From: Actinomycetota bacterium
Lineage (GTDB): Bacteria > Actinomycetota > Thermoleophilia > Gaiellales > Gaiellaceae
DNA length: 63,237 nt
Direction: 5' to 3'
Assembly: GCA_900299235.1 (NCBI GenBank)
Contig: OMIZ01000030.1
Span: 1 to 63,237, forward strand
Part shown: in pieces, positions 1 through 63,237 of the stretch
Layout: each line of letters opens with the position of its first letter
Numbering within the stretch: the first letter of the stretch is position 1
The notes under the pieces: generated by a model
Seen by the model: the letters and a program-made list of their open reading frames with translations, nothing else
Told to the model about the DNA's origin: nothing
The model's database searches: none
Translations under genes and position numbers: made by a program

Positions 1-2
1 AG

Positions 3-689
3 ATCGTTGGGTATGCCGCGGTCGGCGCAGGCGGCGGTCTGATGTTCGCCACAGCCGATCCCGCCGAAGCGTCGGAGTTGCTCGGTGCAGCTCTCACACG
101 CGCGGCGGAACGTAGCGAGACGGCATTGCAGATCATGATCACCGATCATCAGGGCGATCTCGCGGCAGCCGTCGACACGTTCGGCTTCAAACGCCGGCGC
201 TCCGTCGTACGCATGTCGGTCGGAATCCACGACCTCCCCACACGAACGTCGCTTCCCGCGGGCGTGACGTCGCGGACGTACCTGCCCGATGACGCCGCAC
301 GCGTGCACGCGCTGCTCGACCGCGCGTACGAAACGTGGGACACCGACTACGTCCGGGTGAGCCACGACGACTGGGTTGCATGGATGACGAACGACCCGGA
401 GTTCGACGCGACCACCTGGTTCCTCGCTGAACGCGACGGCGCCCTCGTCGGCTGCGCGCTCTGGTGGTCGTCGGGCTGGCTCAAAGATGTCGCCGTCGAG
501 CTGAAGGAACGTGGCAATGGACTCGGCCGGGCCCTCGTGGTGCACGGGCTGCATGAGCTCGCCGGGCGTGGCATCACGAGCGCAGGCCTGAAGGTCGATG
601 GGGCGAACCCGAGCGGGGCCGTCGCGTTGTACGAGAGCCTCGGATTCAGAGCGGTACGCGTCGAGACGCTCTGGTCGCTGCCGCTCTAG
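3..689 (+). CDS. GNAT family N-acetyltransferase, probably 5'-truncated by window edge
   Basis: C-terminal GNAT pattern (VAVELKERGNGLGRALVVHGLHELAGRGITSAGLKVDGANPSGAVALYESLGFRAV). Frame is open upstream of the listed ATG at 42 to the window edge (IVGYAAVGAGGGL). Confidence 0.85.
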   Translation: MVGYAAVGAGGGLMFATADPAEASELLGAALTRAAERSETALQIMITDHQGDLAAAVDTFGFKRRRSVVRMSVGIHDLPTRTSLPAGVTSRTYLPDDAARVHALLDRAYETWDTDYVRVSHDDWVAWMTNDPEFDATTWFLAERDGALVGCALWWSSGWLKDVAVELKERGNGLGRALVVHGLHELAGRGITSAGLKVDGANPSGAVALYESLGFRAVRVETLWSLPL

Positions 690-916
690 GCGGTGCCGCG
701 ACGAACAACCTGCACACCCCACGCCTCACCCGACGCAAAGAGCGTGTCGGTGTCGACTTCGTCGGCCCAGCCGATGAAGTGGCGCTCCGGGTTCGCCTCA
801 GTCGATCCATAGACCGCAGCACGGCCTGCGGCGAGCGGCTTCAACGGATCGTCGCCGCGCTCAAGCGCAGCAAGAGGCTCCTCGACTGCCGATCCCTCCG
901 CGTAGCCCTTTCCCAT
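686..916 (-). CDS. small hypothetical protein (76 aa)
   Basis: ORF filling the gap between the GNAT gene and the tRNA; no recognised domain. Confidence 0.4.
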   Translation of the reverse strand: MGKGYAEGSAVEEPLAALERGDDPLKPLAAGRAAVYGSTEANPERHFIGWADEVDTDTLFASGEAWGVQVVRRGTA

Positions 917-977
917 GACTTCAGTATCGCCCGTTCGTCTACCGTGCCGACGACCGCGACGTACCCTTGTCGCGCGA

Positions 978-1050
978 GGGCCGGTAGCTCAGTTGGCAGA
1001 GCAGGGGACTTTTAATCCCAAGGTCGTGCGTTCGAGCCGCACCCGGCCCA
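978..1050 (+). tRNA. tRNA-Lys (anticodon TTT)
   Basis: Acceptor GGGCCGG (978-984) pairs with CCGGCCC (1043-1049); D-arm GCTC/GAGC; anticodon loop CTTTTAA with TTT at 1011-1013; T-arm GTGCG-TTCGAGC-CGCAC. CCA not encoded. Confidence 0.95.
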
Positions 1051-1052
1051 TT

Positions 1053-1086
1053 CAGAAAATCCCTGCTAAAGGGGTTTTCTGTTTAT
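1053..1086 (+). terminator. Rho-independent terminator-like hairpin after tRNA-Lys
   Basis: CAGAAAATCCC-TGCTAAA-GGGGTTTTCTG stem-loop followed by TTTATC. Confidence 0.7.
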
Positions 1087-1244
1087 CGAGTGATGCGCGG
1101 CGTGGGCTTGGGGGCCACGTGTGGGGCCACATCGGCGACTCGATGCCGTCGCGGGTGTTGGACGTTGGGGGTTTCTGAGGCGGTTCTTTAGCCACCACTC
1201 CGCGTGGTTTGCGTTGTAGAAGGTGAGGGCGCGGGCTAGAGAGG

Positions 1245-1568
1245 TTGCTGGGCTACGGGAGAGGACTTCTGCGCGGGTGTGATTTGGCCTATACGATTTC
1301 GCCTGTGACTACTGTTTCTCGTAAGACCAACTCGCTTCTCAACATTGGATTGTTGATCGGTTCTGTTGAGTTGTTGAAACGGACACCGCGGCCCCTTTCA
1401 ATTCCGTTGCTTGCATTTGTGCTCGCTGTGGGTGCCACATTCGTGATGCTTGTTTTGGCGTGTGTTGAGCTGATTTTTGAACACGCCGGGATCATTGATG
1501 TCGCTCTAATCGCACTGATCGGATGGAAGATACGAAAAGACTTCTATCGCGGTTGGGTGGGGCTCTAG
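1245..1568 (+). CDS. small membrane hypothetical protein
   Basis: Two hydrophobic stretches (PLSIPLLAFVLAVGATFVMLVLACVELIF; IIDVALIALIGW); start codon uncertain (possibly near 1305). Confidence 0.45.
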   Translation: MLGYGRGLLRGCDLAYTISPVTTVSRKTNSLLNIGLLIGSVELLKRTPRPLSIPLLAFVLAVGATFVMLVLACVELIFEHAGIIDVALIALIGWKIRKDFYRGWVGL

Positions 1569-1707
1569 CGGGATCTCCCCCGGCAGGCAGCGCCACAGAC
1601 AACGTGCCTGATGGTGTCTACCCGCTCTACACCCCGTAGCGTCCGGCAGACCACCCTTCCCGTAACCCGCCTGATCGTGAACGATCGGCTGTTCTAAGGC
1701 GTATGCC

Positions 1708-1738
1708 CCCGACAAGAATCGAACTTGTGCACGCGGTT
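1708..1738 (-). repeat. 31-bp direct repeat copy 1; 3' half of a tRNA-Arg(CCT)-like gene (minus strand)
   Basis: cccgacaagaatcgaacttgtgcacgcggtt, identical to 2739-2769. Reverse complement reads ..AACCGCGTGC-ACAAG-TTCGATT-CTTGT-CGGG; this copy continues into a full acceptor strand CGGGGGC+A. Confidence 0.85.
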
Positions 1739-1811
1739 GGGAAATACGTAAATCCGGATTGCCTCCGGAACGAAAGGCCGATCGCGATTCGATATTCTTT
1801 CCGATTGACCG

Positions 1812-2600
1812 ATGTTTGCCGCCCGTCTCTTCGCCATTATTATCGCGGTTCTGTTGGCGGCAAACGGTACGATCGCCGCGACCGTACGTGCGTCTAGCCA
1901 TCCCCACCTAAAGGGGCAGTCGTGCACGTTGCCTGTTGGGGCTAGGCTGGTAGCAGTTCAGCCCACCGTCGCTCCTGGTGAGAAGGCCGTCGTTAGCGGA
2001 GATCACTTTGCCCCAATGTCCAGCATTTCTGTGCAGGTGAGTGGCCGCGAATACAACGCACCCAATTATCGGGTGCGGACAGACGCACATGGGGCTTTCT
2101 TGCTAGGAGTTGCGACGGGGAATACCGTTGGCGATAAGTACCTGTTCTCCGTGACGTGCGGAACGCGGTATGTGTCCGCGTGGGTCGCAGTCGGTGCATC
2201 CAACAGATGCTCGATCTTCCCGGCCGCCATGATCAAAGCCAAGCTTTCGATCTCTGTCGATGCCCCGCGCTTCAAGCGTATCTCGGACAACTTCTTTAGT
2301 TGTATTTATCCGAGGCACGATAGGCCGATTGGCGACCAAGTCGTAATCTCAGTTCGCTCACACTTCTCGAAAGCCGAATTTGCGTCACTACGACGTGTGA
2401 CTGATAACGATCTCGCAAGTACACACGGTACGCCGACAAAGACAATCGCAGATCTCGGAGATGCTGCCTACTGGAGTGTGCAGGGCGGTTTGATCGAAAT
2501 GGATGTGCTGCGAGGTTCGACTGCGATATCCATCGCTGGCCGATTCTCGTTTGAAAGAGGAGTTGACCTGGCAAGATCGGTTATCGAAGCAGCCCCATAG
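1812..2600 (+). CDS. secreted hypothetical protein (262 aa)
   Basis: N-terminal signal peptide (MFAARLFAIIIAVLLAANGTIAA); possible IPT/TIG-like stretch (VQPTVAPGEKAVVSGDHFAPMSSISVQVSG). Confidence 0.6.
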   Translation: MFAARLFAIIIAVLLAANGTIAATVRASSHPHLKGQSCTLPVGARLVAVQPTVAPGEKAVVSGDHFAPMSSISVQVSGREYNAPNYRVRTDAHGAFLLGVATGNTVGDKYLFSVTCGTRYVSAWVAVGASNRCSIFPAAMIKAKLSISVDAPRFKRISDNFFSCIYPRHDRPIGDQVVISVRSHFSKAEFASLRRVTDNDLASTHGTPTKTIADLGDAAYWSVQGGLIEMDVLRGSTAISIAGRFSFERGVDLARSVIEAAP

Positions 2601-2738
2601 ACTGGGCGGCTCCAAAACGAGCAACCGCGGTCTTGGTGACCGGTGACCTAATGCAACCTGCCGAGGGCTTGCGCCCCATGGTGAGCCTGTAAGCGAGCCA
2701 GTCCTCGTACGGCTACTACCGTGCAATTTTCTGTGTTG

Positions 2739-2769
2739 CCCGACAAGAATCGAACTTGTGCACGCGGTT
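2739..2769 (-). repeat. 31-bp direct repeat copy 2; tRNA-Arg(CCT)-like 3' fragment (minus strand)
   Basis: Perfect copy of 1708-1738. The reverse-complement flank adds the anticodon-loop sequence TTTCCTAAACCGC; the acceptor is degenerate after CGGG. Confidence 0.85.
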
Positions 2770-2772
2770 TAG

Positions 2773-3678
2773 GAAACAGCCGGATCGGCCGCGCTCGTCA
2801 TAGCGAACGCCGGCTACTTCCTACCCTACGGCGGCGCTTCGCCGGGTCCGCGGTTCGTCGCGCCCGCACTGCCGTTCCTGTTGCTCGGACTTGTCGAGGC
2901 GTACTCCACGCGGCCGCGGCTGACTGTGCTTCTGTCTGTGATGTCGGGGGCAATGGCAACGGCGGTCGCCCTCACGTGGACGCAAGGCACGATCGTGATG
3001 CGAAACACCGTGTGGGCGGAACTCGCTCGCGCCCCCTTCGCGGGATCGTCGAGCCGCCTTGCTCGGGCGATTCCTCCGAGCATCTTTGGGACGTCATCGC
3101 TCGCGCGGTGGCTTGAGGTCGTCGTGGTCGTCCCCGGGGTCGCCGTCGCCCTTGCGATCGCTGTGCGCGCGCTTCCGCCGCGCGCGATCACCGCCTCGGC
3201 GGCAACTGGGCGGCCGCGACTGGTCGGTGCAGCAGCGGTCGTGGCACTGCTTGTCGCTATCGATGCTGGTGCGGTGCTCGGCTACCCGTCGGGGAACGGG
3301 TATCAACCTCGACGATCGCCGCTCAACGTCGCCGTCTCTGGTTCACCAGCCACGTCCTATCCAGGGGGCGAAGTGAACTACCGAGTCGACGTCACGAATG
3401 AGAGCGACGTCGTACTCCTGCCCGACATGACGCTCACGCTCACCTTGGCACCAGGCATGCACCTCGTAGGTGCACCAAAGCTGCTCACTGGACAGGGCTG
3501 CACCGGGGACGTCGTCGTGCGTTGCCACCTCGACTACCTCGCGCCGCGCCAGCCGACCACGCTGTGGTTCGGAATCCAGTTCTCCGAGCCCGGCATCCAC
3601 CGTTTGCTCGCACGGTCCTCATCGAACGGCTTCGAGGGCCCTCCCGCGACCGCATTCGACGTGCCGGTCGGTAGCTAG
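2773..3678 (+). pseudogene. 5'-truncated membrane protein gene (multi-TM glycosyltransferase-like C-terminus plus a DUF11-like domain)
   Basis: Open frame from just after an in-frame TAG at 2770-2772 (ETAGSAALVIANAGYFLPYGGASPGPRFVAPALPFLLLGLVEA...), continuing through the listed ORF 2881-3678. No convincing start codon or RBS near the repeat; TTG 2881 is the only listed start. Confidence 0.55.
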
Positions 3679-3788
3679 CTCGACCCCACGGGCGACTGTG
3701 TGTAAGGAGCGCGAGAGATCGCAGGCAGCGGTCTCACGGGGCCGCTCTCATCGGTAGCTCATCCAATCGCGACAGAGTCACGGAGTAG

Positions 3789-5798
3789 ATGATCCATGAA
3801 CGCGCGACGGCAGGCCCGAAGCGCCGAGGTAGCTTGCTCTGCGCTGTCTGCATTTGCGGGGCAATCGCGGTCGCCGCGCAGGCCTCCGCGGCAGCCACAG
3901 CCCCTCGCAGGCTCCACGAACGCATCACAGCGCACCTCCCAGCGGCGCTACAGGATCCATCCGCAGCGGTATCGCGGGGGCGCGTCTTTCTTCTCGGCGG
4001 ACTCACAGGCGCGGACACATCGACCGACCAGATCGTGGTCGCCACCTCAACGGGGGCGCACGTCGGCGGGTATCTGCCGTCAGCCCGCCATGACACGGCG
4101 GCAGCGACGCTCGGTGGCAACGTCTATCTCTTCGGGGGCGGGAACGCGACCCAGATCGACGAGATCGTTCGCATCAATCCCCACACCGGCGCCACGGCGA
4201 TCGTCGGCCACTTGCCAGCGCCGAGCTCCGACTCGGCAGCAGCTGTTGTCGGCGATACCGCGTACATCATTGGTGGGTACACCGGCACGCGCTGGCTCGA
4301 CACAGTCATCGCCTGGCGAACTGGCCATACCCCGAAGGTTGTCGGGCACCTTCCGGCGGCGCTGCGCTACGCGGCTGTGACCGCGGTTCACGGGAAGGTG
4401 ATCATCGCGGGCGGCTCGCTGCCAGACGGCACAGCGAGTTCTGCGGTACTGCGCTTCGATCCCACAACCAGCACCGTTTCTCGCATCGGAGCACTGCCAG
4501 CGCCAACGACACACGCTGCCGCTGCGGCACTCGGCGGGATCGCCTACGTCATCGGTGGGCGCGGGGCGACAACTGGCACCGTCGTCGCGACGATCACGGC
4601 GATCAACCCGGCAACACGCACGGTAACGAGTGCGGGCAGCCTTCTGAGCGCAACCTCCGATCTCGCTGCCGCGACGCTCGGCGATCGAATTCTCATTGCA
4701 GGAGGGAGGACAGCGGCGGGCACGCAATCAACCATTGGGGTGCTCACTCCGACGGCAAGCCGCACCACACAAAGTGCGCGCGCGCCTCGCACTGCGTCGC
4801 TCAACATCTACGCACACGATGGCGTCGGGATGCTCCGCGGGGCCGCCCGCACTGCGCTCCAGCGGATCTACGTTCCAAACAGCGAGAGCAACACCGTCGA
4901 CGTCATCGATCCGAAGACCTACAAGATCGTCGGCCACTTCGGGGTCGGGCGCCTGCCACAACACGTCGTCCCCGCATGGGATCTGAAAACGCTGTACGTC
5001 ACAAACGACCTCGGCAACTCGCTCACGCCGATCGATCCCCGAACGGGCCGGCCCGGCACGCCGATTCCGGTCGATGACCCCTACAACATGTATTTCACCC
5101 CCAACGGGAAGTACGCGATCGTCGTGGCCGAACGATTGCACCGCCTCGACTTTCGCAACGCCCACACGTTTCATCTGAGCCACTCGCTGACGGTTCCCTG
5201 CAGCGGGGTCGACCACATGGACTTCACCGCCAACGGGCGGTACCTGCTTGCGAGCTGCGAGTTCTCAGGCGAAATGCTCAAAGTGAACGTCGCAACCCAG
5301 CGCGTCGCCGGCACGGTGCGCCTGCCCGACTATCCGGCCGGAATGCCCCAAGACGTGAAGCTCTCGCCCGACGGGCGCGTCTTCTACGTCGCGGACATGC
5401 ATGCGAGCGGCGTGTGGGAGATTGACGCAACGCACTTCCACGTCCTGAAGTTCCTGGCCACCGGCGCTGGCACCCACGGTCTCTACGTGAGTCGAAATAC
5501 CCGCGATCTGTACATCACCAACCGCGGCGAAGGCTCGATCTCCGTGCTCAACTTCGCCACCCGAAGGCTCGTCGCCAAGTGGCGGCTGCCGGGCGGCGGG
5601 AGCCCAGACATGGGTGGCGTGTCAGCCGACGGAAAGGTGCTGTGGCTCTCTGGGCGCTACAGCGGAGTCGTCTACGCGATCTCAACGAGCGACGGAAAGC
5701 TGCTCGCGAAGATCCCCGTCGGCAGTAGCCCCCACGGGCTTTGTGTCTGGCCCCAGCCCGGCCGCTACTCCCTCGGGCACACCGGAATTCTTCGGTAA
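3789..5798 (+). CDS. secreted double beta-propeller protein: Kelch-type N-half plus YVTN-type C-half
   Basis: Repeated Kelch blades (VFLLGG, VYLFGGG, AYIIGGY, VIIAGGS, AYVIGGR, ILIAGGR), then YVTN-like blades (RIYVPNSESNTVDVIDPKTYKIVGHFGVG; LYITNRGEGSISVLNFATRRLVAKW). Confidence 0.85.
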   Translation: MIHERATAGPKRRGSLLCAVCICGAIAVAAQASAAATAPRRLHERITAHLPAALQDPSAAVSRGRVFLLGGLTGADTSTDQIVVATSTGAHVGGYLPSARHDTAAATLGGNVYLFGGGNATQIDEIVRINPHTGATAIVGHLPAPSSDSAAAVVGDTAYIIGGYTGTRWLDTVIAWRTGHTPKVVGHLPAALRYAAVTAVHGKVIIAGGSLPDGTASSAVLRFDPTTSTVSRIGALPAPTTHAAAAALGGIAYVIGGRGATTGTVVATITAINPATRTVTSAGSLLSATSDLAAATLGDRILIAGGRTAAGTQSTIGVLTPTASRTTQSARAPRTASLNIYAHDGVGMLRGAARTALQRIYVPNSESNTVDVIDPKTYKIVGHFGVGRLPQHVVPAWDLKTLYVTNDLGNSLTPIDPRTGRPGTPIPVDDPYNMYFTPNGKYAIVVAERLHRLDFRNAHTFHLSHSLTVPCSGVDHMDFTANGRYLLASCEFSGEMLKVNVATQRVAGTVRLPDYPAGMPQDVKLSPDGRVFYVADMHASGVWEIDATHFHVLKFLATGAGTHGLYVSRNTRDLYITNRGEGSISVLNFATRRLVAKWRLPGGGSPDMGGVSADGKVLWLSGRYSGVVYAISTSDGKLLAKIPVGSSPHGLCVWPQPGRYSLGHTGILR

Positions 5799-5811
5799 TC
5801 CCGCCTGAGGC

Positions 5812-7134
5812 TTACCGCGACAGCGCCCACGCATGCTCAAGCGCGGCCGCGGTCTTCAGCGGTGCATTGAGCACTGGGCGATAGCCACGAATCGTCGCTG
5901 GCACGAGCCGTGCTCCGGCCACGCCGCGAGCGTCGAGCGCAACAAGCAACACGCCTGTCTTGGTCGCTGCCCCAACCGACGGGAACACGAAGTTGCCAAG
6001 GCTCCACGCAACGGCTGTGTGTCGCTTGCGCTCCAACGGCTGCAGTACGTGCGGGTGTGCACCAAGCACCAAAGACGCGCCAGCGCGCAGGGCCGTCTCG
6101 GCGAGTAGCGCCTGCCGGGCATCCGGCCGATGGGCGCTCTGGACTCCCCAGTGGAACCACACGACAACGACGTCGGCGTGCTTGCGCGCCTGGGCGACAT
6201 CCGCGCTGACGTAACTCGACTCGGCGGGTGCGGCACCGGGCGTGGCAGACCCTGCGTCAAAGCCTGCCGGGCGAATGTCGGTGTACCCGAGCAGCGCGAC
6301 ACGCAGTCCACCAACACGAACGATCACAGGCCGTCGCGCCTGGGCAAGGGTCGCACCACCCCCGATTGAGCGCACGTGCACCTGGCGTACAGCGCTCAGC
6401 GTTGCAAGCAGCCCGGGCCGGCCGAAGTCGAGACTGTGGTTGTTCGCAACCGTCACAACGTCCAGTCCACCCGCCGTCGCGGCGCCGCGAAGGAACCGGG
6501 TGCTGCCGCGGAAGTGGTACTGCTTGTCCGGCACCGGCTTGCCGACACTCGCGATGGCGCCCTCGAGATTCGCGGTCGCAATGTCGGCGCTCCGCAACAG
6601 CTTGCCGACACCTGCCCATGCGTACCCAGGGGCCACCGCGTGCGAGCTCACGGCGTCGCTTACGCCCTCCCCAGGCGTCACGTCGCCAACGGCAGCGAGG
6701 CGGATTGGACGAACGAGAAGATCACCAGCGGGGAACACGCGACCGCCCGCTCTGATCGCCACGGCCACCTGCCCGGCACCGCTCAACGGCGCGGCGATGA
6801 CAAACTTGCCGCCTGGCCCGGCGGTCACAGCGGCGGCTCGACGCCCTCCAACCGTCAGCGAAACACGCACCCGCGGCCGCGTCCATCCCTGCAACGAAAG
6901 CGTCGCGCCTGGCGCGAGCCAGGCCGGCAGCTTTGAGGTGAGCTGCACGGACACGGGCGCCGACGTCGGCGTCGTCTCAGCCACGCTCGTGGCGGTAGCC
7001 GTGCGTCGATGGGTGCTCCGCTCGGCGAGCACAAGCGCGACACCAGCAACGACCACGAGAAGCCCCGCGATCAGTAGCAGCCGCCACGGCAGCGGCTTTG
7101 ACGGCGCATGCTCAGGCGAATCGTCCATCACCAC
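5812..7134 (-). CDS. CapA family (poly-gamma-glutamate biosynthesis-type) metallophosphatase-fold protein
   Basis: AAVGDVTPGEGVSD, ANLEGAIASVGKPVPDKQYHFRGSTRFLRG, VANNHSLDFG, VVVWFHWGVQ, LVLGAHPHVLQPLE; N-terminal TM anchor. Confidence 0.9.
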   Translation of the reverse strand: MVMDDSPEHAPSKPLPWRLLLIAGLLVVVAGVALVLAERSTHRRTATATSVAETTPTSAPVSVQLTSKLPAWLAPGATLSLQGWTRPRVRVSLTVGGRRAAAVTAGPGGKFVIAAPLSGAGQVAVAIRAGGRVFPAGDLLVRPIRLAAVGDVTPGEGVSDAVSSHAVAPGYAWAGVGKLLRSADIATANLEGAIASVGKPVPDKQYHFRGSTRFLRGAATAGGLDVVTVANNHSLDFGRPGLLATLSAVRQVHVRSIGGGATLAQARRPVIVRVGGLRVALLGYTDIRPAGFDAGSATPGAAPAESSYVSADVAQARKHADVVVVWFHWGVQSAHRPDARQALLAETALRAGASLVLGAHPHVLQPLERKRHTAVAWSLGNFVFPSVGAATKTGVLLVALDARGVAGARLVPATIRGYRPVLNAPLKTAAALEHAWALSR

Positions 7135-7202
7135 ACCGTAGTGCAGCCACCGGAAGGCCCGACGATGGAGGTTGAGCTACACCGCGTGACCGGCCGCCAG
7201 GA

Positions 7203-8384
7203 TCAACGCGGCACGACGTTCCGTTCCGGATGAGGCTCAAGCAAGATCAGCACCAGGACGGCCGTCATCGCCACGGGCAAGACCCAGAAGGCCGTTGCAT
7301 AGCCGGCGGCGCTCGCGACAAGCCCGATGAAGATGCCGCCGAGCCCGACACCGAAGTCGATTGCGATATTCCATGCTGTTGTCGGAACGGCAAACGAATC
7401 GGTCGACCAGCGCGACAACATGTCGAGCTGCGACGAGGTTGCGAGCAGCCCGTAGCCAAGCCCAAAGAGGAGGCCCGCAGCGACGACCGGCCACCAGGCG
7501 TGGTTGCCTGAGGCGAGCAGCACGAGACCGAGCAACGATGACACGGAGCCCGGGACGACGAGCCGTCGTGCTCCGTAGCGATCAACCAGGCGCCCGCCTC
7601 CCCACCGCGCGAGGTACGCGAGCGTGCCGAAGACGAGTAGGTAGGTCGAGGCGGAGGCGAGTCCGCCATGAATCAGCCACAGGGGAACAAAGCTCACTGC
7701 GGCGCCACGAGTGAGGCTGACGATCAGAAACCAGCCAAAGGGCCACCGCAGCGCTGGCCCAGCGATTGCGCGAAGGAGCCCTTTGGGACGCGGGCGGCCG
7801 GCGGCCGGTCGGGAGTGCAGCGCGAGCGAAAGAACCGCGCCGACTACTCCGACCGCACCCGCCGCAAGGAACGCAGTGCGCGCCCCAAGACCATCGAGGA
7901 GCCAAAGGCCAGTGGCAGGCGCGAATACCGGCGGAATCCCTGCGAGGAGTCCCGACATGCCGAGCACGGTGCCGCGGCGTTCAGGCGGTGCGAGCTGAGC
8001 AGCGAGCGTCCCGACGGCAACCGTTGCGATACCAAAGCCGATTCCGCGCAGCGCGGTCGTTGCCAGGACAAGGCCAAGACTGTTCGGCGCAGCCGCATAG
8101 AGCGCGCACGGCAGCCCAAGCAACGAGAACGCCGCGACAAGCACCCAGCGAGCTCGCACACGATTCATCACCCACGGCATCTGCAACTGCGTCGCAACGG
8201 CGGGGAAGTAGAAGCAGCCGGTCACGAGACCTGCAGCGCCTGATCCTCCGCTACGCCCCGCCACGACCGGCAGCACCGACACGAGGCCCGTGGTGTTCGT
8301 AAAGAGCAGAAACACCCCCGCGAGCACGAATACGAGGTCACGGGTCCAGAGCCGCTCGCCTTCCACTCGTTGAGTCTTACGCAC
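7203..8384 (-). CDS. MFS transporter
   Basis: About 12 TM segments and MFS-type loops; listed ORF extends to 8516 but a GTG near 8384 (or 8366) is the likelier start. Confidence 0.85.
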   Translation of the reverse strand: MRKTQRVEGERLWTRDLVFVLAGVFLLFTNTTGLVSVLPVVAGRSGGSGAAGLVTGCFYFPAVATQLQMPWVMNRVRARWVLVAAFSLLGLPCALYAAAPNSLGLVLATTALRGIGFGIATVAVGTLAAQLAPPERRGTVLGMSGLLAGIPPVFAPATGLWLLDGLGARTAFLAAGAVGVVGAVLSLALHSRPAAGRPRPKGLLRAIAGPALRWPFGWFLIVSLTRGAAVSFVPLWLIHGGLASASTYLLVFGTLAYLARWGGGRLVDRYGARRLVVPGSVSSLLGLVLLASGNHAWWPVVAAGLLFGLGYGLLATSSQLDMLSRWSTDSFAVPTTAWNIAIDFGVGLGGIFIGLVASAAGYATAFWVLPVAMTAVLVLILLEPHPERNVVPR

Positions 8385-8482
8385 TCCTCTAACGCTGTGG
8401 GGTTGTGACCTCCCGACGGTTGTAGACTCGGCTGTCGCGCTGGCGAGACACCCAGCCAAGGCCGAGCGAGAGGGGGCAGAAG

Positions 8483-8782
8483 ATGACGATCGTCGTAACC
8501 GTGCGCATCGAGGCAACGCAGGAGCAGCTTGCCGCGGCCGACCGTGCAGAGCCTGGCCTCTACGACGAGATCATCGCGCTCGCGCACCAGTACGGGATGC
8601 TTTCGCACCGCCGGGTGTACCGCGACGATGCCGTGATGGATATCGACGAGTGGCCGAGCGAGGAGGCACGCGACGCTTTCCGTGTTGCTGCCCAGCCGCT
8701 GCTCGCACGCATGGGCGCTGCTCGCGGGACGAAACCAAGCGCGGCCGAAGTGTGGCGCGACCTGCCCGGGTCGAAGCACTGA
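8483..8782 (+). CDS. small dimeric alpha/beta-barrel-like protein (antibiotic biosynthesis monooxygenase/NIPSNAP-like)
   Basis: MTIVVTVRIEATQEQLAAADRAEPG... short ferredoxin-like pattern; RBS-like GAGAGGG upstream. Confidence 0.55.
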   Translation: MTIVVTVRIEATQEQLAAADRAEPGLYDEIIALAHQYGMLSHRRVYRDDAVMDIDEWPSEEARDAFRVAAQPLLARMGAARGTKPSAAEVWRDLPGSKH

Positions 8783-9690
8783 ACGGCCGTCTCGATCCGC
8801 TCGACGAGTCGAAGCTCGGCGAGGTTGTCGTCAACGGCATTCGTACCCGCACCTACATCGACGGGCCGGAGGGGGCACCGATCCTTGTGTTGCTCCACGG
8901 CGGCGACTTCGGCCACGACACCGCGCTCGACTGCTTCAGTTTCGTGCTGCCGCTGTTTGCGGCGCGCTACCGGGTGATCGCGTTCGATCGCCTGGGGCAG
9001 GGGTACACCGACAACCCGCCCGATGATTCGGGCTTCACGATCGACGGGCTCATGGAACACACGCACGCCGTTCTCGACGCTTTGTGCCCCGGGCCGGTGC
9101 ACCTCGTCGGGCATTCGCGCGGGGGGTTTGTCGCCACGCGAGTCGCCGTCGAGCGACCCGAGCGCGTCAGCTCGCTCACGATCGTCGATAGCAACACGAC
9201 CGCCCCAGAGGATCCGACCTTCCCGAGCGGGCAGTTCTACCGTGATCTCGAGGCACGGATGCCACCAGGGCCACCATCGCTCGCATCAGTGCGGATTGAG
9301 CCGGACGCGCAGGCCTACGACCCGACAAGCGTCACCGCCGCGTTCCTCGACCGGATGTTGGCCATCGCGCAGCTCCCGATCCGCCAGGAGGGTGCACGAC
9401 GCCTTGAAACCGCTGACGGTGCGATCTGGCGGCCAAGCCTGAACGTTCGGCGCGAAGAGACGCTGCGCGTCTTTGACGAGCATGGGCTTGCGGTGCCGAC
9501 TCTCGTGCTCTGGAGCCGAGATGATCCGTCTGCTCCGCTTCGCCTTGGGTACGCGTTGTACGAGCGCATCGCCGCGAAAACAGCAGATGCGCGGCTCCAC
9601 GTCCTCAACCGGTCGGGCCACTATCCGTTCCGCGATCGACCGACCTCGTTCGTCGCGGCAGTCGCATCGTTTGTGGAATCCGTCGCCTAG
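8752..9690 (+). CDS. alpha/beta hydrolase
   Basis: LVLLHGGDFGHD, nucleophile elbow GHSRGG, C-terminal HYPFRDRP; GTG 8752 start overlaps the previous ORF (listed ORF begins 8650). Confidence 0.9.
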   Translation: MARPARVEALNGRLDPLDESKLGEVVVNGIRTRTYIDGPEGAPILVLLHGGDFGHDTALDCFSFVLPLFAARYRVIAFDRLGQGYTDNPPDDSGFTIDGLMEHTHAVLDALCPGPVHLVGHSRGGFVATRVAVERPERVSSLTIVDSNTTAPEDPTFPSGQFYRDLEARMPPGPPSLASVRIEPDAQAYDPTSVTAAFLDRMLAIAQLPIRQEGARRLETADGAIWRPSLNVRREETLRVFDEHGLAVPTLVLWSRDDPSAPLRLGYALYERIAAKTADARLHVLNRSGHYPFRDRPTSFVAAVASFVESVA

Positions 9691-9823
9691 CGCCACGGCC
9701 GATCCATACCGAACCCATTCGCCGCGGCAGGGTCGTTGCCGGTTGAATATGGCCTGTGACACCCCTCGGCGATAACCCAAGGAGCCACTCAACTTCTCGC
9801 TCTCTCGGTCGATTATCCGCAGC

Positions 9824-12242
9824 GTGATGCGCCTTCCGACCTCCCCTTCGCGGCCGCTCGCCGCGTGGGCACTAATCGCGGCAGGCCCTATCGCCGTTGC
9901 AATCTGGCTCAGCGGACCGTCTGGCCATCGGGGGTTTCTGATCGACGACGGCGCAGCGCTCACGTTCGTCGCGGTTGCCTGGCTGATCGGGCGCCGCACA
10001 AGCTTCCGCTCGGCACCCTTCTGGTTCCTGCTTGCCGCAACGACCTGGGCTGTCGGCGACGCGACGTGGGACGCCGTCGACTGGTCTGGGCACTCGGCCC
10101 CCTTCCCGTCTCCTGTCGACGCGCTGTACCTCAGCGGCTATGCCTTCGTCGGACTCGCGTTCGTCGTTGGCTGGCGCCACCAGCTTGGCGCCCTGCTTGA
10201 CAGCGCCATCGTTGGGACGTGCATCGGCATGTTCTTGTGGGCCGTCTACCTCGATCCGTCGCACGCCCCACACGAAACGCCAAGCAACGCCGTCGTCGGA
10301 GTGCTCTATCCGACGCTCGACCTGATCTTCGTCGGGATGCTCCTGCAACTGACGATCCTGCAATGGCGCCAGAGGAATGTCGCGCTGATCGCGCACACGC
10401 TCGGCATGGCCCTATTCCTGGTCTCCGACTGTGTGTACTCACGCGGCCAGATGCTTGGCACCTACGGCGCCCACAACATTGGAAGCGCGGGGTGGCTGCT
10501 GCTCTTTGCGCTCTGGCCCGCAGCCGGGCTGCACCCCTCGGCGAACAGAATGGGCTTGCCTACGGCGATCCGCATGACCAATGGACGCCTGGCAATCCTC
10601 GGAGCGAGCACGTTGCTCATCCCCGTTGCGATGACCATTCAGCAGTTCCACGACGGCGTCGACATCTGGGTGGTCATCGCGGCCGCGACGCTTCTCATCA
10701 TCTTCACCTTCTCGCGCGTCTGGTTGATCTTCTCCGACCTCCGCGCACGCGAGACGGCACTTGGGCAGACGAGCGCCCAGCTACACACGCTCATTGACAC
10801 CGCACCTGTCGCTGTGATCGCGGCCGACACGCAAGCGCGCATCACGATGTGGAATAAGACCGCGGAGCAGATGTACGGCTACACCGCCGAGGAGGTCATC
10901 GGGAAGCACACGCCGCTCCGCGCAGGGGAGTCGGCCGATGAGGTGATGGGCGACTTCCGCGAAGGGCGCCGCCTTTCACGCGAGGTCGTCCGCCGCCGCA
11001 AAGACGGCACCGAACTACACGTGATGGCCGTCGCCGCACCCGTCAACAACGAGGATGGCGAACTGCAGGGCGTCTTCACGATCCACGTCGACCTGAGCGA
11101 GCGGAACGAGCTTGAGGAGAAGCTCCGCCACGCGCAAAAGCTCGAGGCCGTCGGGCAGCTCGCAGGCGGTGTCGCCCACGACTTCAACAACCTCCTGACC
11201 GCGATCTCGGGCTATGCCGAGCTTGCCTATATGCAGGCGCAGGGCAACCCGGAGCTCCAATCAGAGATCGAGCAGATCGCACGTGCTGGCGATCGCGCCG
11301 CAGCCCTGACGCGGCAGCTGCTCGCGTTCAGTCGCAAGCAGGTATTGACGCCGAAGGTGGTCAACCTGAACGCCCTCGTCATGGACGTGAGCACGATGCT
11401 CAGCCGCGTGATCGGCAGCCACATCACTCTTACGACCGACCTCCACGACGGTGCGTGCCTGATCCTCGCCGACGCAAGCCAGGTCGAGCAGGTGCTGATC
11501 AACCTCGCCGTCAACGCCCGCGATGCGATGCCCGGCGGCGGCGCGCTCGTCATCACAACAGCGATCCGCAACAGCGATGGTGTCGATCAGGTGCTGCTGA
11601 CCGTGACAGACAGCGGAACCGGCATGGATGAGCAGACACAGAGCCGCATCTTCGAGCCGTTCTTCACCACCAAGGATGTCGGTAAGGGCACCGGTCTCGG
11701 CCTCGCGACGGTCTACGGCATCGTCAATCAGACAAACGGCACGATCGCCGTCAAGAGCGAGCTTGGCGTTGGCACAACCTTTGAGATCGCGTTTCCGTCG
11801 GCCGGCGATGAGGCGATCGCCGACGCTCCCGAATCACACGACACCGCCGGTCACGAGCGCGTCCTGCTTGTCGAAGACCAGCCAGCAGTTCTCTCCCTTA
11901 CTGCACGCATGCTTGCCGAAACACGGCTACAACGTCGTCTCGGCCCCGGATGGGAATGTCGCAGTCGAACTCGCCTCACGCGAACGGTTCGACATCCTCG
12001 TAACCGATGTCGTCATGCCCGGGCTGAACGGCCGAGAGCTGGCGCAAACAGTCACGGCTCTCCAGCCCGACATTGCGGTGCTCTACACCTCCGGGTACCC
12101 GGATCAGGAGCTTGAAAGCCGCGACATCGTTGGTGCCGTCTCGCTACTGCGTAAGCCATATTCGGCCGAGGCCCTCGCTGGTGCGGTGCGCCAGACGCTC
12201 GAGCTTCGATTGCCTGCTCTGAGCGAAACGCCCCTTCCGTAG
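9824..12242 (+). CDS. membrane hybrid histidine kinase (PAS-HisKA-HATPase-receiver), frameshift near 11918
   Basis: Multi-TM N-terminus; PAS ([39 protein letters not shown]); [45 protein letters not shown]. The receiver starts in this frame ([13 protein letters not shown]) and continues in the frame of ORF 11628-12242 ([12 protein letters not shown]...[17 protein letters not shown]...LLRKPYS). Confidence 0.88.
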
Positions 12243-12260
12243 CCACCGATCAGCGCCCGC

Positions 12261-13349
12261 GTGTTGTACCTTGAGGCTATGCGCCCAGGTACACGCCCGA
12301 TCGTCCTCCCTTGTCACGGCGGATCGACGCCGGCGGGTCGCGCAACCGTCATGGCAGAGTCGCTCGCTGCAACGGGAGACGCGGAGCTCGGCGACAGCCT
12401 CGACGAGATCGTTGCCGCAGCGCGAGACGGTCGGTCGGTGGTCACCCTCGACGGCTGCGCATCGGCATGTGGTGCACGACTCCTTGAGGCGCGTGGCATC
12501 GCCCCAACCGTCGAACTTGACCTTGGTCGGGTCAACGACGCCGAGCTCGCGCTGATCACACCCGAGCGTTTGGGGGACCTCGGTGCGCGTACCGAACCGA
12601 GTCGCCGTGCGAAGCGCCTTTCACGCCTCGAGAGCGGCACCGATGCCGCTGCCCCAGGGCGAGCGCACTCGACCGACGACTACCTCCTCGCGCTCGACTC
12701 GCTTACGACGCTGCGCGTCGAATGCGGTGCGCTGATTGCCGATGCACCGACGCTCTCCTCGCATGTCTCGCACGCGCTGCATGTCTCGCGGCCGACCGCT
12801 GGCGAGACGCTCGCTCGGCTTGAGCGCGAAGGCTACGTCGAACGCAACGCCCACAAGGAGATCCTCCTCACCGTCCACGGGCGCGCCGAGGCCGACCGTG
12901 TGATCCGGGCGCAGCGGATCCTTGAGCGGTTCGTTACCGACATCCTCAGCTACACGCCCGAAGAGAGCTACGAGCGCGCCCGCGAGATCTCGCCTGGCTT
13001 TGACGCCGAAGCGCTCGAGCGGGTCTACGGCGCCCTCGGGCAGCCGACCACATGCCCGCACGGCTGGCCGATCGATGCCGCCGAAGGACGCGCGACTGCA
13101 CGCGAGCTCACCGCGCTGTCAGCCGCAGTCCCAGGCGATCGCCTCGTCGTCGACCGGCTTGAGGAGAGCGCACGGTCGCGCCTGCCGGTGCTACTTGCTG
13201 CTGGCCTCAAGCCCGGCCAAGAGGTGACCGTGACTGCTGTCGATCACGCACAGGGCACGATCGCTCTCTCGTTTGCCGGCACGGCGACGACGGTTGAACT
13301 CGACGACGCCGCAGGCGCCTTCGTCCGTTCCGCCTCGCTCGCCGTTTAG
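12261..13349 (+). CDS. DGC-type putative zinc-binding domain fused to a DtxR/MntR-like metalloregulator
   Basis: N-term IVLPCHGGSTPAGR...VVTLDGCASACGARLLEARG; middle DDYLLALDSLTTLR...VSRPTAGETLARLEREGYVERNAHKEILLTVHGRAEADRVIRAQRILERFV (DtxR wHTH); C-term SH3/FeoA-like. Start may be ATG 12279. Confidence 0.8.
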   Translation: MLYLEAMRPGTRPIVLPCHGGSTPAGRATVMAESLAATGDAELGDSLDEIVAAARDGRSVVTLDGCASACGARLLEARGIAPTVELDLGRVNDAELALITPERLGDLGARTEPSRRAKRLSRLESGTDAAAPGRAHSTDDYLLALDSLTTLRVECGALIADAPTLSSHVSHALHVSRPTAGETLARLEREGYVERNAHKEILLTVHGRAEADRVIRAQRILERFVTDILSYTPEESYERAREISPGFDAEALERVYGALGQPTTCPHGWPIDAAEGRATARELTALSAAVPGDRLVVDRLEESARSRLPVLLAAGLKPGQEVTVTAVDHAQGTIALSFAGTATTVELDDAAGAFVRSASLAV

Positions 13350-13381
13350 AACCGTCAGCCCAATCTGCGATCGCAGGTAGT

Positions 13382-15136
13382 TTGCGGGTCGGCATGGGCG
13401 AAATGCGCAGCACCCGCTGGTTCGGCGGCAAGGACATCTCGGGCTTCATCCATCGAGCATCGATGCACGCCGAGGGCATTTCGAAGATGGCCCTCGACGG
13501 TCGGCCGATCGTTGGCATCTGTAACTCGTGGTCAGAGCTCGTCAACTGCAACCTCCACTTTCGCGGCCTCACAGAGTCGGTGAAGCGCGGCGTGTTGCTT
13601 GCAGGCGGTCTACCGCTCGAGTTCCCGGCAATGTCGCTCGGCGAGAACCTGATGAAGCCGACCTCGATGCTCTTCCGCAACTTGATGGCAATGGACGTCG
13701 AGGAGTCGATCCGGTGCTACCCGTTCGACTCGGTCGTGCTCCTCGGCGGCTGCGACAAGACCGTGCCTGCCCAGATCATGGCTGCGGTCAGCGCAGACCT
13801 CCCCGCGATCATGGTGACGGGTGGCCCATCGCAGCCCGCCTGGTTCCGCGGACGCCAGCTCGGTGCCGGCACCGACCTCTGGCACTACCTCGCCGAGCTG
13901 CGTGCCGGGCGGATGACCCAGGAGGAGTTCGACGAGCTTGAAGCCGCAGCGACGCCGAGCTTCGGCCACTGCAACGAGATGGGAACCGCATCGACGATGA
14001 CTTCGATCATCGAAGCGCTTGGTATGGCGCTTCCAGGCACCGCGTCGATCCCCGCCGTTGAGGCTGGTCGCGGTCGCGCGGCGGAGGAGACCGGTATCCG
14101 CGCCGTCGCTCTCGCCCGCGAAGGACTGCGCCCCTCCCAGATCGTCACCGAAAAGTCGCTCGACAACGCGATCACGTTGCTGATGGCGCTCGGGGGAGGC
14201 ACGAACGCTGTGATCCACCTGCTCGCGATCGCCGGGCGCGCAGGCGTGCCGCTGACGCTCGATCGCTTCCATGAGATTTCTCGCCGCACACCGGTGATCG
14301 CAAATGTCCGCCCATCAGGCGAGCATCTTGTTGAGCACCTGTACCACGCGGGTGGCATCCGAGCCGTACTCAAGGAACTGCTGCCGCTGCTGCACGGCGA
14401 TGCCTTGACTGTTACCGGCCGCACACTGGCCGAGGAGGTCGAGGGCGTCGAAGTTCTCGACCGCAACGTGATCTTCCCGCTCGACAAGCCGCTCGCTACC
14501 GAGGGTGGCATCACCTCGCTGCGCGGCTCGCTTGCGCCCGGTGGGGCGATCATCAAGCGCTCCGCAGCGTCGCCCGAGCTGATGCGTCATCGCGGCCCCG
14601 CGCTCGTGTTCGAGGACGTGTACGACGTTGCCGAGCGGATCGACGATCCCGACCTGCCAGTGACCCCCGACACGGTGATGGTGCTGCGCAACACCGGCCC
14701 AAAGGGTGGGCCAGGCATGCCTGAGTGGGGCCAGCTGCCGATCCCCAAGAAGCTGCTTGAGCAGGGCGTCACCGACATGGTGCGCATCTCCGACGCGCGC
14801 ATGAGCGGCACCGCGTTTGGCACCGTCGTCCTGCACGTCTCGCCCGAGTCGTACGCGAACGGTCCGCTGCGCGCGGTGCGCGATGGCGACCCGATCGTCC
14901 TCGATGTTGAGGCAGGTCGGCTCGACCTCGACATTCCCGCCGAGGAGATCACCCGTCGCCTTGAGGAACTCGGGCCGCCAACGCCGCGCTACAGCCGCGG
15001 CTACGGGCGCATGTACGTCGACCACGTGCTGCAGGCAGACGAGGGTTGCGACTTCGACTTTCTGCGCGCCGTGCCTGGCGAAGAGCCTCAGACGCTGCCC
15101 TATGGGCTGCTCACCGGCTCTATCGGCGGCTGGTAG
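13382..15136 (+). CDS. IlvD/Edd family dehydratase (sugar-acid or dihydroxy-acid dehydratase)
   Basis: GICNSWSELVNCNLHFRGL, LLGGCDKTVPAQIMAA, SFGHCNEMGTASTM, GPKGGPGMPEWGQLPIPKKL, ISDARMSGTAFGTVVLHVSPE. Confidence 0.93.
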   Translation: MRVGMGEMRSTRWFGGKDISGFIHRASMHAEGISKMALDGRPIVGICNSWSELVNCNLHFRGLTESVKRGVLLAGGLPLEFPAMSLGENLMKPTSMLFRNLMAMDVEESIRCYPFDSVVLLGGCDKTVPAQIMAAVSADLPAIMVTGGPSQPAWFRGRQLGAGTDLWHYLAELRAGRMTQEEFDELEAAATPSFGHCNEMGTASTMTSIIEALGMALPGTASIPAVEAGRGRAAEETGIRAVALAREGLRPSQIVTEKSLDNAITLLMALGGGTNAVIHLLAIAGRAGVPLTLDRFHEISRRTPVIANVRPSGEHLVEHLYHAGGIRAVLKELLPLLHGDALTVTGRTLAEEVEGVEVLDRNVIFPLDKPLATEGGITSLRGSLAPGGAIIKRSAASPELMRHRGPALVFEDVYDVAERIDDPDLPVTPDTVMVLRNTGPKGGPGMPEWGQLPIPKKLLEQGVTDMVRISDARMSGTAFGTVVLHVSPESYANGPLRAVRDGDPIVLDVEAGRLDLDIPAEEITRRLEELGPPTPRYSRGYGRMYVDHVLQADEGCDFDFLRAVPGEEPQTLPYGLLTGSIGGW

Positions 15137-15147
15137 CCGCTCAGCGT

Positions 15148-15600
15148 CTAGAGCGCAGGATCGGCGAGCGATCCTGCGATCGCATCGGAGAGCCACGCGC
15201 GCAGGTACGGGGCAAACGACGGTCGCACGAGGATCCGGAAGGCGTCGCTCGCCTGCCGAATGAGGATGACCTGCGCGCGAGCGAGCAGCGTCTGCGCACA
15301 GTCGCCAACCGGAAACGCAGCCTCGTCGAGATCAAGGCCACAGCCGGATGCGAGCACGTCGAGGGCATTCGCACCGGATAGGTCGAGGGCAATACGGTTG
15401 GCCGATACGTCAACCGCCGCCGCGGCAGACACAAAATCAGCCTCGGCGCCTCCCAGGACAAGCCACTCGTCGGGGCCGAGCCACACGACTGTATGCCCAT
15501 CAACGACGGCGGTCGTATTCGGGACGGTAGGAAAGCCCGCAGGCGCTGCGCCGCGAACCGAGATCTGTGCTGCGAGCGGAGTCTCAACGAACGCGGTCAT
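15148..15600 (-). CDS. soxG: sarcosine oxidase gamma subunit
   Basis: VVWLGPDEWLVLGG...; adjacency to alpha, delta and beta genes; 4-bp overlap with soxA. Confidence 0.8.
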   Translation of the reverse strand: MTAFVETPLAAQISVRGAAPAGFPTVPNTTAVVDGHTVVWLGPDEWLVLGGAEADFVSAAAAVDVSANRIALDLSGANALDVLASGCGLDLDEAAFPVGDCAQTLLARAQVILIRQASDAFRILVRPSFAPYLRAWLSDAIAGSLADPAL

Positions 15601-18032
15601 GCGACCTCCCCCGGATCGCCGTCGCGACGGGCGTTTTCGGGATCGACGAGCACAGACGAGACGATTGTTGCCTCGATCACACGGTCGCCGAGCGGAGCGA
15701 AGACCGTCTCACCGAAGCGGTTACGCCCGTCCTTGACGAGCGCCAACGCGAACGTACGACCGAGTGCTGCGCTTCGGTAGCTCGACGTCACATGCCCGAG
15801 CATCGGCACGGGAATCGCGACGTTGGGGTCGGCGACCAGCTGCGCACCCTCAGGAACGAGTTCGCTCGGATCTGCCGGGAGGAGACCAACGAGATGCTTG
15901 CGGTCGGTGCGCGCAGTGTCGGGTCGCGAGAAGGAACGCATGCCGATGAAGTCGTCCTTCTTCTTCGAGACGACCCAATCCATGCCGAGATCCTGCGGGG
16001 TAATCGTCCCGTCCGTCTCCTGACCAATGATGGGAAAGCCCTTCTCGGCTCGGAGTACGTGCATCGTCTCGGTGCCGTACGGCGTCACGTCGCCAGCGTC
16101 CGCAATCGCCTGCCAGAGAGCGAGCCCTGCACGGCCATCAACGTTCACCTCGAAGGCCAGTTCACCGGAGAAGCTCACCCGACAAACGCGGGCCCGAATG
16201 CCTGCGACCTCGCCTTCCCGGATCGCCATGAACGGAAACGCCTCGCGGCTGAGATCGATCGCCGTCAGCTGCTGCAGCAGCGCGCGCGAACCAGGGCCAA
16301 CCACGGCGACCGTCGCCCACTGCTCGGTGACCGATGTAAGCCACACACGCAGCTCGGGCCACTCGGTTTGGAGCCACTCCTCCATCCACGAGAGCACCGG
16401 TGCGGCGTTACCGGTGGTCGTCGTCGCGATGAAGCGCTCCTCACCGACGCGCATCACGACGCCGTCGTCGAACACCATCCCGTCGGCTTTGCACATCACC
16501 CCGTAGCGGCACATGCCAACGGCGAGCGTGCTCATCAGGTTGGTGTAGATGCGATCGAGGAAGATGCCTGCGTCAGGCCCCTGCACGTCGATCTTGCCGA
16601 GGGTTGACGCGTCCATCATTGCGACCGACTCGCGAGCAGCCGCGCACTCGCGCAGCACCGCGTCGTCCATCGACTCAGCACCAACCGGGAAGTAGCGCGG
16701 GCGCTTCCACTGTCCGACGTCCTCGAACACCGCGCCATGAGCGACGTGCCACGAGTGCATCGGCGTCTCGCGCGCCGGATCGAACAGCTCGCCGCGGTTG
16801 CGGCCCGCAAGCGCAGCGAACGAGACGGGCACGAACGGGGGCCGGAAGCTTGAGGTGCCGAGCTCTGCGAGTGGGACGCCAATGATCTCGGCTGCCGCCC
16901 CCATCGCGATCACACCCGACGTCTTGCCCTGATCCGACGCCGTGCCGATCAACGTGAAGCGCTTCAGGTGCTCGGCCCGACGCAGACCAGCGCCGATCCC
17001 TCGCCGGAGCTCGGCGAGGTCGGCGTCGCGTTCGAGGTCGAGGAACGTCACCGATTCGTCGCCGCCCGTTAGCCACACGGGCTGGACATCGGGCAGCGCC
17101 TCGCCCGCGGCGGCACCCACAACCTCGACACCGCTCAGCCCACCCGCCGGCACGAACGCGGCGATCCGGTCGTTCCACTGCACCTTGCCGCCTCGATGAC
17201 TCCACAGATTGAGGCTCGGATTCCAACCTCCCGAGACGGCCAACACGTCGCAGGCGATGGTCGTGCCGTCGTCGAGAAGGACACCCTCAAGGTGCTCCTC
17301 GCCGAGCGTGTCGACCACCCGACGGCCCGAGCGGGCATCGATCGTCGCAACCGCACCGGGAAAGTCGAGAGCCGAGTCGTTGGTCGTGTAGACCGCGACA
17401 CGCGCCGCCCCGAGGTCATACCGGCGCGCCGCATTCGCGAGCATCACACCCGGGCGGTCGTTGTTCGGGAACGCGATCGGCCGCTCGACGGCACCGGTCG
17501 CAAGCACGATGCGTTTCGCACGGATGTGCCAGACGCGACGGTCGCGCTCGACGGCAACAACGTAGTTCCCGTCGTAAAGCCCGACTGCCGTCGTGCACGT
17601 CAACACGCGCAGGCCCTGACCGCGATCAGATGCGAGCGCGCACTGCGGACTCGCCTCCAACACGATCACCCGCCCCTCGGCCTGTTGCGCGGCCGCTACT
17701 CCGGCTGCACCGCCACCGATCACAAGCGTCTCGCAATGGACGTACCGAGCGTCGTATCTCGTCTCGTCGGGAGCCTCGAAGATCCGCCCCTTCCCCTTGA
17801 GCGGCTCCGCGACCAAGCCGTCGGTCAACGCAACGAGCGTCGCCCGCTGCATCGGCTTGTGCCCGATCTGAACGAGCGCGTTCGGCTCCTCGTCAGCCCA
17901 CGCGAACACGCCACGCGGACGACCTCGGCCGATGCTCTTGAAGCCACCGCGGACACCATGCCGAACCAGCGCAGCGGCGAGCGTCTCGCCCTCACGACCG
18001 TCGTACTCGGTGCCGGCGAAGGTGAACTTCAC
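15597..18032 (-). CDS. soxA: sarcosine oxidase alpha subunit
   Basis: N-terminal 2Fe-2S-like fold (FAGTEYDGREGETLAAALVRHG), FAD domain (LVIGGGAAGVAAAQQAEGRVIVLEA), GcvT-like C-terminal half; GTG 18032 overlaps the soxD stop by 4 bp. Confidence 0.92.
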   Translation of the reverse strand: MKFTFAGTEYDGREGETLAAALVRHGVRGGFKSIGRGRPRGVFAWADEEPNALVQIGHKPMQRATLVALTDGLVAEPLKGKGRIFEAPDETRYDARYVHCETLVIGGGAAGVAAAQQAEGRVIVLEASPQCALASDRGQGLRVLTCTTAVGLYDGNYVVAVERDRRVWHIRAKRIVLATGAVERPIAFPNNDRPGVMLANAARRYDLGAARVAVYTTNDSALDFPGAVATIDARSGRRVVDTLGEEHLEGVLLDDGTTIACDVLAVSGGWNPSLNLWSHRGGKVQWNDRIAAFVPAGGLSGVEVVGAAAGEALPDVQPVWLTGGDESVTFLDLERDADLAELRRGIGAGLRRAEHLKRFTLIGTASDQGKTSGVIAMGAAAEIIGVPLAELGTSSFRPPFVPVSFAALAGRNRGELFDPARETPMHSWHVAHGAVFEDVGQWKRPRYFPVGAESMDDAVLRECAAARESVAMMDASTLGKIDVQGPDAGIFLDRIYTNLMSTLAVGMCRYGVMCKADGMVFDDGVVMRVGEERFIATTTTGNAAPVLSWMEEWLQTEWPELRVWLTSVTEQWATVAVVGPGSRALLQQLTAIDLSREAFPFMAIREGEVAGIRARVCRVSFSGELAFEVNVDGRAGLALWQAIADAGDVTPYGTETMHVLRAEKGFPIIGQETDGTITPQDLGMDWVVSKKKDDFIGMRSFSRPDTARTDRKHLVGLLPADPSELVPEGAQLVADPNVAIPVPMLGHVTSSYRSAALGRTFALALVKDGRNRFGETVFAPLGDRVIEATIVSSVLVDPENARRDGDPGEVA

Positions 18033-18271
18033 GACAGGAAATCGTTGGTCGCAGTGTCTCGGACGGCGTCGAACCAGCGTCGGCAGCCCTGCGCGTGCAC
18101 CCAGCGCTCGGCGTACCGCCCTTTTGGGTTCTCGCGAAAGAACACAAACTGCGCCCACTGCTCATCGCTCAACGCGGAGGGCTGCGCCGGGTAGGCGACA
18201 CCCGCCTGACCGCCGTACGAGAACTCCGTCTCGTCACGGGGGCCACACCAGGGACACGTGATCTGCAACAT
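18029..18271 (-). CDS. soxD: sarcosine oxidase delta subunit
   Basis: CPWCGPRDETEFSYGG...HAQGCRRWF zinc-site pattern of SoxD. Confidence 0.92.
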   Translation of the reverse strand: MLQITCPWCGPRDETEFSYGGQAGVAYPAQPSALSDEQWAQFVFFRENPKGRYAERWVHAQGCRRWFDAVRDTATNDFLS

Positions 18272-19479
18272 CAGTGGGCCACCGCTGCTGCACCGTGCTC
18301 ATCGATCAGCGCGCCGGTCGTGAACCGCTCGAGCGAGAACGGCTCATTCAGCTCGTGTGGCCTTCCGTGAGCGAGCGTCCACGCAAACACCCAGCCCGAA
18401 CCCGGTGTCGCCTTGAAGCCGCCTGTGCCCCAGCCACAGTTAACGAAGAGCCCCTCGACGGGCGTCGACCCGATGATCGGCGAGGCGTCAGGACAGACAT
18501 CGACGATGCCGCCCCACGTTCGCAGCACACGTGCCTGCGCAAAGATCGGAAATAGCTCGAGCGCGGCGGAGAGCTGGTGCTCAATCACATGAATCGAGCC
18601 GCGCTGCGTGTACGAGTTGTAGGCGTCGATGCCAGCTCCCATCACGAGCTCGCCCTTGTGCGCCTGGCTGACGTAGACATGCACCGCGTTCGACATCACA
18701 ACGGTGTCGAGCACCTGCTCGTAGAGGTCAGAGACGAGCGCCTGCAACGGGTGGCTCTGAATCGGCAGCTCAACCCCCGCGTACTTCGCAAGCACGGATG
18801 AATGCCCGGCAGCGACGAGGCCGATCCTTCCGGCCGCGATCCGGCCCTGGGTTGTGTTCACGGCGACCGCACGTCCGCCAACGACCTCGATGCCTGTCAC
18901 CTCACAGCCCTGGATGATGTCGACGCCCAGCGCATCGGCCGCACGAGCAAAGCCCCACACCACGGGCTCATGCCGCGCGATGCCGCCGCGGCGCTGAAGT
19001 GTCGCGCCGAGCACCGGGTAGCGCGCCTCAGGCGAGGTATTGACGATCGGGCAGAACGCCTTCACATCCTCGGGCTCAAGCCACTCAGCGTCGACGCCAT
19101 TCAGTCGATTGGCGTTGACGCGCCGCTGCCCCTCACGCACATCGCCAAGCGAATGCGCGAGGTTGAGAACGCCGCGCGGGTCGTAGAGAACGTCGTAGTC
19201 GATGTCCTCGCTCAACCCCTCCCACAGCTTCAGCGAATGCTCGTAGATCGCGGCGCTCTCGTCCCAGAGGTAGTTGGAACGCACGACGGTTGTGTTGCGC
19301 GTCGCGTTCCCACCGCCGATCCAGCCCTTCTCGATCACCGCGATGTCGGTGATGCCGTGGTTCTTCGCCAGGTAGTAGGCCGTGGCGAGGCCGTGACCGC
19401 CAGCTCCGACGATCACGACCTCGTACGACGATTTCGGTTCCGGATTCCTCCAGAGAAAGTCGGGATGACCTTCTCGCAA
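18271..19479 (-). CDS. soxB: sarcosine oxidase beta subunit
   Basis: [56 protein letters not shown]-term [25 protein letters not shown]. Confidence 0.93.
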
Positions 19480-19484
19480 AGCCG

Positions 19485-20159
19485 CTACTTCACCTCGTTC
19501 CGCAACGTGCCGATGCCGTCGATCTCGATCTCGACGACGTCACCGGGGCGCAGGGTGATCTTGGGATCGCGGAACACACCGACACCTTCAGGGGTACCGG
19601 TGAGGATGAGGTCGCCCGGCTCAAGCGTGATCACGGCCGAGACGTACTCGATCAACTTTGGGAGGCGGAAGATGAGATTCGCGGTGCGAGAGTCCTGAAG
19701 CGTCTCGCCGTTCAACCGCTGCTGGACGCGCACGTCGGACGGGTCGAACTCAGCGGCCGGCACGATGCGCGGGCCGACCGGACAGAACGTGTCGTACCCC
19801 TTGCCGCGGAACCACTGGCCATCGCCGAACTGCGCATCGCGCGCGCTGACGTCGTTCGCGCACGTGTAGCCCGCGATGTAGTCGAACGCGTCGTCCTGCG
19901 AGACATGCGACGCCGTCTTGCCGATCACGAGGGCCATCTCGGCCTCGGCGTCGACATGACCGATGTTCGGCGGCAACACGATCGCATCGCCGTCGCCAAT
20001 CAGCGTATTCGCGAACTTCGAGAACATCAGCGGTGCCTTCGGCAACTCCATCCCGGACTCGCCGGCGTGGTCGTCGTAGTTCAACCCGATGCAGATGATC
20101 TTCGGGTCGCGGCGGCCAAACTGCGCCTCCCAGCTATCCCGGACGGAACTATTGCTCAC
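19485..20159 (-). CDS. fumarylacetoacetate hydrolase family protein
   Basis: [42 protein letters not shown]...DVSARDAQ...[18 protein letters not shown]. Confidence 0.92.
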
Positions 20160-20174
20160 TCGGTACCTGCCTTC

Positions 20175-21134
20175 CTACGCAGTTGGGGCCGTGACAAGGC
20201 CCAGGGTTAGAAGTTCACGGAAACGCTGGACGGTAGCTGCAACACCGTCGGCAAACGGGGTCGTAGGTACGGGCCCTGCAAGCTCGGTGAACGAGGTGCT
20301 GTCAACTTCTTCTGGGAACGGCAGCGGTGCGCCCTCGAAGCGGACGTCCGAACCGGGCGCAACCATGCCGATCGCATCGACGACGTCGTCCATCGAGACG
20401 GCCATTCCGGGGAGGTTGTGCACGGTCGAGCCCGTTGCCTTCGCGAGGCTCGCAGCGATGAAACACTGGGCGACGTCTCGGCCGAACTGAAACTCGCTGC
20501 GACCACCGTACGGGATCGTGAAAGGAACGCCCGCCGCGGCCGCGAGCATCGCCGTTGTGGGCGCGGAGGTGAGGCCCTGATCGCGACCGACGCCGTACAC
20601 CGTGTGTGGTCGCAGCCCAACGCTCGCAACGCCATTCTCGGTTGCATACACCCAGGCTGTGCCTTCATTGGCGCGCTTGTAGACACCGTAGATCGTGCTC
20701 GGGTGAGCACTCATCGACGGCTCGGCCCCTTCCTCGTAGGCGTCAAATGCGGCAACCGAAGACGCGTAGACGATCGGGCCCAGGCCTTCACGCTTCTTGG
20801 CGAGCTCGAAGATATTGACCGTGCCGAGCACGTTCACCCGCGCGCCGAGCGGCGGGTCGGCACGGCAGAACGGAACCTGCAGAGCGGCGAGATGAATGAT
20901 GTTCGTCACTCCGTGCTCGTCGACGGTGCGCTCAAGCTGCTCGAGGTCGGTGATGTCGCCAGCGACGTGCGGAACGTTTTCGGCGCGCTCGGGTCCGAGC
21001 AGGAGCTTCACGCGTCGCGCATCGGTCGACAGATCGAACGTCACAACGGGGCTACCCGCCTCGACGAGCTCATGGACAACCCAGGCTCCGATGCATCCGT
21101 GGGCACCGGTTACAAGAAACCGTGGCTCGCTCAT
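20175..21134 (-). CDS. NAD-dependent epimerase/dehydratase
   Basis: FLVTGAHGCIGAWVVHELVEAG, YASSVAAFD, STIYGVYKRANE (YxxxK). Confidence 0.9.
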   Translation of the reverse strand: MSEPRFLVTGAHGCIGAWVVHELVEAGSPVVTFDLSTDARRVKLLLGPERAENVPHVAGDITDLEQLERTVDEHGVTNIIHLAALQVPFCRADPPLGARVNVLGTVNIFELAKKREGLGPIVYASSVAAFDAYEEGAEPSMSAHPSTIYGVYKRANEGTAWVYATENGVASVGLRPHTVYGVGRDQGLTSAPTTAMLAAAAGVPFTIPYGGRSEFQFGRDVAQCFIAASLAKATGSTVHNLPGMAVSMDDVVDAIGMVAPGSDVRFEGAPLPFPEEVDSTSFTELAGPVPTTPFADGVAATVQRFRELLTLGLVTAPTA

Positions 21135-22087
21135 GAGGCGGGATCCAGCAGGATCTTCGAGAACTCGGCGGGACGATCGACGAGGTTGGCGAAGGCCTGC
21201 GCACCTTCCGACAGCGGTGCGTCGTCAAGCCATGAGAGGTCGAGGACGCCCTCGGCAAGGATGTCGATCGCCTCCTGAAATTCCGCGCGGGAGTACGCGA
21301 ACTGGCCGCGCAACCGGATCGAGCGGCGGACGAGCAGAGCCATCGGGAAGGTCGCCTCAGCGTTGCCAAGTCCGACCATCACAATCGATCCGCCGTTCTC
21401 GACAGCATCGATCGCGGCACGCCACGTCGCTTCGAACCCAGCCGCATCAATCGCAACGTTCGCAGCGGCCGGAGGCAGCTTTGAGGCGTCGGTTTCAACG
21501 GCCGCAGCGCCAAGCTTCTTCGCGATCTCAAGGCGTGCAGCAACCGGATCGATCGCGGTGACATGCGCACCCTTGCGCGCGGCGGCGTAGATCGTCAGGA
21601 GACCGATCGGGCCGCAGCCAAAGACGAGCACGTTCGAGCCTGGCCCGAGGTTCTCCGGGCCGATCGCACCAACGCAGCACGCGAGCGGCTCGGCGAGTAC
21701 AGCACGGCGAGCGTCGATGCCCTCAGGTAGCGGAACGAGACACTTCTCGGGGGTCGAGACGTGCTCGGCGAACACACCGGCTCGGTGCAGGCCGATCAAC
21801 TTCCACGAGCCGCAGAGGTTGTCGTCACCCGCGAGGCAGTGGACACATGTGCCGCAGCCGATGATCGGGTAGATCGCATACCGCCCGCCGTTGTGGCGCA
21901 CGACGACCTCATGGCCGAGCACAAGCGGTGGCACGCGAGGCCCAGGGTGGCCGCGATAGCCGTGCAGATCTGAGCCGCAGATCCCCGCGAGCTCGATATC
22001 GACGATCACCTCGCCGGGGCTGGGCTCGGGAGCTGCAATCTCCTCGAACTCGATACTGCGCTCTCCGTACCAGACAAGGGCTTTCAC
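21131..22087 (-). CDS. zinc-dependent medium-chain alcohol/polyol dehydrogenase
   Basis: ELAGICGSDLHGYRGHPGPRVPPLVLGHE, CGTCVHCLAGDDNLC, VLVFGCGPIGLLTIYAA. Confidence 0.9.
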   Translation of the reverse strand: MKALVWYGERSIEFEEIAAPEPSPGEVIVDIELAGICGSDLHGYRGHPGPRVPPLVLGHEVVVRHNGGRYAIYPIIGCGTCVHCLAGDDNLCGSWKLIGLHRAGVFAEHVSTPEKCLVPLPEGIDARRAVLAEPLACCVGAIGPENLGPGSNVLVFGCGPIGLLTIYAAARKGAHVTAIDPVAARLEIAKKLGAAAVETDASKLPPAAANVAIDAAGFEATWRAAIDAVENGGSIVMVGLGNAEATFPMALLVRRSIRLRGQFAYSRAEFQEAIDILAEGVLDLSWLDDAPLSEGAQAFANLVDRPAEFSKILLDPAS

Positions 22088-22878
22088 GTCGTAACTCCTA
22101 TCGAACGGTCGTGGGCTGCTGAAAAGGATGCAAGCTGGGGCGGTTCGCCAGCGGGAATGAACTCGAGCCCGACCTTGCCGGTGTAGCCGGCGGTGTCGAG
22201 CGACTCGAGGAAGGCGGTGAAGTCGATCGTTCCCGTGCCGGGCGCGCCACGCCCCGGACTGTCGGCGTACTGCACGTGGGAGATCAGCCCGACGTATGCA
22301 CCCACATCACGGACGGGATCGATTCCTGCCATAGCCGCATGGTAGGCGTCATAGAGCAGTCGAACGTGGTCAGAACCGACCGCCTCAACGAGCCCGGCGG
22401 CAGCCTTCGGTGTCGAGACGAGCGCCCCGGGAACGTCGTGTTCGTTCAAGTGCTCGATAACGATCGTCACACCCGCCCGAGCGGCATGTCCGGCGAGCTC
22501 GCGAAACATCCCGACAGCGATATCCCACTGCGACGAGAGGCTGACTCCAGCAACCGCACGCCCAACGAGCACATTGATGAACGGAGCCTCGAGCGCCGAC
22601 CCAAGCTCAATGGCAGCCGCAAACGCCTCGAGATTGCCACGGCGAGCCGTGGGGACGTTCATGAAGCCGCGCTCACCCGCAGCGAGATCGCCGCCATCCA
22701 TGTTCAGGCACGAGACCGCCACGCCCGCAGCCTCAACACTGCTCGCGAAGCCTGCGACATCAGCGCCAGGCCACCAGGTCTCAACCGTGTCGAACCCAGC
22801 CGCCGCTGCAGCAGCAGGCCGCTCGACGAGCGGTAGAGCTGCATAGAGCGTCGAGAGATGAGCGGAAAAGCGGGTCAC
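22084..22878 (-). CDS. hydroxypyruvate isomerase-like TIM-barrel protein
   Basis: VTRFSAHLSTLYAALPLVERPAAAAAAGFDTVETWWPG...VIEHLNEHDVPG...LLYDAYHAAMAG...GKVGLEFIPAGE; GTG 22878 start (listed ORF to 23178 is an extension). Confidence 0.85.
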   Translation of the reverse strand: MTRFSAHLSTLYAALPLVERPAAAAAAGFDTVETWWPGADVAGFASSVEAAGVAVSCLNMDGGDLAAGERGFMNVPTARRGNLEAFAAAIELGSALEAPFINVLVGRAVAGVSLSSQWDIAVGMFRELAGHAARAGVTIVIEHLNEHDVPGALVSTPKAAAGLVEAVGSDHVRLLYDAYHAAMAGIDPVRDVGAYVGLISHVQYADSPGRGAPGTGTIDFTAFLESLDTAGYTGKVGLEFIPAGEPPQLASFSAAHDRSIGVTT

Positions 22879-24443
22879 CGGCGAATGACCATCCCGCCGC
22901 GGTTCCCGGTCAGCTCGCCATCGCGCAGCGTGTGCACCCCGTTTACGAAGACATGCACCATCCCCTCGGCAAGCTGGTTTGGCTCGTAGGTCGTGGCGGT
23001 CTCGGAGAAACGGTTCGGGTCGAAGATCGCAAGGTCGGCGCGAGCACCTTCCTCGATGTGACCGCGGTCGCGCAGACCGATCCGTGCGGCGGGCTGACCG
23101 GTGAGCTTGTGTACTGCCTCGGCGGTCGTGAGCAGCTTGTTCTCGCGCACCATGAAGCGGTAGAACCACGACGCCCACGTGTAGGCGCCATGGAACGACG
23201 CCTCAGCGAGCGGGCCATCGGGGGCCATCGTCGTTGCGTCGGAGCCCGGAACACACAGCGGGTGCGCGAACGCCTCGCGCTGTTGATCCTCGGAGTAGGC
23301 GTTGATGATGACCATCAGCTTGTGCGGCTCTTCCAGCGCGCCAAGCAGCAGGTCGTAGATCGTGTCGAACACGTCCTGCCCCCGCTCGGCCGCGATCGAG
23401 CCGAGGTCACGCCGTGCGAGGTCGGGCCAGAAGCGGTTGTCGAAGAGGACGATCCTGCTCCAATCCTTGCCTGCACTGAGGATGCTCTCGTGACCGCGCA
23501 TCTGATCGCGCTTTGCAGGGTCACGCAGGATCTGCTCGAGCTCAGCGGGCGGCGCCGAGAGCGCCCACGCCGGAAGAGCGGCGAAGAGATGCGTCAGCCC
23601 GAAGGTGCGCGTATGCATGTCGAACTCGACGTCAAGGCCGCGGGCGCGGGCGGCCTCAACGAGCTCGGCACAGCGGCGGGCTTCGTCGAGACCATTACGG
23701 GGAACGAGGTGCGAGACCTGCAGCTTCGTATCGGCATGCTCGGCCGTGCGGATCGCCTCTGCCACGGCCTCTGCAGCACCGGCGTCGCGCTTCCGCGTGT
23801 GCGTCGCGTACCACCCGCCAGCTGCACGATTTGCGCGAGCAAGCGCCGTCAACTCTTCCTCGCTCGCACCTGCCTCGGGTGCGTACTCGAGCCCGGTCGA
23901 GTAGCCCCACGCGCCTTCGGCAAGCGACTCGCGCAAGAGGAAGGTCATCTCAGCGAGCTCCGTCTTGGTCGCGGGACGGTCGGCAACACCGAGCACCGAG
24001 AGTCGCAACTGCCCGTTCGGGACGAGGCTCAGGACGTTGACTGCCGGGCCTGCCTGCTCAAGCCGCTCGAAGTACCCACCCGCGCTCGACCAGGTCATCG
24101 GAATGTCCTCGCTGTAGCCGTACACGGCCTGCTGCGACAGCTTGACATCGCGCACCGGGAAGCACCCATGCCCGCAGTTGCCGATCACCTCAAGCGTGAC
24201 GCCCTGGTAGATCGCGCTCTTCGCGCGTGGGTCTACAAGGAGCGTGTAGTCGGAGTGACTGTGGATATCGATGAAGCCAGGGGCGACAACGAGGCCTGAG
24301 ACATCAAGCTCCGGTGCACCCGTGTCAGGCACCTCACCGACCGCAACAACACGGCCATCCGAGATTGCAACGTCACCGGTGTACGGCGTCTGACCGGTTC
24401 CGTCGGCGATCGTTCCGCCACGAAGGACGAGGTCGGGGATCAT
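22875..24443 (-). CDS. N-acyl-D-amino-acid deacylase family amidohydrolase (paralog 1)
   Basis: LVLRGGTIADGTGQTPYTGDVAISDGR...GFIDIHSHSDYTLLVDPRAKSAIYQGVTLEVIGNCGHG. Confidence 0.9.
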   Translation of the reverse strand: MIPDLVLRGGTIADGTGQTPYTGDVAISDGRVVAVGEVPDTGAPELDVSGLVVAPGFIDIHSHSDYTLLVDPRAKSAIYQGVTLEVIGNCGHGCFPVRDVKLSQQAVYGYSEDIPMTWSSAGGYFERLEQAGPAVNVLSLVPNGQLRLSVLGVADRPATKTELAEMTFLLRESLAEGAWGYSTGLEYAPEAGASEEELTALARANRAAGGWYATHTRKRDAGAAEAVAEAIRTAEHADTKLQVSHLVPRNGLDEARRCAELVEAARARGLDVEFDMHTRTFGLTHLFAALPAWALSAPPAELEQILRDPAKRDQMRGHESILSAGKDWSRIVLFDNRFWPDLARRDLGSIAAERGQDVFDTIYDLLLGALEEPHKLMVIINAYSEDQQREAFAHPLCVPGSDATTMAPDGPLAEASFHGAYTWASWFYRFMVRENKLLTTAEAVHKLTGQPAARIGLRDRGHIEEGARADLAIFDPNRFSETATTYEPNQLAEGMVHVFVNGVHTLRDGELTGNRGGMVIRR

Positions 24444-25609
24444 GCGCGGTTGCCTCCGTAGGTTGAGCGGAACTCGCGGCCTTCGGCGTACCGCGAGAGT
24501 GAGAAGCTGGCGATGTCGGCGTAGTCGACGCTCTTGCCGAGCAGAGCGTTCCCGACGAGCTCGCCGATTGCAGGCCCGAGCTTGAAGCAGTGGCCGCTAC
24601 CGCCAGTGGCGAGGTAGACCCCCTCAAACCCGTCGACCGGCCCGAGCAGGGGGTGCCAGTCGGGCGTCACTGTGTAAAGGCCTGCGCGGCCGTCGACCTT
24701 CTTCACACCGGCGAGGCGCGGGATCCGGTCGACGAGCCGCTTGCGTACATCGGCCTCAAACACATCCGACACCGTGGTGTCGTAGCCGTCGGGTTCGACG
24801 TTTTCATAGTCCTTCGGAAAGCCCCGGCCGATCAACAGGGCGGCGGGGCCGTACTCGGGCGCGGGCCGCATGTAGACACGGTCGATCTGTGCCGAGATGG
24901 AGCAGGGAATTGTCGCCTCGGCACCGGTGTCGAACACGACGTCCTGCTCGCGGGTGATCTGCACGGGCAACTCGAGGCCAAAGCCAGCGCTGAGCTTGTG
25001 CGTCCACGCTCCCGCAGCAAGCACCACGTTCTCGCACGGGAGCACCTCGCCGTTCACCTGAACGCCCTTGACGCGGCCGCCCTCGACGATCACCGCCTGG
25101 GCAGGCGAACGATCCTGTGCTCGCGCACCCAGCCGACGAGCCGCCTCGATATAGGCCTCGGTCGTCGCGACCGGGTCAGCGAAGCCGGACGCTTCCTCGT
25201 ACAGCGCGTAGGCGATCCCGTCGGTGCGGATCCCGGGCACGATCGCACCGAGATCATCGACCTCGACGCTCAGCGATCCCTCGGCGATCTGCATCGCCCG
25301 GTTCTGCTTGGCGAGTTCGGTGTCTGCCTCGTCTACCAGGAAGAGCCAGCCGACCTTGGTGTAGACCGGCTCGCAGCCGGTCAGCTCGGGCAGGCGCATC
25401 AACGCGTCACGCGATCGCACGGCCATGCGGACGACCTGCGGATTCGAGTAATGCCCGCGCACAATCGCGGCGGACTTCCCCGTCGACTCCAGACCGAAGC
25501 CGCCCGCCTCGAGCAGCAGTGCGTCCATGCCGCCCTTCGCGAGCTCCCAGAGCGTCGTCGCGCCCATGATCCCGCCGCCAACGACAATCGTTGTTGCGCC
25601 CTTGGACAT
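24440..25609 (-). CDS. FAD-dependent amino-acid oxidoreductase (DAO family)
   Basis: IVVGGGIMGATTLWELAKGGMDALLLEAGGFGLESTGKSAAIVRGHYS; C-term YLATGGSGHCFKLGPAIGELV. Confidence 0.9.
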   Translation of the reverse strand: MSKGATTIVVGGGIMGATTLWELAKGGMDALLLEAGGFGLESTGKSAAIVRGHYSNPQVVRMAVRSRDALMRLPELTGCEPVYTKVGWLFLVDEADTELAKQNRAMQIAEGSLSVEVDDLGAIVPGIRTDGIAYALYEEASGFADPVATTEAYIEAARRLGARAQDRSPAQAVIVEGGRVKGVQVNGEVLPCENVVLAAGAWTHKLSAGFGLELPVQITREQDVVFDTGAEATIPCSISAQIDRVYMRPAPEYGPAALLIGRGFPKDYENVEPDGYDTTVSDVFEADVRKRLVDRIPRLAGVKKVDGRAGLYTVTPDWHPLLGPVDGFEGVYLATGGSGHCFKLGPAIGELVGNALLGKSVDYADIASFSLSRYAEGREFRSTYGGNRA

Positions 25610-25611
25610 CG

Positions 25612-26502
25612 TTAGCTCCCGTACACCGGGACGATGTAGCGAGGATCACGCGTTCGTGCCCGGTACCCGTCTCGAAGGGCCTGCACCTGCGGATGCTCGG
25701 AGCTCGCGATGGGGTTGCCATCGATCTCCGCGATCGCCACCACACCTGCGCCAGAGCCGGTGATGAACGCACCGTCGGCGAGATAGAGCTCCATCGGATA
25801 GATCTCGCGCTCCTCGACAGGGATGCCCTGCTCGTGCGCAATCTCGATGATTGTGCGGCGTGTGATGCCGGGGAGGGCAGCGCGCGTCGTCGGCGTCGTG
25901 AGAACACCGTCGAAGAACGCAAAGACGTTGGCGCCTGTGCACTCGGCGACCGCGCCCTGCTGGTCGAGCATGATCGCGTCGTTCATTCCGGCGGCATTTG
26001 CCTGGCGCTTCGCGATCACCCCGTCGAGGTAGTTCAGCGACTTGATGTGCGCACCCACCGAGCGCGGCGCCTTGCGCACCACCGAGCTCGTGAGCAGTCG
26101 GATCGGCGCATCGCCAAGGAGCGGCGGGAACGGGTAAGCCGCGACGATCATCGTCTGGTCGGGACACCGCGTCGGGTCGATACCCGGCATACCAACGCCG
26201 CGCGTGACCATGGGCCGAACATGCGCATCGCGCAACTCGGAGCGACGAATCACCTCGCAGATCACGTCGATGATCTCGTCTGGGCCAAGCGGCATGTTCA
26301 GACCGAGCGATCGCGCCGAGCGACCAAGGCGAGCCATATGGTCGTGCGGCCGGAAGAGCGCGCCATCGAAGCAGCGCATTCCCTCAAAGATGCCGTCGCC
26401 GTAGAGCAGGCCGTGATCCCAGATCGGCACGGTCGCCTCGGCGCCGCTCACGTACTTCCCGTCGATGTAGACGGTCAGCCGGCTCGGATCCCAGCCGCTC
26501 AT
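25612..26502 (-). CDS. class IV PLP aminotransferase (branched-chain/D-amino-acid type)
   Basis: VYIDGKYVSGAEATVPIWDHGLLYGDGIFEGMRCFDG; IKSLNYLDGVIAKRQANAAG. Confidence 0.9.
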   Translation of the reverse strand: MSGWDPSRLTVYIDGKYVSGAEATVPIWDHGLLYGDGIFEGMRCFDGALFRPHDHMARLGRSARSLGLNMPLGPDEIIDVICEVIRRSELRDAHVRPMVTRGVGMPGIDPTRCPDQTMIVAAYPFPPLLGDAPIRLLTSSVVRKAPRSVGAHIKSLNYLDGVIAKRQANAAGMNDAIMLDQQGAVAECTGANVFAFFDGVLTTPTTRAALPGITRRTIIEIAHEQGIPVEEREIYPMELYLADGAFITGSGAGVVAIAEIDGNPIASSEHPQVQALRDGYRARTRDPRYIVPVYGS

Positions 26503-27656
26503 GCGTCCCCCTTCTTCTTATTGACGGACTCGACGGTCTGGTAGTGACCCTGCTTCTGCCACCGCTCGTGCGCGAGCGCGACCGCGGCCGCGTTGATGTC
26601 GAAGCCGTGGCCGGGAAGGTCGTTGAGGCGGTAGCGACCGCCCGTCACGTCAGGCGCCTCGCCGAGCGTCAGCCGCTCTGCGAGCAACTGGTGCATCACC
26701 TGGTTGCCGAGTGTGAGGTTCGGGATCGTTGAAGCGACCTGCGCGTGCGCGTAGAACGCGATCTCGCTCTGCATGAACGCGTGCAGGTTGATGTTCAGGC
26801 CGTGCGCCCCGGTCATGAATGCCTGCTGACGGAAGCGCAACAAGCCGCCCGCATCGTGCGGCCCCTGCACGATCACGTCGGCGGCTTCCTTCTGCAGCAC
26901 ATGCCGTAGCTGAGCGGTCGTGAACACCGACTGGTCGGCGGCGATCTTGACGTTCACGGAGCGACGCACGTGGGCGAGACCGTCGATGTCGCCAGAGGGT
27001 GTCGGCTGCTCGACCCAGTCGAGGTCGTACTGCTCAAGGCGCCGGATCCGGTCGACGGCAGTTGCGAGATCCCATGCCTCGTTGGGATCGATACGCAGGA
27101 GCGGCTCAGGACCGATCGCCTCGCGTACCGCGGCGACACATGCGTCGTCGTCACGCGCCCCACGCCCGACCTTGAGGTAGATCACGCGGTACCCCTCGTC
27201 GGCGAACTTCCGGGCGTCAGCCGCGAGCTTCGCCGGCTCGTCGCCCTGCAGGAAGCCGAAGTAATCGAGTTCAGATTGCACCTGGCCGCCGAAGAACGCG
27301 CGGCTCGGAACGCCAAGGCCACGGCCGAGCGCATCCCAACAGGCAACTTCGATGCCAGCGATCGCGAAGCCGGCGAACTGGGGGAACATCTTCCAACGGC
27401 CTTCAGTCCAGATCGACTTGAGAATCGCCTCGACGTCGCCAACACGCTTGCCGATCAACTGGCGCGACATCTGCTCGCCCGTCACAGCGATCGCGCGGGG
27501 GTCTTCGCAGACGGCGTCGCCGTATCCGGTGATCCCCTCGTCGGTGTGCACCGTGAAGAGCACGAGGTTCGCGCCAACCTGTGTGCCACCCGCCCAATGG
27601 AACTCCTCGACAAGCGGGATCGCGAGCGGTGTTGCGTCGATACGAGTGATCCTCAC
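26499..27656 (-). CDS. mandelate racemase/muconate lactonizing enzyme family protein (enolase superfamily)
   Basis: LLRIDPNEAW, LDWVEQPTPSGD, KIAADQSVFT metal-ligand segments; YLKVG at the KxK position. Confidence 0.9.
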   Translation of the reverse strand: MRITRIDATPLAIPLVEEFHWAGGTQVGANLVLFTVHTDEGITGYGDAVCEDPRAIAVTGEQMSRQLIGKRVGDVEAILKSIWTEGRWKMFPQFAGFAIAGIEVACWDALGRGLGVPSRAFFGGQVQSELDYFGFLQGDEPAKLAADARKFADEGYRVIYLKVGRGARDDDACVAAVREAIGPEPLLRIDPNEAWDLATAVDRIRRLEQYDLDWVEQPTPSGDIDGLAHVRRSVNVKIAADQSVFTTAQLRHVLQKEAADVIVQGPHDAGGLLRFRQQAFMTGAHGLNINLHAFMQSEIAFYAHAQVASTIPNLTLGNQVMHQLLAERLTLGEAPDVTGGRYRLNDLPGHGFDINAAAVALAHERWQKQGHYQTVESVNKKKGDA

Positions 27657-28243
27657 GAGAGCTCCTTCAGGCCGTAGATGTCAACAGTTTTTTCGCCCGC
27701 AGCGATGCGAGCCATGATCCCCGCCTCACGCTCCTCAAGGGCGGTAATCGCCTCCTTCACGCGATCCCAGTCGGCCGCTGGCACGACCGCAACGCCATCG
27801 GCATCGGCGCAGACGATGTCGCCCGGATCGACGCGCGTGCCACGCAGCGTGACGGGCCGCTCAACCGAGCCGGGGCCGTTCTTGTCAGGACCGGCCGGCG
27901 ACGTGCCGACGTGGAAGACAGGGAACCGCTGCTTGACGATCTCGGGACGATCACGGATCGCGCCGTCGAGAATCACACCGAGGATGCCGCGCTCCGCGCA
28001 GGCCTGGGCAAGGATGTCGCCGAGGTGGGCGGTGACCTGCGCGCCGTTACCGATCACAAGCACCGTTCCTGCGGGAGCAAGCCCGATTGCGTGATGCAAG
28101 GCGAGGTTGTCGCCAGGGGCGACCTCAACCGTGTACGCAGGCCCGAGCACGTAGGCCTCGGGATAGACGGGTTCAAGACCTGTGATGACCCGAGCGGTGC
28201 CACCGCTCGCCGACCAGACGATTGCCGAACCGGGATTGCTCAT
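27653..28243 (-). CDS. RraA/demethylmenaquinone methyltransferase-like aldolase family protein
   Basis: VLVIGNGAQVTAHLGDILAQACAERGILGVILDGAIRD...GDIVCADADGVAVVPA. Confidence 0.88.
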   Translation of the reverse strand: MSNPGSAIVWSASGGTARVITGLEPVYPEAYVLGPAYTVEVAPGDNLALHHAIGLAPAGTVLVIGNGAQVTAHLGDILAQACAERGILGVILDGAIRDRPEIVKQRFPVFHVGTSPAGPDKNGPGSVERPVTLRGTRVDPGDIVCADADGVAVVPAADWDRVKEAITALEEREAGIMARIAAGEKTVDIYGLKELS

Positions 28244-31200
28244 GCCGCGCCTCCTACGTGTGCGCCACGCCGGGTGCGGCGAAGCTCTTCTGTTGCAGAT
28301 TCATCGACGTGTCCCGCCCGATCGACGACCACGCCGTAGAGGTCGTGGGCCGCCGTAACCGACACCTTCCCGTTCAACACATCGCGCGCGACAGCCATCG
28401 GCTCGCGATCGAGCGGGTCGCCGTGGCCGCCGCCTCCTGCCTGTCGGTGGTGGAACCGATCGCCTGGCTGCAGCAGCCCGGCGAACATCGGCTTCTCGTT
28501 CTCGATCGAGCCATCGGTACGGACGATCGTGTTCGCAGACGGCGCACCCGAATGGCCACCCGCAAGCCCGTACGGGTGATGGATCTGGCGGTCGGAGCGC
28601 ACGTGGAGGTTCGTATCGGGCACGAGCACCTCCCAGATCCGCTCAACAGCAAGGCCTCCACGGAACCGCCCAGCACCACCGGAGTCACGCACGAGGCCGT
28701 AGCGGACGATCCGAATCGGCCATTCGGCCTCAGCGATCTCGATCGAAATGTTCGCGATGCTCGCGCAGGGATTGGCGAGGCCATCGTTACCGTCGGCGAT
28801 TGGACGCCCACCCCACGTGCCCACAACGAGCTCGTTGTAGACCCATGCGCGATCGCCGCCCTGGTAGCCGGTGAAGAACGCGTTCGTGCTTCCACCCTCA
28901 CCAGCCGCGGGAACGCGATCGGGGATGATCTGGGCGAGCGCACCGTTCATCACGTCCGAGACTCGGTAGCCCGAGATTCCACGCATTGACGAAGCGCCCG
29001 GCATCAACACGTGCATCACCGTTCCCGGCTTCGTCACCACGGTCACCGGCCTGGTCGCGCCACCGGTGCACGGGATATCGCCTTCGCAGGCAGCCATGAT
29101 CGTGTGGTAGACCGCGGCCTCGGCAAACGAGGGCGTGCAGTTCAACGATCCACGCACCATCGGATCGGAACGTGAGAAGTCAGCGGTGAGGTGATTCCCA
29201 TCGACTGTCAGGTCGACAACGAACTTCACCTCGTTCACCTCGATGCCGTCGGAGTCGAGGTAGTCGGTGAACGTCACGGTGCCGTCGGGCCACTTCTCGA
29301 TCTCCTTCCGCAGAAGCGCCTCGGTGTGGTCGAGCAGCCCGGCCATCAAACCCTGGAGCGCCTCGCGCCCGTAGCGAGCAGCAAGCTCTTGCAGGCTCCT
29401 CTCGCCCATGTTGCAGGCAGCGACCTGCGCTGAGAGATCGCCAATCATCTCGTGCGGGATCCGCACGTTCGCCCGGAAGATGTCCCACAACGCCTCGACG
29501 GGCTCGCCCTTGTCGATCAGCTTGAGCCACGGCACCCGGAGCCCCTCCTGGAAGACCTCGGTCGAGTCGCAGGCCGCAGTACCCGGAACGCGCCCGCCGA
29601 GGTCACCATGATGGGCGACCGTCACCGAGAAGCCGATGAGTGCGCCGTCGTCAGCAAACGCGGGCTTCGCCACGAAGACATCGGGCGTATGGCTCGCACC
29701 GTCGAACGGGTCGTTGACGACGTACACGTCGCCCGGCTCAAACCGGCCGGCGTACTTGGCAAACAGGCTGCGCATCGCGCACGGAATCGAGCCGAGCTGC
29801 AGCGGGATCGTCACGGCCTGAGCAACCGTCTCGCCCTTCTCGTTGCAGAGCGCGGCGGAGTAGTCCATCGCGTCGCGCACGATCGCCGAGTGTGCGGTGC
29901 GGAAGATCGTCGTCGCCATCTCGTCGGCGGCGGTCTCAAGTGCGTTCGCGACAAGGCGTGAGGCAATCGAGTCAGAGTGCCCCTCGGCGGGTGCTGGCTC
30001 ACCCGCAACCTCGACATGCGTGAGCACAAGCGCCTCGGTCTGGTCGTCGAACGCGACGCTCCAACCCGGCGGCACGACGACCGTCGTGTCGTACTCATCA
30101 ACGAGGAGCGGCCCCATCACGGTTTCGCCGCGAAGTGAGGCGCGTGAGCGGACGGGGGCCTCGATCGTGCCGTGACCCACGCCGAAGTCGGCGAGGCGCG
30201 TGCGCCCCTCTCGGGTGTCGGCCTCTCGTGCGAGCGCAAACGGCGGCTGAGCAGGACCAAGGGCCACAAGGCGCACGGCGCGAATGTCGACAGGCGAGCC
30301 CTCTTCGAGGCGCGTGCCGTACATGCGCTCGTGCTCGTCCTCAAATCGTCGAACAAGGTCATTGCAGGTCTCGACGGTGAGGTCGCCCGAGAAGTCGAGC
30401 TGGACGCTCCAGTTCTGGCCGCGGTAGCGCACGTCGGCGATCCGCTGCCACTCTGGCTCGGCACCCTGGATCAGCGGTGCGAGTGTCGAGCGCATCTCGC
30501 CATCGAGTCGCCCGAGCTCGGCGAGATCAGGTTCGCGGGCGCTGATCTTGCAGAAGCGCACGTCGTGGTACTCGGGGCGCGCGAAAAGAAGACCCGCCGC
30601 GGAGAAGAGTCCGGCGAGCGGCGGCACAACGGCGGTCTTCACCCCAAGCGATGCAGCAAGCGCAGCCGCATGCACTGGACCCGAGCCGCCGTAGGCAAGC
30701 AGAACAAAGTCGGAAGGGTCACGGCCCTTCTCGGTCGACACTGCCCGCAGCGCACGCATCGTCGCGGCGTTCGCGAGCTCGTGAATACCGCGAGCCGCTT
30801 CGAGGGTTGAGACGCCAAGCGCCCCGCCGAGGCGGCCAAGCGCCTCCTCGGCACGATCGCGAGAGACAGTCAGATCACCAGAGGCAAGCGGGCCGGTTGG
30901 GATGTAGCCGAGGTAGACGTTCGCGTCGGTCACCGTCGGCTCGGTTCCACCGAGGCCGTAACAGGCCGGGCCAGGTGAGGCACCTGCACTGCGCGGGCCG
31001 ACATGCAGACCCCCCGCGGCATCGAGCCAGGCGATCGAGCCACCGCCAGCACCGATCTCGGCGATATCGATCGTCGGGATGCGGATGAGCTCGCCACTTC
31101 CCTTCAGCAGTCGAGAGCCGGCCGAGAGGGCAGCGCCGACCTCGTACTCAAGGCTGCGCGACACACGTCCACCCTCGACAAGCGATGCCTTCGCAGTCGT

Positions 31201-32061
31201 CCCACCCATGTCGAACGTGATCACGTTCTCGTGGCCGAGCGCTTCGGCGAGCGCAACGGCCGCGACGACGCCTGCGGCCGGGCCGGACTCGAGGGCGTAC
31301 ACCGGTCGGCGCGAGGCGTCATCGTCGGTCATCACACCGCCCGAGCTCTGCATGATCGAGAGCGGAGCGGTAATCCCAGCCGCATCGAGACCCGAACGGA
31401 TCTGCGACACGTAGTTGCTCATCAGCGGCCGGACGTACGCGTTCACGACGGTGGTTGCCGTGCGCTCGTACTCCAGCTGCTCCCGGAGGATCTCGCTCGA
31501 CAGCGACACCGGAACATCCGGCAGCGCCGCGCGCAGGATCTCGCCGACCCGCTGCTCATGCGCCGGATGCAGGTGCGCATGCAGAAGGCAGACCGCCACG
31601 CTCTCAACACCCGCCTGGCGCATCCGCGTGGCGAGAGCGATCACCGCGGCCTCATCGAGCGCCACAGCGACGGTTCCATCAACCAGCATCCGCTCGGGCA
31701 CCTCAAAGCGGAGATGCCGTTCGACGAGCGTCGGGGGCTTCGTCCAGAAGTAGTCGTAGAGGTGCGGCATCCGCATCCGCCGCAGCTCCAGAATGTCGCG
31801 GAAACCCTCGGTCGTGACGATCGCCGTCTTTGCCCCGCGATGCTCAAGCACCGCGTTCGTCGCGACGGTCGTGCCGTGGATGATCGCGGCGATACCGCTC
31901 GGATCGTCACCCGCGAGCTGTGACACAGCGCCGACGACTGCACGGTCGTAGTTCGGTGGCGTCGACAGGACTTTCGTGAACGACACGCGCCCATCGAGAT
32001 CGAGCTGAATCACGTCGGTGAACGTGCCCCCGACATCTGCACCTACCCGCGCCCCGCTCAC
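28240..32061 (-). CDS. fused ATP-dependent hydantoinase/oxoprolinase (HyuA-HyuB single polypeptide)
   Basis: HyuA part: VGADVGGTFTDVIQLD...HGTTVATNAVLEHRGAKTAIVTTEGFRD...FDMGGTTAKASL; HyuB part: VANALETAADEMATTIFRTAHSAIVRDAMDYSAALCNEKGETVAQ...VVNDPFDGASHTPDVF...GGGGHGDPLDREP. GTG 32061 start. Confidence 0.92.
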   Translation of the reverse strand: MSGARVGADVGGTFTDVIQLDLDGRVSFTKVLSTPPNYDRAVVGAVSQLAGDDPSGIAAIIHGTTVATNAVLEHRGAKTAIVTTEGFRDILELRRMRMPHLYDYFWTKPPTLVERHLRFEVPERMLVDGTVAVALDEAAVIALATRMRQAGVESVAVCLLHAHLHPAHEQRVGEILRAALPDVPVSLSSEILREQLEYERTATTVVNAYVRPLMSNYVSQIRSGLDAAGITAPLSIMQSSGGVMTDDDASRRPVYALESGPAAGVVAAVALAEALGHENVITFDMGGTTAKASLVEGGRVSRSLEYEVGAALSAGSRLLKGSGELIRIPTIDIAEIGAGGGSIAWLDAAGGLHVGPRSAGASPGPACYGLGGTEPTVTDANVYLGYIPTGPLASGDLTVSRDRAEEALGRLGGALGVSTLEAARGIHELANAATMRALRAVSTEKGRDPSDFVLLAYGGSGPVHAAALAASLGVKTAVVPPLAGLFSAAGLLFARPEYHDVRFCKISAREPDLAELGRLDGEMRSTLAPLIQGAEPEWQRIADVRYRGQNWSVQLDFSGDLTVETCNDLVRRFEDEHERMYGTRLEEGSPVDIRAVRLVALGPAQPPFALAREADTREGRTRLADFGVGHGTIEAPVRSRASLRGETVMGPLLVDEYDTTVVVPPGWSVAFDDQTEALVLTHVEVAGEPAPAEGHSDSIASRLVANALETAADEMATTIFRTAHSAIVRDAMDYSAALCNEKGETVAQAVTIPLQLGSIPCAMRSLFAKYAGRFEPGDVYVVNDPFDGASHTPDVFVAKPAFADDGALIGFSVTVAHHGDLGGRVPGTAACDSTEVFQEGLRVPWLKLIDKGEPVEALWDIFRANVRIPHEMIGDLSAQVAACNMGERSLQELAARYGREALQGLMAGLLDHTEALLRKEIEKWPDGTVTFTDYLDSDGIEVNEVKFVVDLTVDGNHLTADFSRSDPMVRGSLNCTPSFAEAAVYHTIMAACEGDIPCTGGATRPVTVVTKPGTVMHVLMPGASSMRGISGYRVSDVMNGALAQIIPDRVPAAGEGGSTNAFFTGYQGGDRAWVYNELVVGTWGGRPIADGNDGLANPCASIANISIEIAEAEWPIRIVRYGLVRDSGGAGRFRGGLAVERIWEVLVPDTNLHVRSDRQIHHPYGLAGGHSGAPSANTIVRTDGSIENEKPMFAGLLQPGDRFHHRQAGGGGHGDPLDREPMAVARDVLNGKVSVTAAHDLYGVVVDRAGHVDESATEELRRTRRGAHVGGAA

Positions 32062-32777
32062 TACGCCATGTCCTCGACTTCCGAAGGCAGTGATGGCGCC
32101 GCGGTTGCGACCGCCCACCGGATGCTGTCTTGCACAACGGCCTCGGCCTGGTCGGGGTCGCGCGCCTCACACGCCTCGAAGAACACGTGGTAGTTGCCGA
32201 CCGAACGCCCGAACCGCTCGGGACTCGACAGGACAAGTCGGTGGTATCGGTCGCCCCGCCAGAAGAGCCGCTCAACCTCGGCGACAAGCCGGGTACGGCC
32301 CGACGCGAGGTAACAGATCGAGTGGAAGTCCCAGCGGGCGCTCAGGTAGTCGTCGACGGCCATTGCCTCGGCGTAGGAGTCGAGATCGTCGAGCAGGGCA
32401 CGCATCGCTTCGAGGTCGGAGTCGCTCACACGCGGTGCGCCGGCCCGTGCCGCGAGACCCTCAAGGCCGTAGCGCGCGGCGTAGAGCTCTTCGAGGTCTT
32501 CGCGCGTCAGACGGCTGACGACCGCGCGACCCGTCTCACCGACAGCGACGAGCCCGTCACGCTCAAGCTCCATGAGCGCGAGACGGACGGGGGTCTGTGA
32601 CACGCCGAGCCGCTCGGCGAGCTCGCGTTGCACGAGCGGAGTGCCTGCCGGGAGCTTGCCGGTGACGATCATCTCGCGCAGCGTCTGCGCCACGCGGTGC
32701 TCAACCGACGTCCGGGCAATCGGGGCAATCGCCTCAAGCGGCTCAGCGGGCAGATCGATTTCGAATCCGGACTTCAC
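32061..32777 (-). CDS. GntR family (FCD subfamily) transcriptional regulator 1
   Basis: VAQTLREMIVTGKLPAGTPLVQRELAERLGVSQTPVRLALMELERDGLV plus alpha-helical FCD domain. Confidence 0.93.
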   Translation of the reverse strand: MKSGFEIDLPAEPLEAIAPIARTSVEHRVAQTLREMIVTGKLPAGTPLVQRELAERLGVSQTPVRLALMELERDGLVAVGETGRAVVSRLTREDLEELYAARYGLEGLAARAGAPRVSDSDLEAMRALLDDLDSYAEAMAVDDYLSARWDFHSICYLASGRTRLVAEVERLFWRGDRYHRLVLSSPERFGRSVGNYHVFFEACEARDPDQAEAVVQDSIRWAVATAAPSLPSEVEDMA

Positions 32778-32841
32778 CTTTTTGGGTGTCCCCTGTTATG
32801 CTCGCGCCGCGATTTGCGATTTCATATCGCGACCTTACCGC

Positions 32842-34902
32842 ATGAGCCACCCAGAACACAACGCCCGCATTGGTGTCGACGTCGGAGGAACGTTTACCGA
32901 CGTGATCCTGCAGGCCCAGGACGGCTCAGCCACGATTCGCAAGCTGCTCTCAACGCCCCCAAACTACGACGCCGCCGTGGTTGAGGCCGTCGCAGGCATG
33001 CAGCAGACGGGCCGCACCGTGACCGGTGTCGTGCACGGAACGACGGTGGCCACCAACGCCGTTCTTGAGCATCGCGGCGCCAAGACAGCGCTCCTCACCA
33101 CCCACGGCTTCCGCGATGTCCTTGAGCTCCGCCGCCTGCGCATTCCCCACATGTACGACTCGTTCTGGCAGAAGCCCGAGCCGCTCGTACCGCGCCGCCT
33201 GCGCTTCGAGGCCCGCGAGCGCGTGGCAGCCGACGGCCAGATCCTCGCAGCGCTCGATCCCGCCGAAGTCCGACTGATTGCCGCCCAGATGCGCGATGCG
33301 GGCGTCGAGTCGGTGGCGGTCTGCTTCCTGCACTCCTACCGCTTCCCCGAGCACGAGCAGCTCGCCGGCGCAGTGCTTGCCGAGGAGCTGCCGGGCGTGA
33401 CGATCTCGCTCTCCAGCGAGATCCTGCGCGAGCAGCGTGAGTACGAGCGCACGGCAACCACCGTCGTCAATGCGTACGTTCGCCCGCTCATGGGGCGGTA
33501 CGTCGCTGACATCCGCCGCGGACTTGACTACGGCGGCGTCGAGGCGCCGCTCACGATCATGCAGAGCTCGGGCGGCGTGATGAGCGCCGACGATGCGACC
33601 CACCGCCCTGTTCTCGCGCTCGAGTCAGGCCCTGCCGCAGGTGTCGTGGCTGCGCTCGGAATGGCGCGCCGTCTTGGCTACGCGAACGCGATCGCTTTCG
33701 ACATGGGCGGCACCACAGCAAAGGCCTCACTGATCGAGGACGGTGCGGTGTCGCGCGGCCGCGAGTATGAAGCTGGCGGCTCCCTCTCGGCGGGTAGCCG
33801 CCTGATGCGCGGCTCGGGTGAGCTTCTGCGTATCCCGACAATCGACATCGCCGAGGTCGGCGCGGGCGGTGGATCGCTTGCATGGCTCGACGCCGCGGGC
33901 GGGTTGCAGGTGGGCCCGCGCAGCGCAGGCGCCTCGCCTGGGCCTGCCTGTTACGGCCGTGGCGGAACGGAGCCGGCAGTTACTGACGCGAACGTCTACC
34001 TCGGCTACATGCCGGCCGGGGCTGTTGCTGACGGCCAGATCACGATCTCGCGCGACCTCGCCGAGCAGGCACTCACCCGCATTGCCGAGCCACTCGGCCT
34101 GTCGTTGCAGGATGGCGCCGCCGGGATCCACGCGATCGCGAATTCGCGGATGACGCGCGCGCTCCGGTCGGTCTCGTCGGAAAAAGGCCGGGATCCACGC
34201 GAGTTCGCGCTCATCGCCTATGGCGGCGCCGGGCCTGTCCACGCCGTGGGACTCGCCGAAGAGCTCGGTTGCCGCACCGTTCTTGTGCCAGCACTTGCAG
34301 GTCTCTTCAGCGCGCTCGGACTGCTCTTTGCCCGGCCGGAGTTCCACGACGTCTTCACCTGTCACCTCGACGCGCGCACCGTCGACCCGACGCTCGTCAC
34401 CGACGTCTTCGCCGACCTCGAGACCCGCCTCGCACCCCAGCTTCACGGCGCCGCGCCCGAGTGGATCCGCTCAGCCGAGCTGCGCTACGGCGGCCAGACG
34501 TGGGAGGTCGAAGTCAACCTTCCGAATGGCCGCATTACGCGCGAACTGCTGAACGAGTTGATCGATCGCTTCGAGGCAGAGCACGAGCGGCTCTACGGGG
34601 TGAAGGGCCAGGACGACTCCCCGGTTGAGATCCGCGCGCTCCGCCTCGCCGGGCTCGGCCCGTCAAACGCCGTCGACCGGCTGGAGGTCGGCGATACGAC
34701 GCCGATCCGCGAGGCGACCCGACGCGCATTCCTTGGCGGCGACTGGCTTGACGTTCCCGTGCGCACGCGATCGTCGGTCGGTGAGACACCCGAGCCCGGG
34801 CCGATGCTGATCGACGAGTACGACACCACCGTTGTCGTGCGCCCCGGCTGGACTGCACGGCGTGATGCAACGACCGAGACGCTCGTCCTGGAGCGCCCAT
34901 GA
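32842..34902 (+). CDS. hydantoinase/oxoprolinase subunit A
   Basis: MSHPEHNARIGVDVGGTFTDVILQAQDG...HGTTVATNAVLEHRGAKTALLTTHGFRDVLELRRLRIPHMYDSFW; ATG 32842 (listed ORF from 32572 is over-extended). Confidence 0.93.
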   Translation: MSHPEHNARIGVDVGGTFTDVILQAQDGSATIRKLLSTPPNYDAAVVEAVAGMQQTGRTVTGVVHGTTVATNAVLEHRGAKTALLTTHGFRDVLELRRLRIPHMYDSFWQKPEPLVPRRLRFEARERVAADGQILAALDPAEVRLIAAQMRDAGVESVAVCFLHSYRFPEHEQLAGAVLAEELPGVTISLSSEILREQREYERTATTVVNAYVRPLMGRYVADIRRGLDYGGVEAPLTIMQSSGGVMSADDATHRPVLALESGPAAGVVAALGMARRLGYANAIAFDMGGTTAKASLIEDGAVSRGREYEAGGSLSAGSRLMRGSGELLRIPTIDIAEVGAGGGSLAWLDAAGGLQVGPRSAGASPGPACYGRGGTEPAVTDANVYLGYMPAGAVADGQITISRDLAEQALTRIAEPLGLSLQDGAAGIHAIANSRMTRALRSVSSEKGRDPREFALIAYGGAGPVHAVGLAEELGCRTVLVPALAGLFSALGLLFARPEFHDVFTCHLDARTVDPTLVTDVFADLETRLAPQLHGAAPEWIRSAELRYGGQTWEVEVNLPNGRITRELLNELIDRFEAEHERLYGVKGQDDSPVEIRALRLAGLGPSNAVDRLEVGDTTPIREATRRAFLGGDWLDVPVRTRSSVGETPEPGPMLIDEYDTTVVVRPGWTARRDATTETLVLERP

Positions 34903-36632
34903 GCGAGAACGCTGTAATCGACCCCGTGACGATGCAGATCGTCGGCAACGCGCTCGCGTCGATCGCCGACGAGATGGCAACGACGATCTTCCGCACCGCA
35001 CACTCCACCGTAGTCCGCGACGGCATGGACTTCTCGGCAGCGCTCTGCGACGCGCGCGGCGAGACCGTTGCGCAGGCAGTCACCGTGCCGTTCCACCTGG
35101 GATCGGTTCCTGTCGCGATGGATCACCTGCTCGCGAAGTGGGGCGACAAGATGCGCCCCGGCGACGTCTTCGTGATGAACGACCCGTTCGACGGCGGCAT
35201 CCACCTGCAGGACATCTTCATCTTCCGCCCGGTGTTCTACGAGGAGACGCTGATCGGCTTTGCGACCACGACCGCCCACCACGGCGACGTCGGCGGCCGC
35301 CTTCCCGGCTCGGCCGCGTGCGACAACACCGAGATCTTCCAGGAGGGCATTCGCCTGCCGTGGCTGCGGCTCTTCGACCGCGGCGAGCCCGTCGAGCCCG
35401 TGTTCGAGGTGATCAAGGCGAACGTGCGCATCCCGCGCATGACCCTCGGCGACATGTCGGCCCAGATTGCAGCGACAACCGTTGCCGAGCGCGCGCTCCA
35501 AGAACTCGCCGCGCGGTACGGGGTCGAAGGCCTCGCAAACCTGATGAATGGGCTGATCGAACACACCGAGAAGCTCGTTCGGCAGGAGATCGCCGCCTGG
35601 CCCGACGGAACTGCGAGCTTCACCGACTACCTCGACTCCGACGGAATCGAGCGACGGGACGTGAAGATCCACGCGACGGTCACGATCCACGGCGACGAGG
35701 TGACAGCCGACCTCACAGAGTCGGCCCCGATGGTGCGTGGTTCGCTGAACAGCACGCGATCGTTCGTCCAGGCCTGTGTCTACCAGGCCGTTCGTGCGGC
35801 GCTTGAGGTCGAGGTGCCGAACACCTCAGGGGCGTTCCGCCCGATCACGGTGCTGACGAAGCCCGGCACGGTCGCAGAGGTTGTCATGCCTGGCGCATCC
35901 TCGATGCGCGGCGTCACCGGCTTCCGGGTGCTCGATGCGGTGCAGGGCGCACTCGCCCAGCTGATCCCCTCGCGCGTAGGCGCCGCCGGCGAAGGTGGCA
36001 ACACGCTCGCCGTCTTCGGCGCCGATCGCCCCGATGGCTCAGGCCGCTACATCTTCTACGAGCTCGTCGTCGGCACCTGGGGCGCAACACCGCGCAACGA
36101 CGGCAACGACGGCCTCACGAACCCCGCAAGCCTCGCAGCGAACATCCCGGTGGAGGTCGCGGAGTCGGAGTTCCCGATCTTCGTCGAACGCTACGGCCTT
36201 GTCGCCGACTCCGGCGGTGCCGGCCTCTACCGCGGCGGTCTGGCAATCGAGCGCTCATGGCGCTGCCTCACGCCCGAAACGTCGCTGATCGTGCGCTCCG
36301 ACCGCGCCGCCCACGCGCCGTACGGCCTGCAGGGCGGTACGCCTGGCTCGCTCTCGTCCAACATCCTCGTCTCACCCGACGGCAGCGAACGCCGCCTGCC
36401 GTCGATGTTCTCGATGACGATCGGCGAAGGCGACCTGTACATCCACCACACCGCAGGCGGCGGAGGTTGGGGCAACCCGCTCGACCGCGACCCTACCGAT
36501 GTTGCTGACGACGTGATCGACGGAAAGGTCAGCCGGCAGGCGGCACTGACCGAGTACGGCGTCATCCTCCACGACGACCTCACTGTCGACGTTGCGTCGA
36601 CCGCAAAGGAGCGAGATGGCCGACGGAACTGA
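34899..36632 (+). CDS. hydantoinase/oxoprolinase subunit B
   Basis: IDPVTMQIVGNALASIADEMATTIFRTAHSTVVRDGMDFSAALCDARGETVAQAVTVPFHLGS...VMNDPFDGGIHLQDIF; 4-bp overlap with A. Confidence 0.93.
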   Translation: MSENAVIDPVTMQIVGNALASIADEMATTIFRTAHSTVVRDGMDFSAALCDARGETVAQAVTVPFHLGSVPVAMDHLLAKWGDKMRPGDVFVMNDPFDGGIHLQDIFIFRPVFYEETLIGFATTTAHHGDVGGRLPGSAACDNTEIFQEGIRLPWLRLFDRGEPVEPVFEVIKANVRIPRMTLGDMSAQIAATTVAERALQELAARYGVEGLANLMNGLIEHTEKLVRQEIAAWPDGTASFTDYLDSDGIERRDVKIHATVTIHGDEVTADLTESAPMVRGSLNSTRSFVQACVYQAVRAALEVEVPNTSGAFRPITVLTKPGTVAEVVMPGASSMRGVTGFRVLDAVQGALAQLIPSRVGAAGEGGNTLAVFGADRPDGSGRYIFYELVVGTWGATPRNDGNDGLTNPASLAANIPVEVAESEFPIFVERYGLVADSGGAGLYRGGLAIERSWRCLTPETSLIVRSDRAAHAPYGLQGGTPGSLSSNILVSPDGSERRLPSMFSMTIGEGDLYIHHTAGGGGWGNPLDRDPTDVADDVIDGKVSRQAALTEYGVILHDDLTVDVASTAKERDGRRN

Positions 36633-38349
36633 CCGAGTCGGGATCGACCCGATCACCTTCGAGGTGATCCGCAACGCCCTGATCGCAGCGACCGACGAGA
36701 TGGTGCTCGCCCTGCGTAAGAGCGCTTACTCCACAAATATCAAGACACGCTCCGACTTCTCGACGTGCTTCTTCGACGCCCAGCTCCGCGCTGTCGCCCA
36801 GGGTTTCACCCAGCCCGTGCACCTCGGCTCGATGGTCGAGCAGACGCCACGGGCGATCCTCGATTTCGGCCCCGAAAATCTCGGTCCGGGCGATGTGATC
36901 ATCACCAACGACCCGTACCCGAGCGGCGTCCACCTGAACGACATCTCGCTGATCTCGCCGGTGTTTGCCGAGGGCGAGCTGATCGGCTACGTCGCGAACA
37001 TCGCCCACCACGTTGATGTCGGTGGCGGCGCTCCCGCAAGCGTCGGCGCGTTCCGGGAGGTCTTTCAGGAGGGTGTCATCATCCCGCCCGTCCGCATCGT
37101 CGAAGCCGGAGTGATCGTTGAGGACGTCTTCCGACTCCTGCTCGCCCAGATCCGCTCAAAGCACGAGACCGGCGGCGACCTGCGCGCCCAGGTCGCGGCC
37201 AACAACACCGGTGTCCGCCGCATTCAGGCTCTCGTTGAGCGCCACGGGCGCGAGACGATCGTGCGCACGATGGACGAGCTCCTCGACTACACCGAGCGCC
37301 GAGCCCGAGCCGAGCTCGCAGCGCTGCCACACGGTGTGTACGAGGCGACGGGCTTTATCGATACCGACGGCTACACCGACGAGGTCGTGAACCTGAAGGC
37401 GCGTGTCGAGTTGCGCCCCGACGGGGTGACCTTTGACATGGACGGCTGCGATCCCCAGCGTCGCGCTCCCGTGAACTCGACGTACGCGCAGACGTTCTCG
37501 GCCTGCGCCTACGCGGTCAAGTGTCTGATCGACCCGGATACGCCTGTCAACGACGGCTTCTATCGCCTGATCACTGTCGATGCACCGAAGGGCACGGTGG
37601 CGAACTGCACCTGGCCCGCCCCGGTCGTCGGCGGTTGGGAGACGCAAACGCGGCTCGTCGACGTGATTTTCAAGGCGCTGCTGCCCTCACTTCCTGACCG
37701 TCTGCCAGCAGGCACCAAGGCGATGATGTGCCACGCGGGCTTCGGTGGCGTCGACCCCGTGACCGGCGAGTACTACTGCTTCCTGGAGACGTTCGGTGGT
37801 GGCTACGGCGGACGTTCACGCAGCGACGGCCCCGATGCGGTGCAGACCCATGGTCAGAACACCGAGAACGCACCGATCGAGGAGACCGAGCTGAACTATC
37901 CGGTGCAGATCGATCGCCTCTCGCTCGTCGAGGACTCCGACGGCCCCGGCAAGTACCGCGGCGGCCTCGGGCTGCGTAAGGACTTCCGCTTCGATCGCCC
38001 AACCACGTTCACCGTGCTTGCCGACCGCACAAAGGCGGGTCCGTGGGGTGCGATGGGAGGCCTTGCCGGGAAGCCATCCGAGTACATCCTGATCCGGGAC
38101 GGTGTCGAGACGATCCTCGAACCAAAGAGCACCGTCGATCTCTTGGCCGGTGACGTGATCAGCTACCGCACCTGCGGCGGCGGCGGCTACGGCAGCCCAG
38201 CCGAACGCGATCCCGCTGACGTTCTTCGCGACGTCCTTGAAGGGAAGGTCAGCGTGCAGCGCGCCCGGGACGTCTACCGCGTCGCACTCACCGCTGACGG
38301 CCGAGACATTGATCAAGCGACCACAAGCGAACTGCGGAGGACAGCATGA
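36616..38349 (+). CDS. hydantoinase B family protein (tandem copy 1)
   Basis: IDPITFEVIRNALIAATDEMVLALRKSAYSTNIKTRSDFSTCFFDAQLRAVAQGFTQPVHLGSMVEQTPRAIL; ATG 36616. Confidence 0.92.
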   Translation: MADGTDRVGIDPITFEVIRNALIAATDEMVLALRKSAYSTNIKTRSDFSTCFFDAQLRAVAQGFTQPVHLGSMVEQTPRAILDFGPENLGPGDVIITNDPYPSGVHLNDISLISPVFAEGELIGYVANIAHHVDVGGGAPASVGAFREVFQEGVIIPPVRIVEAGVIVEDVFRLLLAQIRSKHETGGDLRAQVAANNTGVRRIQALVERHGRETIVRTMDELLDYTERRARAELAALPHGVYEATGFIDTDGYTDEVVNLKARVELRPDGVTFDMDGCDPQRRAPVNSTYAQTFSACAYAVKCLIDPDTPVNDGFYRLITVDAPKGTVANCTWPAPVVGGWETQTRLVDVIFKALLPSLPDRLPAGTKAMMCHAGFGGVDPVTGEYYCFLETFGGGYGGRSRSDGPDAVQTHGQNTENAPIEETELNYPVQIDRLSLVEDSDGPGKYRGGLGLRKDFRFDRPTTFTVLADRTKAGPWGAMGGLAGKPSEYILIRDGVETILEPKSTVDLLAGDVISYRTCGGGGYGSPAERDPADVLRDVLEGKVSVQRARDVYRVALTADGRDIDQATTSELRRTA

Positions 38350-40082
38350 GTAGCACCACCGGTGTCGGCGTCGATCCGATCTCTTTCGAGGTGATCCGGA
38401 ACGCGCTCATCGCCGCCACCGATGAGATGGTGCTCGCGCTGAAGCGCAGCGCGTACTCGACGAACATCAAAACGCGCTCCGACTTCTCGACCTGCTTCTT
38501 CGATCGCGATCTCCGCGCGATTGCGCAGGGCTTTGCCCAGCCCGTGCACCTCGGTTCGATGGTGCAGCAGACGCCTCGGGCGATCCGCACCTACGGCCCC
38601 GAGAACATCGCCGAGGGCGACATGATCATCACGAACGACCCGTACCCAAGCGGTGTCCACCTGAACGATGTGTCGCTGATCGCCCCCGTCTACCACGAGG
38701 GCGTGCTGCTCGGGTACGTCGCAAACATCGCCCACCACGTTGACGTCGGTGGTGGCGCCCCGGCGAGCATCGGTGCGTTCCGCGAAGTCTTCCAGGAGGG
38801 CGTGATCATCCCGCCCGTCAAGATCGTCAAGGGCGGCAAGATCGTCCAGGACGTCTTCAAGCTGATCCTCTCTCAGATCCGATCGAAGCACGAGACAGGC
38901 GGCGACCTGCGCGCCCAGGTAGCGGCAAACAACACCGGTGTTCGCCGCATCACGGAACTTGCCGAGCGTCACGGCAGCGAGTTGCTGCTGAAGACGATGG
39001 ACGAGCTCGTTGCCTACACCGAGCGCCGCGCACGTGCCGAGCTCGCGCAGTTGCCACACGGCGTCTACGAGGCCGAGGGTTTTGTCGACACCGACGGCTA
39101 CACCGACGAGACCGTCTACCTCCGCGCCAAGGTTGAGCTCCGCCCCGACGGCGTGCACTTCGACTTCACAGGCTGCGACCCGCAGCGGCGGGCACCGGTC
39201 AACGCGACCTACGCGATGACCTACTCGGCCTGCGCCTACGCCGTGAAGTGTCTGCTCGACCCCGATACGCCTGTCAACGACGGCTTCTACGGGCTGCTGT
39301 CGCTCGACGCACCTCCAGGGACGGTCGCGAACTGCACCTGGCCCGCCCCGGTCGTCGGCGGCTGGGAGACCCAGACGCGGCTCGTCGAGATCATCTTCAA
39401 ATCGCTGATCCCGTCGATGCCCGACAAGCTCCCGGCGGGGACAAAGGGGATGATGGCTCAGGCAGGCTTCGGCTCGCTCGACGTCGCCGCCGGCAAGTAC
39501 ACGTGCTTCTACGACACGTTCGCCGGCGGATACGGCGGCCGTCATGCAAGCGACGGCCCCGACGCCGTCCAGGCGCACGGCCAGAACACCGAGAACGCGC
39601 CGATCGAGGAGACGGAGCTGAACTACCCGGTACGGATTGTCGGCCTCTCGCTCGTCGAGAACTCTGACGGACCCGGCATGTTCCGCGGCGGCCTCGGCCT
39701 GCGCAAGGACTACCTCTTCGACCGCCATACGACCTTTACCGTGCTCGCCGATCGCGACAAGGCTGGCCCGTGGGGCGCGTTTGGTGGCCAGTCAGGCCTG
39801 AAGGCCGAGTACGTCGTGATCCGGAACGGCGAGGAGATTCGGTTGAACGCGAAGTCGACGGTTGAGCTTGAACCGGGCGACATCGTGAGCTGCAGAACGT
39901 GCGGCGGCGGCGGCTACGGCCCCGCCGAGGAGCGCGACCCCGAACGGGTCGTTCGCGACGTCCGCGAAGGAAAAGTGAGTGCGGAGCGCGCTCGTGACAT
40001 CTACCGCGTCGCCGTCGACCTGAGCTCTGGCAGGGCCGAGCTCGACGAGGCGGCAACCCTTGAGCTGAGGAGGACTGCATGA
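38346..40082 (+). CDS. hydantoinase B family protein (tandem copy 2)
   Basis: VDPISFEVIRNALIAATDEMVLALKRSAYSTNIKTRSDFSTCFFDRDLRAIAQGFAQPVHLGSMVQQTPRAIR; highly similar to 36616-38349. Confidence 0.92.
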   Translation: MSSTTGVGVDPISFEVIRNALIAATDEMVLALKRSAYSTNIKTRSDFSTCFFDRDLRAIAQGFAQPVHLGSMVQQTPRAIRTYGPENIAEGDMIITNDPYPSGVHLNDVSLIAPVYHEGVLLGYVANIAHHVDVGGGAPASIGAFREVFQEGVIIPPVKIVKGGKIVQDVFKLILSQIRSKHETGGDLRAQVAANNTGVRRITELAERHGSELLLKTMDELVAYTERRARAELAQLPHGVYEAEGFVDTDGYTDETVYLRAKVELRPDGVHFDFTGCDPQRRAPVNATYAMTYSACAYAVKCLLDPDTPVNDGFYGLLSLDAPPGTVANCTWPAPVVGGWETQTRLVEIIFKSLIPSMPDKLPAGTKGMMAQAGFGSLDVAAGKYTCFYDTFAGGYGGRHASDGPDAVQAHGQNTENAPIEETELNYPVRIVGLSLVENSDGPGMFRGGLGLRKDYLFDRHTTFTVLADRDKAGPWGAFGGQSGLKAEYVVIRNGEEIRLNAKSTVELEPGDIVSCRTCGGGGYGPAEERDPERVVRDVREGKVSAERARDIYRVAVDLSSGRAELDEAATLELRRTA

Positions 40083-42172
40083 GCGTCAGGCTGGCAATCG
40101 ACATCGGAGGGACGTTCACCGATGCGACGCTGATCGACGAGGAGACCGGAAAGGTCTCGATCGCCAAGGTCCTCTCGACCCCGTTCGACCCGTCGGTCGG
40201 CTTCATGGCGGCGACCGAGCGGATCCTGTCCGATTCGGGCGTGCGTGCAAGCGATGTCCGCTTCGTCGTACACGGCACGACGGTCGCAACCAACGCGATC
40301 ATCGAAGGCAAGGTCGCCCGTGGTGGCTTCATCACGACCGACGGTTTCCGTGACCTCCTTGAAATCGCGCGGCAGACGCGACCGTCGCTCTACGACACCC
40401 AGTTCGAGAAGACGCCGCCACTCGTGCCACGCGACCGCGCCCTGACCGTGATCGAACGGCTCGGGCCGGGCGGCGAAGTGTTGAAGCCGCTCGATGAGGC
40501 TTCCGTGCGAGAAGCAGCGGCGCGCCTGCGCGCCGAGGAGGTTGAGGCGGTCGCAGTCTGTCTGCTGCACGCCTACATCAACCCGGCGCACGAGCAGCGG
40601 GTCGGGGAGATCCTCGCCGAAGAGCTTCCGGGCATTCCGATCTCGCTCTCATCTGAAGTCGCGCCCGAGTTCCGCGAGTACCTGCGGGCGAGCACGACCG
40701 TGATTAACTCGGCGATCCGCCCAGTCGTCGGTCGCTACCTCGAGAACATCGAGAAGCGTCTCGCCGAAGCCGGCGTCACCGCGGAGCTGCTCGTCATGCA
40801 GTCGAGCGGCGGCGTCTTCACCTCCGGCGCTGCAGCCCGCAAGCCCGTCTTCATGGTCGAATCAGGCCCTGCTGCTGGTGTGATCGCGTCGGCGAACCTC
40901 GGCTCGCAGCTTGGCTACCCCGACATCCTCTCGTTCGACATGGGCGGCACGACCGCCAAGGTCGGATTGATCCAGAAGGGCGCACCGAGCGTTACCAAGG
41001 ACTACTCGGTCGGCTCGCACGCAGGTGGCGCGGTCGGCGGCCAGTCGCTTTCCGGCTACCCGGTACGCACGCCTGTCATCGATCTCGTCGAGATCGGCGC
41101 TGGCGGCGGCTCGATCGCCTGGGTCGACTCGGGCGGCCTGCTCCGCGTCGGCCCCCAGAGCGCAGGCGCCGACCCTGGCCCTGTCTGTTACCGCCGTGGT
41201 GGCACCCAGCCGACCGTCACCGACGCAAACGTCGTTCTCGGTCGCCTCAACCCCGCCTACTTCCTTGGCGGCGAAATCGGTCTCGACATCGAAGGTGCCC
41301 GCAACGCGATCCAGGAGAAGCTCGCAGGCCCACTCGGCCTCGACGTGCTCGAGGCAGCAAACGGCATCGTTGAGATCGCGAACGCCGCGATGGTCAACGC
41401 CCTGCACCTGATCTCGGTGCAGCGCGGCTACGACCCTCGTGACTTCGTGCTCGTCGCCTTCGGTGGCGCCGGCCCGGTGCACGCAAACGCACTCGCCCGC
41501 GATGCCGAGATGCCGACGCTGCTGATCCCCGCAAGCCCGGGCATCTTCTCGGCCACCGGCCTCCTTGGCACCGACCTCAAGCGCGATGCTTCGGCGACGC
41601 TCATGCGACGCTTCGACGAGCTCGACGCCGCCGAAATCGAAGCGTCGTTCCAGAAGCTCGAAGCGGCCGGTGCAGCCGAGCTCGAAAGCGAAGGAATGCC
41701 GCGTGAGCAGATCGGCTTCCTCCGCCAGATCGACATGCGCTACGTCGGGCAGAGCTACGAGCTGACAATCCCGCTGCCGCCCGGAGCCTTCGACGGCTCG
41801 CAGACCCCCGAACTGCTCGCACGCTTCCACGCCGAGCACGACCGCACCTACGGGTTCGCCGCTCCCGCCGAGGCAACCGAGTGCGTCAGCCTTCGCCTCA
41901 CAACCGTCGGCCAGATCGCCAAGCCGCCGCTTCGGCCGCTCGATGACAAGGGCATCACCGCAACGCCGAAGGAGCATCGCCAGGTGTACTTCGCGGAGGC
42001 GGGCGGCTTCGTCGAAACCGCGATCTACGACCGCTACCGCCTCACCTCCGGTGCCGTCTTCGACGGCCCGGCCATCGTCGAAGAGTTCGACTCAACGATC
42101 GTCGTCCACCCGCACTACACCGTCACGGTCGACACGTACGGCAACCTCATCATCCGAAAGGGGAACTCGTGA
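40079..42172 (+). CDS. hydantoinase A family protein
   Basis: MSVRLAIDIGGTFTDATLIDEETG...HGTTVATNAIIEGKVARGGFITTDGFRDLLEIARQTRPSLYD...FDMGGTTAKVGL. Confidence 0.93.
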   Translation: MSVRLAIDIGGTFTDATLIDEETGKVSIAKVLSTPFDPSVGFMAATERILSDSGVRASDVRFVVHGTTVATNAIIEGKVARGGFITTDGFRDLLEIARQTRPSLYDTQFEKTPPLVPRDRALTVIERLGPGGEVLKPLDEASVREAAARLRAEEVEAVAVCLLHAYINPAHEQRVGEILAEELPGIPISLSSEVAPEFREYLRASTTVINSAIRPVVGRYLENIEKRLAEAGVTAELLVMQSSGGVFTSGAAARKPVFMVESGPAAGVIASANLGSQLGYPDILSFDMGGTTAKVGLIQKGAPSVTKDYSVGSHAGGAVGGQSLSGYPVRTPVIDLVEIGAGGGSIAWVDSGGLLRVGPQSAGADPGPVCYRRGGTQPTVTDANVVLGRLNPAYFLGGEIGLDIEGARNAIQEKLAGPLGLDVLEAANGIVEIANAAMVNALHLISVQRGYDPRDFVLVAFGGAGPVHANALARDAEMPTLLIPASPGIFSATGLLGTDLKRDASATLMRRFDELDAAEIEASFQKLEAAGAAELESEGMPREQIGFLRQIDMRYVGQSYELTIPLPPGAFDGSQTPELLARFHAEHDRTYGFAAPAEATECVSLRLTTVGQIAKPPLRPLDDKGITATPKEHRQVYFAEAGGFVETAIYDRYRLTSGAVFDGPAIVEEFDSTIVVHPHYTVTVDTYGNLIIRKGNS

Positions 42173-44070
42173 GCGAGTACGGCATCGTCCTCTCGAAGGA
42201 CGTCATGGTCCCGATGCGGGACGGCACCCGTCTCGCCTTCGACATCTACCGGCCGGCAGTTGACGGCACGTGGGTCGAGGGACGGTTCCCGACGATCATG
42301 CTCCACACCCCGTACGACAAGACCGACAAGCGCTACAGCGAGATCGCCGACTACTTCGTGCCCAAGGGCTACAACGTCGTGCTGATCGACCTTCGCGACC
42401 GTTACAAGTCGGAGTACTCGGGGGTCTACTACCACGCTGCCACGCCCCACACCGGCCGCGACGGTGCCGACATCTGCGATTGGATCGGCAGCCAGCCGTG
42501 GTCGAACGGCCGCATCGGCACCGTCGGTAGCTCGTATGCCGCGATCACGCAGGTACGCACAGCGATCGAAGCTCCAGAGAACCTGACGGCGATCTGGCCT
42601 GACGTCGTGCCGACAAACAGCTTCCAGAACCAGTGTCGAGAGGGCGGCGCGATGCAGCAGCACATGTTCTGGGCGCTGTTCATCCACGCGCAGGACGCGC
42701 AGGAGGTGCGCGACGACTGGAGCAAGGCGAGCCAGATTTGGGACGATCTCAAGAACCTGCGCCAGATGTACCGCGCATTCCCGTGGAAGAAGGGCGACAC
42801 GTCGCTGCGCCTCGTCCCGACGCTCGAGGACTCGCTGATCGATTACCACACCCGCGGCATGTACGACGAGTACTGGGATCGGGTCGAACACAACTACACG
42901 AAGTTCTGGAACGAGCACAAGGACATTCCGGTGACGATGTCGACCGGCTGGTACGACCCGTTCCCGACCGCCGACACCGAGTACTTCACCTCGATGACCG
43001 AGCTGAAGAAGTCACCGATGCGGCTCGTCGTCGGCCCGTGGAGCCATGTCGGCATGCGCGGCGACGCCACGTACTGCCACCAGGTCGACTTCGGCCCCCA
43101 GAGCGTGTGGGGCGTGAAGCGCTACTTCGACGAGCAGCTCGAGTTCTTCAACCGCTGGCTGCCCGACAACGCGACCGGTCAGCCCGCCGACGAAGCACCG
43201 GTGCGGATCTTCGTCATGGGCGGCGGCTCAGGGCGCAAGACCGAACAGGGCAAGCTCGACCACGGCGGCCGCTGGCGCAACGAGCAAGAGTGGCCACTCG
43301 CTCGACGCGTCGAGACGACGTACTACCTCCACTCAGACGGCGGACTCTCGACGAGCGAGCCCGGCGCCGGTGACGCACCGCTCCACTACACGTTCGATCC
43401 GGCACATCCCGTTCCGACGCTCGGCGGCCTCTACTGCTCGCAGGGCGAACTGCCCGCGGACGGCCCCGGCATGGAGCCTGCCTGGGCACGCCTGCTGAAT
43501 CCCGTCCTGCGTCTGCGCGACCTACTCACACCCGGCCCGGTCGACCAGAAGGAAGATCCCGCCTTCTTCGGATCTGAGCCCCCGTACCCGCGCCTCTCCG
43601 ACCGGCCTGACGTGCTCGTCTTCCAGACCGAGCCCCTCACCGAGCCGGTCGAGGTGACAGGGCGCATGAAGGTCAACCTCTGGATCTCCTCGAGCGCGAT
43701 CGATACCGACTTCACCGCGAAGGTGATCGACGTCCATCCCGCCAACGAGGACTACCCAGAGGGCTTCGACATGCTCCTCAACGACTCGATCATCCGCTGC
43801 CGCTACCGCGAGGGGTACGACAAGGAAGTGATGATGACCCCCGGCGAGGTGTATCCGGTGACGATCGAGCTGCCGCCGACGAGCAACATGTTCGACGTCG
43901 GCCATCGCATCCGCGTCGACATCTCGTCGTCGAACTGGCCACGCCTCGACGTCAACCCGAACACGGGCGAGCCGATGGGCCGTCACACCCACCAGGTGAC
44001 CGCTGATCAGACGGTGTACGCCGACGCCGACCACCCGTCCCACATCATCCTCCCGATCATCCCGGCGTAA
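42169..44070 (+). CDS. CocE/NonD family hydrolase (copy 1)
   Basis: VPMRDGTRLAFDIYRP, DICDWIGSQPWSNGRIGTVGSSYAAITQ (GxSYxx elbow), C-terminal jelly-roll HRIRVDISSSNWPRLDVNPNTGE. Confidence 0.92.
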   Translation: MSEYGIVLSKDVMVPMRDGTRLAFDIYRPAVDGTWVEGRFPTIMLHTPYDKTDKRYSEIADYFVPKGYNVVLIDLRDRYKSEYSGVYYHAATPHTGRDGADICDWIGSQPWSNGRIGTVGSSYAAITQVRTAIEAPENLTAIWPDVVPTNSFQNQCREGGAMQQHMFWALFIHAQDAQEVRDDWSKASQIWDDLKNLRQMYRAFPWKKGDTSLRLVPTLEDSLIDYHTRGMYDEYWDRVEHNYTKFWNEHKDIPVTMSTGWYDPFPTADTEYFTSMTELKKSPMRLVVGPWSHVGMRGDATYCHQVDFGPQSVWGVKRYFDEQLEFFNRWLPDNATGQPADEAPVRIFVMGGGSGRKTEQGKLDHGGRWRNEQEWPLARRVETTYYLHSDGGLSTSEPGAGDAPLHYTFDPAHPVPTLGGLYCSQGELPADGPGMEPAWARLLNPVLRLRDLLTPGPVDQKEDPAFFGSEPPYPRLSDRPDVLVFQTEPLTEPVEVTGRMKVNLWISSSAIDTDFTAKVIDVHPANEDYPEGFDMLLNDSIIRCRYREGYDKEVMMTPGEVYPVTIELPPTSNMFDVGHRIRVDISSSNWPRLDVNPNTGEPMGRHTHQVTADQTVYADADHPSHIILPIIPA

Positions 44071-44090
44071 GGAGCACGGCGGCGACACGC

Positions 44091-45995
44091 ATGAGCGACT
44101 ACGGGATCGTCGTCTCAAAGGATCTGATGGTTCCGATGCGGGACGGCGTTCGCCTGGCGTTCGACGTCTACCGGCCGGGCATCGACGGTGCCTACGCGCC
44201 CGGAACGTTCCCGACGATCATGCTCCACACCGCCTACGACAAGGCGACGAAGCGGTACGAGGAGATCGCCGACTACTTCGTGCCGCGCGGCTACGCGGTC
44301 GTGCTCGTCGACATGCGTGATCGCTACCGCTCCGAAGGATCGGGGACGTACTTCCACAGCGCGACGCCACACACGGGGCGTGACGGCTACGACATCGTCG
44401 AGTGGATCGCGGCGCAGCCGTGGTCGAACGGCCGCGTCGGCACCTGCGGCAGCTCCTACGCAGGACAGGTGCAGATCCGGATGGCTCTCGAAGATCCGCC
44501 ACACCTCACAGCGATCTGGCCTGACGTCGTCACCACGAACAACTACTTCAACTGTGCCCGTGAGGGCGGCGCGTTCCAAGGCCATATGTTCTGGGCGCTC
44601 TTCATCCATGCCCAGGATGCGCAAGACATCGCGGGCGACCAGGCGAAGATCGATGAGGTCTGGGAGGACTTGAAGAACCTCCGCGAGCTCTTCCGCGCCA
44701 CGCCGTGGCAGGAGGGGCAGACCGCGCTCCGTCACGTCCCACCGCTCGAGCAGACGTTGCTGAACTACTACCGCCGCGGCGCCTACGACGACTGGTGGGC
44801 GCAGATCTCCTGCGATTACGAGCGTCACTACCCCCAGCACGCCGACGTGCCGATGACCGTCTCCTCGGGCTGGTTCGACCCGTGGGCAGGCCCCGACCTT
44901 GAGTACTGGGCGGCCATGGCGGCGAAGAACACCTCTCCGCAACGCGCCGTGATCGGCCCATGGAGCCACGTGGGCATGCGCGGAGAGGCGAGCTACTGCC
45001 ACGAGGTCGACTTCGGCCCGCAGAGCGTCTGGGGTGTCGACCGTTACTTCGACGAGCAGCTCGAGTACTTCAGCCGCTGGCTGCCAAACGACGCGAAAGG
45101 CCATCCAGCCGACGAGGCGCCGATCCAGCTCTTCGTCATGGGGGGCGGCTCCGGGCGGAAGACTGCCGAGGGAAAGCTCGACCATGGCGGCTCTTGGCGC
45201 GATGAGCACGAGTGGCCACTCGCCCGCCGTGTCGAAACCGCCTACTACCTCCACGGCGACGGCTCGCTCTCGACCACCCCACCTCCTGCCGCAGTCGAGC
45301 CTCGCCGCTACACCTTCGATCCCGCGCACCCAGTTCCAACAATCGGTGGCGTCTACTGCGCCGTCGGTGAGCTACCACGCGAAGGCCCTGGCATGGAGCC
45401 GGCCTGGAGCCGCTTCCTCCACCCCGTCCTTCGCCTGCGCGACCTCCTCACCCCTGGCCCAGCCGACCAACGCGAGGCACCCCAGTTCTACGGCGCCGAA
45501 GAGCCCTACCCGCGGCTCTCGCAGCGCCCCGACGTGCTCGTCTTTCAGACCGACGTGTTGACCAAGCCGGTCGAGGTGACCGGGAACGTCGTCGTCAACC
45601 TCTGGATCTCGTCGAGCGCACTCGACACTGACTTCACCGCCAAGGTGATCGACGTACATCCCGCGAACGAGGACTACCCGGACGGCTTCGACATGCTGCT
45701 GCACGACTCGGTGATCCGCTGCCGCTACCGCGAAGGGTTCGACCGCGAGGTGCTTCTCACTCCCGGTGAGATCGTCCCGGTGACGATCCGTATCCCCGCC
45801 ACGAGCAACCTCTTCGACATCGGCCACCGCATCCGTATCGACATCTCGTCGTCGAACTGGCCACGCCTTGACGTCAACCCGAACACCGGCGAGCCGATGG
45901 GCCAGCACACCCACCAGGTGGTGGCACACCAGGCGGTCTACGTCGACGCCGACCATCCGTCACACGCGGTGCTGCCCGTCATTCCCGCGTCGTGA
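44091..45995 (+). CDS. CocE/NonD family hydrolase (copy 2)
   Basis: [64 protein letters not shown]. Confidence 0.92.
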   Translation: MSDYGIVVSKDLMVPMRDGVRLAFDVYRPGIDGAYAPGTFPTIMLHTAYDKATKRYEEIADYFVPRGYAVVLVDMRDRYRSEGSGTYFHSATPHTGRDGYDIVEWIAAQPWSNGRVGTCGSSYAGQVQIRMALEDPPHLTAIWPDVVTTNNYFNCAREGGAFQGHMFWALFIHAQDAQDIAGDQAKIDEVWEDLKNLRELFRATPWQEGQTALRHVPPLEQTLLNYYRRGAYDDWWAQISCDYERHYPQHADVPMTVSSGWFDPWAGPDLEYWAAMAAKNTSPQRAVIGPWSHVGMRGEASYCHEVDFGPQSVWGVDRYFDEQLEYFSRWLPNDAKGHPADEAPIQLFVMGGGSGRKTAEGKLDHGGSWRDEHEWPLARRVETAYYLHGDGSLSTTPPPAAVEPRRYTFDPAHPVPTIGGVYCAVGELPREGPGMEPAWSRFLHPVLRLRDLLTPGPADQREAPQFYGAEEPYPRLSQRPDVLVFQTDVLTKPVEVTGNVVVNLWISSSALDTDFTAKVIDVHPANEDYPDGFDMLLHDSVIRCRYREGFDREVLLTPGEIVPVTIRIPATSNLFDIGHRIRIDISSSNWPRLDVNPNTGEPMGQHTHQVVAHQAVYVDADHPSHAVLPVIPAS

Positions 45996-47362
45996 CCGAC
46001 ATTTCTTGGCGCCACGTCCCAGGCGGGCCGTTTCGCATGGGAAGCGACATCCACCTCGCGTGGCCACCCGAAGCCGATGAGAGTCCCGCGCAGACGGTGA
46101 CGCTCGCGCCATACCGGCTCTCACGCACGCCGGTCACGAACGCGCAGTACCTCGCCTACGTCCAAGCGACAGGCGCACCTGCACCAGGGGGTTGGGACGA
46201 CGGTGCCGTCCCGCCTGGGGAGGGCGAGGTGCCGGTTACGTACGTGTCACTTGGCGAGGCGCTCGCGTTCTGTCGCTGGGCAGGCGTTCGGCTACCGACT
46301 GAAAACGAGTGGGAGGCAGCGGCACGGGGCGGCGACAATCGGCTGTGGCCCTGGGGAGACCTCCCACCGACAGCCGCACACGCACGCTTTGCGGCCGGCA
46401 TCGGGCGCCCTGGCCCTGTAGGCCGACACCTTGCGGGCGCATCGGTCGATGGCGTTCTCGACCTCGCCGGCAACGTCATGGAGTGGGTTGCAGAGAGTCG
46501 AGCCCCCTACACCGACGACCCGGACATCGCGGTCACGCGAGGCGGCTCGTACCTCGACAGCCCCCACGAACTCCGGACGTCATACCGCCGCCCGCAGCAT
46601 CCAGGTGCGCGCGACCACTACATCGGCTTCCGCGTCGCGTGCGCTGCCGACACGAACCCGCAGGGGTTCGAATGGGTTGACCTGCCGGGCGGCAGCGTCA
46701 CCGTTGGACGTGACCCGGTCACCGCAGGCGGCGTCGCCCCAGCCGACGAGCTCCCCCAGCACGTCGTCGACGTCGAACCGTTCGAGATCGGCGCGACCCC
46801 CGTGACAAACGCCCAGTACGCGAGCTTCATCGCTGCGACCGGAGCGGAACCACCACCGCACTGGCGAAGCGCGGAGCCTCCAGCGGCGATCACGTCGCAT
46901 CCCGTCACCTTCGTCGATTGGTTCGACGCAGCGGCGTTTTGCGCGTGGGCGGGCGGACGGCTCCCGACCGAAGCCGAATGGGAGAAGGCCGCCCGCAGCA
47001 TAGACGCGCGCCGCTTCCCCTGGGGCGACGAACCTGACCCGTCGCGTGCGCACATCGGCGCTGGGCCGAAGGCAGGCGCCACCGCGGTCGTTGGCAGCCA
47101 CCAGGGCGGGGCAAGTCCGTACGGTCTGCTTGACGCCGCCGGCAACGTTTGGGAGTGGGTCGCAAGCGCGTACGCCCCATACCCCTACGCGGCGACCGAC
47201 GGGCGAAACGACCCGCGCGGAACACCCGAACGCGTGCTGCGGGGTGGCTCATTCGCCAGCCCGTCCCTCGACTACGCTCGCTGTGCCATGCGCAGCCGCA
47301 GCCGCCCAGGACGCCGTCAACTACACATTGGCTTTCGTATCGCGAGAGGAGCGACCCCATGA
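45992..47362 (+). CDS. protein with two tandem formylglycine-generating-enzyme (FGE/SUMF1-like) domains
   Basis: Domain 1: VPGGPFRMGSD...TPVTNAQYLAYV...LPTENEWEAAARGG...GNVMEWVAE...RGGSYLD...YIGFRVACAA. Domain 2: DLPGGSVTVGRD...TPVTNAQYASFI...LPTEAEWEKAAR...GNVWEWVAS...RGGSFAS...HIGFRIARG. Confidence 0.9.
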   Translation: MTDISWRHVPGGPFRMGSDIHLAWPPEADESPAQTVTLAPYRLSRTPVTNAQYLAYVQATGAPAPGGWDDGAVPPGEGEVPVTYVSLGEALAFCRWAGVRLPTENEWEAAARGGDNRLWPWGDLPPTAAHARFAAGIGRPGPVGRHLAGASVDGVLDLAGNVMEWVAESRAPYTDDPDIAVTRGGSYLDSPHELRTSYRRPQHPGARDHYIGFRVACAADTNPQGFEWVDLPGGSVTVGRDPVTAGGVAPADELPQHVVDVEPFEIGATPVTNAQYASFIAATGAEPPPHWRSAEPPAAITSHPVTFVDWFDAAAFCAWAGGRLPTEAEWEKAARSIDARRFPWGDEPDPSRAHIGAGPKAGATAVVGSHQGGASPYGLLDAAGNVWEWVASAYAPYPYAATDGRNDPRGTPERVLRGGSFASPSLDYARCAMRSRSRPGRRQLHIGFRIARGATP

Positions 47363-48501
47363 CCACCCACGTCGACCCAGACCGACTGCGCGACACCACA
47401 CTTGCGCTCGTTGACATCCCGTCCCCCACGGGCGACACCGCCGAGGTCGCACACGCGTACGCGGCGCTGCTCAAGGAGGTCGGCATGGAGGTCGAGGTGC
47501 TGACCGAGCCGTTCCCGAAGACACCAATCGTCATCGGAACGCTCAAGGGTGACCGACCCGGGCCACGGTTTGTGTTCAGCGGCCACCTCGACACCGTTCC
47601 GATCGACCATGCGCCCCCCTACGTCGACGGCGACCGGATCTACGGCCGCGGCTCAACCGACATGAAGGGGCCGTGCGCGTGTGCCGCCGAAGCTGTTCGG
47701 GTCATCCATTCGAGCGGTCAGTCGTTTAGCGGCGAGATCGTGATCGTCGCGATCGGCCTGCACGAGGCGCCCGGTGGGCGCGGCGAAGACCTCACGTGGC
47801 TCCTGCACGAGCACGGCTTCACCGCCGACATGGCGGTCGTGTGCGAGCTGTCGGCGCACAACGTCGCCGTGGCCCATATGGGACAGGCGACGGTCGAGAT
47901 CACCGTCTCACGACCCGGCGAGGCAACTCACGAGCTCCGCACCCCTGCTGGCACACCGAACCCGATCCACGGTGCCGCGCGCGTTGTCGATGCCGTGAAG
48001 GCACGCAACGAAGAGCTCTCGGCGACGACCTACCCATGGGTCGGCCCGGAGACGTACTTCATCGGAGAGATCCACGGCGGCGACTTCTACAACCGCTTCC
48101 CCAACAGCTGCCGGATCGTCGGTACACGGCGCTGGGCACCAGGCAACACGATCGAGGCTGTGCGCGCCGAGTACGACGCATTGCTCGCCCGAGTCGCCGA
48201 AGAGACAGGCCTCGATATCACGCTTGACCTGAAGCTCGTGCGCGGCGCCTACTCGATCGACGAGAACGCACCGCTGCTCAAGGCGCTCCAGGCGGCGTAC
48301 AAAGACGTTACGGGCGACGAACTGAAGCCGGTCGGCATCAAGACCGTCGCTGATGGCGCCCTGTTCTCGGCGGCCGGGATCCCAACCGTGTACCACGGAC
48401 CATTTGGGGAGGGCGCGCACGGCGATGTCGAGTACATCACGGTCGGGGAACTCGTTCGGGCGACGGAGGTGTACCTCGCGATGCTTCGGAAGCTCCTGTG
48501 A
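47359..48501 (+). CDS. M20 family metallopeptidase/deacylase
   Basis: FSGHLDTVPIDHAPPYVDGDRIYGRGSTDMKGPCAC...; C-term VYHGPFGEGAHGDVEYI; ATG 47359. Confidence 0.88.
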   Translation: MTTHVDPDRLRDTTLALVDIPSPTGDTAEVAHAYAALLKEVGMEVEVLTEPFPKTPIVIGTLKGDRPGPRFVFSGHLDTVPIDHAPPYVDGDRIYGRGSTDMKGPCACAAEAVRVIHSSGQSFSGEIVIVAIGLHEAPGGRGEDLTWLLHEHGFTADMAVVCELSAHNVAVAHMGQATVEITVSRPGEATHELRTPAGTPNPIHGAARVVDAVKARNEELSATTYPWVGPETYFIGEIHGGDFYNRFPNSCRIVGTRRWAPGNTIEAVRAEYDALLARVAEETGLDITLDLKLVRGAYSIDENAPLLKALQAAYKDVTGDELKPVGIKTVADGALFSAAGIPTVYHGPFGEGAHGDVEYITVGELVRATEVYLAMLRKLL

Positions 48502-49592
48502 GTCGCGTCCTGGGCGACATGCCGTCGCGAACGTTTGCGGAGCGCTGGCCGGATCTTCTACCGATCGGCGGTCACCCGGCCGTCGACATGCCCCCACACG
48601 TCGTCGAGGCTGTGACTGCTGCTGCGGCGCACCCGACGTACGCGCCGACCTACGGGATGCCCGCGTTGCGTGAGGCGATTGCCTCCTCGATGAGCGTGGA
48701 GCTTGGCCACCCGATCGATCCTGAGACGCAGGTGCTGATCACGGTGGGAGGCATGCAGGGTCTCTATCTTGCGGCGCAGACGTTCGGTGAGAACTGCGTC
48801 GTTCACGCCCCGACGTTCTTCTTCCCGCAGGTGATTGACGCGGTGGGCGGCTACTGCGTCGCGACGGGGGGCGTCGATGGACGTCCCGATTGGGAGGCGT
48901 GGGGTGCGGCGATCGGCCCAGACACGACCATGGCGATCGTCAACGCGCCCGTGAATCCCGTTGGCTACGTGATGCGGCCCGAGGATCTCGATGCGATCGT
49001 CGCCGGTCTCGACGGCTCGCCAGCGTTGCTGCTCTCAGACGAGGCGTACACGGGGGTCACCTACGACGGCCACATTCACCTCTCGCCTGCATCGCACCCG
49101 GAGCTTGCTGATCGCACGCTTGTGCTGCGGAGCTTCTCGAAGACGCATGCCATGGCGGCGTGGCGTGTCGGCTACGCCGTTGGTCCGGCGAAGGTGATCG
49201 CGCGGATGGCGACGGCGCTGCAGTGGCAGGCGCTCGCGATTGATGGGATCGCTCAGGCGGCGGCGCTTGCGGCGTACACGGGGCCGCAGGGGTGGCTTGA
49301 GGCGGCGAAGGCTGAGCTTGCCGAGATGCGCCCGAAGGCGATCGCGGCGGCGAACGCAACGGGGGTGTTCTGCGCTGAGCTTCCCGAGGCGTGCGCGTTC
49401 ATCTGGGCGGCGGTCAAGGGTGACGAAGACGAGTGGAGTGAGCGTCTTGCCCGCGACCATGGCATCACCGCGATCCCGGGCCGGCACTTCCATGCCTCGA
49501 CGCCCCACCTGCGCATCCCCTTCGGCGGCCGCGCGCCGGCCCGCCAGGCGCTCCTCGACGAACTCGCAAAGCTCGCCGGCGCGCTCGCGTAA
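48498..49592 (+). CDS. class I/II PLP aminotransferase
   Basis: YGMPALREAIASSM, NAPVNPVGYVM, LLLSDEAYTGVTYDG, LRSFSKTHAMAAWRVGY. Confidence 0.9.
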   Translation: MSRVLGDMPSRTFAERWPDLLPIGGHPAVDMPPHVVEAVTAAAAHPTYAPTYGMPALREAIASSMSVELGHPIDPETQVLITVGGMQGLYLAAQTFGENCVVHAPTFFFPQVIDAVGGYCVATGGVDGRPDWEAWGAAIGPDTTMAIVNAPVNPVGYVMRPEDLDAIVAGLDGSPALLLSDEAYTGVTYDGHIHLSPASHPELADRTLVLRSFSKTHAMAAWRVGYAVGPAKVIARMATALQWQALAIDGIAQAAALAAYTGPQGWLEAAKAELAEMRPKAIAAANATGVFCAELPEACAFIWAAVKGDEDEWSERLARDHGITAIPGRHFHASTPHLRIPFGGRAPARQALLDELAKLAGALA

Positions 49593-49606
49593 CCCTCGCC
49601 CCTTCG

Positions 49607-49641
49607 AGCCATGCCCTGGGGACAGTCCCCCGGCCATGGCT
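49607..49641. repeat. imperfect 35-nt palindrome (REP/BIME-like element 1)
   Basis: AGCCATGCCCTGGGGAC-A-GTCCCCCGGCCATGGCT, 15 of 17 arm positions complementary. Confidence 0.7.
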
Positions 49642-49706
49642 ACAAGGGACAGTGGTGGTTGGCAACAGCAGGGGCAGAGCGCACCAGCGAGGCACCAGCG
49701 TCCATC

Positions 49707-49745
49707 TCAGCCCTGTCCCGGTGTCTGACACCGGGACAGGGCTGA
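49707..49745. repeat. perfect 39-nt palindrome (REP/BIME-like element 2)
   Basis: TCAGCCCTGTCCCGGTGTC-T-GACACCGGGACAGGGCTGA, 19/19 arms complementary around a single central base. Confidence 0.85.
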
Positions 49746-49746
49746 A

Positions 49747-51288
49747 CTAGGCACGCAGGATGCCGCCGGGGCGGGCGCCGGTGGGCACGCCGTCGCGCAC
49801 CACGCGCTCGCCGGCAACCCACACCCCGCGCACACCATCGGGGCTGCGCTTCGGATCGTCGTAGGTCGCGGTATCGATGTAGCGCGCCGGGTCGAGCAGC
49901 ACCAGATCCGCACGCTTGCCAACTTCGATCCGCCCACGGTCGGTAAGCCCGACCCGCTTCGCCGCCCGCTCGGTGAGCCGCGCAACCCCCTCCTCAACCG
50001 CAACGAGCCCGTCGCGCACCACGAACCGCCCAAAGAACCGCGGCGCCGTCCCGTAAAGCCGCGGATGCGGCAGCTCACCAAAGATGCCGTCAGAGCCAAC
50101 GAGGTGCAGACGATGCGCCGCGATCGTGCGTACAGCCTCGTCAGACGCGTAGTGCAGCACCATCGGCACCGCAAGCTCCGACTCGACAAGCAGATCGCAC
50201 ACCGCGTCGACCACCGTCACGCCACGCTCGTCAGCATGTTCAGCGAGCGATCGGCCACGCACAACGACGTTCTCGCCACCAAGCGTGCCCAGGATGTTCT
50301 CCCAACCCGGCAGCCCATCCGCAACATCACGGGCGATCCGCGCACGCTCAGCAGCATCGGCCGCCCGCGCGAGCGTGGCCGCAGCACCGCCCTCCTGCGC
50401 CCACCCTGGCAGCAGACTCGCGAGCAGCGTCGCCCCCGCACCGTACGGGTACTGGTCGAAGGTCAGATCGATCTCCCGCGAAGCCTCGTCGAGCAGCGCA
50501 AGCAACGCATCGACCTGGCTGTCATCGCCAAGCGACTTCAAGTGGGACAGGTGGAGCGGGGCGCCCGAGCGGCGCGCGACATCGATCATCTCCCGCACCG
50601 CCGGCAGAAGCCCAGCCCCCTCGTTGCGAACGTGCGGCACGAGCGGCGCACCAAACGGCGCCGCCTCCTGCGCGACCGCAAACAGCTCCTCCGTATCGCC
50701 ATAGGCCCCGGGGATATAGACGAGTCCGAACGAGAGCATGCGCGCACCAGCCTCGAGCCCCAGCCGCACCTCCCGCTTCATCGCAACAAGCTGCTCCGCC
50801 GACGGGGCGACCCGACCGTCGCCGAGCACCGTGTCACGCACGGCCCCATGACCGATCGAAGGGACGAGCGTGAGCGCCGGCCGCGTCGTCGCGAGGTCGT
50901 CGAGGTACTCCGCGAACGTCGTCCACGGCCACACCGCCGGCCCGCTGCCCTCGAGCGCACGCAGGTAGTTCTGGCGCGCCCCAGCACGCCCAGGCGCAAC
51001 CGGCGCTGGCGCCAACCCGTCGGGGTTAATCACAAGCGTCGTGAACCCCTGTAGCAGCGCCGGGGTGAGGAGGGGGTCGTCGTACGATGCAAGCGCCGCA
51101 TGGATGTGCAGGTCGATGAACCCGGGACAGAGGATCAGTCCCGACCCGTCAATTACCTCGGCAGCATCCACACCCGTGAGATCACCAACCGCAGTGATCT
51201 GGCCGTCCGCGACACCAACATCAGCAGCGAGCGCGGCGCCTTCTCCGGGATAGACCGTCGCACCGTGAACGACGAGATCGAACGCCAT
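49747..51288 (-). CDS. N-acyl-D-amino-acid deacylase-like amidohydrolase (divergent paralog 2)
   Basis: MAFDLVVHGATVYPGEGAALAADVGVADGQITAVG...GFIDLHIHAALASYDDPLLTPALLQGFTTLVINPDG...LHLSHLKSLGDD; ATG 51288. Confidence 0.88.
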   Translation of the reverse strand: MAFDLVVHGATVYPGEGAALAADVGVADGQITAVGDLTGVDAAEVIDGSGLILCPGFIDLHIHAALASYDDPLLTPALLQGFTTLVINPDGLAPAPVAPGRAGARQNYLRALEGSGPAVWPWTTFAEYLDDLATTRPALTLVPSIGHGAVRDTVLGDGRVAPSAEQLVAMKREVRLGLEAGARMLSFGLVYIPGAYGDTEELFAVAQEAAPFGAPLVPHVRNEGAGLLPAVREMIDVARRSGAPLHLSHLKSLGDDSQVDALLALLDEASREIDLTFDQYPYGAGATLLASLLPGWAQEGGAAATLARAADAAERARIARDVADGLPGWENILGTLGGENVVVRGRSLAEHADERGVTVVDAVCDLLVESELAVPMVLHYASDEAVRTIAAHRLHLVGSDGIFGELPHPRLYGTAPRFFGRFVVRDGLVAVEEGVARLTERAAKRVGLTDRGRIEVGKRADLVLLDPARYIDTATYDDPKRSPDGVRGVWVAGERVVRDGVPTGARPGGILRA

Positions 51289-51290
51289 CG

Positions 51291-52046
51291 CTACACCGTG
51301 GCGGTCAGGCCGCCGTCCACGTACAGGATCTGACCGTTGACGAAATCCGACGCGCGGGAGGCAAGGAAGACGACCGCACCGGCAAGCTCCTCGGGCTGCG
51401 CCCAACGCCCTGACGGAATGCGGGCTCGCAACCACGCCGAGAACTCCGCGTCGTCCTCGAGCACCTTCGTGAGCTCCGTCGAGAAGTACCCCGGCCCGAT
51501 CGCGTTCGCCTGAATTCCAAGCGGCGCCCATTCGGCGCACATCGCACGGGTGAGCATCCGGATGCCGCCCTTGGTGGAGGCGTACGGCGCGTTCATCACG
51601 CGCCCGAGTTCGCTTAGCACCGAGCCGATGTTGATCACCTTGCCGTAGCCCCGCTCGATCATCCCGGGCACGACGGTACGGGCGACGAGAAACGTGCTCG
51701 TCAGATTGCCGTCGATGATCTGCTGCCACTCCTCGACCGAGTACTCGAGGATGCGCTTGCGGTTCGTAATGCCTGCGTTGTTGACGAGGATGTCGACGCC
51801 AGCGAGCACCGGAGCAGCAGCCGCGACCGACGCAGCATCCGAGACATCAAAGGCGCAGGCGACGGCGTCGAGACCGTCTGAGCGGAACGCATCTGCCCGT
51901 TCCTCGGCCGCCTCGGCAGAGCGACCGTTGATGATCACACGCGCTCCTGCCTCGCCAACGGCACGGGCGAGCGCCACGCCGAGGCCTCGCGTTGAGCCGG
52001 TCACAAGCGCTGTGCGACCCGTCAGATCGAAGAGGTCGCTGCTCAT
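51291..52046 (-). CDS. short-chain dehydrogenase/reductase
   Basis: ALVTGSTRGLGVALARAVGEAGARVIINGR, NNAGITNR, YASTKGG, GQILYVDGG. Confidence 0.93.
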   Translation of the reverse strand: MSSDLFDLTGRTALVTGSTRGLGVALARAVGEAGARVIINGRSAEAAEERADAFRSDGLDAVACAFDVSDAASVAAAAPVLAGVDILVNNAGITNRKRILEYSVEEWQQIIDGNLTSTFLVARTVVPGMIERGYGKVINIGSVLSELGRVMNAPYASTKGGIRMLTRAMCAEWAPLGIQANAIGPGYFSTELTKVLEDDAEFSAWLRARIPSGRWAQPEELAGAVVFLASRASDFVNGQILYVDGGLTATV

Positions 52047-52052
52047 GGCGCG

Positions 52053-53762
52053 CTAGCGCGGAATGATCGGGAGCACGATGTGCGACGGGTACACGCTTGA
52101 GTGGAGCACCGTCTGGTGGGCCACCTCCATGCGGGTACCGCGGCCGACATCCTCGCCCGTGTTCAGGTTCCGCGAGAAGCGCGGGAAGCTTGAGCTCGTC
52201 ACATCGAGCCGCAGTTGGTGTCCTCGCTTGAACACCATGGCTGTCGGGTAGACGCGGATCTTGAACTCGGCAACTTCGCCGGGGGTCAACAACTCCTGGT
52301 GGTCGAGACCGTTGCGGTAGCGCGCGCGGAGGATCCCCTCAGTGACGAAGATCGCCTTGCCGTTTGGATGGACGTCAACGAGGCGCACGATGAAGTCGGT
52401 GTCGAGCGCGCTGGAGGCGGCGTAGAGCACCATCTCGATCGGCCCGTTGACCTCGAGATCATCCTCGAGCGGGGCGCTCGTGTAACAGAGCACATCGTCG
52501 CGCCGTTCGAGCACACGCTGGTCGCGTGGGCCTGGCAGCACCGGGCGCTGCGCGCCCTGGGTCATTGTGAGCACCGAGTTGACGCCACCGATCGTCGGAA
52601 CCGGGTCGGCCGGGTCGTAGGAGTAGTGGTCGGTGGGCTCGGAGCCGGGAGCGTCCATCGAGAGCGTTCCGTCGCCTTGCATCGTGTTCGCACGGCCGCC
52701 GGAATGGAGGTACCAGGGCGTGTAAACCGTGCGGGCGAGCGGCCACTCGTTCTCGCCGCGCCACTCGTTGTCGCCCATCACGAAGAGCTCAGCGGGTGAG
52801 CGCGACTCCCAGTCGTTGTCGGCGTCCTTCAGGTAGCGGTCGTAGAACGCGAGCTCATGCTCGCGGATCACGGTGACCGACTTCGGCCCCATGTCGACGT
52901 CGCCCTTGAACGTCTCGACCTCTTCCTCGTGCGACCACGGCCCGATCATCACGCGACTTGGCACACGATCGCCGATCGCCGCGAATTTCCGCAGGTGCGA
53001 GCCGCAGTACGGGTCGAACCAGCCACCTTGCTGGAAGATCGGAACGTTGACGCGCTCGGGGCGGTGGACGAACTGCTGCCAGTACTCGTCGTTGTCCTGG
53101 TGATCCCACCAGAGGCGCCAGTAGTCGACCTTGCGGCCAATCGTCACCTCGTCGAGTTCGATCAGCGGCAGGTGGTTGAGGATGCGGTCGTTCAGGATCA
53201 GCTCGGCGGCGTTCGGCCCGGTAATCAGGGCCATCGCGCTCGTCCAGAGCGCACCCGCGCCAAGCGTCAGGGCAAGCTGGAAGGCACCGCCGGTGAAGTA
53301 GCCGTCGGCGTAGTAGTCGTCGTGGATGACCTGCGGTGCGACGCACTGGAGGTTTGGGTGACCGCCAGCGTTGATGAGCTGCCACTGGACGACGCCGCCG
53401 TAGCTGCGCCCCCACGTGCCGAGCCGACCGTTCGACCATGGCTGGGCCGCAACCCAGTCGAGCGAATCCTGCGCGTCGGGACCGTCGAGCTCCCAGGCGA
53501 CAAACTCGCCTTCCGATTCGTAGCGGCCGCGAACGTCGAGCACGACGGCTGAATATCCGCGCTTGGCGAACCAGGCACCCCAGGTGATGAAGCGCTCACG
53601 CGTCGATTCGTACGGCGTCCACTGCACGATCGTCGGTGTTGGGCCAGCACCAATGCCGAGGTAGACATCGGCGGAGAGGTGGATACCGTCGCGCGTCGGA
53701 ACGCGCTGATCGTGCAGCACGCGGACGTCGTAGCGAGGCTCCGACACGTCCGCGCGGCTCAC
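52053..53762 (-). CDS. CocE/NonD family hydrolase (copy 3)
   Basis: [71 protein letters not shown] 53762 (4-bp overlap with upstream gene). Confidence 0.9.
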
Positions 53763-54787
53763 GCCGTTGACCCGGTGGTCTCGGGAATCGGCGACCCGGC
53801 AAAGTGGCAGGCCACGAAGTGACCTTCGCCGTTCTTCGCAAGCGGCGGCTCTTCCGTGGAGCAGATGCTCTGTGCGATCGGACAGCGCGTGCGGAAGCGG
53901 CACCCGGAGGGTGGGTTGATCGGGCTCGGCACGTCGCCCGAGAGCACGATGCGACGCCGGGTGCGGCTCGGATCGGGCTGTGGGATCGCCGAGAGCAGCG
54001 CGACGGTGTACGGGTGTAGCGGCCGGGCGAAGAGATCGGCCGCGTCGGCCATCTCAACGATCTTGCCGAGGTACATCACGGCGACACGGTCGGCGATGTA
54101 GCCGACGACCGCCAGATCGTGTGCGACGAAGACGTAGGTGAGGCCGAACGCCTGCTTGAGCTCGACGAGCAGGTTGAGCACCTGCGACTGGATCGACACG
54201 TCGAGCGCGGATACTGGCTCGTCGGCGACGATCAGCTTCGGCTGCAGGACGAGCGCGCGAGCGATGCCGAGACGCTGCCGCTGACCACCCGAGAACTGGT
54301 GCGGGTAGCGGTTGAGCGTCTCAGGGCCAAGCCCGACGCGCTCAAGGACGTCCTTCACTTTGTCGAGGCGCTCTTCCCGCGGGATGTTGTGGATCGCGAG
54401 TCCTTCGCCGACGAGCTGTTTGACCTGCATGCGCGGGTCGAGCGAGCCGACGGAGTCCTGGAAGATGATCTGCAGGTCTCGACGCTTCGTCTTCATGGCG
54501 CGCGTCGGGAGATCGGTGAGCTCTTCGCCGTCGAAGCGGATCGAGCCTGACGTGGGTTCGATCAGGCGAAGCAGTGTGCGGCCGAGCGTCGATTTGCCAC
54601 ATCCTGACTCGCCCACGAGGCCGATGGTCTCACCACGACGAACCTCGAGATTGATGCCGTCGACTGCTTTGACGTGGCCGACTGTGCGCTTCAGCAGCCC
54701 TGCGCGCACCGGGAAGTGCTTGACGAGGTCTGTTGCGGTCAGCAGCGGCTCTGTCGCCGCAGCCGTCGTTTCGGTCACTTCACTCAC
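53759..54787 (-). CDS. oligopeptide/dipeptide ABC transporter ATP-binding protein (OppF/DppF-like)
   Basis: [54 protein letters not shown]-term [14 protein letters not shown]. Confidence 0.94.
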
Positions 54788-55794
54788 CCGACCTTCACCT
54801 CCCCGGCACCAACGGTCGCCCGTCGTCCGTTCTCGCAGAGCCAACATGCCGAGAGCTGCCCGTCGATCGTGAAGAGCGGCGGCTGCTCCTCGCACTTCTC
54901 GAACGCGTTGTCGCACCGTGGTGCAAAGCGGCAGCCGGCCGGCCAGTCAAGCGGGCTCGGAACGGTGCCGCGGATGACGCGGAGCTTCTCGCTCTGGGTC
55001 ATGCCGAGCATCGGGATCGACTGCAGCAGCGCCTCGGTGTACGGATGCTGCGGCGAGCGGAAGACCTGATCGACCGGGCCCTGCTCGACGACGCGGCCTG
55101 CGTACATCACGACGACGTCGTCGCACATCTCCGCGACCACTCCGAGGTCGTGGGTGATGAGCATGATCGCCATGCCAAGCCGGTCGCGGAGGTCCTGCAT
55201 CAGGTCAAGGATCTGCGCCTGGATCGTCACGTCGAGCGCGGTTGTCGGCTCGTCGGCGATCAGCAGCTTCGGGTTGCACGCGAGTGCCATCGCGATCATC
55301 ACGCGCTGACGCATACCGCCCGACATCTGGTGCGGGTAGTCCTTGAGTCGCCGGCTCGCTTCGGGGATGCCGACGAGCTCGAGCATCTCAAGCGCGCGTG
55401 CAAGCGCGGTCTTTTCGTCGAGCTTTTCGTGGATCCGAACCGCTTCGGCGATCTGCTCGCCGACCGGGTAGACCGGGTTGAGCGAGGTCATCGGCTCCTG
55501 GAAGATCATCGAGATCTGGTTGCCACGCACTTCCGCGAACTCGCGCTCGGTAAGCGTGGTCAGCTCACGACCCTCGAAAAGGATCGAGCTCTCCTTGTCG
55601 ATCGAGCCTGGATGGTCGATTAGGCCCATGACCGAGAGGGCAGTGACGGACTTGCCCGAACCCGATTCACCGACGACGCCGAGTGTGCGTCCGGCGCCAA
55701 GCTCGAAGTTGACGCCGTCAACGGCGCGAACCACACCGGCGGCCGTCTTGAACGAGGTGCGGAGGTTTGTGACTTTGAGAATCGCGTCGCTCAC
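54784..55794 (-). CDS. oligopeptide/dipeptide ABC transporter ATP-binding protein (OppD/DppD-like)
   Basis: [72 protein letters not shown]. Confidence 0.94.
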
Positions 55795-56495
55795 GGTGCA
55801 GGTGTCCTGGTCGTAATGTGCCGTTCGAGCGCCCCCATGATTGCCTCTGGGTCGCCCGACTGCAGGGTCTGGAGCAAATCACCGTGCTCGAACGCGATGC
55901 GGTTCAGGTCTGCCTCCTTGCCGTAGCGGAAGAAGTAGGCGCGGATCCGGGGCTGGATGCTGCGCCACACCTGCGCGGTGTGCGCCTGCCCGGAGCGCGA
56001 AAGGATGTATTCGTGAAAGCGGATGTCGGCCTCGACAGAGCGGATGAGGTCGTCGGCAGCGGCCGCTTCCTGCATCGTCCACACCTCTTTGGCGAGCTCG
56101 GCGAAATCTTCGTCATCCATGCGCTCGAGCGCCTTGAGGTAGCTGAACTTCTCAAGCGTGAGCCGCACGGGGATCAGAACCTGCTGCACCTCTTCTTCCG
56201 AAACGCCAAGGACGACGGCGCCCCGGTAGGGGTAGGAGACGACAAGGCCCTCGTGTTCGAGTTGCCGGAGCGCTTCGCGCACGGGACCGCGGCTCGTATC
56301 GAGCTCACGTGCGATGCGATCTTCGACGAGGCGTTCACCGTCGTCGTAGCGCCCCATGGTGATCTCCTGGCGCAGCACTTCGAGCACAGCGTCGCGTCGC
56401 GGGCCGTCGCTGCGGGTGCGTCGCGTACGAAGCTCGGCGGCCGGCGCGGAGGGGCGTGTTTCGACGGTTTCGGTGGTCTGCTGCGTCAAAGGCAT
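55791..56495 (-). CDS. GntR family (FCD subfamily) transcriptional regulator 2
   Basis: [62 protein letters not shown] 56495 (MPLTQQ) likely, upstream in-frame start at 56522 also possible. Confidence 0.92.
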
Positions 56496-56496
56496 T

Positions 56497-56524
56497 GTTG
56501 ACAATCCCAGGATGGTTGACAATC
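56497..56524. promoter_or_regulatory. putative operator: two exact 10-bp repeats GTTGACAATC with 18-bp period
   Basis: GTTGACAATC (56497-56506) ccaggatg GTTGACAATC (56515-56524); first copy lies in a palindrome ATTGTTGACAAT (56494-56505). Confidence 0.65.
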
Positions 56525-56544
56525 TCGGGGGAGCGGCCTAGTGT
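56516..56544 (+). promoter_or_regulatory. sigma70-type promoter candidate for the rightward unit
   Basis: TTGACA (56516-56521), 17-bp spacer, TAGTGT (56539-56544). Confidence 0.6.
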
Positions 56545-56554
56545 ACAGCCCCTC

Positions 56555-57712
56555 TTGCGGATTACAAGGATTGAGACCACGGCTGTACGTACTCCCCTCC
56601 GGGAACCACTCAAGTGGACCGGGGGTATTCGCACATCCGCGTCTGGGCTGCTCGTTCAGATCCATACCGATGAGGGCATTATCGGCCTTGGCGAGGCTCC
56701 CGGGCCAACGCTGCCGACGATCCAGACGATCATCGACCGGGAGTTCAGCCAGTTCCTGATCGGCCAGGATCCGCTGCGTATCGAGTGGCTTACCCAGCGG
56801 CTCGAGGAGTACGCGCGTAACTGGGCGGCAATTGCGAACTACGCCATGGCCGGTGTTGAGATCGCGCTCTGGGACTTGAAGGGGAAGGCGCTTGGCGTGC
56901 CGGTCGCCGAGCTCCTGGGCGGTCGCACCCGCGAAGCCGCGCCCGTCATCGGCTACCTCTTCATCGACGAGCCCGAGGCGAACGCCCAGAAGGCCGCCGA
57001 CTTCGTCGCGCTTGGCCACAACGAGCTGAAGATCAAGGTCGGCCGGAACCTCTCGCAGGACTACGACACGCTCGCGGCGATCCGCGACCGCGTCGGGTAC
57101 GACGTGAAGATCCGCATCGACGCGAACATGAACTGGAGCGTCCCCACCGCGATCAAGTGGATCAAGGCGCTCGAGCCGTTCGACCTGCAGTTCACCGAGC
57201 AGCCGGTTGCCGACTTCGACATTGCAGGCATGGCAACCGTTCGCCGCGCGGTCTCATCACCGATCGCCGCCGATGAAGGCTGTACGAGCATCCGCTCCGC
57301 GCTCGAGCTGATCAAGGCGGAAGCGTGCGACGTCTTCGTCGTGTACCCGTCCGAGGCTGGCGGCCTTTCACGTGCCGCACGGATCGCTGAGCTCGCCGCG
57401 AACGCCGGCAAGTGGTGCTCGATCGGCAGCTGGGCCGAACTCGGCGTCGCAACGACCGCAAACGTCCATCTCGCCTCGGCCTCACCCCATTTCACCTTCG
57501 CGAACGACACGCACTATCCGCTGCAGCTCCGGGACGTCCTGACGAGCCCCGTCGAGATCAAGGATGGCAAGATCGCTCTCCAACATTCGCCGGGACTCGG
57601 CGTTTCACTCGACAGCAATGCTGTTGCAGAACTCGCGGCTCTTGAGCTGCGTGAGTCGCCATTCTATGACGACATCGAGGGTGAAGCTCCTAGCGTGGGG
57701 CAGATCCTCTAG
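56555..57712 (+). CDS. mandelate racemase/muconate lactonizing enzyme family protein 2
   Basis: LRITRIETTAVRTPLREPLKWTGGIRTSASGLLVQIHTDEGIIGLGEAPG; NELKIKVGRN (KxK), IRIDANMNW, LQFTEQPV, IAADEG. Probable TTG start at 56555. Confidence 0.9.
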   Translation: MRITRIETTAVRTPLREPLKWTGGIRTSASGLLVQIHTDEGIIGLGEAPGPTLPTIQTIIDREFSQFLIGQDPLRIEWLTQRLEEYARNWAAIANYAMAGVEIALWDLKGKALGVPVAELLGGRTREAAPVIGYLFIDEPEANAQKAADFVALGHNELKIKVGRNLSQDYDTLAAIRDRVGYDVKIRIDANMNWSVPTAIKWIKALEPFDLQFTEQPVADFDIAGMATVRRAVSSPIAADEGCTSIRSALELIKAEACDVFVVYPSEAGGLSRAARIAELAANAGKWCSIGSWAELGVATTANVHLASASPHFTFANDTHYPLQLRDVLTSPVEIKDGKIALQHSPGLGVSLDSNAVAELAALELRESPFYDDIEGEAPSVGQIL

Positions 57713-57848
57713 CACCGCACTCCCCCAAAGGTCACACTACGAGGAATCACCAGAAGTAACCGCAAGAGTTCGACAGATTTACCGGCCAGAAACGTTCCAA
57801 GAACCACTATTTCAACGGTCTTCACCAAGAAGTAAGGAGGAGGGGCAC

Positions 57849-59486
57849 ATGTCAGACAAGCAGACCGAAAGCTCGCCTCTCGAGCGCGAGGTCAGCCGTC
57901 GGGGCCTGCTGGCGAAGGCCGGCAAGCTCGGTGCCGGCGCACTCGTCGCCGGCGCGGTCGCCGCACCGGCTGAGGCAGCCCGCTCGAAGGCACATCGTGT
58001 CGCAAAGACGGTTCCGACCGGCGGTACGGTCACGTGGGCGCTCGAGCAGGATCCGGCGTTCATCGCTCCGTTCGGCGCGACGCTTACGGCTAACCGCTGG
58101 GGCAACGAGATGATGTACGAGTCTCTGCTCGAGTGGGACCCGAAGCTGAACCTTCGCCCGGCGATTGCAGAGAGCTACAAGGTTGCCGGTAAGACGGCGA
58201 TCGACTTCCAGATCCGCAAGGGGATCACGTTCTCGGACGGCTCCCCGGTCACGGCGAACGACGTCATCTACTCGTTCCAGATGCAGGCTGCACCGCCCGC
58301 CCCTGGTACGTCGGCGTCGACCAGCCAGCTGCCGGCGATCGATCACCTCGAGGCGATCACGCCGACCGCAGTCCGCATGCACCTCAAGCAGCCTGACGCT
58401 CGCGTCTACGGCTACCTGGCATGGCAGCGGTACTCGTCGATCGTGCCGAACGGCATCTACAGCACGAAGAACATGGCTGTGGATGGCATCGGTACCGGCC
58501 CGTTCATGCTCAAGGGCACGTACGTGTCGAACGACCACGTGAGCTACGTCAAGAACCCGCACTACTGGAAGCCGGGCCTTCCGTACCTGGACGGCATCAA
58601 CTTCCCGATCATCACCGATGAGCAGACCCGCCTCGCGGCGCTGCGCACCGGCCAGATCGATGGTGCGACGGTGTCGGTCGACGGTGCTGCCTCGATCAAC
58701 GGTGCGCCGAACGTCACGGTGCTTCACGGCCTGACGGCTGCGTTCCGCGAGCTGCAGATGACGATCAAGCCGGGCCAGTCGAAGCCCTGGTACGACAAGA
58801 AGGTCCGCCAGGCGGTCAACTTCGCGATCAACCGCGGCAACATCATCAAGCAGGTCTACAACGGCTACGGCCAGTACTCCGGCGTCGTTGCTGCTGGCTA
58901 CGGCCCGTGGCCGCTCAGCGATGATGACCTGCAGAACAAGTACGAGAAGTACGACCTCCCGACCGCCAAGTCGCTGATGAAGGCTGCTGGCGTCACGGGC
59001 TTCGATGTCACGATGACGACCTTCGCGACGCCGACTGACTTCGCTGCCATCGCAGCGCTGATCAAGTCGGACCTCTCGCAGATCGGCATCAACGTCAACA
59101 TCGTTCCGCAGGACACGGCAACGTTCGCCGGCAACAACAGCGCCGGCAACTTCGACTGGGATCTCACCGCCCGCGGTATGCGCGGTGACGTCGACGGTTA
59201 CGTCGCCGAGTACCACCCGGCCGCTGCCATCTACGGCAAGTGGTTCTCGGGCTGGAGCGGTAACAAGTCGATGTGGCGCGACATCGGTAACGGTCGCATC
59301 ACCCTCGACCCGGCCAAGCGTCTGCCGATCTACCAGGATCTCGACAAGATCCTCGCAGACGAGTGCCTCGAGATCGGCCTCGTGTCGGTGTCGAAGTGGC
59401 AGGTCGTCAACACCCGTCTCAAGAACATGTACGTCGCGTTCACCGACTTCAACACCGGTCTGCGCAACGCGTACGTGACCAAGTAG
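57849..59486 (+). CDS. ABC transporter substrate-binding protein (family 5, peptide/nickel type), Tat-type signal
   Basis: REVSRRGLLAKAGKLGAGALVAGAVAAPAEA signal; FSDGSPVTANDVIYSFQ; VRQAVNFAINRGNIIKQVYNG; strong RBS AAGGAGGAGG upstream of ATG 57849. Confidence 0.93.
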   Translation: MSDKQTESSPLEREVSRRGLLAKAGKLGAGALVAGAVAAPAEAARSKAHRVAKTVPTGGTVTWALEQDPAFIAPFGATLTANRWGNEMMYESLLEWDPKLNLRPAIAESYKVAGKTAIDFQIRKGITFSDGSPVTANDVIYSFQMQAAPPAPGTSASTSQLPAIDHLEAITPTAVRMHLKQPDARVYGYLAWQRYSSIVPNGIYSTKNMAVDGIGTGPFMLKGTYVSNDHVSYVKNPHYWKPGLPYLDGINFPIITDEQTRLAALRTGQIDGATVSVDGAASINGAPNVTVLHGLTAAFRELQMTIKPGQSKPWYDKKVRQAVNFAINRGNIIKQVYNGYGQYSGVVAAGYGPWPLSDDDLQNKYEKYDLPTAKSLMKAAGVTGFDVTMTTFATPTDFAAIAALIKSDLSQIGINVNIVPQDTATFAGNNSAGNFDWDLTARGMRGDVDGYVAEYHPAAAIYGKWFSGWSGNKSMWRDIGNGRITLDPAKRLPIYQDLDKILADECLEIGLVSVSKWQVVNTRLKNMYVAFTDFNTGLRNAYVTK

Positions 59487-59503
59487 TAGAGAAGTTCCTC
59501 GCC

Positions 59504-59545
59504 GAGGGCGGGGCAGGTTCAGCCTGTCCCGCCCTCACCCCTTTT
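59504..59545 (+). terminator. hairpin plus T-run between SBP and permease genes (terminator/attenuator)
   Basis: GAGGGCGGGGCAGG-TTCAG-CCTGTCCCGCCCTC followed by ACCCCTTTTT. Confidence 0.75.
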
Positions 59546-59594
59546 TACGCAACACTTCAACTCTTCACGCCTTCACGAATCACCTCACCACGCC

Positions 59595-60551
59595 ATGACA
59601 ACATTCCTCATTCGCCGCGTGATCGCGATGATCGCAACGCTCTTCGCCGTCTCGGTCACGATCTTCCTGATGGTGCGACTGATGACCGGCGACATCATCT
59701 CGATCATCTTCTTCGGCGATGAAGCTGCCACCGAGGAGCAGAAGAACCTCGTGCGCAAGCAGCTCGGAATCGATGGCTCCTACTACCACCAGTACACCCA
59801 CTGGGCTGGCCGGATTCTCTTCCACGGCGACTTCGGGAACTCGTTCCAGACCGGTCAGCCGATCGCACAGATCCTCGGTCACTCGATTCACATCACGGCC
59901 GAGCTGATTCTGCTCGGCATCATCATCGCGCTGATCTTCGCCATTCCTTTGGGCGTGATCTCGGCCGTCCGGCGCGACTCGGCAGCCGATTACGGCGCCC
60001 GCCTCACCGGCCTCGTCGGTATCTCGATCCCCGGCTTCTGGCTCGCGACGCTGCTGATCATCTTTACCTCGCGCGTCTTCAACTGGCTCCCGCCGCTCCT
60101 CTACGTGTCGATCACCTCGGACCCGTGGAAGAACTTCACCCAGTTCATCTTCCCCGCCCTGTCGATCTCGGTATTCACGCTCGCGATCGTGATGCGCATG
60201 CTGCGCGCAACGATGCTCGAGGTGCTGAACCTCGACTACGTCCGAACCGCTCGCGCGAAGGGTGTGCCGCGCCGCACCGTCCTGATCAAGCACGCACTGC
60301 GGAACGCGCTCATTCCCGTCGTCACCGTCGCTGGCTTTGAGGTCGGCTACCTGATCGCGGGTGCCGCAGTCGTCGAGACGATCTTCAACCTGCCGGGCGT
60401 CGGCTACAACCTGCTCCACGCAATCTCTCAGCGCGACTACCCGCTGATCGAAGCGACCACGCTTCTGATCGCAGGTGTCTTCGTTGTCGTCAATACCCTG
60501 GTCGACCTTGTGTACGGCCTCCTCGACCCGCGAATCTCGGTGGCAGATTGA
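59595..60551 (+). CDS. peptide ABC transporter permease (DppB/OppB-like)
   Basis: MTTFLIRRVIAMIATLFAVSVTIFLMVRL; EAA-type loop YVRTARAKGVPRRTVLIKHALRNALIPVVT. Confidence 0.94.
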   Translation: MTTFLIRRVIAMIATLFAVSVTIFLMVRLMTGDIISIIFFGDEAATEEQKNLVRKQLGIDGSYYHQYTHWAGRILFHGDFGNSFQTGQPIAQILGHSIHITAELILLGIIIALIFAIPLGVISAVRRDSAADYGARLTGLVGISIPGFWLATLLIIFTSRVFNWLPPLLYVSITSDPWKNFTQFIFPALSISVFTLAIVMRMLRATMLEVLNLDYVRTARAKGVPRRTVLIKHALRNALIPVVTVAGFEVGYLIAGAAVVETIFNLPGVGYNLLHAISQRDYPLIEATTLLIAGVFVVVNTLVDLVYGLLDPRISVAD

Positions 60552-61441
60552 GCACGCTGACAGAAACCTGGAAGGCCATTCCCCGCCGTCGGTTCCTCGT
60601 GGTACCGGCAAAGTGGCGAAACCCCATCGGTATCGCCGGTGCAGTGATCGTTGCGTTCGTGATTCTCACAGCGCTCGTCGGCAACCTCATCTGGACGAAC
60701 GCCCCGAACACGTCGGACGCTGATCGCCTGCTGGGCCCGAGCTGGGCGCATCCATTCGGCACCGACGAGATCGGTCGCGACACGCTCGCACGCATCATCC
60801 ATGGCGCGCAGGTCTCACTGCAGGTCGGGGCGACGGCGACTGCGATCGCGCTTATCGCAGGAACGTTCCTTGGGATGCTCGCCGGGTACTACAAGGGGAT
60901 CGTGGACCTCCTCGTGAGCCGCATCATCGACCTCGTGTTCGCGTTCCCGGGTCTCGTGCTCGCGATCGTGATCGCAGGTCTCCTCGGCCCGACGCGCCGC
61001 AACGCGATGATCGCCATCGGGATCATCATTACCGCCCCGTTTGCTCGGGTCGTGCGCGCCGCGGTGCTCGAGGTGATGGGCTTCCCGTTCATCGAGTCGA
61101 GCCGTGCGCTCGGCGCGAGCGACGTGCGCGTGATCTTCCGCCACGTTCTGCCGAACATCATGGCCCCGATCATCGTTCTCACCTCGGTCTACTTCTCGCA
61201 GGCGATCCTCAGCGAGGCGACGCTCTCCTACCTCGGCCTCGGCATTCAGCCGCCTGAGGCTGCCTGGGGGAACATGCTCGCCACTGCGCGCCAGTACGTC
61301 GGCACAAGCATCTGGATGTCCATCTTCCCGGGCGCCGCGATCATGATCATCGTCTTGGGCTTCAACTTCCTCGGCGACGGTCTGCGCGACGTGCTCGACC
61401 CGCGTGTCGGTGGCGTCACGGATGCGGTGACGAAGAAGTGA
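60548..61441 (+). CDS. peptide ABC transporter permease (DppC/OppC-like)
   Basis: HPFGTDEIGRDTLARIIHGAQVSL; FIESSRALGASDVRVIFRHVLPNIMAPIIV. Confidence 0.94.
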   Translation: MSTLTETWKAIPRRRFLVVPAKWRNPIGIAGAVIVAFVILTALVGNLIWTNAPNTSDADRLLGPSWAHPFGTDEIGRDTLARIIHGAQVSLQVGATATAIALIAGTFLGMLAGYYKGIVDLLVSRIIDLVFAFPGLVLAIVIAGLLGPTRRNAMIAIGIIITAPFARVVRAAVLEVMGFPFIESSRALGASDVRVIFRHVLPNIMAPIIVLTSVYFSQAILSEATLSYLGLGIQPPEAAWGNMLATARQYVGTSIWMSIFPGAAIMIIVLGFNFLGDGLRDVLDPRVGGVTDAVTKK

Positions 61442-63039
61442 CCGATGTCCTGATCAAGAACGGCACGATCGTCGACGGAACCGGTGCGCCGGCGTTCGTC
61501 GGTGACGTGGCGATTGAAGGTGGCCGCATCGTTGATGTCGGAACGCTCGACGGCTCTGACGCAGAGCTCGTGATCGACGCGACCGGCCGCTACGTCAGCC
61601 CAGGATTCGTCGATCCGCACAGCCACAGCGACTTCACGCTGCTGACCAACCCGAACTGTGAGAGCACCGTCCGCCAGGGCGTGACGACCGAGGTCGTCGG
61701 CAACTGCGGTTGGACCTACGCGCCGGTGTCGCCGCACTCCAAGGCCGCAATGGAAGGACGTCTGCGGACGTTCGCCTACCCCGGCCCGGTTGAGTGGGAG
61801 TCATTCGCGGAGCACCTCGACTTTATTCGCAACCTTGGGCACTCGGTCAACCTCGCCTGGTTCGTCGGCCACAACACCGTGCGCTTCGCCGCCGGTGTGC
61901 GTGAGCGGATCGCGACCGAAGAGCAGATGCGCGTGATGGAGAACTACGTCGCCGAGGCGATGGATGCCGGCGCTCTCGGCCTCTCCACCGGCCTTGAGTT
62001 CGCGCCTGGCCGTGAGTCCCCCACCGATGAGGTCGTGCGGCTGAACAAGGTTGTGGGCCGCTACAAGGGCCACTACACGAGCCACATCCGCAACCGTGAC
62101 CAGTTCCTGCAGGAGTCGATCGAAGAGTTCCTCACGATCATTCGCGACGGAGGCACAAGCGGCGAGATCTCGCACTTGAACGTCCGTAACCGCACGGGTG
62201 CGGCTCCGGGCGCCTGGCAGCGTGCCGTCGACACGATGCAGCACGCCCGCGAGGTCGAAGGCCTTGACGTGCTCGCCGACACAACGCCGTTCAAGGATGG
62301 CCTTGGCGCGATGGTTGGCATCCTGCCGCCGTGGGTCGGCGCAGACGGCTGGCAGGAGGCGCAGAAGCGGCTCCGCGACCCGCAGCTACGCGAGAAGCTC
62401 AAGCATGAGTGCGACCGCTACTGGCGCTTCATCCACGCAGGTGAGTGGCATCGTGTGCGCCTTCAGGCGAGCCCGCAGTACCCCGGCCTCGACGGCAAGT
62501 CGTTCCCCGAGATCGCTGAGCTGATGGGTAAGAGCGAGTGGGACGCCTTCTTCGACATCATCGCCGACGCTGGCGCTGGCATGGACGCGCTCCTGATGAT
62601 CGGCGAGCTCTTCACCGACGAGCATCTCAAGGAGATGATCTCGCACCCGATGCTGTCACTCGGCGTCGACGGTTTCACCGCGGCGCTTGACGTGGGTCTC
62701 GACAACGTCGCGGCGCATCCGGTCTGTTACGCCGGCCACGTGCACTACCTCACCCATCACGTCCGCGAGCTCGGCACCCTGCCGCTTGAGGTCGCGATTC
62801 ACAAGATGACGCTGATGCCCGCCCGTCACTTCCGCTTGAACGACCGCGGTGCACTTGCGAAGGGGTATGCAGCCGACCTGCTGATCTTCGATTACGAACG
62901 CCTCGCCGACGGCTCGACGCTGATGGATCCACTCCACTACGTGCAGGGCGTTGACGACGTATTCGTCAACGGCACCCACGTTGTGGCGGGTGGCGAGCAC
63001 ACTGGCGCTCGCCCCGGCGTGCACCTCGCACGAACGTGA
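61438..63039 (+). CDS. N-acyl-D-amino-acid deacylase family amidohydrolase (paralog 3)
   Basis: VLIKNGTIVDGTGAPAFVGDVAIEGGRIVDVG...GFVDPHSHSDFTLLTNPNCESTVRQGVTTEVVGNCGWTYAP. Confidence 0.92.
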   Translation: MTDVLIKNGTIVDGTGAPAFVGDVAIEGGRIVDVGTLDGSDAELVIDATGRYVSPGFVDPHSHSDFTLLTNPNCESTVRQGVTTEVVGNCGWTYAPVSPHSKAAMEGRLRTFAYPGPVEWESFAEHLDFIRNLGHSVNLAWFVGHNTVRFAAGVRERIATEEQMRVMENYVAEAMDAGALGLSTGLEFAPGRESPTDEVVRLNKVVGRYKGHYTSHIRNRDQFLQESIEEFLTIIRDGGTSGEISHLNVRNRTGAAPGAWQRAVDTMQHAREVEGLDVLADTTPFKDGLGAMVGILPPWVGADGWQEAQKRLRDPQLREKLKHECDRYWRFIHAGEWHRVRLQASPQYPGLDGKSFPEIAELMGKSEWDAFFDIIADAGAGMDALLMIGELFTDEHLKEMISHPMLSLGVDGFTAALDVGLDNVAAHPVCYAGHVHYLTHHVRELGTLPLEVAIHKMTLMPARHFRLNDRGALAKGYAADLLIFDYERLADGSTLMDPLHYVQGVDDVFVNGTHVVAGGEHTGARPGVHLART

Positions 63040-63237
63040 TCGATCTGCGTTCCGACATCTGCTCGGCACCTACCGAGGAGATGTGGGACGCCATGCGCGC
63101 CCATACGCCGGCGTGGCCGATGTTCGAGACCGACCCGGCACTCGCGCGGCTCGAACACGAGGGCGCCGCGTTGCTTGGCAAGGAGGCAGCGGTCTTCGTG
63201 CCGACCTGCACCGCGGCCAACGTTGCCGCTCTGCTGA
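63036..63237 (+). CDS. beta-eliminating lyase / threonine aldolase family protein, 3'-truncated by window edge
   Basis: GTG 63036 with 4-bp overlap; VIDLRSDICSAPTEEMWDAMRAHTPAWPMFETDPALARLEHEGAALLGKEAAVFVPTCTAANVAALL. Confidence 0.8.
   Translation, partial: MIDLRSDICSAPTEEMWDAMRAHTPAWPMFETDPALARLEHEGAALLGKEAAVFVPTCTAANVAALL

Follow-up and report, generated by a model that had tools for sequence, protein, structure and literature searches.

Two exact copies of a short, tRNA-like sequence lie about 1 kb apart near one end of a 63,237-nucleotide contig (hereafter the window) from an actinobacterial genome. They raise the question of whether they are scars of site-specific integration and, if so, what the DNA between them represents. 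A sequence-only reading had proposed that the repeats are 3' halves of tRNA-Arg(CCT) acting as att scars, with the intervening DNA as leftover cargo of an integrative element. The genome is a metagenome bin of 2.1 Mb in 186 contigs, 88% complete and with 6% contamination. The closest relatives hit were other metagenome bins, assigned to Actinomycetota and Thermoleophilia; one of them bears the name Candidatus Gaiellasilicea.

Two tRNA fragments in the window

The 31-bp direct repeat was found to be exact at both positions (1708-1738 and 2739-2769, 1031 bp from start to start), with no other exact copy in the window. In 100 shuffles of the sequence it was matched 0 times, even with 3 mismatches allowed; by chance, no match would be expected. 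On the minus strand, the 31-mer begins on the 3' side of the anticodon loop, takes in the variable loop and T-arm, and reaches into the acceptor stem. Copy 2 retains the anticodon-loop part TTTCCTAAACC and lacks the acceptor end (CGGG followed by CAACAC), while copy 1 has the acceptor end CGGGGGCA and an anticodon loop reading TTTCCC followed by AACC. ARAGORN and Rfam called no tRNA at either copy and recognized tRNA-Lys(TTT), at 978-1050, as the sole tRNA gene in the window. The AT-richer character ascribed to the DNA between them was likewise recovered (GC 0.56 versus 0.66 for the whole window). The features of the locus are as follows.

978-1050, plus strand: intact tRNA-Lys(TTT), left neighbour of the insertion (ARAGORN, Rfam; syntenic in relatives G007 and G010)
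1052-3786, no strand: 2.7-kb interval missing from relative G010 (blastn, window 1-9000 against L105)
1052-1582, no strand: AT-richer segment (GC 0.55) with a 107-aa open frame at 1245-1568; no relative found
1583-1707, minus strand: P'-like element arm beside core 1, with 95-97% identity (blastn) to contigs C166, next to the intact tRNA-Arg, and C129
1708-1738, minus strand: putative att core copy 1, 3' half of tRNA-Arg(CCT), joining the 1-kb unit to the P'-like arm
1739-2738, no strand: 1000-bp unit (1031 bp with one core), GC 0.56, whose in silico removal restores a C129-type junction
1812-2600, plus strand: sole 262-aa open frame of the unit, with a signal-peptide-like N-terminus; no relative found
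2739-2769, minus strand: putative att core copy 2, 3' half of tRNA-Arg(CCT), joining the P-like arm to the 1-kb unit
2770-2785, minus strand: P-like arm of 16 bp, including the anticodon-loop bases atccggctgtttccta (minus strand), identical to C129:31-46
2782-3678, plus strand: 5'-truncated membrane-protein gene, matching residues 315-602 of a 614-aa relative

tRNA-Arg(CCT) as the source of the repeats

Of the four copies of the 31-mer present in the genome, two are those of the window, a third is at C129:47-77 and the fourth lies within the tRNA-Arg(CCT) at C166:328-399. The latter is the only intact tRNA-Arg(CCT) found in this genome, and the fragments are identical to its 3' part; an intact gene with the same 3' half had been named beforehand as a check on the tRNA origin. 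Synteny with G007 places C166 on the 5' side and C129 on the 3' side of tRNA-Arg(CCT), indicating that the tRNA-Arg locus of this genome has an island of its own. No exact copy of the 31-mer was detected in viral contigs. In addition, the att core on C129 (L037:31-110) lies between the two arms of a 9-bp inverted repeat, CCGGCTGTT / AACAGCCGG. These arms are possibly integrase arm or core binding sites, and the right arm could alternatively form part of a hairpin.

Relatives of the same family (Gaiella-like Thermoleophilia) also carry an intact tRNA-Arg(CCT) together with 3' fragments. The 31-mer was found with up to 3 mismatches in 11 of 41 genomes searched, and the core part of a longer query was matched in 38 of 103 family genomes, a count that includes intact tRNA genes. 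Nearly all fragments start at the anticodon loop (TTCCTA) and stop at the discriminator (GGCA), with looser ends in two fragments of G090 and one of G112. Within the genus, fragments and intact tRNA share the stretch TTCCTAAACCGC...GGGGGCA and little or nothing outside it; in other genera, the fragments bear the variants of their own tRNA, for instance ACTGGTTCGATTCCGG in G050 and AACCGTGAGCGCAAG in G060. Core pairs on the same contig lie 1.0 to 18.7 kb apart, always in identical orientation, and the fragment is located 3' of the intact tRNA wherever both share a contig.

In five of these genomes (G002, G012, G060, G084 and G101), a tyrosine integrase is encoded between tRNA and fragment, which is the classic arrangement of islands that target tRNA genes (PMC4383910). 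The enzymes fall into two groups, G002/G084/G060 (45-77% identical) and G012/G101 (about 50%), with 26-31% identity between groups. Further copies flanking a larger island, anticipated by the sequence-only reading, are thereby found around integrase-bearing elements. Because the fragments track the tRNA of each genome and an integrase lies between tRNA and fragment in five of them, the repeats are interpreted as att cores. Judged from sequence, the tRNA-Arg(CCT) 3' halves appear to be the cores of tyrosine-integrase elements that target the part of the gene from the anticodon loop to the 3' end, and the proposed att scars hold on both counts, since the intact tRNA contains the 31-mer and its counterparts flank integrases in relatives. 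Four copies in one genome might also be expected of a dispersed repeat family, or of chance tRNA-like sequence unrelated to integration. Such an origin is scarcely credible: it is contradicted by the co-variation of the fragments with the tRNA of each host genome, and by their shared endpoints, shared orientation and flanking integrases.

Several further observations concern this tRNA gene in relatives. In G113, a displaced att fragment (L155:13166-13237) was called by ARAGORN as a second tRNA-Arg(CCT); its 5' part is unlike the intact gene, and the call is probably false. Fragment pairs with no intact tRNA nearby occur in G003 (L060:4960-10368, 5.4 kb) and G112 (L154:4587-9291, 4.7 kb) and are possibly further array units or displaced copies. 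In G050, a 2.0-kb unit at tRNA-Arg(CCT) holds one main ORF, in which a vanadium chloroperoxidase domain is matched only weakly and below the cut-off; the unit is a possible further case of a small insertion at this gene.

An insertion beside tRNA-Lys

When window positions 1-9000 were compared by blastn with the corresponding locus of G010 (L105), window 178-1051 aligned to 5241-6132 and 3787-5142 to 6221-7576, which are adjoining stretches in the relative. About 90 bp separate tRNA-Lys from a kelch gene in G010, compared with 2.7 kb in the window. This relative therefore offers the empty site that had been suggested for comparison, as its locus lacks the 2.7-kb insertion. The position of the repeats is nevertheless unusual. 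In the pairs of relatives, and by synteny for C166/C129, a fragment in the same orientation lies downstream of its cognate tRNA, whereas in the window the fragments lie beside tRNA-Lys. The interpretation of the site as att scars is retained, but the scars are ectopic, beside tRNA-Lys and away from the tRNA-Arg locus.

An element targeting tRNA-Lys itself was considered and ruled against, since a search for a tRNA-Lys 3' fragment that would mark such an element found the tRNA-Lys 3' end only in the gene itself. The 531-bp segment at 1052-1582 had no relative in the 103 family genomes and no second copy in this genome, and the insertion DNA gave no match to plasmids. Directly 3' of tRNA-Lys, the stretch 1052-1300 contains a terminator-like hairpin at about 1055-1080, as well as GGGGCCACGTGTGGGGCCACAT. 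At the other side of the insertion lies the truncated membrane-protein gene; a search of this genome for its N-terminal half gave no match. The final part of this gene is present in G010, directly before the gene corresponding to that at window position 5812, suggesting that the membrane-protein gene is probably native to the region and was cut by the insertion event.

A probable discrete unit within an older junction

Read on the minus strand, the order of parts is P-like arm, core 2, 1000 bp, core 1 and P'-like arm (about 125 bp). Window 2739-2785 matches C129 exactly over 47 bp (blastn). Full copies of the P'-like arm were found at three places only in the 103 family genomes, namely the window, C166 and C129. 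The arm follows the intact tRNA in C166 too, and the DNA beyond it differs at all three places, indicating that it is the end of an element rather than original chromosomal flank. When the window was joined without 1739-2769, it aligned with C129:31-194 over 164 bp at 97% identity and with no gap. C129 thus represents an unoccupied paralogous junction in the same genome. Since removal restores this gap-free match, the 1-kb segment looks like a discrete, integrase-less unit. The earlier suggestion that the segment is a remnant of an integrative element can be kept in part: rather than random leftover cargo, it is best read as a 1031-bp unit within an older att junction. Mobility of the unit is suggested by this one unoccupied paralogue.

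The unit carries a single ORF of 262 aa, a length reached in 1 of 1000 first-order Markov sequences of the same length and composition. Its product is possibly secreted, based on a signal peptide judged by eye. No relative was found in the genus, viral contigs, phages, Pfam, PHROGs, NCBIfam or PDB, and the predicted structure (pLDDT 35) was too low in confidence for use. At its two ends, the unit resembles the P and P' arms weakly or not at all.

No integrase was found in the window insertion or on C166 and C129, the two ends of the tRNA-Arg island, in this fragmented bin, while the elements of five relatives contain one. The gap that the assembly leaves between C166 and C129 may hold the cognate integrase or the parent element. 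Apart from Xer enzymes, a single integrase was found in the genome, on C150; it shares about 27% identity with those of the related elements, sits on a contig that also bears tmRNA, and is not favoured as the cognate enzyme. On C150 (L082, 1369-10825), the tmRNA gene is followed by the integrase-domain ORF at 8460-9488, and a nucleotidyltransferase-like ORF of defence systems (5880-6779), an HNH-type protein and a metallopeptidase were recognized by eye. The tmRNA 3' end is unrepeated within the stretch examined, which is possibly a tmRNA-associated defence island.

Proposed explanation and alternatives

Altogether, the repeats are most likely att cores between which a 1031-bp integrase-less unit was inserted site-specifically, in trans, into an ectopic junction beside tRNA-Lys. 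The target would have been a pre-existing junction of P arm, core and P' arm at this position. A small unit consisting of one gene and an att core, and lacking its own integrase, would have recombined through its core with that of the junction, the integrase being supplied in trans, so as to leave one core on each side; this order of events is the one we infer. The outer arm of the junction abuts the gene that lost its N-terminal half. The junction itself may have reached the tRNA-Lys locus through secondary-site integration followed by deletion, or through rearrangement.

The truncated neighbour, the lack of an integrase in the insertion and the single ORF without a relative would suit a decayed island, in which the tRNA halves are real att scars and the 1-kb segment is the deletion remnant of a larger element, never a mobile unit. 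This is improbable, as excision of exactly one core plus 1 kb regenerates a sequence that aligns with C129 through the junction without gaps, and a series of deletions is not expected to keep both edge cores intact while recreating a site present elsewhere. Far less probable still is an assembly chimera, with pieces of the tRNA-Arg island falsely joined into contig C30. The fragmentation and contamination of the binned metagenome, together with the threefold presence in the genome of the arm beside core 1, could favour such an artefact. However, two false joins would be required, no second copy of the left 531 bp exists in the genome, and in G010 the GNAT gene and tRNA-Lys of the left flank directly neighbour the kelch gene of the right, so that the flanks belong together.

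Site-specific insertion in trans, the preferred explanation, may be extended to a bolder and rather speculative one. In Gaiella-like bacteria, tRNA-Arg(CCT) halves might join integron-like one-gene cassettes. Integrases that target tRNA genes would move these cassettes in trans, and the system could carry att junctions to places beyond the tRNA gene. The 2.0-kb unit of G050 with its one main gene, and the three units of this genome with the same arm and different cargo, are compatible with this idea.

Comparison with known systems

For this uncultured family of actinobacteria, tRNA-Arg(CCT) is documented here as a hot spot of integration that serves integrases of at least two clades. The window adds a very small unit, lacking an integrase, that occupies an att junction at a distance from the tRNA gene. 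The tRNA-targeted islands catalogued by Islander share the 3' tRNA fragment, the anticodon-centred crossover and the same orientation, and in relatives also the integrase between tRNA and fragment; in the window, by contrast, no cognate tRNA lies upstream of the fragments, and an integrase is missing (PMC4383910). The interval in the window is 1 kb, compared with a lower limit of 2 kb in the Islander search, and units this small would be missed by it (PMC4383910).

The name CIME is given to units that have att sites at their ends and lack an integrase (PMC7563491). CIMEs and microCIMEs, with their tandem accretion, resemble the present case in being integrase-less, att-bounded and adjoined by units with the same sites (PMC7563491), as do the integrase-less ssrA islands of Dehalococcoides, which are bounded by att cores beside units with the same sites (PMC3146451). 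The window unit likewise has att sites at both ends (identical 31-bp cores whose C129-type junction is restored by removal) and no integrase or transfer genes, its one 262-aa ORF being without family matches. It differs from both in having only one gene, in lying off the usual tRNA locus and in having no ICE/IME link found. Since CIMEs are defined as decay products of an ICE or IME (PMC7563491), it is relevant that no parent ICE or IME of the 1-kb unit was identified in an assembly with a gap between C166 and C129.

In freshwater Methylophilaceae, additive flexible genomic islands are bounded by repeated tRNA-Lys 3' ends and range from 330 bp upwards (PMC10872708). They are alike in using repeated tRNA 3' ends as boundaries and in holding one or more genes of mostly unknown function; the present case differs in its tRNA-Arg(CCT), longer core, phylum and copy outside the tRNA locus (PMC10872708). 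Integron gene cassettes are similarly one-gene units joined at short recombination sites, although the junctions in the window are tRNA-Arg halves, apparently distinct from attC, and no integron integrase was identified, the one non-Xer integrase found being the C150 enzyme described above. The 1-kb unit is thus a small, displaced representative of a known kind, with CIMEs and additive tRNA-repeat islands as its closest counterparts.
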